Shown piece by piece: positions 1 to 64,000 of a DNA stretch of 64,000 bases. The stretch's first letter is position 1. Each line of letters starts with the position of its first letter. A model generated the notes under the pieces. It did no database searches, was not told the origin of the DNA, and was given only the letters and a program-made list of their open reading frames with translations. The stretch is from Rhyzopertha dominica (lineage: Eukaryota > Arthropoda > Insecta > Coleoptera > Bostrichidae): contig QCXZ01000001.1 of NCBI GenBank assembly GCA_025024175.1, forward strand, positions 21,266,001-21,330,000, read 5' to 3'. A program made the translations under genes and the position numbers.

Positions 1-589
1 AATTAATTAATTAATTTAATTTTTCTTTTTTATATTTTACTGGTCTTTATAATTATTGAAACGGTTTTAGAAATGTGGAAACAATCTTTTTATAAAAACG
101 ACTTCTTGCCCCCTCCAAATTACCGCCACTGTTTAGATATGATGGTAATCATTGTGTCTGACCATTTATCATGATATAGTGCGATTAATTAAAAAAAATG
201 TTGCCATATAAACGTTAATTTCTTTGGAAAATAAAAAAAGTTAATTTTTGGTCTATTTACGCCAACCTGTAGGAATTCAGGTTTTGTCGATTTTTTCGAA
301 AGCGGTTTGTTCTAGCGAAATGCAATAAGAGGACCTTTTTTGTACCTTATTTGTTGCACTGTCTGAAAATAGTGACGAGCTTTTTGACATCTCACACACA
401 ATTTTTTTCAAAGAGAAAACCCTTCTGCCCCTCCCCCTACGCCGCCTCTGTTACACATATCAAAAAATGTTTTATGCCAGATTATTAGCCGTGATCTATT
501 ATAACGTTCTCCCAAAATCCGTAAAGATTCAAAAAACCATTCTGTAAAAAAATAAAAGAAATCGAAATCTTGTTTTTAACTTCAACACT
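1..589. other. AT-rich non-coding stretch
   Basis: The first bases are a short AATT repeat followed by AT-rich sequence with no codon structure. I see no gene, tRNA or promoter motif here. The next feature looks like a transposon end, so part of this stretch may be the interior of a non-coding mariner-type element, but no partner terminus is visible inside the window. Confidence 0.4.
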
Positions 590-704
590 CTGTCTATCAA
601 AAATGAAGCATTTTCGGACACATGTTTATATAGACTTTTCGTCATGATTTCACGTCAGGAATACGCACTAGAAATTATGACATCGAATTTAGAGACACCG
701 TGTA
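590..704. mobile_element. Probable IS630/mariner-type element terminus
   Basis: The stretch ends in GAGACACCGTG followed by TATA. This reads inward as a CACGGTGTCTC terminus next to a TA target dinucleotide. The adjoining bases resemble the subterminal region of insect DUF4817-type mariner relatives as I remember them. No transposase and no second terminus were found, so this is a solo end at best. Confidence 0.4.
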
Positions 705-706
705 TA

Positions 707-1229
707 ATGCACTGTTCTCTACCTGTAATTATCTCACTTGTGTATGTCATGCTCTCGTATATTACACCAGTAATTGTTATTTTACGTGGCATTGCTACTT
801 AGTAATTTATGAATCCAAAACTGGCCTTATAAATGAGATAGGACAACCCAGAGTTTTCCTCTCGATTCCTTTGTTCGTACCCTTCTTGAAGCACAGTCGT
901 GTGATATGTCGTCATCTGATTGCCTAGCTTCTTCAAAAATGGCACGTGGTATAAAATTGAACAATCTTTTCAATTCTATTAACTAAAGGTCGCTGAGATC
1001 GTAAAATTTATGTTTTTTTAATCGGAAGTTTACTTCTAGCTATTTAGTCAAAATTAATAAAAAAAACAATGATTGACCGTACCGGAAGTGAAAAGCTTTT
1101 AGCTAAATTTTTGGCGTGTATAAATTTTCTGTCAGATTATAACTGATAATTTAAATTAAAATGTCAGATAAAGTAATATTTGGTGGCGGCCCTCAAAGCC
1201 TTTCGTAGTATTTAATGGAAGCTAAATAA
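707..1229. other. No recognised feature
   Basis: A 75-codon open stretch at 700-927 (plus) has no recognisable motif and starts inside the transposon terminus, so I do not call it a gene. The rest is AT-rich with no codon structure. Confidence 0.4.
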
Positions 1230-2990
1230 AATTATTATTAACATACAGACTAAATAAAAAATCTATCTTGTTNTATTAGGCTATTATCCAGCTTATTATA
1301 AAGGACTCCTCACAGTGTATCTCGCCATCTTGTCCTAGATGGTCTTCTCACTCTTCTTTTGTCTCGCGCTATTTTTACTGTTACTGTTACTTCGTGATAA
1401 AATGCATTCTTATACCGATTCTATTTTGCAGTTTTGCCTTGTGCGTACGTTTCTTAACCAGTTTTCAATGCTTTATCGCTATTTTTTATAGCACCCTCAT
1501 TTCTAACACTTCTAGCTGGTGTGATCACGGCTTTTTATATTGGTATTAAGCCAAATTGCGTGGTTCAAACAATCTGCTATTCTATTATCTTTCGTGACTT
1601 GGTCTTCTAAAAAAATATTTCCTGCAGGGACATTCTTGAGGTGGTTATTGTTATCCCCAGATATTTTATTTGCAGTGCCTACTCTATGACCTGATCTTCA
1701 ACATCCAACTTGCATCCAAGTGTTTTTTTTTTGTAATGCTCACGCATTTTGTTTTTTTTTCTGTACAGATCCTTTTGTTTAACTTTAACCCTACAAAAGT
1801 GGAGAAAACTCTTTCCAAATCATCCTGACACTCCGCAAATAGGACAGCATCGTCAGCGTAGCGGAGAATATTTATTTCATACGTTCCTAAACATCTTTTC
1901 ATTTTTTCGAGAGTACGAATTATTTCACTCATTACGAAACTGAAGACTGACGGACTCAGTGAGCCTTAAGATGTTGGTATCGGCGGAAATGCCAGTCTAT
2001 CGCTTTTCATTTTAGTTAAGTTGTTACTATAAATATGAGCTAGAAGTTTTAACTGGGTATTTTGCAGGTAGATTTTATTAATGAAAAAGTATTGTATTTT
2101 CCGAGTTACTTTCACGTTTCAAAAGCTTGACGTCTTTAAATTCTAGGAGTTTTTCCACTATTTAGTGTATTACAAATATTGAATCATTGCATGATCTACC
2201 GCTCCTACAGTCCCTGCTGTTCATTTTCCAGGCAATAATGTCGTACCTATATTGGTCTTTACAATTGCTTTTGTTATTTTGAGTGTCGTGACCACCAAGT
2301 TTATGCCACTGTAATTATTTGGAGCTAGTTGGCCACTTAAAAAAACCGGTATCAAGACGCTGGTTTTCCATTCATCTGATATTTAACTGTGGTAATCTGG
2401 TTAATGTATATTTTAAAATAATTCTGCCAATTTACTTTTTCAGTGGCAGTCATCTACATTTTAACATCTCGGTTGTTTGTCCAACTGTTTCTTCTATATT
2501 CATTAGTGGTTTGTCGTCATTATTGTTATGTGTCAGCCAGTGTTTTTTGTAATCCCTAGTTATTATGCTCTAGATAAGTAGTGAACGAATTCCAATATGT
2601 TTCTTTTATGGCTCGTATCTTTACGTTTATTTAGTTTCTTATGAATTTGTAAGTTACATAATCATGGGATAAACGTGAGTGTTTCTATTTGATGGCGTTT
2701 CTCTTTTGTTTTTTCCTTGACGTCATATATCAACTATGGGATTCTGATCTGGTATTTGTGCTTAATTAGATTTTGACAAGTGCTTCCTCTGCCGCTTGGA
2801 GTATATTGAGTTTGATTCTATACTATGCAGTTTTAGTCCTCTTAATAGTTCCATTTTTGTCGATCTTAGTTTCCTTCGGTACAGATTGTATGTTTATTCT
2901 GCATTTTAGTCGCTTTAGGTTTTAAGTCCTTACTGTCATCCAAGCTTTGCTAATGGCAGGTTATGGTCGCTTTCCATAAAAGTAATAATA
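1230..2990 (-). pseudogene. Non-LTR retrotransposon (LINE) EN/RT remnant
   Basis: Read on the minus strand, this is a decayed LINE ORF2. Near 2960-2985 it begins with a DHNLPLAK-like string typical of the end of an APE endonuclease. Around 2300-2370 there is an EW-KTSVLIP-like string followed by a NYSGINLV-like motif. A GRSCNDSIF-like motif lies near 2190-2220. The palm motif YADDAVLFAE is at about 1825-1860, inside an 82-codon open stretch (1684-1932). The C-terminal RRPSRTRWRD-like basic motif is near 1310-1345. Numerous stops and frameshifts break the frame, so it cannot encode an active polymerase. The order EN end, RT, basic tail fits Jockey/RTE-type LINEs; I cannot fix the clade. The 3' end lies near 1230 with no clear poly-A or target duplication. 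Confidence 0.8.
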
Positions 2991-3003
2991 ATAATAATAA
3001 TAA
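2986..3003. repeat. (AAT)n microsatellite
   Basis: Six AAT units lie at the upstream edge of the minus-strand LINE remnant. Confidence 0.9.
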
Positions 3004-3351
3004 AGGGTTTATTATGCACAAATAAAATATATTAGCAAGTACAAAATTAATACTATCTACTTGCATTTAAAACTGAGACATAAAAATCATTTAGCTCTGT
3101 CCTGCCTTACAAGTAGTAAATAGGTAAAGAAAAATATTGAGATCATGCTGACTACCGAGCAAGAGCCTACGCAATCCATATGAAGAACAGATGTTATTCT
3201 GATGTAAGAAATTGATGATCTTGTGGGCAATATATGAAAAACAGTTTTTAAACTTCTTTTTTCAATAACATAATTGATAAGATGCACTATAAATTTCAAA
3301 ATATAAGTACAGACAACAAACGATCAGCATAGATATAGTTAAGGCGTCGGC

Positions 3352-3382
<31 letters not shown>

Positions 3383-3391
3383 GTCATAATA

Positions 3392-3441
<50 letters not shown>
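3352..3441. repeat. Compound (GAT)n-(AAT)n microsatellite
   Basis: About ten GAT units (3352-3382) are followed, after a short interruption, by about eighteen AAT units. On the minus strand this produces a spurious open frame of poly-His and poly-Tyr. Confidence 0.95.
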
Positions 3442-3443
<2 letters not shown>

Positions 3444-3860
3444 TAAAAATAACAAATATAAAATAATGATAAGTTATTAATTATATGTATTTGTTGATTG
3501 CGTCGAGGATACAAAAACAATGATCGATAACATCTAGATCCTAGTAAATGTTCTGGAAGTTAGGTTACTTTACTTTTTCTATATAGGTGTGTTTAAATTT
3601 TTTTGATTCTCGGTATAAAGTTTTTGTTGAGTTATTTGTTGTAATTCGCTAATTTAGACACGATTTTTTTTATTTATACTATAGTATGTCAAATTGCAAA
3701 GCTGTTCATAGTAATCCCAGTGAGATATATTTCCAGTTAATTTAAATCTCAGTAGAGCTTTATTTATTATTATTAGCTTCAGATTACCAATTAGTCAAGG
3801 GTTACTTTTCTTAGCTTTAAGGCGTATTTTTTGAGTATTAACGATATTTAGTTTTAGATA
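3442..3860. other. No recognised feature
   Basis: AT-rich sequence between the microsatellite and the foldback element; no open frame or motif recognised. Confidence 0.4.
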
Positions 3861-3862
3861 TA

Positions 3863-4891
3863 CACAGGGTCCGCCACCTAAAAATTCCCAGGCTAGTATT
3901 TTCTTTGTTTTTTTGGTACATCCTTAAGTTATAATATGTCAAATTGTAAGTCTTTTTGAAGTCTTTAATAATAGCATAGTGAGTGTCCAAAATTTTTTTT
4001 GCAGGTTGTGATATTTTGCAAGTTAAGATAATTTTTGTAAATATTTTTTAACCTTACTTCGTATAATAAATTTTGCTTCATAGCTGGATGCCGATTTTTG
4101 TCTTCTTCAATTTGTGTCATTATCATGTATATGTAATTTTTACTCCTTTTTAATGAAAAACAAGAAAAACTAGTCGCCGCTATGTTCTGTTATAGGGCTG
4201 TTCACATTTTCTTAAGTGCTAGTTTAGTAGCTTATTATGGTACAAATTATGCCTACATTATCAGTGCACACAAAACCCCAAAATTTAGACTAACTTGTAA
4301 ATAAATCAAGTACAAAGTTCTTTCTAAAGAGAGAGAGGCTAGAAAACGAAACCCTGCGATGAGGCTAGTTTGGTTTTCTACATCGCGCGCTAGCGTCGCC
4401 GTCGTAGCAGGGTTTCGTTTTCTAGCCTCTCTCTCTTTACAACGAACTTTGTACTTGATTTATTTAAAAGTTACTTAAAATTTTGGGGTTTTGTGTGCAG
4501 AGATGGGTATGTAGGCACAATTTGTACCGTAATAAGCTACTAAACTAACACTTAAAAATTCTGAACAACCCTATTTAAAGAACATGGCGGCGACTAGTTT
4601 TTCTTGTTTTTCACTAAGTAGGAGTAAATATTACGCATACATGGTAATGACAGAAATTGAAGAAGACAAAAGTTGGCATTCAACTGTGAAGCAATATTTA
4701 TTATACGAGGTAAGGTTAAAAAATATTTACAAAAATTAACTTTAAATACAAAATATGATAATCTTAGTGGACACCCACTAACCTATCTTTAAAAAGTTTA
4801 AAAAGATCTACAATTTGACATAAAACTTAAGGTTGTACGTAAAAAAAATAAAGAAAATACGAGCCTGGGGAGTTTTAGGTGGCGGACACTG
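3863..4891. mobile_element. Foldback element with about 490-bp arms
   Basis: A giant snap-back repeat. The left arm (about 3863-4360) is repeated in inverted order by the right arm (about 4406-4891) over nearly the whole element, leaving a GC-richer loop of about 45 bp. The outer ends read CAGGGTCCGCCACC (left, after CA) and, reversed, CAGTGTCCGCCACC (right). Each is bordered by TA (3861-3862 and 4892-4893), as in Tc1/mariner target duplications. The inner arms carry a matching pair of strings, GGCTAGAAAACGAAACCC and its complement. No open frame is present, so it is non-autonomous. The GGGTGTCC-like terminus links it to the DUF4817-type mariner relatives found elsewhere in the window, but that link is inference. 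Confidence 0.85.
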
Positions 4892-4893
4892 TA

Positions 4894-5571
4894 CATCATG
4901 GCTATATCCAAGAACGGCATAGTATATAAATCGGCGTAAATGTATCTACATCTATGTCTCAAAGATTTCCAAATTCAATAGTGCGTTATCTGAAGCGCAC
5001 GTTTCAAAGCCTAGTGTTAAATCTACCAAGCAGTGGTGGGTAGGTAAATTAGTTGTGTCTATAGTGTTGCAGCTAAGAATTTGATCTGTATAATAGATTT
5101 ATGTTAGTCACCACAATATACGACCTCATCGGTTAAAGTAACAACTGCACATAGATAATTTTCAAATGTATTATTTAAATCAAAAAATGAACATTTAGGT
5201 GGGCGATAAACTACTTCAACAGTCAGATGAATATCGTATAATTAATTTTAAGCCACATTTGCTCAGTGATACCAACATCAATGTAATCTACCTCAAGTAC
5301 AGATAGTGAGCCTCTAACATAAATTGTGACAGCTCCACCACGACCCCACAAACTTTTCTGTACAGAAGTCAAAGAAGACAGCATCATCAAGGATATTAAC
5401 ATCTAGCCAGGTTTCACTAATATGTATTACGTGATAATCATTATTATAAACATAGTTCCTACAGCCATTTAAATGTGTTATCAACGAACGAATATTTAAT
5501 TAAATCTAAGTTCTATCAATAAACAAGCATTTGCATTACAAAAATATTCATAATATAACGTTACATGGATC

Positions 5572-5605
<34 letters not shown>

Positions 5606-6259
5606 GAAAAAAATGTATTGCATAAGTTAAATTCGTTTAGACTGTGAGCGCTAGTAATCAAATATCATTTTGGCCCATATGAATCTTTCCGTTCTTCAAC
5701 ACCCTCACTCCCCTCACCTTGCTCCTGTCAGGCTTTCTAGATCATTTATTTTCTGGGTGTATTTTTCTGTTGGTAATAACAAAATCGATAGAAAATATTT
5801 GGCCTCTTGTATATTTTTTGTATTGTCTTGCGCTCAAAATATGTATTATTGATCCTTAATTCCTTTTCTTAGTAGAAGTTTACCAGTATTTCGCTGTTTT
5901 GACTAAACTGTCCTCGTTAAGCCTGTTTCACCCTTTCAAGAGAAATTCTTGCAGCAAGAAATATAGAACACTATGATAATTTCTTGCCAGTACTTCACCA
6001 AATATTTTTTTCTGGCTAGGCCACGGCATAGGCTACAAACAAGCCGTAGACTGAACATCATAGGTCATGAAATTATGCAAAATTGCAATTTGCACAGGAC
6101 AGAAGCAGCACAATTATCACCTGTTAATTATCAAAATATTTAACCGCCTCTCAAGCTCAACAACGGCCCACAAATGTTTGCAAATGGCTTTCACACGTTC
6201 TCCTAACAACCATAGCCGCTTATAGATATCAGGAAAACAAGCCAAGAAGTGTCGGTGCG
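4894..6259. other. Non-coding stretch
   Basis: AT-rich, with an (AT)n run at 5574-5602. The 60-codon open stretch at 5670-5852 has no recognisable motif. A CAGTGGTGGG string at 5031 resembles a hAT end but has no partner. Confidence 0.4.
5574..5602. repeat. (AT)n microsatellite
   Basis: About fourteen uninterrupted AT units. Confidence 0.95.
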
Positions 6260-6635
6260 TTGTAATTACCTAGGTAACCACTCGCACGGCTAATAATGAA
6301 ACGGCTCAGCGGGTTGCCGGCCGGCCGGTTAATAAATAACAAAAAATAATTACAAACGTCATCACTCATTTCGAAAAACGCACGAAAGCACACACNCACA
6401 CACGGCGGGCGAATGCGATTACCACGGGCGCATCTTAAATTACAATACGTCTTTAATCATGTCGTGTAGGTCACTTCCTCGAATGCGTCTCGTGATTACG
6501 CGATAGCGCTACGTAATTTATGGGTCCACACCCTTCCGATTCTATTACGATAATTTTAACACCTGTACTTAAAGCTTCACGCCGAACGAGCGAAAACGGC
6601 CCCTAATTATACTCATGCTAAAAAGGGGCAGTCGG
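6260..6635. other. GC-richer non-coding block, possible conserved element
   Basis: The base composition shifts clearly from the AT-rich surroundings. Many CpGs are retained (for example around 6300-6330, 6400-6430 and 6480-6520) and no TE signature is visible. There is no open frame of note. Such islands in an AT-rich insect genome are sometimes conserved regulatory DNA, but nothing in the sequence proves this. A short CA run with one ambiguous base lies at 6389-6403. Confidence 0.3.
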
Positions 6636-6639
6636 GTGC

Positions 6640-7304
6640 CAGTGGCGGAGGTAGACGTTCAGCCGGGGACGCGTTCAGTTCACTTGTAAGTTGCGACATC
6701 TGTTGATTGTTTGCTAAAGCTTGAGCACTGTGGCAGCTTTTCGATAATGTCATCAGTTGAACAAGCAATTTGCTCCTAACTACAGTGGCTTTAAAAGAGA
6801 CAGTGCAGGATCACCTTCGTATATCTCATGAAAAAGATGTACTTTATAGGGTGTATTTATTCTTTTTGAATATTCGAACAATTGACGATCGACTGTTAGG
6901 TATTACTGTCCAAAGTTGAGTAGACGCTAGCTAATAACATCAAGTGTTTGATCTTCATTTATAGCCGACTTCAGATGTCCGGACCTTGGGCTATCTTTTA
7001 CGTACCTGTCCAGTTTCTTTAAAATTTTCACTAACTTGAACACTGATGTGGATTGTACAAATGATTTCTATACATGCGAAGTTTATTGAATAAATCATAA
7101 ACATTTTGATCTGAACGAAAAACTAATGGTCACTTTACCTTCTTCTAGAATTGTGGATAAAATAAACCATTCTGCTATAAAGTTCATATTTACAAAAATA
7201 AACCGGTTATTCCATACTTTTGACTAGCCTTGTATAGTGGGCAATTATAGTATGTAGTACGAAATTGGGCCCAAAAGTTGTGTATGTATGACACCCCGCC
7301 ACTG
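6640..7304. mobile_element. Candidate hAT-like non-autonomous element
   Basis: The left end reads CAGTGGCGGAGG and the right end, reversed, CAGTGGCGGGGT. This is a typical hAT-style terminal pair about 665 bp apart. The flanking 8-mers (TCGGGTGC and GATGGATC) do not match, so there is no target-site duplication to confirm the boundaries. No transposase is present. Confidence 0.45.
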
Positions 7305-7870
7305 GATGGATCTGTACGACTCTAACCACTCAGCGTACTTTTCATTAAATGCTTCTTTACACGGTTTAATTTTGTATGCATTGTTGGTCGCGAGCTAAAC
7401 GAACCGACAGCTGATCGTCGATGGCAAAATTATCGATCTGTAACATCAATTACGGTAGCTGACGTCACGTTGTTGATAAGCGTTCGAGGTAATTAGCGAA
7501 ATAAGAAATTAAGATTTCCAAAACGGAACGTGCAGAAAAGAAGCAGCTGTTAATCGGATTATACGCTTGTTGACAGATTTTGAAAGCGGGACCTGAAAAA
7601 TGTATTGCCGCACGTTGGGCGTCAATTTTATTAAGGCAGAAGCAATTAATGTTCGGGGGACGTTGGAAAAAAAGCGTTGAACTTGAGTTTATTGATAACA
7701 TAAAATTAAAAAAAGAAATAATTCGCTGCAAAAGCTAATCATATAGTTACCAAAGGGATAGCCTAATAGTTTCAAAGAATGGTACTTAATGTTCAAAAGA
7801 GAAAATTATACAAACTTATCAACCATACTATTGTGCCTAAGAATTACAAAAAAACTGGGTACAAACTTAA
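7305..7870. other. No recognised feature
   Basis: An 88-codon minus-strand open stretch (7465-7731) has no recognisable motif. Local composition is less AT-biased from 7380 to 7460. Confidence 0.35.
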
Positions 7871-7878
7871 CCAGTGTA

Positions 7879-8780
7879 CAGGGTGTCCCATTTTCGTAGT
7901 GATGGTATGGTATCGCGGCAACTAGAGCATTGCTGTTTCAACATTACTGTATTACTTTTTTGTTGTGAGTTGAGCTGTACCATCGTCATTTTTGTATCGT
8001 TTTTTGTTTTAAAGCTACAGCCAACTTTTGAAAAATGTTATATTTCTTCAGTTCTTAATATCTTGATTAGCTATGTTGATACATAAAAACTGTAGAGACA
8101 TTTTTTATAGAAATTTTTATATAACACAAACTTGCATTTTTTATGGAATCCATAGTTGGCTTTGCTATGGTTGAAAAGACCTATTTTTTCTGATTAAGAA
8201 AATATTGTTAAGTTTATTTTTACTAATTTTAGTATTATTCCAATTATTGTAGTAATTTAATGAGATTTTACGTTTTTTCGTCAAAATGGAGGTAAATAAT
8301 TGCCGATAAACAATGCTCATATCCAAATAAACAATCATTTTCAGTAGTTATATGGCCTCCTAGATTACCGATAAAAAACTGCATGAACGCTCTTAGAAGT
8401 CTTATGTATGTATTCAAATATACATATATGGGTTAAAATTTTTACTTAATAATATAAATTATATTGTGTTTTCTTATGCCTCCTGGATTTAAACGCAAAG
8501 TCTGATTGAATTACTAAAAAAATTAAATAATTGCAAAATTAGTAAAAATAAACCTAACAATGTATACATTTTTTTCATCAGAAAATATTGGTTTTTTTCA
8601 ACCATAGCAAAGCCAACTATATTTTCCATTAAAAAATGCAGCTTTAAAACAAAAGACGATACAAAAATGGCTATGGTACAGCTCAACTCAAAACAAAAAA
8701 TGCTAATGTCGAAACCGCAACCCTCTAGCATTAATAGTTACCGAGATACCCTACAATTACAACGAAAATGGCACACCATG
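7879..8780. mobile_element. Second foldback element (mariner-like termini)
   Basis: The left end CAGGGTGTCCCATTTT, preceded by TA at 7877-7878, pairs with the right end, which reads CATGGTGTGCCATTTT when reversed. The arms run about 7879-8273 and 8487-8780. They share long stretches such as GAGTTGAGCTGTACCAT and TAGTTGGCTTTGCTATGG. The left arm holds about 110 bp that the right arm lacks (near 8025-8135), so one arm has gained or lost a segment. The two short open stretches on opposite strands (7874-8086 and 8489-8731) are simply the two arms translated, not genes. The TA next to the right end has decayed. Confidence 0.85.
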
Positions 8781-8799
8781 TTCTCTATGTTAGAATATA

Positions 8800-9290
8800 A
8801 TTCTGTAGCAGGTATATTAAAAAATACTAAAGCAATGGATCTTTAAAAAATAAAATTTTATTTTCTGGCACCTGTCAAACGTTAATGGCGTATTTCGAGG
8901 ACACTCTTTATATTCTTAAAGCTCAAAAAATAGCAAATCAATGTCAAAGCCACCTGACTGCTATTTAAAAAAAAACATCTTTGTATATGGCACAAAGTTG
9001 TTTGTCATCAGAAACCAATGAACTTATTATTTATTTATCTAATTTGACAAATTTAATGTAGTTCCAAATAAAAAATGCCTTTAAACTTTTTTCGTATCTT
9101 TTCAAATAATGAAGTAACTTGACTTTTTTTAATTCCATAATTTTGACTTTTGGCCCCTAGCCCCAATATGAAACGCTATGCAGGAAATCTGATTTGACTT
9201 ATGAATTGTGCTCAAAAATTCGACCCGGAATATGTCTATTACTTTTTTTCTGTCTTACGGTTACCGACATACCCCGGACAACACATAAAC
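8800..9290. mobile_element. Probable mariner-type element end
   Basis: Read on the minus strand from 9285, the sequence runs TTGTCCGGGGTATGTCGG then TAACCGTAAGACAG. This resembles the CCGGGGTATGTCGGTAACC subterminal block of insect DUF4817-type elements as I remember them. No transposase frame and no clear partner end are visible, so boundaries are approximate. Confidence 0.35.
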
Positions 9291-12200
9291 ACAGGATACC
9301 ATGTATCAAGCAACAAACTCATATGACGTACAGGTAGTTGTTGCAACCGATTTGCTACCGTCGCGCGTCGTTACTTTTTTCTCAAATAAGACTTGCTAGA
9401 ATCAGTGTATATTGACTTCTGTTGTCCAGAGACTCAGGAGGAAACTGGAGTTCATTTAAATTAAACCATGCTGAAACGGGGAAGCAATTTGTTTAACCGT
9501 TTCAAATATGTATATTTCTAAACAATATCGTCTTAAAAGCTTTTGTAGTTACAAAGTATGGAAACGGTCTGCAGATTTTTACATCCAATGCAGAAGATTC
9601 AGTAATATACTTTACACACCGAAAATTTATGTCTCAGCAGAAAGAAGTGCAGCATTCTCACCACTATCGGATACCGTAGAACTAGCACAGCAGTCTCTGT
9701 AGAGTGTAAAGAAGAGTGAACCGCCCATAACGAAACTGAATTTTAGTATTTCTGTCGAAATTTTATAATTTTGAATACTCTTTGAAAGTGACCGTATGGT
9801 TGAAACAATCGTTACGATAATTGAGGTAATAAAAAAAAATTAAGTCCACGCAGAGCGATCCATCGAAAATATTGAGTTTATGTAACCAAATTTGAAAAAC
9901 TGTTTCTTCGAGGACGAATATTGACTGGATCCAGACATTGCTAATGATATTAGACCACAAACTCCTGCAGAGACCATGTCTATTTAATCTAGTGCAGCTT
10001 TCTTGAATTTATTACGTCCACAGGTCATGCGCCAGGCGCTTAACCTGGAAGTGTTAAGAGCAAAAAGGAGCCGAAGGTACACGCACTTGGTATTGTCGGT
10101 CTTGTCAAACACAAACAACAGTTAGCCGGTGTATAGTACTCCACTGTTTTCCGATCTGATTATTACAAATTGGACCAGAAGCAATTATTTTTCTAATAAT
10201 TATATCATCCTTTGATGTCACTAATTGTATTGGTAATTTTATACTGTTGACTCTGGCTTGTTGGCTCAGACACTTTGTTTGTTCCTCTTCGCGGTTGGAA
10301 TGTTACATGAGTCAGAGTTGGCGAGGTCGCGCCAAAATTCGTAATTGCCACATATTAAGGGAGACAAATTAAAATGTGAATACAGACGGGAACTAATGTT
10401 TGTATTACATCGGTTCACGTGATACAAGAAATGAATAATCATGCACGTTGAGGCTCTAACGCAATTCTAAGAACACACGCAGTTACCTTGTGGCAAAGGA
10501 TAATAATAAGATGTATGTTATAAATGTAAAATGTCTAAAGTCTTATGACTTTGCTTCAATGGGAAAATTTTGTAAAACCACTGGGATTACATGCAGTACG
10601 AGTCCACAATTTGACATTTAGTTAAGGTGGCTGATCGTATTTACAGTGCATTTCGCAGCAAGCGATGAAAAAACTTTTTTAATCTCGGGCAGGAAATGCA
10701 GTTTTTTTAAGTATATTGCAGTTTTTAATATACAAGTATTAGATTAGAAAACACAAAATTTTGTTTATTTTTGCCATACACGTGGAAAATACAATTATTA
10801 TAATCATTAATCATCGCAGCCGGATTGTTATTTACAGTGATGTGAAATTTCTGAAGGTTGTTAAAAGCAGACTTCATACTCTGTTTTCGCAGTCAAATGT
10901 TAAGTCATCAAAGCCAATTGCTTGTATCTTCAAGACATCGAATTATTTTTTGTCTTCGTTTTATTTTATTCCTTCCATCCTCCATGTTCCTTTATTTCTG
11001 TAAGATTAGCTTCAATGCAGGATTCGGTAAATTAAGAAATGCTGCAATGTGCTTTAGGACATTTTCTTTATTAATTAATGTTAGGTACCTGTCTTATACG
11101 GAGTGCATCTGTTTTTTTTTAGCAATCAGGAAAAATCGGAATGTCGTACTATTTATTCCTGATGGGTGCAGTTTAGTATATTTCTTACGAATGCAGTAAT
11201 CAGCTAAATTGGCAACAACTGCGAAGGAACGTGAAGTGTGAAATTTTATGTTAGGGAGAGACACAATTAACGCTTTTGAGATCAGCTCTTCACACGTAAC
11301 TACTGCCGGACAACAGATGTAAATCTTACGTAAGTAAGATTTTTTCTAAAAGGTAGTAAGCCAAGAAAGTCGTTTTTAATCGTCGCCGTCGGCTACGACA
11401 CCAATCTGCAAAATTTTTCTCCAAATTGTACTGAGACAGATACAGGAAGCGCTAGCACACTTTTTGATAATCATAGGATTGAAAACAGCTAACATTTGTC
11501 TAAACGGTGTTTGATTCATGTGTAACGGGTTTACTCTAAATGACAATTTTATTATTACAATGTTTAGACGGGGTAGTTAGCAACGCGAACTGTCACACAA
11601 ATTTTTAAAGTGCCTCCCGTCTGAGACACTGCTAACTCAGTGGAGACGGTGGGGTTCAGTGATACAATAGCGTGAGAATGAGTGATAAGCTTCCAACATT
11701 ACACGTCGAAAAGAAAACTCAAGGTGTAGAGCCGTCCTCACTTTTATATTAAAACAATTACCTACAAGTGATTGTGACTATAAATAAAGTGATGGTGACT
11801 ATGACAAGTGAATTATTACGTAAATTACCCCTAACGAGTGCGCACTGGTGTCCTTAAATACAAATCAACCTTATATTGTGCAATATAACTCTATATATCG
11901 GGAATACTAATACTAAAGCGTAAGTACGTCGGTGGATACTAAACTGATAACAGTACCGATTAAATAAAACTAATCCAGGTAAGTATGTTATTTAGTTTAT
12001 ACCTAACGACCGGAAAATGTGTTACATATATTCTAGGTACTCATCGTCATGCTCCTTTCANGNTCCCNTCGTCAGTGATCTTCGATGCCCTATGTTTATC
12101 CGACGGGATGCTGANGACTGCTGATACGTCCGATGACGTAGGGGTGTGATGACGTCTCTAAAAGAAGGACGCACCAATATTTTGGCCGGGCCAAGGATTG

Positions 12201-14603
12201 AGTAAAAAGAGCCTAAATGAAACGGATGTCTATGAAGAAACGGTTATTGGCAAATCTTAGGTATACTTTCCGACATACCACAGATTCCCTTACCTTATTA
12301 GGAGAAAGCACCGTGATTAATGGTCGCCGCATGGCGTAATTCCGTCCAAGACGACAAATGTCGAGTTTTGGTCTAGAACTAGTCAGATGACTTTACCAAT
12401 CACTACGACCGCTATGGCTATATGTTTATTGAATCCAGGATAACCTGTCGTGTAGATCACTATAACTCAAATACAAGTTTGATTCACGATGGATGGATAT
12501 ACCAATAGCCTTCCGTTCGGAAACCAAGCCACTGCTGTTCGTGAATTTCACCGTTCAGAGGCTTCCCATCGTCCAGGACAACAAAAAGTCTCCAATAAAA
12601 ACTTTTAAGAGATAAAGCCGTCGTTTCTGTGTTTTCCAGATCTTTGAAGTCGCGAATTTAGGGGACCTATCTAACATGTTCACCAACAATAAAATTTGAA
12701 GTAAAGACTTTCTTTTTTTTTATAACTACACTACCCTTACACATGTGATTATTGGTCGATGTCGGAGGTATTTATAAACTTTAGCGGATTTGCCTTTTGA
12801 AAATGAGTCACTTTAGAGGAATGAAAAAGTAGCAGTTTAATTGTCAGAGACTGTATAGACGTAATGATCTTTCTACACTGCGCGTGAGTTACAATGAATT
12901 TCCAATTTTAATTCTGTTTCAAATTAGGACGAATTACCGTTTATTAGAATCGAAGCTCTTTATTATGCATCAAAGCTGATGTAATAACATAAATAAGGCT
13001 TCGTACGAAATAATACAAGCAACCGCCAACCAATATGGTGAGAACAGTTTAACTATAATAACTGTAATCTTCGTTCTTCACGTGTAAAGCGAAAATCACT
13101 TTGGTTGCGAGAAAGTACGCAGAAGAGATGACCGATACTCGGCGATAATATTAATAAATGGTGTTGTTGCCAAATTTACAGCAATAACTACCCAAATGTA
13201 AAGGTTAATATTGTAATAGTTATTGAACCTTAAATTATGTGTTGTGTGGTTTGGGCCCTTTTCAATATTTATTATAATAAACCCCTTTTGAGGTATTTAC
13301 ATCTATATTTCGTACAAATAATCATATATATATATACATTTTAATGTTTTAGAAACTTTCGAATTTATTATAATATATGTTGAAAAAGGCCGAAACGTTC
13401 ATAAGATAAAGCAGCATATTTAATTAAAGACCCGAATCCCAACAAAAATAATCACAAAATGTAAAGGTTAATTGATACAGGACAACAGATAGCGCCTCCT
13501 GTTAAAAAACATAGTAACTATTATTTGACTTTTTCATATGAATGTAGTCAATTCAGTAACGTTAAATCTAAAAAACCTAACTGGTTTATAATTTTCCACA
13601 AAATGTCCAAATCTGAATGTAAAATAGATTTTATGGTGCCAAAGAGGGCCGCTACTTGCCTGAAAAGAAAACAACGGCACACGGCTGCAAAACATCAATA
13701 AACCTCTTGTTTAGCTGTGATATTATGAGGCATACTTCCGCAACTTCAAAATTTGTGAAACTAACTTGGCTGCTGCGAATAAGATACAAATATAAATTTA
13801 TCAGATATTGCTAGTGAAACCTTCTACAATTGAATGTAGCTTCTAAAAACTTTATTTATTCTTAAAAAAACACCATCAAATAATATTATTGTCAACCATA
13901 TACATCCGCTCCGGTCAGTCTATATCGTCTCAAATCTTCAATGAAAAAAAGGGATACGGTTACAAAATGAAGTTAATCTTGTGATAATAAAAGTTTTATG
14001 TTTATATAATCACTGACAAAATGTTTATATAAAAGAATATAATTTATATAGGTAGGTATTACACCACCAAAAAAATAGATTAATATTCAAAATACATATC
14101 AGACAAAGAATTTTTATAACATTTTTAAGGACTATCCCTATCTATCTTTGAGGGTTTAGATCTGACAGTAGGATAATATTTTTTTATTGAGACTTAATAT
14201 ATAATTATTTAAGCTTGAGCTTGTAAGAACAATAAGAATATTATCATTTGGAATTTTTATGTTTCAGAAGTGTTGTAACTTGTACTGACCTGACAACATC
14301 GCGGATCGTCCATATACGAAAATAACGAGCGGTTATAGATTATTAAACCGGGAACGTGTTATAATTGGTTGTCACTACACGCCCCGACTTTTGTTTATAG
14401 CCCATCATTTACATATGCCACAATACACAGCGCACACTGGGTTATATTTATTTATGCACCACTAAAATTAAACACAAACTTACAAGTAGTTTATTAGCCA
14501 TTGTGTCAATATTTGTACCTGCTTTACTGCACTACAAATAAACCAAATACCCCCTGGATTTAATGCAAATCAAAGAAAGCGCATGGGGTGTTTATTACTA
14601 CCG
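9291..14603. other. Long stretch without recognised genes
   Basis: Several 60-115 codon open stretches occur (9508-9702, 10761-11003, 10858-11199) but none has a recognisable motif, start context or compositional signal. Four ambiguous bases cluster at 12061-12115. A GGCCGAAACGTTC string at 13390-13402 resembles the 3' part of a hammerhead core but has no paired stem II. I see nothing else. Confidence 0.35.
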
Positions 14604-14854
14604 ACAGGTAAATCACAACCTATGTGCAGCACATACTAAGGAAAAATGAAGTATTTTTATTATATTCTTCTTTTAACACAAATATACAGGGTGTGTCACG
14701 ATGAGCTTCTATTAGACGATTTCAGAGGAGCGCTCACAGCTTTAAAATTTTTTGCAGTATTAAGTTTCCGAATACGCTCTTCTTAATCATAATAATGGTG
14801 TTTTAAACAAAACATTCTGTACATTTTTGCGTGTTTATATTCTACGTAAAATTA

Positions 14855-15090
14855 TAGAGCTCTTCACAAAAGTGACATCACCACAAAACGTGATAGATGT
14901 GCTCTAGCTGAGCATATATTAAATAACAATCATAGGGTAGATTGGGACAACGTTAAAATTTTAGACAAAGAACAGCAAACCAATAAAAGATTAATTCTTG
15001 AAATGTACCATATTAATAGAACAGAAAACACCATCAACAAAAAATCAGTCACAAATCAATTAAGTAACATTTACATATTTACTGTCTCCT
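14855..15090 (+). pseudogene. Penelope-like retroelement, C-terminal (GIY-YIG side) fragment
   Basis: The plus-strand translation gives a CALAEHILNNNHRVDW-like string, then NVKILDKEQQTNKRL, then ILEMYHINRTENTINK and finally QLSNIY. This order is characteristic of the region after the catalytic motifs of the GIY-YIG endonuclease at the end of Penelope-like ORFs. It is open for about 75 codons to a stop near 15090. The reverse-transcriptase part is missing, so this is a 3' remnant. What follows to about 15420 is probably its 3' untranslated region. It matters because Penelope-like elements are the proposed mobilisers of animal hammerhead retrozymes, and one such element lies 0.9 kb downstream. 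Confidence 0.75.
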
Positions 15091-15947
15091 GACCTTCTTC
15101 ATTAAAATTCTATCTATAAATCTAAACAGAAATGGATGTTATATGAAATGTTTTTTGATCGTTTGGACTGTGACTTGACATTATAAGTTTGACAAAAAAA
15201 ATTTGGGTATTGTTTTATTTTTGAAATGTGTCATCTAATATAAATTACAAGGAGAAAATTTACTAAAGGGTTACTAATATATGTATATAGGTGTATGTTA
15301 GAGAACGTGGCATGCATTTGTAAAAGGCTGATTTATAGGAATCTCAGAATTTGTAAGTTAGATGTGTTAAAAAAAAGTCTGTATTAGTCCCATTTGACGT
15401 TTACCACACAACAAGAAAATTCGAATCGAAACAATTGCCACCAATAACAATAATAACACGGAAAAAATTGTATATGCAGCAGTTACAGTGTGACATCATA
15501 TCAAGATACCTATATGATAGTAAAAATCTCAAAAAAAGTTAAAGATTTTTTTCATGTTATTTTTGGATATTACGGAAAATATAAGTTGGAGTTTATATGA
15601 AATATTATGTAGTTATAAGTGACAGATTTTTGTAACATTTAAAATTTCATATTATATTTTTTGAAATTTTGTTTCTGTAACATCACAAGTGCTTTGAACT
15701 TCTTTTGACAGATACTAAAACAAGCACATATGGCAGATGTTTCCAGGCATCAAGCTGATAAAGGTATTTAGACAAATTCTCACATTCATTTGGCATATTG
15801 TAATAATTTTTTTCAAAATTTATAGATTATACAATAAATAATAATAAAAGCTATATTTTAGCAATAAATAATATTTCTGAAATAGCTACCATTAATAGCG
15901 GCAAATGGAAGTAAATAAGAACAAAATAACAATTTACTGATAAATTA

Positions 15948-16240
15948 AAATGCATGTCTATGCTGTGCTGTCTGCNCCTCAACCAACTGCAGATAGATTT
16001 ACTTCGCTGCCATTACAGCTCATCAGTGCAGTACTCTAGTACAGACAGCATGGCATAGAACTGGTTTTGCCTATATACCAAAGCAATGGTATGATGTAAG
16101 TAAGAATTTAGATGACAATGCCATCTGTCAGCATTACACTGACATGATGACAAAGCCACCTAGCTGCCTTGACGGGTACTACTTCCTAAAGGAAGTGACC
16201 TGTAGCCTGACAAATTGGCATGCAACTGTATACTTCAAGT
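15948..16240 (-). mobile_element. Hammerhead retrozyme-like element, copy 1 (5'-inverted)
   Basis: A 293-bp member of the ribozyme family. The left part (to about 16085) carries the hammerhead on the minus strand, in the same order as in copies 2 and 3. The right part (about 16095-16240) is the reverse complement of the matching part of copy 2. It is flanked by TGATAAATTA (15938-15947) and TGATAACTTA (16241-16250), a 10-bp target duplication with one mismatch. If the minus strand is the RNA sense, the inverted part is the RNA's 5' half, as expected from twin-primed reverse transcription. One ambiguous base is at 15976. It lies inside the mariner-type composite and is therefore younger than it. 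Confidence 0.8.
15985..16033 (-). ncRNA. Type I hammerhead ribozyme, copy 1
   Basis: On the minus strand the core CTGATGA is followed by stem II GCTGT-AATG-GCAGC (one G-U pair), then GAA. Next is a stem III GTA-AATC-TAT whose first pair is G-U instead of the usual A-U, then the cleavage-site C. Stem I pairs ACTGCA with TGCAGT. The change at the conserved A15.1 position probably weakens cleavage. Confidence 0.75.
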
Positions 16241-16439
16241 TGATAACTTATGTTGAATATATTTAACAAAGCAAAACGATTCCTATTTGAACAGACAAAA
16301 ATTAAAAAAAATAACTTATTTAACAGCAGTAATAATCGAATTTAATAATAACGAGCAAAAGAGTAATAGTGCTGGAAACTAATACTTAATTAAAAATCAT
16401 AAAAAATATATCACGGTAACAACCACTTTGATAAAAGTT

Positions 16440-17110
16440 CCAATATGTTTCCATCGCGATCTAAACATTTGTTGACTCTTTTTAAAAGATTTTCTTTCGT
16501 AGCTCGACGAATTTGAACATCAATCAAAGAAGCGAGCGCTTTTCGCACACCGTCTTCCTCGTTGGTAGTGTATCTGCATATATTACACATATTATTCCCA
16601 AAATTTGCTTCGAGCTAGTCTGTAACCAGTTTGATGACGACACAAAACACATTATATTTCCAAGAGTCTTGGAAATGAACATCTACTCGGGCTATGTGTA
16701 GATTCTAATTACATCAAACGTGACCACTACGACGGTTAAACATTCCCTTTTTACCAATTCTTGCCTCATCTGTTTAAATAACACAGCCTGGAAAATTTAC
16801 ATCATCTTCATTCACAGAATTCCGTTCTGTGGCGGTAATCAAAAGCTTCAAGCTTCCATTTGTTTTTGCCATATTTTGTGGATTGTTTAAAATGCAAGCA
16901 CAAATCGAGCACTGAAGCTTCCTCATTGACAGACAAAAAACGCTAGAACGTTTTATTTGTTTAATTGCGGTTTAGCTCTATACTTTTGATCGAGATGAAT
17001 CAAATTCCAAACAGTTCTTCAGTAGTATTCGTACCATTTTACAACCCGCTCTTGGTTTGTCGGGACCCTTTCTGCAAACACTCGACATCTTCCTATAATT
17101 CTGTTGCATT
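16440..17110 (-). pseudogene. IS630/mariner-like DDE transposase remnant (DUF4817-type)
   Basis: Read from 17110 downward on the minus strand, pieces in several frames line up with this transposase type. They are a helix-turn-helix/linker area; a FPGCVI-TDEA-like string with the first catalytic Asp (about 16770-16800); an N-RR-GH string; and, near 16440-16560, the C-terminal LLKRVNKCLDRDGN string. That last string corresponds to the usual CIE-NGGHFEHLL tail. Stops and frameshifts are frequent, so it is dead. It lies inside the inverted repeats bounding the composite element and is probably its own former transposase. Confidence 0.6.
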
Positions 17111-20100
17111 TAGCATGAATAAATAAATTTAAAAAATCTTCATTTTGTTTGAGAGTACCTACACAAATTATTACAAATGCAGCATGAATTGCCAAATTAA
17201 GTCTAAAGCAATCGTAATGTTACACAAGAGCATTTTCAACAATTTTTGCTTAAAACGATAAATATAAAAAGTCTGCCACTTACCCACATAGTGCGTAAAA
17301 AACAAAAATAACATGAAAAAATGGGGCTTCCATCTAATTTTCTTTTAGTAGTAAATATTATCATGCTAACTGCTGCGTATACCTACTACATTTTCAAAAT
17401 ATTATGAGTTAATGGTAATTTAGTCTGGACCCTTGTTATTAACGTTATTGTCGGCAGTTATTTCGATTCGAATTTGCTTGCAACTGCAGCTATCAAACAT
17501 TTTGAAAATATTCTATATCTAGAAAATTTTGAATTTTGAATCTACAATTTTACACAAAGTTAGAAAAATGCAAAAGTATACAGGGTGTTCTATTTAAAAT
17601 AACGAAGTTAGCGTCTACATCCTGTATAATAGGAAGTTATTTTAATTAAAAAGAGCGTGTTCGGGAACTTAATACTACAAACTTTTGGAATTCTATGAGC
17701 GCTTTTCTGAAATCGTCTAATAGGAACTTGTCGTAACACACCCAGTATAATTGTGTTAAAAGAATAATATAATAAAAATACTTCAATTTCCTTAGTATGT
17801 GCTGTACATAGATTGTGATTTACCTGTTAGTATTAATAAACAAGTTTTATCGAAGTCAATGTAATCTATATGCATAAAGGTGAAACGAAGATAATATTCC
17901 AATCATGCTAACATTTTTATTTTCTAGCCAGACTGAAGTACATCTATAGTACGGATGGTTAGGCAACATATACATAAGAGGGCTCCAGGCGTGGTATCGC
18001 TTAAATAACAAATCTATATATTATAAGTTTTCATGCAAAAATCGAAGTCAGTATTACAACAAAAGCTACCTCATTACATCATCTGTTTAATTCTACCACC
18101 AGAACTGTAACTTAATTAATGGATAAATATAAACTCGTTGTACTTTCAGAAAAACAGCTGGCATACATTTCAAAGTTTTCGAATATTCTGATGTCATACG
18201 TAATCTCAAAATAAACTTGGTATATACCTAACCTTCCGTTTTATTTGATATTTGGTTATTCCCGCCTATGGAGAGGGGCTTCACTTAAGGGTCCCCTAAG
18301 ATCCGAGCAGATTCTATGGGGGTCTTATTCTTTCTAAATAGATGAGCAAAGCATATGGGATGCGCGGTGAAAAATTGTGACAAATTGAACCAACACATAA
18401 GATCGAAACTCGAAATCGCTCTGCTAAGGGGTCTTTGGACTTAGGCATTAACTGAAATTTCAGTTGAGGAACCAGTCAACAGAGGGACTAAAACGGCGCT
18501 GATGACAGAGCTACTAGATTGGGTGACTTATTGAAACCTGGAGCCACTTAAAAATTAAATTTGCGAAAAAGATTTTGCAAGTAGCGACAGGCAACGAAAT
18601 AATGGACATTGTTTTTCTATTAAAGGGACAAATATAAGTTGGTCGTAAATTTCTGGATCGGATTCCCTAAGTAACGAATAACAACTCAATGATATGTAAC
18701 CATGATGTAAAAAGACCTTTTTGAGTTTATTTGAAACTTGAACGAGTTTCACTGTTTTATTACTAATGACACTAAAAGTACATTGGTGTCTATATTATGA
18801 AGAATAGCTTTTCAACAAAATCGCGTTGTGCACACTGTACGAAATGGAATATAAGCGGATCACGCGTATTTTTTTAAAGAAAAGTTTTAAATCACAAGTA
18901 TATTTGCACCAAAGTGTATTAGTACACTTTGATTTGCAACTTTATAGATACCACTGACATATTATTAAATGGACACGACATCTCATTCATAAATACGGTC
19001 GGAACTGACGCCATGACCAATGAGGGTGAGGGGAGCGCGGGTACGAGGGGGAGATACAGTTTTCCTCCAAGTACATTGCCGTACTGTTAGAAAAGGATCT
19101 TCAGTAAGATAATTTAACTTCCAACTAAAAACAAAAGCGGAGCGTGCATCAATAATATTTGGAACAATCTTTCAGTTAAAGCAAAGACATCTTTTTGTAC
19201 AACAAACACTAATTTAATTTCGTTACAAGCGGGAAAAAAGTTTTGGCCGAATGAAAACATCAACACAGTTCTAGCATTTATTTTATTATTTATTTTTAAA
19301 ACGTATACCACTAACAGTAATTATTTTGCATACGTAGCAATCCTTCACTATCAACTTCATTACATATTATAAAAGTATTCCTCTATAAAGTAACTAATTT
19401 CGCTAAATTTATCAATTGACTCCCATGACAACAAATATAAACATAACCTAAACAATGCTTAACGCTGAAATGATACGGTTTTCTCCTTAGAGCCCACCTT
19501 TGTGCATACTTGACACATCCGCACCATTGCCTGGATTAATTTTTTATACCACTTGTCCTTAAACAGCTCGCAATAAGCTCTTTTTAACCAAAAATTTACA
19601 CCACACTACTCAACAGATACAGAACATTCTAAACACCAGTAGTACAGTGGACCATCTAATGCGCGTGAAGACGGGTAAGTGCACGATTCATTGAGTATTG
19701 CTCTGGTCAACTGTACGTTTCTGTTTTCCTCCAATTCAACGTTAGAATGTGACTATTATGTTGGCTTCACTTGAAAATGTAANCAACCGACTCCAGGCAC
19801 CTCGATGATAGATACAGAGCTGTTGGGGCGTTGGGGCGACGATCGTCCAGCTGCCTCTGGCAACCCTGTATGTTTTCATTTCTGAAATTCCGTCGTGCGC
19901 AAGTCTATAGACTCCGACTCCCGTGCGCATTTTCAATTTGTCTTATGCATGATAACAAGCATCGCTCATCTATTTAGACAGACATTTGCAACCGTCATCT
20001 CTAAAATACTAGACAAATGGAAATCTTATAAACCCCAGACAATCTTAGAAAAATCAGACTAATTTAAAGCAGATGAGAAAATCTAATGTACAAAATGTGT

Positions 20101-20219
20101 TCTGCGAAAGAAGGATGTGTACAAATCTGAAGAATCCACACATCACACTGCATTTGGTGGTCTCTTCCAAAAAAGAAGAGAGTGTTGACCACAAGCGTGA
20201 ACGACACAAATCATTTCAA

Positions 20220-20600
20220 CGTTACCAACAGGCCGTGTTTTAATTTGTTAACAAACCGGTCCGAGGATTGGCAACTGGGTGTTCTCTCCCCGATCCTACA
20301 TACAGCACACGTTCGACTGCTCGCCGCCCGGGGCGCTGCGATCCGTCCCGCATCGAGATTTATCGGCCCCTTTCTTTTGCCACGGAGGAGTTGCGTTGCG
20401 TGCTTATTTGTAAACAGATTAATGTCCGCATTTTCTTTTATATCAAATTAATAGGTTTTAATATTTAACTTGGGGCCAGGCATCGAGCGTTCTTTATGGC
20501 CTGGTGGCACGATCTGCTGCCGTTAAGGGCCCTGATTTAAAAGCGCGTTTGCTCTTATTTGCCCGCCTTGCAATTATGGGCCATCGCGAAAGAAATATCC
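20220..20600. other. GC-rich, CpG-containing non-coding block
   Basis: Composition differs sharply from the neighbours, with strings such as CGCCGCCCGGGGCGCTGCG at 20320-20338. There is no TE terminus and no convincing frame. It could be conserved regulatory DNA or an old unrecognised insertion; the sequence alone does not decide. Confidence 0.3.
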
Positions 20601-21068
20601 TCTTCCTTTTCGCTTAAATATCAATTTTTCGCATCAGCAGGATACGGGTGAAACTACCAGGTTTAATGAGCTGGCGATAAAAGTACGCGGTGTAACATGG
20701 CGGCGCACCAGGCATCAGANCGCAACTGAGCAAACTGTAATAAGCCGAACCATATTTTTTTTGTAAAATACTGAATCTCATAGATATCATAATTCTCGTA
20801 TTTCCTTTGAAACTAATAGTCTGTAAATGTAAAACAATCATGGTAATTATATCTTTAGTACTACTATTGCTGGTGTAAGTAGGTATACTTCGTTTCTGAA
20901 CTAATAAGCTATAAACAACCCAATTAAATATACGAGTAAAAACAGTGATTATTTGCTTCATGAGTTCAAGAGTGCATGAACTATTTCATAGCTTGTATTT
21001 ATTTATTTACCCTTAAACTGTTTTTAATTGCCTGGTTTTATAAATAATAATATACAGAGACAGTTACT

Positions 21069-21113
21069 AACATTATTTCATACATATGGGCCATATGTAT
21101 GGAGTAATGTTAA
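21069..21113. repeat. 45-nt palindrome
   Basis: Outer arms TAACATTA/TAATGTTA enclose ATACATATGG/CCATATGTAT around a minimal loop, with a four-base mismatch between the two paired parts. It could be a transposon footprint or a cruciform-prone site. Confidence 0.6.
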
Positions 21114-21212
21114 TAAATTTTTAACACTCACATAAAAAATGTTGTAGACACAAAAACTAGTTTCACAAGGCTCCATTTTGTCGCACGCATCCAACACTTG
21201 CAAAACAAGCCG

Positions 21213-21390
21213 AAGGCGACATGACAAGGAAATCTAGCTGCCAAAATGGAAACTCATACCAAGCCTTTGGTATATAGGCAAAACCAGTTCTATGCCATGC
21301 TGTCTGCACCAGACCTAAATTACACTGACAAGCTATAATAACAGCGAAACAGATCTGTCTGTAGTTGGTTGCGGTGTCACTTCCAGCAAT
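21213..21390 (+). mobile_element. Hammerhead retrozyme-like element, copy 4 (diverged)
   Basis: Opposite in orientation to copies 1-3. It shares the GACATGACAA-GCTGCC block (near 21218-21242), the TTTGGTATATAGGCAAAACC string and CAGTTCTATGCC with the family, then the hammerhead at 21318-21366. After that the terminal part seen in copies 1-3 is lost. No target duplication could be identified. It is older than copies 2 and 3 by sequence decay. Confidence 0.65.
21318..21366 (+). ncRNA. Hammerhead ribozyme, copy 4, degenerate core
   Basis: Stem I AATTACA/TGTAGTT, core CTGACAA (the conserved G8 is changed), stem II GCTAT-AATA-ACAGC, GAAA, stem III ACA-GATC-TGT, cleavage-site C. Relative to copy 2, one stem I pair has changed from G-C to A-T, one from C-G to T-G, and the middle stem III pair from T-A to C-G, all keeping pairing. 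The lost G8 predicts an inactive ribozyme. Confidence 0.65.
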
Positions 21391-21867
21391 GTATTTAACC
21401 GTCTCTCACCTTTGTTGCTAATTTCTGAGGTCCAGGTTTTGGAACATCCTTTTCGTTACCTGTTTCTCTAAGGTTAGGATACAGATCCTTAGAAAGGTTA
21501 GTGTTCTTGTGCAATCGCCGTATCCAACTATTATTAAAATTTGAATTCTTCCTATCTCTATTAAACGCACATTATTTCACAAAACATGGAAAAGTTGTAT
21601 TTTTTACTTTTTCACTAACGCCATTTTGATAAAAGTGTCTCTTCGGCAATTTTCTAATACAACGCCATTGATATTGTACACAATAATGATTCCCAATAAG
21701 AACAGAAAATAGCATGGTGTTATTAAAAAAAACAGAGATGGTTGCCCTGACAAAGCAATAACTGCCTCCTTAAAAAAATCAAGGTCACTAAAATGTGCAA
21801 AAAAATAGCTAAAACACTTTTACCTACAACATTTTTATACGGTGAGTTTAAAAAGTTATTAACATTA

Positions 21868-22153
21868 AAATGCATGTCAATGCTGTGCTGTCTGCACCTC
21901 AACCAACTGCAGATAGATCTATTTCGCTGTCATTACAGCTCATCAGTGCAGTTTAGGTCTAGTGCAGACAGCACGGCATAGAACTGGTTTTGCCGTGGGG
22001 GGGGGCTGCTGTCAAATTGAAGTATACAGTTGCATGCCAATTTGTCAGGCTACTGGTCATTTCCTTCAGGAATTAGTACCAGTTAAGGCAGCTAAGTGGC
22101 TTTGTCATTATGTCAGTGTAATGCTGACAGATGGCATTGCCATCTAAATTCTT
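21868..22153 (-). mobile_element. Hammerhead retrozyme-like element, copy 2 (best preserved)
   Basis: A 286-bp element with perfect 14-bp direct repeats AGTTATTAACATTA at 21854-21867 and 22154-22167. On the minus strand it runs from AAGAATTTAGATGG through a non-coding block with several small hairpins, a run of nine C, then CAAAACCAGTTCTATGCC, the hammerhead, and the end GACATGCATTT. There is no protein-coding capacity and no tRNA-like A/B box that I could recognise. Length, type I hammerhead and TSD agree with described animal retrozymes. Two short plus-strand open stretches crossing this element are not genes. Confidence 0.85.
21905..21953 (-). ncRNA. Type I hammerhead ribozyme, copy 2 (complete core)
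   Basis: Minus strand, 5' to 3': stem I strand AACTGCA; core CTGATGA; stem II GCTGT-AATG-ACAGC; GAA; stem III ATA-GATC-TAT; cleavage-site C; stem I strand TGCAGTT. Every conserved hammerhead position is present: CUGAUGA, GAA, A15.1-U16.1, and an NUH cleavage triplet of A-U-C. Stem I continues outward after an internal loop (A opposite GGTTG) with ACCT/AGGT, and then with arms at 21881-21896 and 21963-21978. Such a long stem I with internal loops suits the tertiary contact needed for fast cleavage, but that contact is inferred. Confidence 0.88.
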
Positions 22154-22269
22154 AGTTATTAACATTATTCATACGAGCCATCCGTATTGTATGATAAAAA
22201 AAGTGTAAAATATTTAGAGGTAACAGTATAGACCAAAATAGCAGGAGAGTATTAATAAACATGGATTCG

Positions 22270-23160
22270 CAAGGTAACGGTTTCGGAGATATACAGAAGA
22301 TTATTTATTATTTCTAGCTTCTAGTAAAAACAAAAATAAAGTTATGTAATAAGCGAGTGCCCTCCTTCAATTTCCAAGTAGGAACGACATCCCTGTCTGC
22401 ATATATTCGAACTCTTGCTAACCCCCATTTGCTGAATTTGTTGGAATTTGTGTTAATAGGTACTGGAGCTCCTCGAGACTATTTACATAATACCACACAC
22501 TAATGCTTTCAAATATCCCCCCCACTTCCAAAAAAGAAATCTAGAGGGTTTAAATCAGGTGATCTTGCAGGGCAAAGAGCCCATCTACATAGTTTGTACT
22601 GAAATGTACTGAAGTACCGTCATGCTACAACCACATTTGTTGTCTTTACACTTAGTCCAAAGTAATATCATCGAAAAGATCACCCATTGTGTTATACAGA
22701 AAGTTTATATAAGCAGCGCCTCTTAATCATTCTGATAAAACAACAGGAGCCAGAAACCTGTCGCTTACGATACCCGTCAAAATGTGAATTCATTGAGCAT
22801 CTGGATTTGTCGTCGGCCCAGACATGTTCATTGTGAAAATTAACAACTATTTTGTGCCAGTAAAAACGATATTGGCAAGAAAACGGGGGTATTCAGCATT
22901 CGACGCGTAGAAACCAGAAAATCAAACTTTCTTGATATTCAATTTGATTTAAGGCCTGTACTCGTACATGGTACGGATAAATAGGAGCACTGATTCCTAC
23001 CTCGGCTGATGTTCTCCGCACAGTCGTCCCTGGATTATGCTCTATTCGTGGTAGAATTTCTTCCTCTGCTCTAGGAGTAGATACGGACCGAAAATATAGC
23101 ACCGTTTGCTCAATGAACCAGTATCACGCAATCTTTGGTGAATTCTTACAAACATACGAT
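22270..23160 (-). pseudogene. IS630/mariner-like transposase remnant (DUF4817-type)
   Basis: On the minus strand, 22893-23102 encodes EEEILPRIEHNPGTTVRRT then SAEVGISAP, PYHVRVQALN: the linker between the helix-turn-helix and DDE regions. Further on come FHNEHVWADDKS (about 22800-22840), PARSPDLNPLDFFFWKWGG (22510-22570; carries the usual third catalytic region, SPDLNPLD) and LEIEGGHS (about 22350-22375), the counterpart of the EVNGGHFEHLL tail. The pieces lie in more than one frame with stops, so it is inactive. A GGTAACGGTTTCGGAGATATACA string at 22274-22296 is typical of the 3' end of this element type. Confidence 0.75.
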
Positions 23161-23184
23161 ATGAAAGAATCTGGCGATATGGCT

Positions 23185-23225
23185 AAGCTTTAGACTTGAG
23201 AAAGTGATAATAAATCACGAAACGT
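23185..23225 (+). ncRNA. Degenerate hammerhead-like motif
   Basis: CTTGAGAA is followed by GTGAT-AATAA-ATCAC (a perfect 5-bp hairpin), then GAAACGTTGCC. The hairpin plus GAAAC-GTT is the layout of Penelope-type minimal hammerheads, but the CUGANGA box is disrupted and no stem I is evident. At most this is a relic. Confidence 0.3.
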
Positions 23226-23369
23226 TGCCAACGGATCACATCGTGTTTAATTTATAAGTCTAACAACACCCAAAAATTGCGATTCAATCTATCAGTGATA
23301 GCGTTCAACAGAAGAAACAACCAACAGCTGAAGGGACTGACTGAGGGCAAGATGTACCACTGAAAAATG

Positions 23370-23800
23370 AGGTTAAATACATACTTGGAACTAACACCAG
23401 ATACCAGGATGACTTTCAAGCTTCTTCTTGAGAAAGTTACCACCAAGCAACAAAAGCTTTATAGGTTTGCAGATGCATGGCTGGGGACTAACATCAGATA
23501 CCAGAGTGACTTTCAAGCTTCATCCGGAGAAATTTACCACCAAGGAAACAAAGCGCTTATGGTTTATACCAAAGTTGTCATACTTACAGATATATGTACA
23601 TATGCGCCCTTAGTATGGTGCAAAAGGCAACCAAATTAAAAAGACTTGCTTGTCTGGAAATTACGGGGCGATGTTCACCACGACCATGGAAATGTTGCTG
23701 AATCTTGTTATTGTACCATCAGAGGCACTTATTGGCAGCTTATAGGCTGAAAATCGCGGTTTATGAAGACAGCTTCTATTCACACATTTATATCACTGCC
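23370..23800 (+). pseudogene. Jockey-type LINE RT C-terminal remnant with internal tandem duplication
   Basis: The translation shows LTPDTRMTFKLLLEKVTTK (23395-23450), the 'LGV-LD-R-F--H' region after the RT palm. The region recurs one unit later in another frame (TSDTRVTFKLHPEKFTTK; unit starts at 23391 and 23488, period 97 bp). Then come ALMVYTKVV, YAPLVWCKR and KRLACLEITG (about 23640-23675), the pre-RNase H segment of Jockey/R1/I-type LINEs. EMLLNL and YRLKIA follow, up to 23760. Frameshifts separate the pieces. The 97-bp duplication is not a multiple of three and by itself breaks the frame. Confidence 0.75.
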
Positions 23801-26800
23801 CAAATCAAATATGCCATTACAACTTATTATTTACATATTTCAAAAATAACCAATCAGTTCCTCGGCATCCACTTAAAAGACACCCAAAAACAAAAATAAA
23901 GAACTATAGGAGGCAGTCAAGGAGGTGTAAAGCAATTGTTAGTTGGTTAAAAATATTAGACGGGTTAGCATATAATTAGATTCATTACCTTTTAAGGTAG
24001 TGAGACTATAAAAAAAACATCATAACAAAACTTCATTAAATTAACATCATCAAATTTTTATATGTTAAAGTACTATGTGTAATGTAACATACCCGAGTTC
24101 GTAGAGATTTAGATTGAGATGTGATCGTCCAGTACTTACCTACATTGTGTTATTTTAGTTAAACGTACCTTCGATGCACTGGTTACTCACGTAAATAGGG
24201 AGATTTGATGTAATCATAAATAACACAAAACAATCTCAAAACATCTAATTTATTACTAAACAAGGTCAAATTTGGAGGGCTAACAAATTGTAGAAATGCT
24301 GCTGAAAATTGTTATTTAAAACAATGAATGAACTGCCAATTCTAGATCTGTGTTCGATATCACTTTCACTCTCAAGATTCAAAACTGAAGAGATTTTTGT
24401 TAGCATAGCCGACTATGGTCAGCAGATACTGAGGTCCCATGCGGGAGGCAACTCAGCTATATAGTTGAATGGTTTGGTGCAAAAATCTTGGTTTTTATTT
24501 TACCAGATGTTTGCCCAGCACGGGCGAAAATATTAGTTCATGCATCAAGGCTCTAACATCACACTTTCAAGCATCACGTCTAACTATTTCTGCATGGATA
24601 CAGCTAATCAAAGAATACGAGAACACAGTTAAGAAAATGACATAAATATAGTTTAAAAAGAAGACTACAACAGCAGCATAGCTTGCAATGTTACCGTTGA
24701 CTCCAAATACAGCATGTATCCTAATTAATTAATTAACAGAACAGTTTGAGTTAAACAACTAGGTTGATTGGATGACAATGGTGTTTGTTTAAAACTAATT
24801 ACATAATGTGATTGAAAAAAGAACACAAACAATAAAAATTAAAAATTGAAACAGTACTAGCCGGTGAACAGTTGAAGGAACACACTGAAACTGAAGCGCA
24901 TCTGTTTCTCGTCCACTTAAGAACCTACCCCCTCGAACGTCGCAAATATGCCCCATTCCCAAAACCGATACGAAATATAAACTGAACAATTTGTGAGGCA
25001 ATATGAATAAAATACAGAAATTTGAAGATGGCATACCTGGTTACTTCATATGATATTTACAAAGTTTATGCTTTAAGTTCAAAACAATTTAATTACGGCC
25101 CCTTCATATATGGCCAAAGTTAATTACAAAAGGAATGCACTGTTAGGGTGAAATTAAAAAAAAATCCATATCTGTTTATTTTAGTATGTCTTGCACCACA
25201 AAAGTACTTCATGGATGAGATATTTCTTCCCATGTGTTAAACATGAAGAGCGCCATAGCCAGTGGTCAATAAATAAACTGGCAACTGCAAGACATCCGCA
25301 ACGCCTCGGGTCTACATCAGTATAACATTTCAAGCATGTTGCAAAGAGAGCTAGTTAAAATACCGAACGCAAACATTATTTCTGCATCGTAGATGAGAAG
25401 ATTATTTATCATCTAGCAACCGCAATACTCCGTACAACTCCTGAAATTTATTGTGGCCTTGGGCACCCGTAGATCTCGAGCAAACTGCAGGACGCGTTTT
25501 GCCCTGCAAATGAGCGGAATGCCTCTTTGGATAAATGCTGCCACCAGAAAGCATTGTTGTGGGATATTTTTTCTAGACGGTAATTGCTACGGCTGTGCTG
25601 TCTGCTCGATTATTGGGTTTGGTTTTTTCGCTAGTTCTGGGAGGGAAACTATAATTCTCTGATCTCACGATACCAACATTCATTTATTTCGAGTAATGAA
25701 TATAATAATTATTATGCCGGTATCGCTTGTGTGTTCAAGAAAGGAGTTTTTGCAAATAATAAGAGCAAGGTGGGCATAGAGCTCCAGCTTTAACTAAAAT
25801 CTTCGTATATAAAATTATCATATATTTCAGTGAAAAGAAACTATTTAAAATGAAAATGAGTGTGAAGTGAGAGTTACAAAAAGGATTTTCGAAACTGAGG
25901 AAGGGCTATAGCTCGGGTTCAAGTACTGTTTAGCTGGTTTTGCAAAGCTAATGGAAATAAACTTGCAGCTTTTAACGGATTTATGAAAGAATTGTTGCAT
26001 ATTATCATATTATATCAATTTGCAGCTAATGAGTTGATGATGAAAGAGAAAATGAACACCCTCCAACTAATGGTCAGAATTACAATTCTTTATGCTTCAA
26101 GGATGGGCATATAAACAAAGTACTATTAGACTCGGTTTCCAATAAGAACGAAGCCCAGATATATAATGACAGCATTTTGACAACAAAATGAAAAGACAAA
26201 GATAAAAAGTTTTGTCATATCCGGTATCTGAAAATGCCAAACTAAGTTTTCTTCCACCCAACGTACTTATAGTCCTATATGTAATGCTTTAATCTTGATA
26301 GCAACAGCCTGAGAAAAAGTAGCTCGAGCAGCAATATAAAATGTTTTACAAGAGCAAGATTTTTAGAGGATGACGTAAAAAAGCGTTTAATTGAGAAAGC
26401 TATATCTATAAAAGACCACAAAATATTCAAGCGTCGGTTGTTTTTTAAACGAGATGCCTTAAAATGATATTTGTCATTTATCGAGCTTGTAGAACTCGAT
26501 AAATTAGAATATTTCTTAATTACATAAAATTTGCGAGGGTGTGTATGTGTGTGTGAAAGCAAAAGGAAAGTACAAAAATAATTAAATACTCTTCATTTAC
26601 AAATTATTTCAATAAACTTTAAATGTATGATTCAAAAACTTGTACTCAATTCAATTATTAATTAATTATTTAAAAATTTTAATAACTGTGCTTATTAATT
26701 CGCTAAAACTTAATGCAACTATTTTAACTGTGACCATATCCTGCTAACGAGTGTGTTTGCCTTCTCCGAATGTAATCTCTATTGAAAAGTTTTAGTGCAT

Positions 26801-27440
26801 TCTAATTTTCATTAGTCTCCCAAATATAATTTACAAACTCTAAAATTATGCCCTTCGTTTATCTTCAAAATATGCCCAATCCTCGTAGTAGTATAGTATA
26901 GTATAGTGTAATGATCCTATTTAAAAATATTTAGTGATAATGCGTATTATTACCCCTTTAGTATTTAAAAGATGTCTGACGAACGCAAATATATTTCTTA
27001 CTGTATGTTACCCGCTGGAAAGCTTAAACATCTGTTTACTATCAGTGGAAAGAAGCAACAAAAAGAACACCTACGACATCTTTATATGTTGTGTTAGGAC
27101 ATTATGTGCGATAACTGCCACTTCCTTTAAAAACCAGTGTTGTCAGACTAACAAAAAATTCCCTGAATTCTATTGGCAACGGTATCACACACTATACGAT
27201 ATTTCGCCTCAAATATATTTTATGGTAAAAGATAATTTTCCTGCAATAATCACCAAATTTTAAATGTAAATTTACGTCAGTTTCCCACTGCATACAATCT
27301 AATTAACTTTTTTTTTAAATGCAGCTGAAAAGCTGTATCTCTCAATTGTAATAGTCGTTATGTTTTCTATTACGTATAGTTATGAGAGCAAAATGTTCCT
27401 TTTTTGGTGTTTTGTAAATCTTGAACGTATATCTTGAATA
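23801..27440. other. No recognised genes
   Basis: AT-rich. A less AT-biased block at 25440-25670 includes a 69-codon open stretch (25453-25662, Cys-containing, no known motif). A 109-codon plus-strand stretch at 26934-27263 and a 95-codon minus-strand one at 26275-26562 have no recognisable domain. A short TATAG run is at 26890-26908 and a GT-rich run at 26535-26556. Confidence 0.35.
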
Positions 27441-27449
27441 TGGCATTCA

Positions 27450-28200
27450 ATAGTTCAGATCAAATGTTCAGATCAGACATGTTTATTCTTAAAATAAATG
27501 TAGTGTCAGGTACAATATTATCACGATGTAGGTTCCAGTAGGTATCTGTTGTTACTTTTCCATTTATGAAGTGCGGACTAATATGTGTTGCCCAAGAATA
27601 CCAGCCAACACATTTAGTTTCTGAGAATAGTGTGTATGCTGGACCAGTAAGATCTGTCATGTCTTGTTAAAAATCCGTTTAGACAAAAAGTGGTTTCGTC
27701 AGAAAATTAAATGATGTTTGAAAAATTTTGATTATCATTAGTCATTTCTATCATCATCCCATAAAACTAAATTCTGTCAAGATTATCTTCATTTAGTTCT
27801 TTGAGAAGGTGTACTTTGTAGGATTTTTATTTATTCCTTCGTTCGTTCGGATATTAATATCCGAACAACTGACAACAAGTTGCGTGGTTAAGGCATAGGA
27901 TTTATTTCCGGATGAACATTATTAAATAAAAATCACTAACATCTTGGTGTAAACTTTGTAGATCTGCATAGCCAACCAATATTAGGATTTCAATCCGTTG
28001 AGTTTCACTAAGATTTACCATGTTTGAAAATTGAAACTTCTGTTGTAAATAACCTTTTAACTCATTGAAAGGTAGTTGCAACTGGCATGGAAAAAGGAAA
28101 AAGCCATAGATCACTTTGCTTTTTTCTAGAATTATCATCAAAAGAATAAAAAGTAATTTTGACAATTGCAGAACTTGCATCGAAAACGTTTTTTTTTTTG
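27450..28200 (-). pseudogene. IS630/mariner-like transposase remnant (DUF4817-type), N-terminal and DDE part
   Basis: On the minus strand, 27902-28180 contains NLSETQRIEILILVGYAD followed by a degraded HQDVSDF stretch. This is the N-terminal helix-turn-helix signature of this family (RIEIL--VGYGD-----QEV). Farther along come LNEDNLDRI, MTNDNQNFSNII and FSDETTFCLNGF (about 27690-27715), with the first catalytic Asp in SDE, then a TRH string. Next is the stretch 27460-27660 with CVGWYSWATH and INGKVTTDTYWNL, the usual 'GP-FF-G-V-GE-YL-L' region. Stops and frame changes break it. The C-terminal DDE part is not visible. An 8-bp palindromic string (ATATTAATAT) occurs near 27852. Confidence 0.75.
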
Positions 28201-29587
28201 GAAATTTTTACAGAGCTCATTCAGAAACCATTATCTCTATGACCTGAAGGTAACTTTTTAGTATGGATTGTCTGCTTTGAGCATCAGATGATACTTCCTC
28301 CTTGAAAGAAAAATAACAAAAATCAACTACTGTCGACTCAGATCGTTATATTGTGGGTGGAACCAACAAACTCATTACTATGAGAACATATATTTCCCTT
28401 CTCATTACATGTCACTTTTCGTCATTTCTTTTTCAATACTTGTTACAAAAATGAGTTATACCAGCTACCAAATCGTGTATATAATGTAGGCATCTACCTA
28501 AACTTATCGGTCGTTTGATGATATCCGTATAAAATGTATCTCTAGCTTGGCAACAATGCGTCTTCCATCCCCGAAGTGAGTGATCCCCGGGGACCGGTTA
28601 TAATGCTTTGAAACACATTACACACAAGCGGCAACAGTTAAATTTAACTCCCTTAGGATATCCGCCCATCCGCGCCAACGAAGTATCACTTTAAACATAC
28701 AAACACCAACGTAACACGATATTTATTTTGGTTACATGTACAACTCCTATACGGGCTTTAGTCGTTCAGCACGGATTTTTTTCACCAGCTTTGATGTGAG
28801 TTTATCGATGCAGTTATGATGCTATAAAAACACACGAACGTCGTTAATAATGAATGTGGGTCAAGGGGCGAGAATGTTCAGAGAAAAGTCGTCATCATTA
28901 GTTTGCTTGTCAGATGGGATGGTTCCACGAAACGCTTGAAATTCTGATGTTGCAATCTGTACCATACAAATGCATGAATTTTTGGCAATTAACTGGACTC
29001 AATATAGCGATGACTTTCATTTAAAAAATCATGCATTATGAATTATGTATTAATATGTATACCGAAGCGTTTCAAATCTACTGAAGTGTCTTGAAGGAAG
29101 TAACAAACTAATTGTAAATACCGGTGTTAAGAGAAGATTACTACCTTATTCTATGGCAGTTGTTAGAAAGTTTTAAATACGGTAGTCACATAGATATAGG
29201 AACCCTTGCTTCAGCTTCAATAATTAGCCTTACCGAAGTATTACATTAACAATAATACTTGCTAAGATCCCTTTATTTTTGAGCATATCTAAGATCTCTC
29301 TTTGAAAATGCACCGTACTTTTTAAAATTTGCACCAAACGTCGCTAGATATTATTATTGTAATAAAGTTATCTTCATTCAGGAAACTTATTCAAATATTC
29401 GGCATCCGCTCGTAGCTAAGTAGTTCCCTAAAAGAAATTAAATCATAAATTGCGGTGGTGATCCAAATACTGCGCATAAGAGGTAAATATCTTAACGTTT
29501 ACGGTATCCCGATAAACGTTATTCTAAAAACTCCTTAATGATGTATACATCTATAGTACAATTTATGGAAGTTATATTAATAAAACA
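28201..29587. other. No recognised feature
   Basis: AT-rich non-coding sequence; a short GC-rich patch lies at 28555-28600. No open frame or repeat recognised. Confidence 0.4.
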
Positions 29588-29790
29588 CCTCTTCAGTAGC
29601 TTAACAAGTATATGTAACTAAAACAAAGAAACAATGAAAACCAGTCAAACATAACGTAAGTATAGATACAATGGTGTGGGGAAGAATTTGTTTGTGTTAC
29701 TTTTTTGGTTCCGCTATTGCGATAATGTTTGACTGGCTCTCATTGTTTTTAGTTTCGTTATACTCGTACTTACTAAGCCACTAAAGAAGG
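29588..29790. repeat. Inverted repeat with about 65-bp arms
   Basis: The left arm (29588-29651) includes CTTCAGTAGCTTA, AACAATGAAAACCAGTCAAA. The right arm (29725-29790), reversed, reads CTTTAGTGGCTTA ... AACAATGAGAGCCAGTCAAA. The spacer is about 73 bp. Non-coding; it could be a small miniature inverted-repeat transposon, but no target duplication is evident. Confidence 0.75.
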
Positions 29791-30386
29791 CCGAGTAGTT
29801 GTTGCAATTACAATGTTGTTCAATGAACCACTATAAATCAAATTCACAGCCTAGACAAACAGATACACTACACTACCAATTATTGCTGCCCTGACTAATG
29901 CCAGTTATTGCTTTTTTGTAACAGACGACTAGCAATAGGTTTCATTCACGAAAGAAACTGATCCATAAAATGAACTTTATATAGATGAATTCTAAACAAA
30001 CTCCCTTGCAAACCGAATCCAAACTCAAAAAAGGTATGTTATTGTTCTACTAGCGATAAGTGAACTTCAAAAGCAATCCACAACATCCATGCTAGCATCT
30101 TACAAAAATTAATCAAAACCAATATAGGTACATGAGTATTTCGCACTTGTCAACTTGTACGATTGCTGACTTTTTACTTTTCATTGATAGGTACGTAATA
30201 ATTAATCAACGGCTTTTTAAATAACGGTACCTCGGTGTTAAAAAAAATTACGGGCTCGCTAATAGCTCCATGTCAAAAATTATATATTTTGATTTTTTGG
30301 AGTTTTAATGTCCTTTTGACAGTGAATGTAGGTTTTCAATTTTTTTAATTTTACAGTGTTTTAAGTTTCCTGTAACGAAAATTTGG

Positions 30387-30429
30387 GTTGCTGAGGATGG
30401 AGGTTCTTAACCTCCGAAACATGTTCAAC
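30387..30429 (+). ncRNA. Minimal hammerhead-like ribozyme motif (Penelope-type)
   Basis: Stem I GTTG/CAAC (30387-30390 and 30426-30429) encloses CTGAGGA (matching CUGANGA), one unpaired T, then a 7-bp stem II GGAGGTT-CTT-AACCTCC, GAA, a very short stem III (AC-AT-GT) and a cleavage-site T. This is the layout of the minimal hammerheads reported from Penelope-like elements. The unpaired T between the core and stem II is a defect. No Penelope coding sequence is adjacent; the following 100 bp lead into a LINE remnant. Confidence 0.5.
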
Positions 30430-30519
30430 ATTTAACTTGTTAACTTTTTTTTTATAATTTTAATTTCCAATATACAGGAGTATTTGCTGAATGAATGAAA
30501 TAGTACTACCTATAGTCCT

Positions 30520-31360
30520 TGTATAAGCAGATGACCTGATAATAATGGCAGAGAACGAAAATGACTTGGCAGAATTCTTAGAAAATGCAGAACACGAACT
30601 CCACAAAAATGAACTAACAAACTACACGAAGAGCAACATCATGATAAGAGATCCTTCCAGCAGAACAATCCTAGAAACAGGCACAAAATACAAAATAGAG
30701 AACAACAAACAAAATAAAATATCTAGGTACATACATAACCAGCCATCTTAGCCGCAGAGAGGCGGTTAGAGAACGGATCAAAACCTTACATAGCGTAAAC
30801 AGGGCGATATTATCATTTTTTAAACAAACCACACTGGAAATTGATAAAAATTCTATATACATCATCAGAACCCCTGGATGACAGATTGATCATAACAAGA
30901 ATAGAGACATATGTGATGAAATACTGGGAATACATCCAAAGAAGAGAGGTAGACCACATATTAAGAAAGGCTTGCGAGCTAAGCGGAGACAAACTAAAAA
31001 AAGGTAGACCGTGGTATACATGGAAAACAACTATAGAAAGGATAATCCCGAAATCAGGGAAGAATGACGAACAATGGATAGAAATGGCAAAAGACAAGAA
31101 ATTGATCAACGAAGAATCCCTCAGGTTAGGTTATACGACAAATGATATCAACAACACCAAGAAAACATTCAAAGAATATGAATGTACCTTTATAACCTTC
31201 CCACTCCAGTCCTTATATGTCCGTAACATGCGCTAGGCAGTCGCACTACTAGCAATTAGCATGCACCCCTCGAACCCAGCGTAAACGGTCGGCCCGGCGC
31301 AGATGTATATCTGGGAGTGGCAGAAATGCTGACCGTACGCTGGTTCAGTCAATCAATCTA
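30520..31360 (+). pseudogene. LINE RT C-terminal remnant, family with CAAT tail, copy A
   Basis: The palm motif appears as *ADDLIIMAENENDLAEFL, in which the Tyr codon of YADD has become a stop (about 30526-30530). A thumb-like region follows with HKNELTNYTKSNIM and, in the next frame, VRERIKTLHSVNRAILSFF. The C-terminus (30841-31236 open stretch) carries KKGRPWYTWKTTIERI, the usual 'GRPR--W-D-I' basic motif. The 3' untranslated region holds a hairpin (31275-31290 with 31331-31343) and a TCAATCAATC tail at about 31348-31358. The minus-strand open stretches overlapping it are antisense shadows. It is inactive. Confidence 0.8.
31275..31358 (+). repeat. LINE 3' hairpin plus CAAT tail, copy A
   Basis: CCCAGCGTAAACGGTC pairs with GACCGTACGCTGG, followed directly by TCAGTCAATCAATC. 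The same arrangement ends the LINE copy at 46699-46743. Conserved 3' hairpins followed by simple repeats serve in several LINE clades as the reverse transcriptase's recognition site. Confidence 0.7.
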
Positions 31361-32541
31361 TCCAATATACATGGGTATTTACAGCGCAATTCATTTATGA
31401 CACGTCAGTATTTAATATCACACTTTAGGTACCAAGCTGCATGTCCTTCATATCCTTAATCCAAAATCAACATGCACCATCATACTCAGCACCAAAAACT
31501 ACGTTCAACGACACCTATGAAGCAAAATCATAATTTTGTACCTTTAAGCACCATCTTGCATAACGCATTGAGACTACACCGCATTTATCTGCAATTAATT
31601 TAGTTCCATTAAATAAACTTTAAAAGTCGTATTCATGAAAATTCTGCTTAAAATAATGTCCATAAATTGTTCTATTTATTAAGGATACTATCTGGAAAAA
31701 CATTGTCTTAGCAGCAGTAATTTTGCATACCGCTGATACCTACAACCTTTTATGAAATGCCCTGGAGGAAAAATATGATGATAAAAGGACATTAGCCAGT
31801 ATCTATTTGTCTCAAATTTGGAATTTTAAACCGCTATAAACAATTGTTTACAGTTTGAATACAGTTATCGTTGAAGTTGATAGAGCAGTTAGTGCTTTAC
31901 ACAAATTAAGCTTGCAGAATCCTTTGTTGTTACGACTGTTAGTTTTCCAAATAAGATAGTTACACTCAACTCTTCAAACAGAAGTTACATCTTTTTATGC
32001 AGAATTATCGTCTTTTGTTATAAAACGGGCCAGAATAGTAACTCGTAAACATCAATCAGTACAAACGTCAAACGAACTGGAAGCATCAGCAATTCAAATA
32101 TTAACAAAGCAAGTGCACGTATTTTTTACTAAAGAGTGTAGTTCGAAAAATAGTAAAACAAGGATAGTTAATTTGTTAGATGCGTAAGAATTCTGAGCAT
32201 AAATAATATTAATAAGCGAAGTTTCTACATTTGGCGGTTATTGAAAGAGTGAAGTTTGTAAATCAAAATATATTGTGTTCCAATTGTCTTGAACTTGATT
32301 ATATTTCAGTACAAAAATAAAAACCTCTTTAATGAAATTTCGCAAACATATTCAAGAAGACTGAAATGGTACTTGCAATTAATCATAAAAACCCAATTAC
32401 AGGACAAAATAATTTTTTTTATTTTGCTTCACTATACAACAAAATAAATCAGAAATGTTAATCGTCACCTACTTTTGTAAAAAGAAACATCAAATTATTT
32501 ATTATCGAATGTGCAAAAAAAACGTGTTTGCGTGTAACTAA
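31361..32541. other. No recognised feature
   Basis: AT-rich non-coding sequence with no open frame or repeat that I recognise. Confidence 0.4.
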
Positions 32542-32550
32542 CTCTGGTTA

Positions 32551-33473
32551 TAGTGTTGGGCGATACATCAAAATGTATCGATATTCGGTATCAATACGTA
32601 TCGCAATACTGTATATCGATACACCTATCGTATCGTTTTCTGAGTATTGAATATTCGTAATATCGGATAAATATCGATCCAGGAAATAACAAATGGATAT
32701 AAAGTGAATTAAAACACTTCTTGTTTTACATAATTTACATCACTGTTTCTAAAAACCTCTATTCTTCAGCTTCGTCAGTTACTAGTGCATCATGTTAAAC
32801 ATATCAATAATTTGTCACCATGCCAGGACAGCGAATTGAATAAGTGAATTTTATTAAACTGAGTTTGCGTTTATTGGAACATTGGTGAGAAAGAACACAT
32901 TTGATAAAAAGGCTGAACTAAAATAGTCATATTTGCTAAAAAAAAGGATTGACGGCGATTGGGGATTTATTACGAGAATTAATTTATGGAACATCCTGAT
33001 TTTTTATATTGCAACTGTATTACTAATTATAAAAAAGTGCATATGCACATACCTTGATAAGAGGTAAGCTATTTTTTAAGACTTAATCTGGCATTTAAAC
33101 GTTCACAAATTAGAGCCTCCAACAAATTATTTATACGGGCACAATTTACATTATTGCAATGTTGTTCTATAAGAAGAGTTCCTATTGCGTTAAGGATATA
33201 CTTTTTATCAATACCGTAATTATGCTATATGGTTTGGCAGAGTAGGTATAAAAAATATAATGCTATACTATAGTAAAGTCGTTGCCACTTTTTTTCCGCA
33301 ATTTTTATGGAAGATAACGAGGATAGGGTTGGTAGAAAATAAATGATTCGATACCACTCTGATTGGTATCGATCCAGCGAAATATCGCAACACCAAGTAT
33401 CGATACAAAATGTCGGGTATCGAAAGCAAAAGTATCGATACCTAGAAATATCGATACGTATCGCCCAACACTA
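32551..33473. mobile_element. Non-autonomous hAT element with TATCGATA subterminal repeats
   Basis: The termini TAGTGTTGGGCGATAC (left) and, reversed, TAGTGTTGGGCGATAC (right) are a hAT-style pair. The flanks are CTCTGGTT (32542-32549, then one extra A) and CTCTGGTA (33474-33481), a near-perfect 8-bp target duplication. Both subterminal regions are packed with TATCGATA or closely related ATCGATAC units, in both orientations, as in hAT elements whose transposase binds subterminal repeats. There is no transposase frame; the 60-codon open stretch at 33363-33545 is only the repeat-rich right end. Length 923 bp. Confidence 0.85.
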
Positions 33474-33481
33474 CTCTGGTA

Positions 33482-34532
33482 TAGTACATCGGAAGGTTCT
33501 TTTCTTCCATTTTTAATAATTGAAATAAATACGTTCGTGCATTAATTACTATCTATTATAGGTAGTTATTTGTCTTTGGCAGGCCAGTTGTTTGATAAAC
33601 CAGCTACACTTGATAAAATATTGTTTCCTGTAAACTGAAACGCGCCTATATCAATCACTTACTTGATGAAATTAATGAGATCCACGATTTTTTAATGCAC
33701 GGAAAAGCTCACAGATACTCAAGGTAGAACAGGCCAATTGTTTGCAGCTTTATTGAATTTGCTTTATTTTTGTAATACTTAAATGTAAAAATAACACCTA
33801 TCGATATCTGTTTCCTTGCGGAAGATGCTAGAAGACATTCCCTGCATTTCATTTATTATAAACTTAAAGCGAACCTGATCATTAGACTTCTCGCTAGTTC
33901 ATAACAGCTTCCCAGCAGTTATCCCACTACACATATCAGGTGTTTGTTAACATCTCAAAACCTGATTAATCGACTAAAACCGTCAGCTTTTTCAACGGAC
34001 CAAAAGCATTTAGGGATTATCATAGGAAATCAATTAAGTTCGAGGATCCCACCGGCCGAGTGAGGATGGAACGATTTAAATTGCTTGTAGATGAATGGAC
34101 CGATTGATTTTTGGTTTTGTTTCACGGCGTGGAAAAGCGACTCGCACCTGTTTAAACCATCTGGGAGGCCGTCGGTTGGTTTATCTGATGATCAAGACGG
34201 TTAGGAATTCTTGAAGGTGTTTAGTTGCTTGGGTAAACGAAGATTCACTGATGTGGCGAGTCGTCGGAATTTCCTTTTATATGACATAAAATAATTATTA
34301 TATTACTGTATATGATATACATTTTCTGTTTATATAACTTAGGTATACGGTGGTTGTTCATTCATTCATATGACGTTTGGTGGTACACCATTTTTTTCCT
34401 TTCCTTATTCTTCTTTGACAGCGAACAAATATGTTATACAACAAAGTAAGAGCTGCGTGTGATTTAATTTCAATTAAACTATCCATTAAAAACTTTTACA
34501 ACAATCGTTTGGAAAGTCTAAATACCTTATTG
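33482..34532. other. No recognised feature
   Basis: AT-rich with a moderately GC-richer part at 34020-34270 and no open frame or TE signature recognised. Confidence 0.35.
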
Positions 34533-34720
34533 GGCAGCTAAGCCGTCATTTTCAGTAAAAGTTAAAATAAGCGATACCTTAAAATGTCTGGCTAGGTTTA
34601 ATCGGAAGACATTCTTCCACTGAAAATTAGGCGAGGAGAATATCCTCCTGTTAAAACCAGCCAGACATTAAAAGAAGTCGTTCACTTTAACTTCTACCTA
34701 AGTTTGCAGCTTAGCCGCTT
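34533..34720. repeat. Hairpin-forming inverted repeat
   Basis: GCAGCTAAGCCG ... AATGTCTGGCTAGGTTTA on the left is mirrored by a right arm that reads, reversed, GCGGCTAAGCTGC ... AATGTCTGGCTGGTTTTA. The loop contains a second small hairpin, GAGGAGAATATCCTCC. It is about 190 bp, non-coding, and could be a miniature element; no target duplication was found. Confidence 0.65.
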
Positions 34721-35479
34721 ATTTCAAAATTATTGCGGTGAGCTCTTTTTTATATACATACTTTGATGTACTAGTTTACATAGTTTACTCGATTCAGTGC
34801 AACAAAATAGTGATTATCATATATCAAAGAAAATGTTCGCAGAATAATCGGTAATTTGTTGGACAGTAAGCTAGTGTCGAAATAATAACATAAATTACAT
34901 TTGGCACAGATTCATTTCATTCAATTCAATCGGATATTGTCATTAGACTTACACCACACATTACGGCACAAATTAATGTTCTTTTGAAAAATATTTTGCT
35001 CACTCGGTTAGACTTTTTAATGTGACTACGATCATCTTGGATAGCGAACTTTTTTTGTGGAACAGCCCCATCGCGGGAATATCCTGTGCTTAGTGGTCTG
35101 AATGGGAATTTTGTAAACAAAAAACCCGCGCCGACGGTCATGCAACGGATGGACCAAGCGGTCACATGATTAGACTGTCAGGAAGCGTTAGCTTCAGGCC
35201 TTTGTGGTTTCTTCCAATCCACTGGTTCCTTTGCTGCTTCCACCTGACTTCTTCATTAAGACAACCGGGGAAGGATACGCCTAATTATGTTAGGTAGAAC
35301 GCAAAATTGAGAAGAATTCGGCTGAACCAATGTTCAGAACAGTAAAACATGATAAACTGGCCAGCAAGCAATGTTACATAAGAATACGTTTTGGTTTGCA
35401 GCTTGCAAAAGATGTGTTTCGGCTTTTTTAACTCAGTAAAAAAAACTCTTCATCTTCACGTCTTTTTATTTAACTAAAC
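34721..35479. other. No recognised feature
   Basis: A 79-codon minus-strand open stretch (34926-35165) shows no recognisable motif. The block 35030-35330 is less AT-rich than its surroundings. Confidence 0.3.
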
Positions 35480-35860
35480 AACGAATGCGGGTGGAAAGCT
35501 TTAAAAGTAAGAGTATCCATTGTTGGTTATGACTTTTTTCGCAGTGACCGATGACAATGAAATTCTGAGTAATAATAATCGTCAGATTATTCCAGTGATA
35601 TTAAATACTGCTCGTTTGAAAGTGCTGGTCACAAGTTATGGATCGGGTTGAGGTCGAGTGATTGTACAGGGTATTTAACAATCTGGGCATCATTCACGTG
35701 AACCTACTCGTGAACAAAGTAAGATTTTTTAAAAGACAAATTGTAAGTCCTCCAATCTTGAGCTATCCAATTCAATTTCCAAGACGATACTGTTCCTTCC
35801 AAGATGCTCACTGCCATTTTTAATTCTCTGCATATTGGTTACTTTCCGCATAGATATAAA
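35480..35860 (-). pseudogene. Tc1-like transposase trace
   Basis: The minus strand contains PVQSLDLNPIHNL (about 35625-35675), a close match to the SPDLNPIE-LW region around the third catalytic residue of Tc1-like transposases. Pieces before it are too decayed to align by eye. The rest of the element and its termini were not recognised. Confidence 0.4.
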
Positions 35861-36074
35861 TACTTTGAAAACGCGTATAAATTTAATTGCCACGTAAATA
35901 TTCTATAAGACTATGTTTAAACATGCACTTATATAAAATTTTGCTTGTAACAGTATCCTACTGTGAATCTTAAACCTGACAAGACTTTAAATTCAAAGCT
36001 TGTTGTTTGAATTTTAGATCTTTAAATATTTGATCTTATCATAAAAGTTGCTTTAGTTTTGTCCGATAGAGTGT

Positions 36075-36560
36075 ATATTGGGTGAGTTTTTATTGGAGTG
36101 TTGGAGAGCAATATATCTCAAACGGTTTTTAATATTTTTATGACATTTTTACCCCTCTCTTCATTTTAAAAATTCGAAGGTAACTTTAGAATTTTAAATG
36201 GTATTATGCTTATGTATAGAAAAAAATCAGTTGCTTGCCTAGTTACGGAATTATCATTTATTGATTACTGTGTGAATTAAATATTAACATACGAATTATT
36301 TTAAATCTACCATGCTTGAGAAGATGTTCGAAGTATCCTTCGTCCACTTCCAAACAGTCTCTCCAACTTTTTTAATACATTTCGACCTCGTCTAACATTT
36401 CAGGTGTCAGAAGCTAAGCGGATGCGGTTTATCATATCACCTAAAGTTATTGATGCAATTGGCATCGCGTTATCTTAATAAAGCTCCACAAGAAGTAGTT
36501 AAGCGGGGTCAAATCTGGAATGATTTAAAATCAGGTCGCACATTAACCTTTAATTTACAC
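36075..36560 (-). pseudogene. IS630/mariner-like transposase, C-terminal remnant (DUF4817-type)
   Basis: Reading down from 36560 on the minus strand gives a decayed SPDLTPLDYFLW-like string, then a DMINRIRLAS string, TPEMLDEVEMY, SWRDCLEVDEGYFEHLLKH (about 36310-36370). The last matches the invariant RCIEVNGGHFEHLL tail of the family. The frame changes at least twice. Downstream sequence to 36075 ends with a TGGGTGAGTTTTTATTGG string that may be the degraded terminus. Confidence 0.7.
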
Positions 36561-37470
36561 AATAATCATTTAAAACTCAAAAGTTACCCTCCCCACCTCT
36601 TAAAATACAGAAAAGGATAAAATATAAAGAGTATAGGTAAACATATCTACCTATATATGAGGGTTAATGCTTTCATCGTCCATATCTCTACATTTGCTCC
36701 GGAAATTTCATAAAAATGTTTAAGAGCCTAATAGATCCTTAACGAGCCTTTCACATAAATAAGATATTGTCTTTAAAATATTTAAGTACTTATTTTTGTA
36801 CCCATTCAGATGTAAATTATCTGGATATCTCAAAAGGTTTGGAAAAGGTTTACTACATTAGGTTTTGTAACAGTAATTCTTAGTAAACATCGTATGAATA
36901 GATAGTGTATAAACTTGAGAAGTAATCTAAAAATGTCGTTATACTTTTGGACTGTAATATACATTTGGCAGTGTACTTCTATGTTTATGGCCTGCACACT
37001 CTAGTGTTGACTTTAGCTTCTAAATAATAACACATATAATCTCATATAGAAAGCACAAGTATTTAAGCACTTTAAAAGGTTAAAACCTTAGTATTAAGCA
37101 GTTCTCTGTACTTCTTAGATGTGCAACGATTTGGTATAGAATTTTAAAACTTACTTCAATTTATTTTTGATAAAGTTAAATACTCATCTTATACATATTA
37201 AATCATTGAACAAGGACGCTTGGTGGTTGAAATGCTGGGATTTAGTTTTGGTTAAAAAAATTGCAAGGTTGGATTAAAAATCAAATCTTTTATTATTATA
37301 TTATTTGCAGCAAAAATTTTAGTACAGTCACAAAACAGTAAAGAATCAGTTACAGTAATGAAGCATCAACATTATGGAATCTCTTCAAGTTTTACTTCTT
37401 TTTTAAAATACATGGTTGTCGAATACAACGTGCCTAAATTCTTGGTAGGTATCCACTAGCAACAAACCAA
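36561..37470. other. No recognised feature
   Basis: AT-rich non-coding sequence; nothing recognised. Confidence 0.4.
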
Positions 37471-38258
37471 TTGACACTTGCTGCGTCCCAACAAGCTTTA
37501 AAATTAATAAAATACCATCGGAATCCCCGAAGAACAAATTTACGTCAATTAGTGGCTGATTTTATTCGTCATAAAAGCTTATATAACACGTCGTTGTCCT
37601 CCTCGCATCACAAAACTGCTTTCCGGCACCCTAAAGAACCAAAATTGCCTTCCGTTTACTAAAAACAGCTGTCTGCTAGAGGAAACCTGATACTTTTAAG
37701 AGGCAGCATCCGTCTTTTTCCCTTCAACGTTTGCGCCCATCTCGCTCTCGCTCGAGAGCCCAGTAGAAAAACAAACACATTAAAATGAACAGCACTGCAC
37801 ATTGACAATGCCTATAAATAGACCATATACTTCTATATGGGTTTTAGAAGAGTGTTATCGCTCTCGCATCTACCGTGGACCCCTACAAACGGTTTACAAG
37901 TTATTTTACTGCACTTTGTGCCGACATGCTGGATCTCTTCGATATTTCAGGACAGTGCCGGCCTTCCGACTATCCGAGGGGGAAATTTGATGGAACTGTG
38001 ATCAAATTGGTAATTGCAATCAGGTTGATCGATGATGGCGTTAAAGTTTCCAGTAAAGGAAGAACGCCCGTAGTGATAAATCTTTCCTCTCTTGTCATTA
38101 CGTATGTAGTAAGCAATTGCTATGTGAAAGTTTACTATATACGGACCTCTTCCTCCATAAAACCCTTGGACAATTATAACTTTAACAGTAGCAAACCTAT
38201 GAATCTTTTTAGAATAAAAAATAGAATATGTAGACTACGTTACAATATTGACATGTGA
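37471..38258 (+). other. Unrecognised open stretches in GC-richer DNA
   Basis: Three overlapping plus-strand open stretches occur (37471-37662, 37802-37990, 37875-38258). The longest encodes 127 residues beginning MDPYKRFTSYFTALCADML. None has a domain, signal peptide or repeat that I recognise. The DNA is less AT-rich than its neighbours, with a CTCGCTCTCGCTCGAGAG string at 37740-37757. A host exon or conserved non-coding DNA is possible. I do not assert a gene. Confidence 0.25.
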
Positions 38259-38549
38259 AAATATTTCTCTTTTTTTTTTCAATTATTGTCTGTATTTAGT
38301 CAGTCCTAGAAATCTTCTCTCTTTCTTTATAGGTATGTTGGCGGCTTTAAAAAACTAATATCAGGTGAATCACTACATGTTATAAAACAAAGTCCTCCAC
38401 CCCGTTTGTCTGTCTGTCGGTTCGCGATAAACTCAAAAACTACTAAACGGATTTTCATGCAGTTTTCACCAACAGTGATTCAGTGAGGAAGGTTTAGGTA
38501 TATAATTTGTCAATATTTTGTGTAAATTGGTTTAAATATAAGGATAATT

Positions 38550-38756
38550 AAAATGCATGTCTATGCTGTGCTGTCTACACCTCAACCAACTGCCGATAGA
38601 TCTATTTCGCTGTCATTACAGCTCATCAGTGAAGTTTAGGTCTAGTGTAGACAGCACGGCATAGAACTGGTTTTGCTTATATACCAAAACTAGGTGGTTT
38701 TGTCATCATGTCAGCGTAATGCTGACAGATGGCATTTGCCATCCTAATTTCTTACT
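38550..38756 (-). mobile_element. Hammerhead retrozyme-like element, copy 3
   Basis: A 207-bp element with perfect 13-bp target duplications TATAAGGATAATT at 38537-38549 and 38757-38769. Its right boundary (minus strand GTAAGAAATTAGGATGGC) corresponds to that of copy 2, and its left boundary (GACATGCATTTT) to those of copies 1 and 2. It lacks the central 80-bp block of copy 2, so it is an internally deleted or shorter variant. The TSD lies in the interspersed repeat at 38375-39290, so this is a dated, nested insertion. Confidence 0.85.
38588..38636 (-). ncRNA. Type I hammerhead ribozyme, copy 3
   Basis: The core CTGATGA, stem II GCTGT-AATG-ACAGC, GAA, stem III ATA-GATC-TAT and cleavage-site C are identical to copy 2. 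Stem I is weakened: AACTTCA against GGCAGTT leaves mismatches at the first and third pairs. The outer stem I arms (TGCTGTCTACAC with GTGTAGACAGCA) remain complementary, including a pair that changed on both sides relative to copy 2 (G-C to A-T). Confidence 0.8.
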
Positions 38757-39290
38757 TATAAGGATAATTGTTGGAAGTGTCGGAAAAAGTCAAGCCGCCT
38801 GAGAGCTTTCATCGAAAACGCTGCCTAATCCCTTTGAGATATAGGAAAACACTGCACGGTCACGTACTATGCGGTAATTGGAAAGCTTTTTATACGGATG
38901 CAGTATTAATCCTTATCAACTTAAATGCGTTAGTCACCTTAAGCATTTCATGCATATTATTATAATCTTTGGACACCATATAATTTAAATGCATATCTTA
39001 AGAGTTATCGCAAAAAATTAACGCTCGCGAATATAAATTCGAGTGCGTTTCTCACACCAATGACGGGACTCGCTTGATGCGATAACCCCGGCGCCGCGCT
39101 ATTCTGTCGCCCACTGTTTCTATATAAGCCGAGCGATAACCCCACGTACTCCTATAATCAACAGGCTTTTGAAGCGAATGGAGGTGACTACTGGAAGGTA
39201 TTTGTCGTAGGTATAATATAATATGCTCTACTACCCGTGCGAAGCCAGGGTGGGTCGCTAGCAGAGCATAAAAGATTACGTTACAAACGT

Positions 39291-42200
39291 TTAGCTATTT
39301 GATGTAGTAATAAATATCGTATGAAAGATGAATGTAAAGAAATTGCAAGAATATAACTAATTATGTTATTAATTGTATTAGAGACTATAAGAAGGACACA
39401 AAAAATTGAAAACTGAATAAAAATCGTTTCATTATTCAATAATTTTACTGAGATGAACAGCAGCTGTCAAGTGGCCCCAGTTGATATAGAATCTCATTTC
39501 GATAGAAATTAACAATTCGTTGTGGTATATCAAGACCTACATACAAAATTTGTTCAAAGTCCCGCATGATTTACAATCAAATATAGCCAAAGAAGTAACT
39601 AAAAACCTGATAAACATATTTAGTATTTTTATACATCCACCTACAGGGTGTTAAAGGGAGTAATATATTTAATTTAAAGAAGTAATAGTATGGAACAAAA
39701 TAATTATTATAAAATAATGAACATGGGTCCGAAAAGTTGCGTTTTTTTGCTTATTTGTTATGTACAAACAAACAAGCAAAAGAAGCTTTTAACCAAAATA
39801 AAGTTACATAAGATGTTCAAAATGCATTTCTTCCATTTCTATAAGTAGGCAGGACATCTTGGTTTAAATGATATTGGAACTATTTCTAAAACCTCCTTAT
39901 TAACTCAGATTTGTTGCTTTTTGGAAATAAGTTATTCATCTGCAAACCGAAGAAGTTGAAAAAGTAGTCAATATATTTGGTATACGAAAAAGAACAAGAG
40001 AAAGACCAATCTAGAAATAGTAACTCGGTAATTATTGACAATCCGCAATGAATCCCAAGGTGACAACATGGAAAATGCCGGCAATGGTTATAACAACAAA
40101 AAATAATATACAAAACGGTAACACTGTGCTCAACCAGAAAACCAAAGTAAACTTAAAAAATCAAGAAAAAAGGATAAAAACTGCGATGCAAGTGAAAANT
40201 CCAGATTTTAGAAACCTATTCTAATGATAGCCGCAGAAATTATTGATTATTGTTTTTATAAGCTATCAATAGGAAAGGAACTATGTATTGAGAAAATATT
40301 TTCCAGTAATCAATTCTCTGTGTCTAGTGGGGAACCTGTAGTTATTGAAAAAAGATCCCTAGAAAACAAAACTATGTCAGCTTGCAAACGAACAATCATT
40401 TTTGGGAGGTTAGAGTTACGAAAAATGTAACTGAAAAACTAGTCTATGACAAACAAGGATAAATTTAAAGCTGCTACAAAACTTTGTAATTATTAATTCC
40501 GCAGCAGCTTGTTTTCTTTGAGCTGAATTAATTGTTTGTATTCTATATCTGCAGAATTTAAACTTATACTTTCCACTTTGTGTATTTTCTAAACAATTTT
40601 CATCAAAACACTATTAGTATAACTGTACCAAATCGACAGAGTGTAGAATGCAGATTAGCTGTGTAAAGCTTTATCCATTATCTTAGTTTTACCATTGGTA
40701 TATACATAAAAAATATATCTACTAAAAAATCTTAAATAACAAAATGATCGCAAATTTTCCATCAGATTAGATTACTGTGCTCTTTTCTTACTAAAATTCG
40801 TACTGATTGTGCCACATACTTAAGCAAAAATATTAAATGATGATAGTAATTGTAGACGTGATGAGTACAAACGTCACAAAAACGTGACATTAATTTTGTT
40901 TTATTTTGTAGACAAATCATAATGGTAACATTACAAGTATAAATGTTAACTTGTTTGTTAAGTGATACCTACATTGTTACTAAATTGTCAGCTTTATTTA
41001 ATTTTAATTTATTAATTAATAATAAAATAAAGTTAATTTAATTATTAATTAAGTTCGACAGAGTAAGCCTACCCTTTTCAAGTTTATTAAGTGCTTACTT
41101 TCATCGTTTTATCAATAAAATTCAACAACTGGAAATCCCATTGTCATCTTAGTCATCAGCCTATCGGTTCCACATAATTATGAATAATCTTTTTGAATAT
41201 TTTTACTTTATTATTTTTTTATTTTATTTTATTAATTTATTTTTCTTTAAAATTTAAAGAAAATATATAATGCAATCGCACTATAATTGTCTAAGATGCT
41301 AAAAAAACTAATCCACGAATATCTTAAAGTGATGATCGGATGAATAAAGGTTAACTATCGAATAATACCGATTTGACTTCGAATTATGGTTTTCAAGAGC
41401 ATATAAAAACACAGTGTACTGACTGATTCCTCATGAACGGAAAAACATTACGACACGGCCCTGCGTTTCTACCCCGCCCCGTTAGAACGGGATGCTGCTC
41501 GCTCAATAAAAGATAATTGTAATGTCGGAACAATCGCTCTCGTTCTGGTGAATTCTGTTGCCCTTTTCATGGTTTTCTAGTTCCCCTCATTATCCACGGC
41601 CGGCGCCCCCTTTTGTCCGATCATTGTTTACCGGTTTCTTTCGCTTTTTTATGACAAGGAAGGTTTGATGCCATTCATGGATAATCTTTTTATCTCCAGC
41701 ACAATGCTAGTGTGATAGGTCAGGTACCTAAGAGCTCCATTTTGTCAAACTTTTAAATAACAGTTATTTCTCTGTTATTGATTTAATTGAGTTATAAGGA
41801 TTTGACACATCATATCAGTAAAATGCTCAATTATGTATTCGTGCAAAATTTGAATGAACCTACCCAAACGATCATCGATGGTAAATTTTGAAAAACAAAT
41901 TTGTTAAGCTTTAACCCAAGTCAAAAAAGTAACAAAGCCAATTCCTGTTTATAAACATGGTATAAATTCATAAATCTGAGAATTGCACCCTCGAGAATTC
42001 AGGACTAAAGCTTTGAGGTCTATTTGTCGCTGAACTCTCGGTACCCCCTTTTGGTAGAGGTAGTAAGTAACAATGGACATAATTGTTTCGTTTCATCAGA
42101 TAGATGCTTTGATTCTGGAATATACTGAAATATCAATAGTTCAAAATGACTATTCGGAATAGACTTAGCCAGTCGTTTAAATATTTAAAGACTATATATT

Positions 42201-45200
42201 TTTCTAACTTCATGCTGTCCTTTGCGCTAACCATATCAGTCTAGAAAATGACGCATTGCGTTACTAGTCCGGTAATAGTAACTTGTAACAAGCATATTAC
42301 GCACAAGTGGAGTCGCGTAGCGGCGAGTATCGTAATTCCACGAGCGTGTAATTGCCTTACAGCTCAAGTAATGTACTATGCTTTGTCTGCGAAACCTATA
42401 CACATTTTTATAATTTTATATTTATTTTCAGCAAAAACGGTATAAGTTAATGATAGTAAGTGCGACGGTACACCTACAATAATTGGAACGTTTTAATTCT
42501 AGTTTATTGTTATTTAGATATAATGTAAATACCTTTCGGAAGGCGGAAACATTTGACAAAGGTCCGCACTTTAAGGAAAATGTTTACAAGTATTTCCTGT
42601 GATATTTCTGATAATTAACTGAACTGGGATAACATCATGTGAATGCTTTGTCAAAGTTGAAACTGTAACGTAATAAAACAAAAGTACATGCTAGTCATTA
42701 CGTAACAATGTGTGTAATAACGAACATACTAAACAAGTACATAGTGTATTATGAGCAATTTACTAATAAAGGAATAGGAAAAATACTTCACCGTTCTGAT
42801 TGATGAAATTCACTTTAATTTAGATGTAAGGAAAAATAAAAAGCGTTAACAAGCAATAAGTGCTTAACTAAATACACCTTTTTTAACATTTGTTAGCGTT
42901 ACAACTAGTAATATTTATTAAAAGACTACTATTTTGGTGACCAACATTGGTAGATTCTTGCTGCAGCAGCTGCACATATATTTAGTCAGCCTGTCATCCT
43001 AGAATTTATAGCTTTGCCATCAATTAATTCTTCGACATATTTTTCGCAACGGTACAGATCTTTCAGTCACCATGCAGTTTCAATACTTTATTATTTGCTC
43101 CTGCACTGGCAAATAATGTGGCTAATGTTCCCCTATAAAGCAGGATCTTCAAGTTCGAGATATTTAGCAAATTTTTTAGGTACTCCGCCATAGTGTGGTT
43201 ATCAACTCTGGTTTATGCATTTACCTTCTCTATAACCTATATAAAGTACTTTTTCAGGGAAGTGTGCAGGTCACAAATTCCGATATTTTCGTAAAAGATC
43301 CGAGTATTGTACCTTGTTGCTTTCGGTCACCCCCGTCTAACATACATATCTTCTACGTCATCTACACTTACATTACAGCGTTCTTCTCTTTTACATTCTC
43401 CTCGTACTCCTAGCACCTTTACCTTTGCGAGTATATAATTCTTTGTAGGTGCCTCTCTCACGAATTTTTCATAGTTTTCTTATTTAAACTCATAGATAAA
43501 GGCAAGACATGTTTAAACTGTCAAACTGACACCCTAATTATGCAACAAATTACCGATGTATAACCTGATTATTTTGAAGTACTTATACCTACCATTGATT
43601 ATTAAATTTTTGCTTTTTGTATTTAGGTTTCACGATTTTGTCAAATTGACAACTATGGTCTAATCATACATTTTAAATTCTAATTCTGGTTGTTATTTTA
43701 AATCGTATACTCGTACAGTATAAGACAAAATTTTGTGAGATATAAGTCCGTGAAGCATTATTACTGTACTCGTACTGTCTTATCATGTAAATAGCTATTA
43801 AATATTCAGAAATTTCAGCTTTCAAAGGACTTTAATATATTTGCAATAGAAAAATGTTTACTAGGTAATGGTTATAAATGATTATGTGAATCTGTAGTTT
43901 GAAGAAAAACAGAAACTCATTATTTGACCTTTAATTGGAAAGAAAAATTGTTTCCTTCCCAAAAACACTAACTGCAAAAACGCCATATCTTATTTCAGAA
44001 CAAGGTAATTTTTTACACGTTGTCACTACTTCTTCAAAATATTTACTTCTACATCATCACGCCAACGGCCAGTGGTCTGCTAAACCTCTATAAGTAATAA
44101 ACGAAAAACAATCCATTCAGCACTTCATATTCATCCGGTAGTCTTGATACCAGTTTATGTATCTTTTGCTTGTCTTATNTCTGTTGATTNTGATTTTGAT
44201 GGCGTATTTGTAAATTNTTTAAATGCAATTTTGATATAGGAAAGATTAGCAAAAACACATTTTATAAATCATTTATCCAAAGACGTGCATACAAGATGAA
44301 GATGATATTGCAAAGATTGGTGTAAGTGTAGATGATCAAAAAACACGAGAAGCTTATGATGTCAGAACGGCAGCACTGAGAGCACTTATTTTGCGCGCGC
44401 TCAAAAGTTCATTCTGATAGTGAGGTATTAATGAATCCCTTATTTACCCGTAAATTGATTCCGATTGCAGCTTCAGAGAATTACGAGTCTTATTAGATAT
44501 AGGGGTGGAAACCAAGTAATTCTGTCTGTAGTATTAGAATGTTATGGATATTAACTCTGCTTCAGTTCAACAATGAAAATATACGAATAAAAAATTGGAA
44601 TTAATTTTCTTTTTTTATATTTGTTTTTGTTATCAATCTTAAAAAGTTAAGGAGCCGTGTACTAAAAGTTGGTCGATGTTTAAAGTACTGATGTTAAAAC
44701 AACAACAAAAATTAAAAGAAGACAGATATTTCCTTTACTACAAATGGAAACAATAAAATTTGAAAAGAAAAGTAAAAGGTCGTTCATTTGCTATGTTCCA
44801 TTGCTTTGATGGTAATTTAGCTGGTCAACCCATTCGTAACAGTACAAGTAAGTTGATAATCTACAAGGGCAGGTATACCTTTTCAACATACGTAGTATGT
44901 TCGACGGCTATCTTTGAAAACACCTGAAATCTTCATTATCTTGATTTCCATATTTACAAGTTCTTTTTTGGACAAGCCCATGCAAAACCGATAACCAACA
45001 GCCTATACAAGAGAAACTGAGAAGACATGAATTAAACGGCTCCTTCGCTTTAGGGTTTTTAGCTAAAAATCAAATAATTTTAACTTTACAAATGACAGTT
45101 TGTTTCTATATTCTTCATACTTCTGTTTTTATTCCTTGTGTCATAAGATTTAAAGAAACGTTTTTGACCGTTGATTTATAGATATTATTTAAAAATAATG

Positions 45201-45719
45201 GGTTGACTTGAGTGGTAGCATTTAACCGGAGAGGACGTGTTTTTGAGCGATGTGAGGTGGCTACCTAATATATGTTTGCTTGTTTTGTTTTAAAATTAAA
45301 ATTAAAAAAAGACTACAATCGGCACACATTATTTAAATGTGTGAACATACGTACAATGTGCAGTGTGTCGTGTGTTAGGCTGGTCAGCAAGAGAGCCAGA
45401 AGGAGTGACGCAACATTAACCGGTGTTTTGATAAGCAGCCAAGTCTTAGTATAAGCGTATGTAACACGTACATACTTTATCTAACACGAACAATAACAAC
45501 TTTCCTAGTTCAAAATCACCTTTAGAATAAATGTAGCAGCATCCTAGAAAATTTTGCGTCTCGCGTTGTCAGGTGGCAAATAGTACACTCTTAACAGTCG
45601 ACAAAACGGCTCCGCTTCTATGAAACCTTTTTTGAGTAATAGCCTGGACCGAAATTTTTGCACAGAAACCAGGAAAACATGAAATCAAGTACAGTTACAA
45701 AAAATGGGATAGTCCTAAA
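39291..45719. other. Long stretch without recognised genes
   Basis: Short open stretches (39886-40113, 40224-40430, 42248-42445, 43195-43413, 45272-45454) have no recognisable motif. CTACAGGGTGTTAAAGGGAG at 39643-39662 resembles a DUF4817-type mariner left end but has no partner or transposase. 41400-41660 and 42240-42380 are GC-richer than average. Ambiguous bases are at 40199, 44179, 44190 and 44217. Confidence 0.35.
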
Positions 45720-46755
45720 AAAGCTTCAATGTGTAGAAAAGAAAAGAAACTAATACATAAGACGACAAAATTCCCGCTAGAGTAATATTACCCCATCTAG
45801 AGATCCAGCAAGCAAATGAATAAGCACATACGAAATCACTCAAAGCGTCGATACCATCAAGAAATTTGCAGCATAAACAGGAATCAAACAATTTCTTTAA
45901 ATTCTAAGATTTTAAGTTCATAATGTATCTAGTGCTACATTGTTATTGTGATTGTCGTTACAGTGAAGTAGTGCCGTGTATCTAGATAACTGTATACAAC
46001 AAATTACGTAATCGTGGTACAAAAAAGTCCAGCAAGACAGAAACTACCAAATATACGTTCAGAACATTACCAATAGCAACACAAACGCCATGTAAGAAAA
46101 ATAAGAAAAAAAGCTGCAAAATACATTAGACAAAACATGTGCAAGCTCAGAAGGATCTTGGAAGAAACTATTCAAGAACCACGATCAAAATATACAAATC
46201 AGGGGAGGAAAAGAAATCATATCGACAAGTACAGAATTACAACAATGCAATAATACTGCGCAGAAACCAAGAAGACACGGAAACAAACTCACCCACAAAA
46301 TATTGGAACGGCCGTAATCAATCGTGGAAAGAAAAACGAGAAATATCCCGCATAACAACGTCACCTAATCTACAGCTCTAGGGCACGAGCGCATAGAACC
46401 CAAAGAAGCGTCGATACCATCACGAAAGAGCAATCTAAACAGTACATATGAATCACAATTGCCACTTGAAAAAGACGCAAAAATAATAAATGAAGAGGTC
46501 ATAAATTTCTACACAACTTCAGACATCATCTCACACGAAGAGGAAAACAATGCCGCCGCGCTAAGCCAGATATCAAACACGAAAACATCTAAGGAAAGCA
46601 TGCACTGGCTGAATGCAAAACTTCCCATTCTAATCCTCAGCTTTCCGTAACATGTGCTACGTGGAAGCTCACTAGCATCAAGCGTGTCATCCCTCCAACC
46701 CAGCGTAGAAATGCCTACCGTACGCTGGTTCAATCAATCAACCAATTAATTAAAT
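45720..46755 (+). pseudogene. LINE remnant, family with CAAT tail, copy B
   Basis: Two open stretches (46139-46381 and 46459-46650) are Asn/Lys/Glu-rich with strings such as NSPTKYWNGRNQSWKEKR. They do not match the RT region of copy A and may derive from ORF1 or an upstream part of ORF2. The 3' end (46640-46743) matches the 3' end of copy A: CCGTAACATG, the CCAGCGTA/TACGCTGG hairpin, and a TTCAATCAATCAACC tail. This identifies it as the same family, with most of the RT domain deleted. Confidence 0.55.
46699..46743 (+). repeat. LINE 3' hairpin plus CAAT tail, copy B
   Basis: CCAGCGTA pairs with TACGCTGG (8 bp), followed by TTCAATCAATCAACC. It corresponds to 31275-31358 in copy A but with a shorter stem spacer. 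Confidence 0.7.
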
Positions 46756-46810
46756 ATAATGGGTTTTGGTCTTCATAGGAGATTTTTGTCTCCTTCTTCA
46801 GGGCCTATAA
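46756..46810 (-). ncRNA. Hammerhead-like relic next to the hAT
   Basis: Minus strand: GGCCCTGAAGA (core-like CUGANGA), hairpin AGGAGA-CAAAAA-TCTCCT, then ATGAAGACCAAAAC in place of GAAAC. The stem II geometry is right but the second core strand is lost. Probably a Penelope-derived relic. Confidence 0.25.
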
Positions 46811-46841
46811 TGTTTTATAAAATAGCTTTATTACAAATAGA

Positions 46842-48160
46842 CAGTGATGGGCGCGTAGAATACGTCATGTAGATTACGCTATTGTCTACGCGTAAACTAT
46901 GTAATATTCTACTTTGAAATTCTACTGTAGAAAATAGCATTGTGTAGATAATCAGAAATTTAGATATATTTAGTTATTTAATGGTGTCTTTTACCACTAC
47001 TGCTCTACACGTGGTAAATGTCTAAACAGCAATAACATATTTGGCCCTAAGGTCATACCTTAGGGCCAGAAGACCAGACAAGCGTGCTGTGAAAAGCACT
47101 TTGAAGCCCTCAGTGGGTCAAATGGACTCCTTAATGACTGTAAACTGTGATTTTGTCCTTTCTTCTTTGTAAACAGAAATTTCATAAGCTACTCATGTTC
47201 TTTTATCGTAAATTCTTTGAAAGCAGTTCTTGTTGCTGAACTAGACACATTAATCTAAAGAAGCAACTAACTATGACCAACTAGTTGTGTTGTAGTAAAA
47301 AAAATTCTTTGAAACAAAATCAACTTGTAACTGCGGTACCGAATTTGATAGTGTGTTAGGAAAACAACTTAATATAGTTGTGGAAGGAAAGATGTCGTAA
47401 ACATATGTTTTGTCTCTTGTGTTTCAAAGAAGTAAAAAACAGTTTGTGTACACTGACTACTTACTGAAACATGATATGTAAGTTTGTAATATAATATTTA
47501 CATTTACACCTATGTATTGTCTCAGACATATTAAAATCATAAGTTAAGAAAATAAAAATGTTTAGTAAACCGTGCAGTTATTTATAAAAAATGTGGTAGT
47601 TATGTTGCAACTTTCAGATTTTGTCATTAATCTGTCTAAAATCAAAACTTCAAATTCCAAATAACATTATACATAAATGGATTGTATTTTGCATGCTTTA
47701 GTTGGCTCCTTGTTATAAACCGCATTTGCAGTAAGGTTCAACTACATGTTGTTATACTTATGTACCATTGTAAATGTTTATAGAAGCCCTGACGAAGATT
47801 TGAAATAAAAATCGAATGTTTGGCAAAGAAAGAAGAGTAAACACTATTTTAACATAAGAAGTCGACTTCTACCTATTTGCGAAGACCTTAATATAATAAA
47901 AAGCAACGGCTGTGTCCATTTAACGTATTAGATATAAAAAAATATAAAATTTTAAGAAATTTGACGCATGGAGAAGCCAACAAAACAGGGAAATTAGAAT
48001 CAAACTAATTTCGTTTTGTTTTAGTATGTACTTAATACATTTTAGCCATAATATACTCGTCTTATATTTTCTACTTAAAATCTACGCCAAAGTGCTTTAT
48101 CTACATTTTCTACGCATGTAACGTAGAAAATTATAATTTACGCGTAAGCGCCCATCACTG
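46842..48160. mobile_element. Non-autonomous hAT element with perfect 8-bp TSD
   Basis: The termini CAGTGATGGGCGC (left) and, reversed, CAGTGATGGGCGC (right) are bordered by the perfect target duplication CAAATAGA at 46834-46841 and 48161-48168. Subterminal regions on both sides carry GTAGA/TCTAC and ACGCGTA units. Length 1319 bp. I recognise no transposase. The interior includes a degenerate hammerhead-like motif near 47790. Confidence 0.92.
47786..47823 (+). ncRNA. Degenerate hammerhead-like motif inside the hAT element
   Basis: GCC, CTGACGA (matches CUGANGA), an A, hairpin GATTT-GAAATAA-AAATC, then GAATGTTTGGC. The GAAAC part has lost two bases and stem I is only GCC/GGC. It resembles a Penelope-type minimal hammerhead relic. 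Confidence 0.3.
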
Positions 48161-48168
48161 CAAATAGA

Positions 48169-48936
48169 GCAAAACAAATATAATATATAAAAAATACCTA
48201 CAATAGAAATGGAATTATCCTAAGTGAAACAGCAGCATTAACTGAGTCTAAATAAGGCTGATGCACTGTAGGTAAATTAAACTACTATTAATAATTATAA
48301 ACAGTGTTGATAAATATCAAAATTTATTTCAAAATTAAAAGAGTGACTGACAATTATTATATGAAATCTAGATAAGACGAGAAATTATGTGGAGAGTGCA
48401 AGTAGGAAGTTATGGTTTATTAAAATTGGAATGTCCATCCTTTCTCCATCCATGAAACCAGCAAAAGAGTTACCTACTTACACCGTAATATTAAAATCAC
48501 CATACGAATATAAGTTAATTACTAATTATAAATGTAACAGCTATATTTATAAGCATATTATCAAAACTTATCGAAACAGATTCACGAGAAGGTTATGATC
48601 TTCAACAAGCCCGTTATTAACTACCAAAACGCGTATTAATTTAACTTATTTATAAGTCTATTTAACATCTGCTTCCAGGGGCTATAAATTTGCAAACGAC
48701 CACATGCAAAACTGCTATCGCGGACGTTAAACCAAGAACCATACTCAGACGCAGCAAAACACCCTCAGACTTATCTCCTAATGGTACCCTTCGATGCGCG
48801 GGTGCACCAAACGGCGAGGCAATTAATTATAACATAAATTTTACCGCCGCTCACTTTATCATTCGCCTAGATAAAACGTGGAAATACTGAGCGATGTTGC
48901 CAAATCTGACCACTTCAAAGTAAACACTGAAAATAC

Positions 48937-48973
<37 letters not shown>

Positions 48974-49150
48974 GTTATAACAACATTCCATCTAGTAACA
49001 TCAACAGTCTGACTATAATTTCTTATCTAATTCTGCCAAGTTAAGTCTCATTCTAAGTTCTCCGTTTTTTTTAACAAATGAAGAAAGTGAGTTTCCAACC
49101 GTGACAAAATATATTTATAATATTTAAAGTTTAATACCTTCAGAGGCTAA
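48169..49150. other. Non-coding stretch with microsatellite
   Basis: An (AAT)n run is at 48937-48973. The part 48660-48890 is somewhat GC-richer and contains a 66-codon open stretch without a recognisable motif. Confidence 0.35.
48937..48973. repeat. (AAT)n microsatellite
   Basis: About twelve AAT units. Confidence 0.95.
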
Positions 49151-49154
49151 AATG

Positions 49155-49740
49155 AGTTAGATTTTTGCTGAAATGGTCAAGAAAGTTCACAAAACGTTAG
49201 GTACTGGAAGATCGCAGGTTAAAATGCTAAGATAACAGAGATCGTGAAAATTCCAAAGAAACAGGCTCATTATATCCTTTGTCAAATTTTGGGCATAATA
49301 TCGATTAGATGGGTGCTGCAACAGTTTACCCCATAACAAAAGCTCACCCGAAAAATCACATTTGAACAATGCTTCGAACATTGGAGCTGCTTCAGCACAA
49401 TCCATAACGGTACATACACCACTATACACTAGACATAAACAGCAACCGTAACAATTAACAGGAAAGGGTCAACCGACTCGGAATAAGGCGAAGACAGCTC
49501 CTTCTGCCGGAGAGCTAATAGCGACAATTTTGTGGGAAGCAAAAGTTCTCTTGGTTAACTAAGAAGAAAGATAATGCACCATGCCACAAATGCGTTATCG
49601 CGGTGGCTAAAATTAATCAGTTGTGCTTTGCACCCGTACACACCCTACTCACCCGACTTGACTCCATTGGACTGCAGCCTATAATTCAATTTAAAAAGAT
49701 TTCACGGCGGAAAGTAATACTATGAATAATCTAACGGTAA
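49155..49740 (+). pseudogene. mariner (DD34D-type) transposase remnant
   Basis: In plus-strand pieces: ITEIVKIPKKQAHYILCQIL and a WVLQQFTP string (the second helix-turn-helix of mariner, usually 'AHYILHE-L---K---RWVPR-LT'), then NKAKTAPSAGELIATILWEA (usually PSA-KVM--VFWD, so the usual WDA reads WEA). KDNAPCHK (second catalytic Asp) and HTPYSPDLTPLDCSL (third catalytic Asp) follow. The FNLKRFHGGK string ends it near 49710. Stops and frameshifts make it inactive. It is followed within about 40 bp by a gypsy fragment. Confidence 0.8.
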
Positions 49741-49769
49741 AAGATCGTTTCCATTTGTAGGGAATAGAC

Positions 49770-50680
49770 AACAGGTCAATATATTACAGGGCTGGAAATA
49801 TTTTACTTCTTTAGATCTTATTTGGGAATACCATCAGGTTTCGATCGCGGACGTATCTGGATAATAAGTTCATTGCTTTCGTCACTCCGGGTGGGCAAAT
49901 TAAATATAATCGAGTCCCTTTTGGCTTAGGTAACGCACCGAGCATCTTTCAAAGACTTATGAACAAAGTATTTGTGCATCTGAATGGCATAAAAGCAATT
50001 TATTTGGACGTCATGATATCTTCACAATCTCCCGAATAGAGCTTCCAAAAATTAGCAAAGAGATGGAAGGCTTAATCTTAAATCCCACGAAGCACAAATT
50101 TCTACATATAAAGATTAGTTACGAAATTTCTAAGGAAGGATTACGGCCGAGGGCAGATAAAGCTAAGCAACAGAAAATTTGCCGATAACTAGAAGACGTA
50201 CACAAAATGTTAGCTAATTAATGGGACTTACATACAGGGTTATTCAGGCATTTTTGTGAGGTTGCGCAAGATTGAAAGATTAAAAAATTTCTCTCCGACT
50301 GAAAAAAACATACGAATGCATTAAGTAGAGGTATAATGGGAATGTTTCTTCAATGAGCCGATTTAAAATTGTACCCCGCATCTTATTACTGTCAACGAAC
50401 GATAAACAGCTGACAGTAAATATTCATACTTACTCAAGAACCAAGACCTTAGCCATGATTGAAATTTTTAAAAAAATTTCAAATATATTTATTAGATCGT
50501 GAGTTAGCAGGTGTAAGTGATTGTAAAGTTTTAGAAACCGCTTGGACAAAACGAGATCTTATAGCCAATATGCCATGGTGGAGGTTGTCCCTTCATGAAT
50601 ATCATTTTAAAATAGAATACCGACCCGGGGACAATTCAATAAGAACCAATAATAAAAATAAATTTTTGAAATAATTGCAA
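49770..50680 (+). pseudogene. Ty3/gypsy RT-RNase H remnant
   Basis: The translation gives YFTSLDLIWEYHQVSI, then KFIAFVTPGGQIKYNRVPFG, LGNAPSIFQRLMN, and YLDVMISSQSPE in place of the usual Y(L/I/V)DD-(I/V). This is the ordered RT motif set of Ty3/gypsy. After several stops, 50459-50674 carries the end of the RNase H region: MPWWRLSLHEYHFKIEYRPG then DN. One Asp of the catalytic YxDD is missing and there are stops throughout, so it is inactive. There is no recognisable LTR, integrase or protease around it. Confidence 0.85.
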
Positions 50681-52480
50681 TTACACACAACTATTTAAGG
50701 AGTTACAAGAATTGGTAGTAAAGTAAGAGTTTGGGACATTTTATTCTTCTAAATTATTTTATTTTACTTGTCAGACCACGAATTAATCAACCCGTCCTCG
50801 TATATGAAACGGTTACTTATTGGGCTTTTACCTGACAAACGTTTTTACGAAATAAAATTCATTAATCAAAGGAAATAAATGGCAACAGCGCCAGCCGTTA
50901 TACAGCAGTAAATAAATGCCCCATCTACTTTTCCGAAATAGATAAAATCGATAGATTGCATGATTTACGGACTCAAATTAAATTTAATGACGACCAGCGC
51001 AACAATGGCATGTAAATTACGGGCCAGAATGGCGTTACGAGTGTGAATGGCTGGTACACCCGGTGTGTAGGTATCTGGCGTGTATAAATCTTCTGGTCGA
51101 AAATTTATTGGGCTGGTACTAATTATAGTTTACATGGTGAGGTGTGGAATTAGTACACCTATGGAGCAGAGGAGCGAGATTCAATTTACAGCTAAGTATT
51201 TAATGAAAGAGTTCGTAATTTGGGGTGGAAGAAAAAATTAAACGAACATTTAGCTTAAGCAGCTTAACTTCAATGACAAAAAAAATAAATTAAATCACAG
51301 CACTTTTGGTGCGTAAATTGGAAGAAATGTCTTTAAATGATTATCACTCAAATGCTTATTGCTAACAATTAGTCTAAAAGTTATCTTGGAAAACAGAAGT
51401 AACATTAGTCTTCACTGGGTGAGTATATCATAATGTGATTCAGTCACTGTGCCAATTCATTAAACATGAAGTAAGCATGATATTTCTAACAACGGACCAG
51501 ACTAATAACTACCTATAACTTTTAGTAAAATGCTTATAATATGCAACATGTCCAAAGTTACTAAATTTATAATTTAGATGTTATTGCTCTTCTCCAGCAC
51601 TTTTTCAACATTAGAAATTCTTTTAGCTATAAAGGAACAGCAGTCCCTTTAAAAGAGGGGTATATTTTAGCATAGTTTATCAAAATGCAACATGCTCTAA
51701 CAATTGCACATTTCAAAGTGGAACAAGTTTCGGTTATATCTATAATGATATTTTTACTTGTAGCTCTTTGTGTGTTGACAACGCGGTTAAAGTTGCAGGG
51801 TCGTTTCTAAAAAAATAATTACTACGTGAAATCTACTCTTTTGATGGTTTTAGTGTAGAGAGAGAGAGAAAGACCGGTAAATTGTATAAATTTGTAGGTT
51901 ATGTTGTGAAAATTAATTTTATTAAACGTATTTTCAGATGTATTATTAAAGTGTACAATATAACTACCAGTGCTATGATATTGATAATGAGATGTTAGCT
52001 TGTGCCAAGAACTAACGTCTTTTGGTAGCCTATACTTTCTGTGATAAGGGTAAAACTACTTATCGTATTATCCCAATATATCTACGTTACATTTATTTTT
52101 TTGAGAAATTTAAGCATGACCGCTTTCTCATCCCTTCTTCGTGAAAAGTAGGCAATAAAAACCTAGGAAACTGAATTTTCATAGTATTCAGTAGTTATTT
52201 GTAAACCCAGAATACGAGATTTTTTACTATGAAGCCTGCGGTAACAACTAGTGCATGTGTAAAAGTGTTAATTGTACGAAGGACACAAACTTTGTCTGCA
52301 AAAGTTATAAAGAATGCTAAAATTATTATAATATGTGCAGAGCCAAAGTATGAACGATGCGAGTAGAAAAAATAATATCCAGAACTCAAATCACGCATGC
52401 CTAATCAAGAAAAATCTCTCAAATATTTCAATAGAAAAATTGGTATGTAGATCAATATTAGAAATAGGATTTAAATTAAT
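50681..52480. other. No recognised feature
   Basis: AT-rich non-coding sequence. A short GA repeat is at 51856-51870. The 67-codon minus-strand stretch at 52195-52398 is without motif. Confidence 0.4.
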
Positions 52481-52489
52481 TAATAAACG

Positions 52490-54180
52490 AGAATAGTTGT
52501 TCTGAAGATTTTTTACGTGACTCCCTTCTAATGCAAACCGCCTTGATATTTGATCTCACCGATAAACGTTCTAATCTCTTCATTCAATTTCAAAAGAGAA
52601 CTACTACTATTCTGAATCTCTTTACCCAGTTATTTAACATCCATACTCCCGTAATGGATACTACGTTCTATTATTGTTTTGTATATTACTACGAGGGTCA
52701 TGTCATAATTCCTGCACACAATACAGCTCGCACATGAAACGTATATTTAAAAAAAAATTGGAATAAAGTCGTTCAATATAATTCCCTTGCATATCCAAAA
52801 CACGTTGCCATCGTTTCGGCAGTAATGTAATGTCGTTAAATACGCCATTTTTGTCAAGATGTTTCAGAAGTTGGGACGCATATGCTGTTGCAAGGCTTTT
52901 ATCCTTCCAAGTCAATAAATCGTACTTCACAAAATTCTCCTTTCCACTATAAGAACAGAACAAATCTGTCAGGGCTGCACGGGGGATGTGGGAGAATTTC
53001 ACAGTAGTTCTTCTCGCAAACTCCTGTTACTGTCACTGCTTTATGAGATCAAACGTTATCGTGCAAGAGGAATACGTCGCTGTCTTTCATATCTTGTCTA
53101 CACTTTTGGAATCATGCATTTAAATTTTCTACAAAGAAGACACATACATTTGTCTTTTGGTATTTGTCTATTGCTTGTTTGTTCATGCGGTCTTCTTCCA
53201 TTATTGTAGCCACAATAGCAGCAAGAGTGTTGTCAGTAGCAGTATGAGGCTATGAGGTCTCAAACTTCTGTGGTCGTCTTTAACACTAACACGCTCTGGA
53301 ACTCTTACTCCATCAAGTTAAAGTTAAAGTATCCACACACGATTCCTGGCAAGCTTCTTGTAAAACGCACCTTGAATTTCGGCAACCATTTTTTCGTGCA
53401 GTGTTTGAATTTTGATATTCGCACATTAATCCGCTACGTGACGCGTTCCATTGCATCAAACTACCCCGATTTGAGAATTTTTTACACATAAAATGAGTGA
53501 GATACCCGCACATATATAGCTAAGTTATGTTCTAATGATAGACTTTTATAATTTTATAGCACTTGTTTTTTCACCATCACCAGTTCAGCGCCAGCTTGAT
53601 ATGTGCAGGAATTACGATATGACCCTCGTAAATAAACAAGTGCAAACACATCAGCATACTTTTGAATTACTGCAAAAAATCGTTACGCAGTTAAATTTAA
53701 ATTTAGAGTCAAAATATCTAATGGTTTATTTAAAAAATATTCATGTAACTTTAAGTATGATGTGGTCCCATACAGAAATAATGATTTGTTGTTTTCATTT
53801 AGCGCAATGTTGGTTTTTAATAATTGAAGAATTAGTTTAGCAGTAGATTTCTACGAAAGTGAAACTGAAGTGAGTAAATGATTGAATTTTACCTTTACAC
53901 TTCTTTATTTGACATGTTCGGTTCGTAGATTATTTAACAAAGACATCATACGAATGATTATATTCTTCTGATTTGTGGGCTATTTTTATTGCAAGACTGG
54001 ATCGCACAACCAACTACTGTGAATCTTTTCACTGTAAACTTAATAGTAGTTTTTACAAAGCACATTCATCTCTGCATATATTCATCGGCCTTTTAACAAA
54101 TTCACATAGAAACTTATATTCAACTGCGAGCCCGCCGATTGTACGAGTAAGTCCGCGTTTTTACATGAAACTATATTAAT
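52490..54180 (+). pseudogene. Mutator-like (MULE) transposase remnant, split by a mariner
   Basis: The left part (52531-52690) encodes a DLTDKRSNLFI string and PVMDTTFYYC, the counterpart of the 'F-DGTFKYCP' start of the MULE catalytic domain with its first Asp. The right part begins at about 53631 with NKQVQTHQHTFELLQKIV. It continues with LNLNLESKYLMVYLKNIH (second catalytic region, Asp replaced), CCFHLAQCWFLI (the C-x2-H-like motif) and, after a stop, RTTNYCESFHCKLNSSFY (about 54000-54055), the conserved 'RTNN-CE-FH--LN' C-terminal motif. The residues usually lying between the two parts are missing, so insertion of the mariner was accompanied or followed by a small deletion. It is inactive. 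Confidence 0.75.
52692..53628 (-). mobile_element. mariner element, internally deleted, nested in the MULE
   Basis: The termini CGAGGGTCATGTCATAATTC (left) and, reversed, CGAGGGTCATATCGTAATTC (right) are each preceded by TA (52690-52691, 53629-53630), with further terminal similarity (CTGCACA). The minus strand carries a KSYVSVKDDHRSLRPH-like string (usual 'VEDD-R-GRP') and, at 52703-53002, LLTWKDKSLATAYASQLL and LLPKRWQRVLDMQGNYIE, the mariner C-terminal 'L--RW--C----GNY' region. Length 937 bp against about 1.3 kb for a full mariner, so the middle of the transposase with catalytic motifs is mostly gone. Confidence 0.8.
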
Positions 54181-54230
54181 TATTTATGGCGTTTCCTTTT
54201 ATTACATTTAGTGCAAAAAAATAAATTGTA

Positions 54231-54290
54231 CATTACCCTGACGAGCTGTAAGAAAAGCGAAACAGATATATCTGTAGTATTGGACTATGG
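54231..54290 (+). ncRNA. Diverged hammerhead ribozyme, copy 5
   Basis: CTGACGA (54238-54244), a weak stem II GCT/AGC within GCTGTAAGAAAAGC, GAA, a 5-bp stem III ACAGA-TATA-TCTGT and a cleavage-site A. The core is intact and the sequence aligns with copy 4, but I cannot find a convincing stem I. It is probably an old member of the same element family; element boundaries are not visible. Confidence 0.5.
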
Positions 54291-54604
54291 ACAGAGATAT
54301 AGAATGTCATAAACTGTTGATTAAACGCAACGATCAAAAAGCGAAATCAGTTATACTAAATTTTAAACACAGGAAAGTCATTATTACAGTCATAATAAAT
54401 TCAAAGCTAGTTACGGCTATTTCCACAAAATATTTTTTTACCATACTTTTGGAACAATATGTTATATTTACTGGTTACTACTTACAATTATTAATATTAA
54501 TAGAAAAAGCAGACTTATTGTCAGTATCCTTTGTATTAAGCGTATTGACAGAAAATGCAGAGTACGAGACGGCAGAACCCGAAACAATGTTGGCGGATGG
54601 CTAG
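54291..54604 (+). other. Unrecognised open stretch
   Basis: A 105-codon plus-strand open stretch (54287-54604) begins MDRDIECHKLL. It has a hydrophobic middle part and an acidic end, with no motif that I recognise. Its start lies at the edge of the ribozyme relic, and it abuts the 3' side of a Crypton-like remnant on the other strand, so it is probably chance. Confidence 0.25.
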
Positions 54605-54609
54605 TAATT

Positions 54610-54930
54610 ATGTTTTTTTTTCATACAATTATAATTCATTTTGAATAGAATTCTTGACATAGTTTTCATCAACAGCTGAAGAATTCCAACCACCGCGTCT
54701 TTTTAATCCTTAAATATCTACACTTTTATTGACTGGAAGTGTAGCCGATGTGCGGCGAAAGCAATGACCGGTATAATAACCCACATCTTGCAATTTTCAT
54801 TGTAAATTCTCCTATCATACCTGTACTCACCACCTGTTTACAACATTTGCCACTATGGTAGTTTAAAAACAAATGAAAAAATGTAGTATGAGTTGGCTGC
54901 AGTTTTATATAATTTTGAATTAGTTGCAAA
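54610..54930 (-). pseudogene. Crypton-like tyrosine recombinase C-terminal remnant
   Basis: On the minus strand, 54780-54929 encodes HLFLNYHSGKCCKQVV and TGMIGEFTMKIARC. This resembles the 'F-NY--GKC--Q-VG-N--G--P--IA' region of KIAA1958/Crypton-type proteins. After one frameshift the sequence continues as GYYTGHCFRRTSATL (about 54735-54780), containing the catalytic H-x-x-R, then LKRRGGWNSSAVDENYVKNS with the conserved GGW and the probable catalytic Tyr. The order and spacing are those of the tyrosine-recombinase fold. A stop lies between the two parts (VDI*GL). The first catalytic Arg and any DNA-binding domain are not visible. It is inactive. Confidence 0.7.
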
Positions 54931-56860
54931 TAATAAACTTCTTCATTCTCCTTATTTGTAACAGTAGATTAGCGTTGCACATGCATTTTGGAGTTTTCAT
55001 AATTATATAAGAATAACAAATGTCAATATCTTGAATGCGCATATTATACAGCTCTTTCCTCCTAGAAGCTCCTGAAACGCTTAATATAATTGCGACCTAC
55101 AAATAATTAAAAATCGGATTTAAGTTTCTACTACTAAGGAGTATTAACGTAACTTTTGAATCAGAAATGTTTTATCTAGCGCTTCAATTAAAATTTGGTC
55201 ATTTCTTCTTTGGTAAAAAATAAAACTACTGGACCTATGTCCAATATTTTTTGTCCTGAGAAGCATAGAAAATTTAGAAATATCAATAGAATCGTATAAG
55301 AAACTTGTTGTTTTTCACTAAAATACCCAACTCATAAACTGCCACGATATATTAATTTTCGGTTTTCTTACACAAAGTATGCCAATAAGAACTTTTCATT
55401 TGTGCTCATCCCACAATTCTCTTTAAATCACTTTTTGAAACCATTATTATTTTAATCGGGGATAAAAACTAAATGTAATTTCGGTTTGTAATACTTGTGA
55501 CGTAAAATGAATGAGCGTAAGCTACTCAAATATACACAGTAAAATTGCACCCAACATTCGGCTCCGTTGCGCACGTTATGACAACTGGACACCTATGTCA
55601 GCACTTAAATAGCGTATTGGGCTTAGCTTACCAGATACTGATATTTAAATTGTGGGGGAGATTTTAGAAACGCTGTTGTTTTAGATTTAAAACCAGCAAG
55701 TGTAATTTTGTCATTTGTTGACAGAATTCATCAATTTTAAGACATATATGAATAAACCTCTCTACTACCAGCCAGCAGTTTATAATTTTGACGTCATCAC
55801 AACTGCTTTCTTAAACAATAATGATCTTCAACATCTGTTCCAGCGAGAAACACCTACCAATATATTAATTGCAGCAATTTCCAAGTTCTTTTTTGACGGT
55901 TCCCCGTATAATTCACAGCACACAAGACGCGTACCTATACATTACACGTCGTGATTGAATAAGGTGTGGTATCATTACGCACATAAATAATATTTGCGTT
56001 AATATCGTATGTTTCATCACTTGATACGTCCGTGACAAAAAAGCGGCATTAATAGAGACGTGGTTAGCGCTGGTGCGCGACCAAACGACACGGCATCGAT
56101 AATTCCTTTGTAATACATACGCTAATGGAACATGCGGCAAATAATACCGACGGTTTTTTGTAAGGAGGCACGAAAATCCTACCTTGTGTGATAATTTCTA
56201 GTAAAGAGCATAATGACTAGTGATAGATATTTAAAGGAAATGAGTATAGTGACAGATGTGTTCTAGAATCGATTGCAATTCCATCCAGATTTACAGTTGT
56301 TGAAAATTATGGAAAATATGAATTTTCTTTTTCGTCGATTCTTTCTTATATACTTACCGCTGATCTTTCAGATTTAACACTTCTGGAGAGAGGAACTTTT
56401 CAAATAATGGTTTCTTGCCACAATGAACCGCAGCGTTGTCGGATTTTGTGGTTACACCCCAACACTAAAAAATTCCTTCCTTGACTACTTGATATTTGAT
56501 ATAATGATATTTGTATGTTGCTCCACCTTATTTAATTATGTGAGTCTTTATAATGTTATGAATGTTATTTTTATTTTGATGATACATCACGAAGCTATGC
56601 AGTAATAAAAAAAACAAAACGTTCCAACAAGGCGAACTGGTATATAGAAAAAAATACTGCATGAGAAGTACAGGGTTTCTATAAATTTCATATGTCGATT
56701 TTTGAATTATTTGATGTATTTTAATATGAGAAAATGCCTGGAAGTGTGTATTTTCAACATATTTTTTGGTGTTTTGTGGGACAATTAACTTTAAAGTTGC
56801 AGTAAGCTCACATGTAACCTATTGTTTAAACAACTGAAAACTATTTTTTATGCTTTTTCC
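54931..56860. other. No recognised feature
   Basis: AT-rich. Open stretches at 55715-55954, 55913-56140 and 56423-56605 show no recognisable motif. The N-terminal part of the Crypton would lie here if present, but I cannot see it. Confidence 0.35.
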
Positions 56861-56879
56861 TTTGCCTGTAAAAAAGACT

Positions 56880-59700
56880 ACAGGTTTTATCTCAGATTTA
56901 ATTTGGAACAAGAGGAAACTTTTGGCAAAAACGCAGGCAAGTATAGTTAGAAGTAGGTTATACTAGAGCCGGACTGGCCCGGCGGGCAGTCGGGCGCTGT
57001 CCCGGTGCGCCCTTTAACGTTGAAAATTGGTAACTTATGAAGAAACAATTAGAATTAGAATAACTAGAGCGCCGCGACTAACCGCAGGGCGCAGTACTCC
57101 ATCAATGCAGATCTTGGCGCCCGCATTTATAGCAGAACATTGCGGCCTCAAGCCCGCACTGTCGGTAAAAAAGCACCACCAAGGGACGCTGATGGATATT
57201 TTCATTAATTCTGAAATTAGAGTTATAAGAAAACAGTTGCAAAACGCATTGTAAATATTGTAGAGTAGAGATACGTTGCCTCTAAATGCATTAGAAAAAG
57301 TAGTAGACATGTTTCACACTGTCAATCGAGGAAGAGCAAAGCATATATCACTCATCTTTGTACTGTATTTACAGGTGTTAGATATAAAATAACTTTCAAT
57401 CTTAGGAACCAAAGGAAAGCCAACTATCAGGGTGCCTGAAACAAAATTAATAAAACTTCTAATAAAATAGAATGTTGAAATGCGTAATTGATGAAGGAGC
57501 TTCGCTCAACATTTCTAACACTGCTTCGTCACAAAACGCGTTTTACACAATATTTCGGTCCTATTTGTTTAGTCAAATTGAAGAAAGATTTTATTTCATT
57601 AATTCGGAATGATACCAAGCATTGTTCATAAAAATAGCAGTCTGTTCTCCCAGTAGTGGATTTTTAGAACAAAAAATTAAACTCGCATTTTCATTTTGAC
57701 TTTTTACAAACCCGCATTTATTTTTTATAAATCCAGGTTTCGAAGAAAGAAACCAAAAGAAGCGTATACCCTTAGCTTTAGCTTTTTAATATCCATAAAA
57801 AATATTTGTTTAACAGCAGTATCAGACTTTTAACAAAGAAACCACTGGTTGTAATGTTTTTTTTTTATATTTGGAATTAAAGACTTTGTCCAGCTTCAAT
57901 ACCGTTTTTGGCTTTTCTCTTATCAACTTCTTGTATAGGTAAGTCTTCAAATACTTTTTTAGGAAACGTCTTTCATAAATTCGATAACTTTCATTGCCAA
58001 GTCATGACTATTTCTATCCAACACAGATATTTTACCAAGTCCTAACGCAATAAATCACTTTCACATACTATTATACACAAACGCTTTGATTTCAGTCAAG
58101 AATCTAAACAAGACTAAAATCATCTATACAGTTACAGTGGCTTGCAGGAATATAATAAATAAATGATTCTTTTAAATGCCATTTCCTAATCTTTAGAAGG
58201 TATATTAAAACTTCGTGTGGGTATTTGTCTTTTGTCTTCGGCAAAAGTGAACCTTTCACAAAGATTACCTGAAAGTTTTAAAGTTGATCAAAACTCGTCT
58301 GAGAGCCTGTTTGTCTAATAATAATTTAGATTCATTTCTTTTCATGCAATTTAAAAAAGAACTACTACATCAGTGCACAGCAACATTATTATAAATAAAT
58401 TAAGTGAAAGTAGTTCGGAAATGAAACGATTGCTCTCTTTCTAATTAAATTGTAGTATTATAAAGGTTTATGTTTATTACGGAGTTTATTTTTGTACCTA
58501 CAAAATAATTTTAAAAACTGTTTTTTTGTTTCATTGGAGGAGTTTGGTAATGAAACAAAAATAATTAGTATTTCAGTTTTGTATAAATATAATAATAATA
58601 ATTAATAAATGTAATTAAAATTTAAATAAAAACTAGGATTTTTTTAAAATAACTTTGCGCTCTAATGTCGTTTTCTATCCCGCGCCCTCCAGTTGTTGCC
58701 AGTCCGGCCCTGGGTTATACCCGCCAGCATTTTCAACCTTACGACATTGTGGTGTTCGATAAATATCCAGATTGATGAAAAGTGCCACATACGCTGATCG
58801 ATTAAGAAGGCAGCATAAACAAACTTCTATTCATACAATATTCGAAAATGAAAGTTTCATATCGCAGGAAATATTTTTGAGTAATGACTCGAATAAAAGC
58901 AGACTTATCACAGCATTAAATAAAAGACTCCGCAGTGCAGGCTCCATTACAAAACACCATACGAAGAAACCGACAGATTGTTTGTTACCACTGCTAGAGA
59001 AGTATGAGACTGACTGAAGATATGGATTTATTAGTTATGTTGACCGCACTGGACCCTGTACATTAAAATTTTTACTTCTTAAAACCGAGTAAAGAAAGAA
59101 CTGAGGGAAAATTATTACATTTAGTCCATTAGTCACTACATATATTCTGTTCATCTATGCTTTCAGTGACTGCAACTGAATTTCAGAATTTTTCTGAATG
59201 GAACACTTAAAGATATCAGAAAATTATTAGGACTTCTTGTGCCATTCCTTCACTTAATGGAGTCAAGGAAAATGAGCTTATTTACTTGGATTAATTTCGG
59301 TGCCAGTTTTTTAGCAAAAGTCACCACNAACAACTCCTTCGTTTCGCATCGTTACCTCTAACTCAAGAGGCTGCAAGGCTACATGCTCACCAAGCTTATC
59401 ATCAAATAGAAAAGTGGAATCACAACCATTTGGATCGTACCGATTGGATTAGAGATCAATAATTAGCGGCTTACTTACTGCCTTTGACCACTACATCTCC
59501 AGAGGTACCAGAAGAGTTATTACAAACCATTTGCTGTACATGTCTCAAAGAATGTACTGATAATTGCCCTTGCAAAAAAGTGGCACTGAGCTGTTCCGCA
59601 ATGTGTTTAAATTAACAAGGAAAAACCTGCTCCAATACTGATGACAATATTCACATTGAACAGGAAATCGATAAATGATAAACAACGACGTTGAACAACT
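56880..59700 (+). pseudogene. TE-associated PIN-like/Cys-rich protein remnant, split by a hAT
   Basis: Upstream of the hAT insertion is a possible EETFGKNAGKY string (about 56915-56945). After it come PYDIVVFDKYPD (58738-58773), SATYADRLRRQHKQTS and LSNDSNKSRLITALNKRLR (58885-58940). An EDMDLLVMLTALDP-like string in another frame (about 59010-59050) follows, then a HAF-GCDTT-like stretch. Next are LPLTQEAARLHAHQAYHQIE (59355-59415) and ICCTCLKECTDNCPCKK (59530-59580) with more Cys after it. I remember this order (VVFDGY, PIN-like DTDLL acidic motif, HAF-GCDT, LPPT---A--H, CXC-like Cys cluster) from multicopy proteins of insect genomes. I cannot name the family or its transposition mechanism. 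Frameshifts and stops throughout make it non-functional. One ambiguous base is at 59328. Confidence 0.55.
56964..58712. mobile_element. hAT element with perfect 8-bp TSD
   Basis: The left end TAGAGCCGGACTGGC and the right end, reversed, CAGGGCCGGACTGGC are the well-known GCCGGACTGGC-type hAT termini (first base of the left end mutated). Both sides carry the perfect target duplication GGTTATAC (56956-56963 and 58713-58720). Length 1749 bp. The GC-rich left end (CCCGGCGGGCAGTCGGGCGC) contrasts with an AT-rich interior. I recognise no transposase; overlapping open stretches on both strands at 57027-57310 lie in the left terminal region and have no motif. It sits inside the PIN-like/Cys-rich pseudogene, giving a relative age. 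Confidence 0.92.
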
Positions 59701-61655
59701 TCTTTTTCTAGAATAGAAGAAGGCGACGATTCAACCCTTCGTTCACCAGAACATAAAGGAAGTAAAATTTAAAATACACATTTCATTATTACGTTAATTA
59801 TACTTAACATATATGTATACATATTTTTATTTCCAATCAATTGGAAATAGTTAATCGGTCTTTGAAAATACAAAAAAATATATTTTATGTTAAATTATTT
59901 AATAGAGATTCTCATAAATCCTGGACGCTTGAAATGCTAGAGAACCCAAGTACTCTGGGCGGTCTCACACTTTCTAATCGCCGAATCTCAAACACTATTG
60001 GTAAGGCAAAAAACTGCACAAACTTTTTTTTACATCAAATTTAAAACGGAACAACATAAATTATGTATTCGAAAAACTAATATTTCCGGAGAGGTTTAAA
60101 AAGAGGTATGTTTTAGTTACTTAAACAATAGGTCTCAAGCTGAACCCGAGGTCTAAATTAAAGGGCTCTAATGCTTTTTTGAAATCACTGAGATCTGGAA
60201 ATAAATGTACAACACAAATTTTTAATAACTTGTAAGTGGGGCTTTGGGGAGAAAGGATATTTTAAAACTCAGTACTTGAAGGAAGTCAACTCAGATTATC
60301 ATTCCTAATAAATGTTGATTGACTAAAAAATTTATCTCAGTATGTCATAGAACAATATTTCAGGAAAGCCATGTGACAAAATGTCTATTAGAAACGTGAG
60401 AGGAAAAGGATTCTTAATCCTAATAACAAAATTTATTTGGTTTAATTCAATTGTTTACTTTCTCATTAAGGAACCAGATTTTCACGATTAATTCAGACGG
60501 ATCTGTATTTATGACGTCAGATACATTAGTGCGGGTTAGTCTTATGTACTAGTGTTTTTAGAAATCAAAAAGCAAAACTTTTGTGGAGAGAATCCTTATA
60601 ATCTAAAACCGTTAATCTCAGTCATCATTCGTATGCGAATTACTAATTATAATAGTATATTGTATAACAAATGTGTGTGAATTTGTTGACTGCTTGGGAA
60701 GCGATACACTCAAAGTAATTTATGCCTCCTTTCGTAATTGGCAGATACCAACGTGAAAGGGAGCCGCTCTTCGGAATTAGCAAAAGGAGGAGCCACAAAG
60801 GACCGACATCCGATATGCGCGGACATCTGATATCCTACCGGAAGTGCTTCGCGCATGCGTGAGCTGTAACTGTATCCCTAGCGTCCACCCACCCCTTTGT
60901 CAACATTTTTGTTTTAGTGCCATTAGGAAAACCGGTAACTCGAGCAAAACTGCCCTAAAGGGGAAGCCAACGATAGTGTTCGATTTATACGTCATAGCTC
61001 TAATAATGGAGGTAAACCATGAAATAACAACTGAAATCTTTGTTTTCTGATTTTTATTCGATTATTTTGCGAAATGAATAAGTATTCACAGTTTTTTAAG
61101 ATTTTTACTAAAAGACAAAAAAATAATCTAAAACATGTACAGAATACGAGGTTGGAGTTTATAGTTAATAACATAATACTGCGATCAGTATAGCGACATT
61201 ATACATTCCACTACTTCAATTCAAAAATTTGTCTTGCATGTGGTGCCGGAATTATAAGATATCTGCAATATGCAGTAAGCATTATGTCAGGACAGTATTT
61301 TCCGCATAATATACAATAATCATGAATTTTTCCTATTAGCAGGGCAGTTATGTAAATAAAGGATTGTAGTACCTACAATCCCTTAAGCAACTCCAGTTAG
61401 TTTGGTCAAAATATATACAAAAAAAACATTACCTACATTAAATGGATTACTAGCAGTTTCTTACTTATGTGTTTGGGACTGCACTCGTAGTATGAGTCGA
61501 TGAGTATGATCAGATGTGACAGATAAACTAAGGGCGGAAGTATATGTATTTTTATTAATAAAGAACTTAATTATAACAGAATTCAAACTAAACAATCATT
61601 TAGGTGTTTTGAACACTTAGTGCTAGCTCTTAACATTAATAATAAAATGTCATTT
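59701..61655. other. Non-coding, with a GC-richer block at 60690-61010
   Basis: The 67-codon stretch at 59841-60044 has no recognisable motif. The block at 60690-61010 has several CpGs (for example GCGCATGCGTGAGC near 60851) and a 68-codon open stretch without motif. It could be a conserved non-coding region or the edge of a host promoter, but nothing decisive is visible. Confidence 0.3.
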
Positions 61656-61659
61656 TGTG

Positions 61660-61955
61660 TGCCAATTATAGGACTGACTCTTTAGGCACTTTCAATGATT
61701 TTATTGAAGAATTTGAATCATTTTGCTGAATAACTATTACTTTGGGTGACTCTTTCATCTGTATGGGTGAAGTTAATGTTGATGTGCTGAATGTCCATGT
61801 CCAAATGCAGGATTTTGGTCTACAACATGTAATTAATGAGCCAACCCGTGTATGTGCTGCCTCAACCATTATTGATCATATCATGATGTGTATGTGAACT
61901 TGAATCAGTGATTATCTGACCATGCTGTAATATCTTGTGAACTGACACTCGCTTT
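61660..61955 (+). pseudogene. LINE APE endonuclease remnant
   Basis: The translation gives ITLGDSFICMGEVNVDVLN (usual 'I--GDFN-D'), then MQDFGLQHVINEPTRV, AASTIIDHIMM and, after frame changes, a SDHAVISCEL string (61915-61950). This is the order of the last three motifs of the APE endonuclease in Jockey/I-type LINEs: the Asp-Asn box, the 'EPTR-T-SS-IDH' box and SDH. The Asp-box reads GEVN and stops interrupt the frame. The RT domain does not follow; instead CT-rich DNA leads into BEL/Pao. Confidence 0.75.
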
Positions 61956-62511
61956 CAATACACACTGTTGGATATTGGAACCACTTTTTTTGTTGCTCCT
62001 TTTCCGTTTACCATTTTTGTCCTTGTCTCTCCTGAAGACAACCAGTTGCACCGTATCTTTCGTGGTGTGCGCGCTCGTGCCATTTTTCGCTAACAAGACC
62101 AAGTCAAGTACTGCACCCCTTGGCCTGCAGTCCCACTATTCTACAACCTACTTACGTAAGTCCTGCTCTTACTATTCGCTCTCCTACGCGACATAAAACT
62201 GGTCCTTCGAGCCGGATTTACAGTGCCTACTGTTCATCTAAACATAAGGGCTATAAAGCCTCTGTTCAAAACTTATCTATCACTTATGATAATTTATCTA
62301 CTGCTTGCTAATTGTACGCCCTCGCGTAATTACATGCAAGTAATTCTTGAATATCTATACGTATTTGCTACATTTTACTGAGAAACACACCTGCTTATCT
62401 ACAGTAGTTTTTGTTCATTTATTTTCGTCTCCAACACTGTCGTTTCTTGTGCGATAGTGTGGAATGCGTTTTTTTACTTGTTTATTGTGCTGCATTTAGA
62501 AATGTTGCTTT
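61956..62511 (+). other. CT-rich region between LINE and BEL/Pao
   Basis: Pyrimidine-rich, with codon-like composition similar to the BEL/Pao frame downstream. Open stretches in two frames (61975-62196 and 62120-62311) have no motif I recognise. It may be a degraded gag/protease part of the BEL element or its 5' leader. I see no LTR. Confidence 0.35.
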
Positions 62512-62513
62512 GA

Positions 62514-64000
62514 ATACACACTTTCAACAGAGATATATATCGGAGCATTGTTAATAACAATTTTGTTCTGATTATCATCAGTTCATTAAATATACTTGGG
62601 GCTGATGTTTTTCCCTACATATTTGACGGTGGGCGGTTTGCCTCTTCTCAAGGCACACCCATCGCTCTTAATAGTATCTTTGGTTACGTCATTATGGGTA
62701 AAGTTTCTAATGATTATTCACTTCCATCTTCTAGTTATTGTGGGGTTGCCACAGAACCGTATTCTCTCGAAACCATTATGAAGCAATTCTGGGAAGTGGA
62801 GGAAGTGCTCTCTGAACCACCTGTTGATCCTTGTGATCTTATTTGTGAGAAAATGTATCAATGCTTGCATCAACGTGATGATACGGGCCGTTATGTTGTT
62901 CCTCTTATGTTTAAGGATGATGCTTCCCTCCTGGGTGAGTCGTTATCAATCGCCAGCTCTTCTTTAAACTCTCTAGAACGACGTTTTAAGCGTGACCCTG
63001 ACCTCTTCCAGTCCTATAATACATTTTTGTCGGAATATGAATCTTTGGGACACATGAAGTCTATTTCTTCTGGTACTTTCAGTCCTAGCACTAATTATAT
63101 TCCACATCACGCGGTTTTTAAAACTGCTGGCAACAAAACTAAAATTCGGGTAGTTTTTAATGCCTCTTCAAAAACGCTATCCAATCAATCTCTTAATGAC
63201 TTGTTGTATGCTGGTCCTAAGCTACAACCGTACCTCGCTTCTATTCTCTGTAGCTTTAGAATTCATCCGATAGTTTTTGTGTGCGATATAACTAAAATGT
63301 ATCGTCAGATTCTAGTGTTACCAGAACACAGAAAATTTCAGCATATCCTCTGGAGACCCTCTCCAAATGAAACTGTCAAAGAATTTGAACTCTTAACCGT
63401 AACTTATGGAGTGTCTTCATCACCCTATTTAGCTATCCGCACCTTGCAGCAATTAGTGAAAGATGAAGGTTTGCACTTTCCACAAGCTTCCAAACTAATT
63501 GCGAATTGTACGTATATTGACGACATCTTGGCGGGTTCATCTTCTGTGGAAGACGCTTTAAAATTACAGGCTGATCTAATTAGGCTATTAGAGCTAGGAC
63601 GTTTCGAACTGGCAAAATGGGCCAGTAATGACACTAGCTTGCTTGACCATCTACCTCCAGATAAGTGTGATATGCAGCCCTTCTTTTCCCCTGAAGTTGA
63701 GATTTCCTTGAAATTACTCGGCGTCTATTGGGATCCTAACAGTGACTCATTTTCTTACCATACTGCACCTTTCGAGTGCAATCATACTAAAAGGTCAGTG
63801 TTATCTTGTATTGCCCGATTATACGATCCCCTTGGCTGGATTTCTCCAGTTATTTTTCTTGCTAAATCTTTAATGCAAGAGCTTTGTAAGCGTTGTCTTG
63901 AATGGGATTCTGTGCTCCCTCTGGATATTCAAAAGGTATGGATTTCTTTTATCACGAGCTTACCTTTATTGAGACATGTTAAGATACCTCGTTATATATT
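62514..64000 (+). CDS. pol: BEL/Pao retrotransposon pol, open to window edge
   Basis: A single uninterrupted frame of about 495 codons, following a stop at 62511 and still open at the right edge. It starts with the end of the retropepsin region (LNILGADVFPYIFDGGR, about 62583-62633). The typical BEL/Pao linker and RT follow: VFNASSKTLSNQSLNDLLY (about 63150-63210), DITKMYRQI (first catalytic Asp, about 63283-63310), YGVSSSPYLA, and YIDDILAG with both catalytic Asp (63513-63536). It ends with LLGVYWD and ARLYDPLGWISPV (about 63810-63850), the Pao-type region after the RT. No initiator Met is expected, since pol is normally translated as part of a gag-pol polyprotein. RNase H and integrase should lie beyond 64000. 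All motifs are intact and in one frame, unlike everything else here, so this is the youngest element in the window. No gag or 5' LTR was recognised upstream, so the copy may be 5' truncated. Confidence 0.93.
   Translation, partial: MHTFNRDIYRSIVNNNFVLIIISSLNILGADVFPYIFDGGRFASSQGTPIALNSIFGYVIMGKVSNDYSLPSSSYCGVATEPYSLETIMKQFWEVEEVLSEPPVDPCDLICEKMYQCLHQRDDTGRYVVPLMFKDDASLLGESLSIASSSLNSLERRFKRDPDLFQSYNTFLSEYESLGHMKSISSGTFSPSTNYIPHHAVFKTAGNKTKIRVVFNASSKTLSNQSLNDLLYAGPKLQPYLASILCSFRIHPIVFVCDITKMYRQILVLPEHRKFQHILWRPSPNETVKEFELLTVTYGVSSSPYLAIRTLQQLVKDEGLHFPQASKLIANCTYIDDILAGSSSVEDALKLQADLIRLLELGRFELAKWASNDTSLLDHLPPDKCDMQPFFSPEVEISLKLLGVYWDPNSDSFSYHTAPFECNHTKRSVLSCIARLYDPLGWISPVIFLAKSLMQELCKRCLEWDSVLPLDIQKVWISFITSLPLLRHVKIPRYI

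Follow-up and report, generated by a model that had tools for sequence, protein, structure and literature searches.

Inverted, two-ended insertions in a hammerhead retrozyme family of Rhyzopertha dominica and their likeness to Penelope-like elements

A two-arm element with a hammerhead ribozyme

Within the 64-kb stretch of R. dominica DNA that we analyzed (the window), a 286-bp element had been presented in the original prediction as a short, non-coding member of a retrozyme-like family, carrying a complete type I hammerhead ribozyme (HHR) on its minus strand and enclosed by perfect 14-bp target site duplications (TSDs). Both TSDs proved exact, and no open reading frame (ORF) of at least 110 aa in the window overlapped the element. 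Mapping in unit coordinates (u), for which a genuine unit from locus L011 served as the reference, resolved the element into two antisense cDNA arms placed head to head, with the unit's linkers a and b absent or partial. The arms start at P1, an internal site directly 3' of the HHR hairpin, and at P2, an internal site directly 3' of the T hairpins (T being the half of the unit other than the HHR half, H). Their mapped pieces overlap by three bases at 21991-21993.

21854..21867, no strand: left TSD, AGTTATTAACATTA, exact 14-bp repeat
21868..22153: 286-bp element, non-coding, HHR on the minus strand
21868..21993, plus strand: P1 arm, antisense cDNA that begins at P1 and extends through the HHR module (u1-126)
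21892..21962, minus strand: type I HHR, Hammerhead_HH9 match under the gathering score
21905..21953, minus strand: core of the HHR, with the cut predicted to follow C17 (plus position 21912)
21994..22153, minus strand: P2 arm, antisense cDNA that begins at P2 and reaches u317, in the opposite direction
22154..22167, no strand: right TSD, again AGTTATTAACATTA, exact 14-bp repeat

All stems, the core and the C17 site of the hammerhead are present on the minus strand as had been described: CTGATGA, stem II GCTGT/ACAGC, GAA, stem III ATA/TAT and stem I AACTGCA/TGCAGTT. The expected Rfam hit appeared only in part, since a search of the whole window at gathering thresholds gave no match, whereas permissive filters applied to 601 bases recovered Hammerhead_HH9 at 21962-21892 with 28.5 bits (E 4.9e-5; gathering score 52). 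The motif is a canonical type I HHR of the kind found in animal non-LTR retrozymes, though it scores under the Rfam gathering score. The hairpin at 21880-21985 had a folding z of -6.75 relative to shuffles. Across 74 family copies (62 distinct), we counted 31 double-changed cells in the HHR, against 9.6 in shuffled and at most 8 in slid controls; 28 of the 31 came from two column pairs, 25-96 and 54-61 (the latter in stem II), and therefore represent few covariation events. On two of the five measures, shuffles equalled the real values more often, with the number of double-changed pairs reached in 24/500 and the pair types in 55/500. The CUGANGA...GAAA core was undamaged in 66 of the 74 copies, a set that was picked by similarity to the window copy and so appears more uniform than the whole family. 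Self-cleavage of the retrozyme RNA would take place at the predicted C17 site.

BLASTN inside the window detected two further good copies and two relics.

15946..16243, plus strand: third copy, a single P1 arm through the HHR, linker a and T
21254..21377, minus strand: old copy with damaged ends and a mutated HHR core
38550..38756, plus strand: second two-arm copy, with the 13-bp flanking repeat TATAAGGATAATT at 38537-38549 and 38757-38769
54238..54278, plus strand: relic of an old HHR, a 41-bp match at 83%

The third copy has an imperfect flanking repeat, read as TGATAAATT/TGATAACTT by eye and as 6 bp by script. Beside the old copy at 21254-21377, the region 21130-21265 contains an inverted CCATTTTG...CAAAATGG and is perhaps the T part of a different retrozyme family; it gave a single weak 34-bp match to the fetched loci. 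The window also holds two Penelope relics on the plus strand. One, at 14898-15086, is an endonuclease piece with 42% identity to the Penelope-like element (PLE) protein of this genome, and the other, at 47502-47826, has 76% identity over 47580-47826 to a GIY-YIG locus (L097). A hammerhead-like CTGACGA...GAA motif lies in the latter relic at 47789, and an Rfam search of window positions 47600-48000 with E up to 1 returned no match. Elsewhere, a 495-aa ORF at 62514-63998 (plus strand) has, judged by eye, the appearance of a BEL/Pao retrotransposon, and a tandem repeat of 97-bp period and 1.8 copies occupies 23390-23565.

A dispersed family with a 351-nt unit

We searched the genome from which the window derives (479 Mb, 138 contigs) with three queries. 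The 286-bp element gave 63 matches among the best 40 of 1758 first-look candidates, the HHR half 44 matches among the best 40 of 1388, and the other half 41 matches among the best 40 of 559; the first-look candidates are unconfirmed copies. The loci read comprised 39 regions from the first search (all matches outside the window), 28 of 30 loci from the second, 20 of 26 new places from the third, and the window itself. As the top-scoring matches of three queries, they form a non-random sample. A total of 97 elements were mapped across these 88 sources (87 loci and the window), so that the proposed multicopy family does exist, dispersed in this genome. Eighty-eight elements were whole and at least 100 bp long; the remaining nine were three one-ended pieces below 100 bp and six copies cut by a locus edge.

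H and T were found in either relative orientation, joined by recurring linkers. Linker a, usually 30-31 bp long, separates H from the T that follows it; linker b, usually 47 bp, separates T from the following H. H, T and the two linkers together define a unit of 351-353 nt, the same period that was seen in the direct tandems of L032, L011 and L042. The linkers and the 351-nt period rule out 286 bp as the repeat unit, and the original view of the 286-bp stretch as the element's own unit has to be replaced: it is a composite of two arms derived from an RNA unit of ~351 nt. The two-arm structure would account for 286-bp copies resembling a distinct element despite the larger RNA unit.

In being non-coding, multicopy and built on a unit within the ~170-400-nt range, the family agrees with animal non-LTR retrozymes. 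In the accessible parts of PMC7229834, those of Acropora, Mytilus and Ambystoma have a type I HHR, no coding capacity, many copies, no LTRs, TSDs of >4 bp and a unit of 170-400 nt; the assignment to a short, non-coding, TSD-flanked family of this kind thus stands. The same parts of that paper describe animal retrozymes as direct tandem repeats and contain no mention of inverted two-start insertions. In the loci of our family that were read, by contrast, tandems lie inside arms and reach at most 2.6 turns; two or more HHRs in tandem occurred in 11 of 173 arms, and the majority of these copies were inverted instead. Plant LTR retrozymes, in the available portions of PMC7229834 and PMC7761336, share the HHR and a life cycle through circular RNA (probable in our case), but they differ in having a type III HHR, LTRs and a 4-bp TSD. 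Neither the LTRs nor the 4-bp TSD characterizes the R. dominica family.

Two fixed start sites on a continuous template

In a typical copy, arms run inward from the left and right flanks, both antisense to the HHR strand. P1 and P2 are ~156 nt apart in the unit, with the HHR hairpin between them. Among the 88 whole elements, 56 had one P1 end and one P2 end, 14 had only a P1 end, 7 only a P2 end, and 11 were aberrant or truncated; homotypic elements (P1/P1 or P2/P2) numbered 0/88. Four of the 11 (L026, L043, L048 and L072) could be seen by eye to have both ends, together with a deletion or jump inside the element. A single copy, truncated by a locus edge, at first looked like P2/P2; a further 250 bases of sequence resolved it as P1/P2, flanked by a 12-bp repeat. 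P1/P2 copies made up 29/41 whole elements of at least 100 bp in the first set, 16/29 in the second, 9/14 in the third and 2/4 in the window. Under a model in which ends are drawn independently at the rates of the one-ended copies (2:1), and with copies treated as independent, the chance of zero homotypic cases in 57 is ~1e-20.

Arms began at nearly constant positions: 144 of the 156 primed ends of all whole elements fell at P1 or P2, and in 29 copies with a TSD of at least 10 bp, P1 lay at u349-1 in 24 and P2 at u152-158 in 25. We also considered whether P1 and P2 are single-stranded sites. This held for both in one unit; across eight, it was largely true of P2 but not of P1.

Flanking repeats accompanied the two-ended form. 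Full flanks were available for 54 two-ended copies; their best flank match was at least 8 bp in 38, in keeping with the TSDs of >4 bp of animal non-LTR retrozymes, and at least 10 bp in 30, so the window element is not alone in bearing TSDs; some of these matches take in element letters. When flanks were shuffled among same-orientation copies, matches of at least 8 bp and at least 10 bp arose in 3.6% and 0.3%. One-ended copies had a flanking repeat of at least 8 bp in at most 4/23 (L062, L080, L070 and L050), consisting partly of element letters, and the flank matches of one-ended L034 and L053 are element letters. The target ends of the insertions are AT-rich.

An inverted joint, flanking repeats of 10-15 bp and slight microhomology would also be produced by LINE target-primed insertion with ordinary twin priming. 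In LINE-1, however, twin priming accounts for a minority of insertions and combines a single fixed end, the RNA 3' end, with a second priming point whose position varies. In the R. dominica family the two starts are both internal and both fixed, and we regard a LINE origin as unlikely, even though the inverted joint within a single TSD-flanked insertion is shared.

Arm length in 52 two-arm copies ranged from 24 to 917 nt, the longest corresponding to several turns of the unit, and 18 of 104 arms exceeded one turn. The position of the H-T joint varied among most copies, while L001 to L004 look alike, and microhomology at the joints was weak (p 0.015). Because tandem units do occur within arms, we considered that tandem arrays might have been inserted and then rearranged through inversion, deletion and recombination. 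Such a history seems very improbable given that the joints differ among most copies yet both ends are fixed and TSD-flanked.

Rare variants provided evidence on the template. Segments within one element had them in common in 106/435 comparisons, against 3055/65769 between elements. The rate for opposite arms (78/322) was about equal to that for successive turns (28/113), and opposite arms shared rare variants five times as often as arms from different elements. Divergence was smaller within than between elements in 42 of 49. Since opposite arms share rare variants, both arms were probably copied from one RNA. The predicted HHR cut was crossed by 119 of 173 arms, with a single arm stopping within 3 nt of it; the P2 site was passed by 46 of 81 P1 arms and the P1 site by 34 of 69 P2 arms. 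Because arms pass the cut and both start sites, the template must have been continuous there, whether circular or multimeric. The circular form, which we hold to be probable, is the simpler reading and agrees with known retrozymes; most of the data would be explained equally well by a linear multimer.

The ends of the two arms may not be placed purely independently of each other. In the second and third sets, which are less biased, both arms ended within 20 nt in 8 of 24 copies (3.6 expected, p 0.015), an excess that independence of the arms leaves unexplained; the corresponding count in the first set was 2/29. A preferred arm stop before the opposite start, suggested by pooled ends, was dismissed by eye as a product of the first query's shape.

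Relation to Penelope-like elements

The genome's own PLEs were sampled through their endonuclease. A GIY-YIG search gave 144 matches among the best 150 of 2080 candidates, many with identical score. Among the 144 matches listed, neighbor pairs within 6 kb were head to head (minus then plus) in 20 cases, direct in one and tail to tail in none. Six PLE loci were read. Five had been picked for inverted endonuclease pairs, and L091 for the length of its ORF; the one-tail feature played no part in the choice. The L091 ORF encodes 864 aa, with matches to RVT_1 (1e-8) and GIY-YIG (6e-8) when pieces were scanned separately against Pfam and neither a reverse transcriptase (RT) nor a GIY-YIG match when the entire protein was scanned. 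All six copies, that of L091 among them, are inverted and bear a tail of ~37-41 nt at a single end, and five have flanking repeats of 12-16 bp by script, some of which probably include element letters. The six loci (L091-L096) represent a young PLE family in which the insertions read are inverted and have one tailed and one untailed end. An Rfam search of five of the loci with E up to 0.5 returned no match.

The link to Penelope made in the original prediction gains structural support from the inverted insertion form common to the retrozymes and these PLEs. As described in PMC11167929 and the accessible parts of PMC3846280, PLEs have inverted insertions, AT-rich targets, TSDs and two sites at which RT begins, and one end of the insertion carries a tail. 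In particular, the Anolis PLE protein (PAc) is reported to cut both strands and to extend them from two start sites inside the RNA, the interval between these sites is the tail, and its targets are AT-rich with an ATT motif (PMC11167929). Our retrozymes likewise have inverted arms from two fixed internal starts in 56/88, none homotypic. They differ from PLEs in encoding no protein (the 351-nt unit holds no ORF with RT and GIY-YIG domains, such ORFs being in separate PLE loci) and in the distance between the starts, ~156 nt compared to 37-41 nt. With the HHR hairpin folded out, the P1-P2 spacing may be equivalent to the PLE tail. A kinship of sequence between P1/P2 and the sampled PLE starts was also sought, by BLAST and by eye, and was set aside when no convincing likeness was seen.

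The fixed ends could alternatively reflect a template jump between sense and antisense transcripts, with P2 as the 5' end of the antisense RNA; on reasoning alone, this predicts fixed P1 and P2 ends just as well. Seven whole copies carry the P2 end alone, and the inverted form is also that of PLEs, whose starts are reported to be internal (PMC11167929), making a template jump improbable as the source.

Four of the six PLE copies are near-perfect palindromes whose arms stop at one point, the outcome that a linear RNA with a single 5' end would produce. In the less biased retrozyme sets, arm ends lay >20 nt apart in 16 of 24 copies, a difference that favors a circular retrozyme template, on the basis of six PLE loci. 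Palindromic arms are also what snap-back self-priming would generate, in which the cDNA folds and copies its own strand into inverted arms. This was suggested for Penelope in the accessible text of PMC3846280, where the Adineta element has an inverted pLTR and an optional tail. The retrozyme copies with arm ends at most 20 nt apart (8/24) would suit such a process as well, while the more widely spaced majority would not. Copy-back would moreover repeat the first arm's end as P1/P1 or P2/P2, the combinations absent from all 88 whole elements, and we consider self-priming quite improbable.

We therefore favor, as the likely explanation, a non-autonomous animal non-LTR retrozyme whose RNA, probably circular, was integrated by Penelope machinery with priming on both strands of the target. 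A transcript with tandem type I HHRs would cut itself into ~351-nt units, which, as in known retrozymes, would be closed into circles. A Penelope-type RT/endonuclease, probably a dimer, would cut the target strands ~10-15 bp apart, and both strand ends would be extended on one RNA molecule, one from P1 and the other from P2. The antisense arms would stop at varied points, at times past one turn, and would be joined head to head with microhomology weakly favored. The identity of the enzyme as a PLE product is suggested by the shared insertion form. Standing against this explanation are the 21/88 whole elements with a single primed end and the 11/88 that are aberrant or truncated. Also weighing against it are the non-random sampling of retrozyme and PLE loci, the small number of one-ended copies with flanking repeats, the weak microhomology, the excess of arms that end close together, and the differences from PLEs in the sequence and spacing of the start sites. 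We are evenly divided on the narrower proposal that Penelope primes both strands on a single hammerhead-made circle, always at P1 plus P2, with the HHR hairpin replacing the tail. If it is true, each two-ended insertion would preserve the trace of two polymerases at work on a single circle.

The available parts of PMC7229834 already treat PLEs as a strong candidate to mobilize animal retrozymes, and those of PMC7761336 state that animal retrozyme repeats lack a motif indicating a partner. Two-start inverted insertion of retrozymes was not found in the literature searched, which covered few subscription papers; provisionally, the insertion mode appears new, and it adds a structural signature to the existing candidacy. 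For the mobilizer of animal retrozymes, a two-start, one-molecule signature common to PLEs of the same genome is a concrete and testable link. The signature also bears on PLE insertion itself, for which self-priming had been proposed in the accessible text of PMC3846280, and the P1/P2 terminus pattern offers a simple genomic test in other species.
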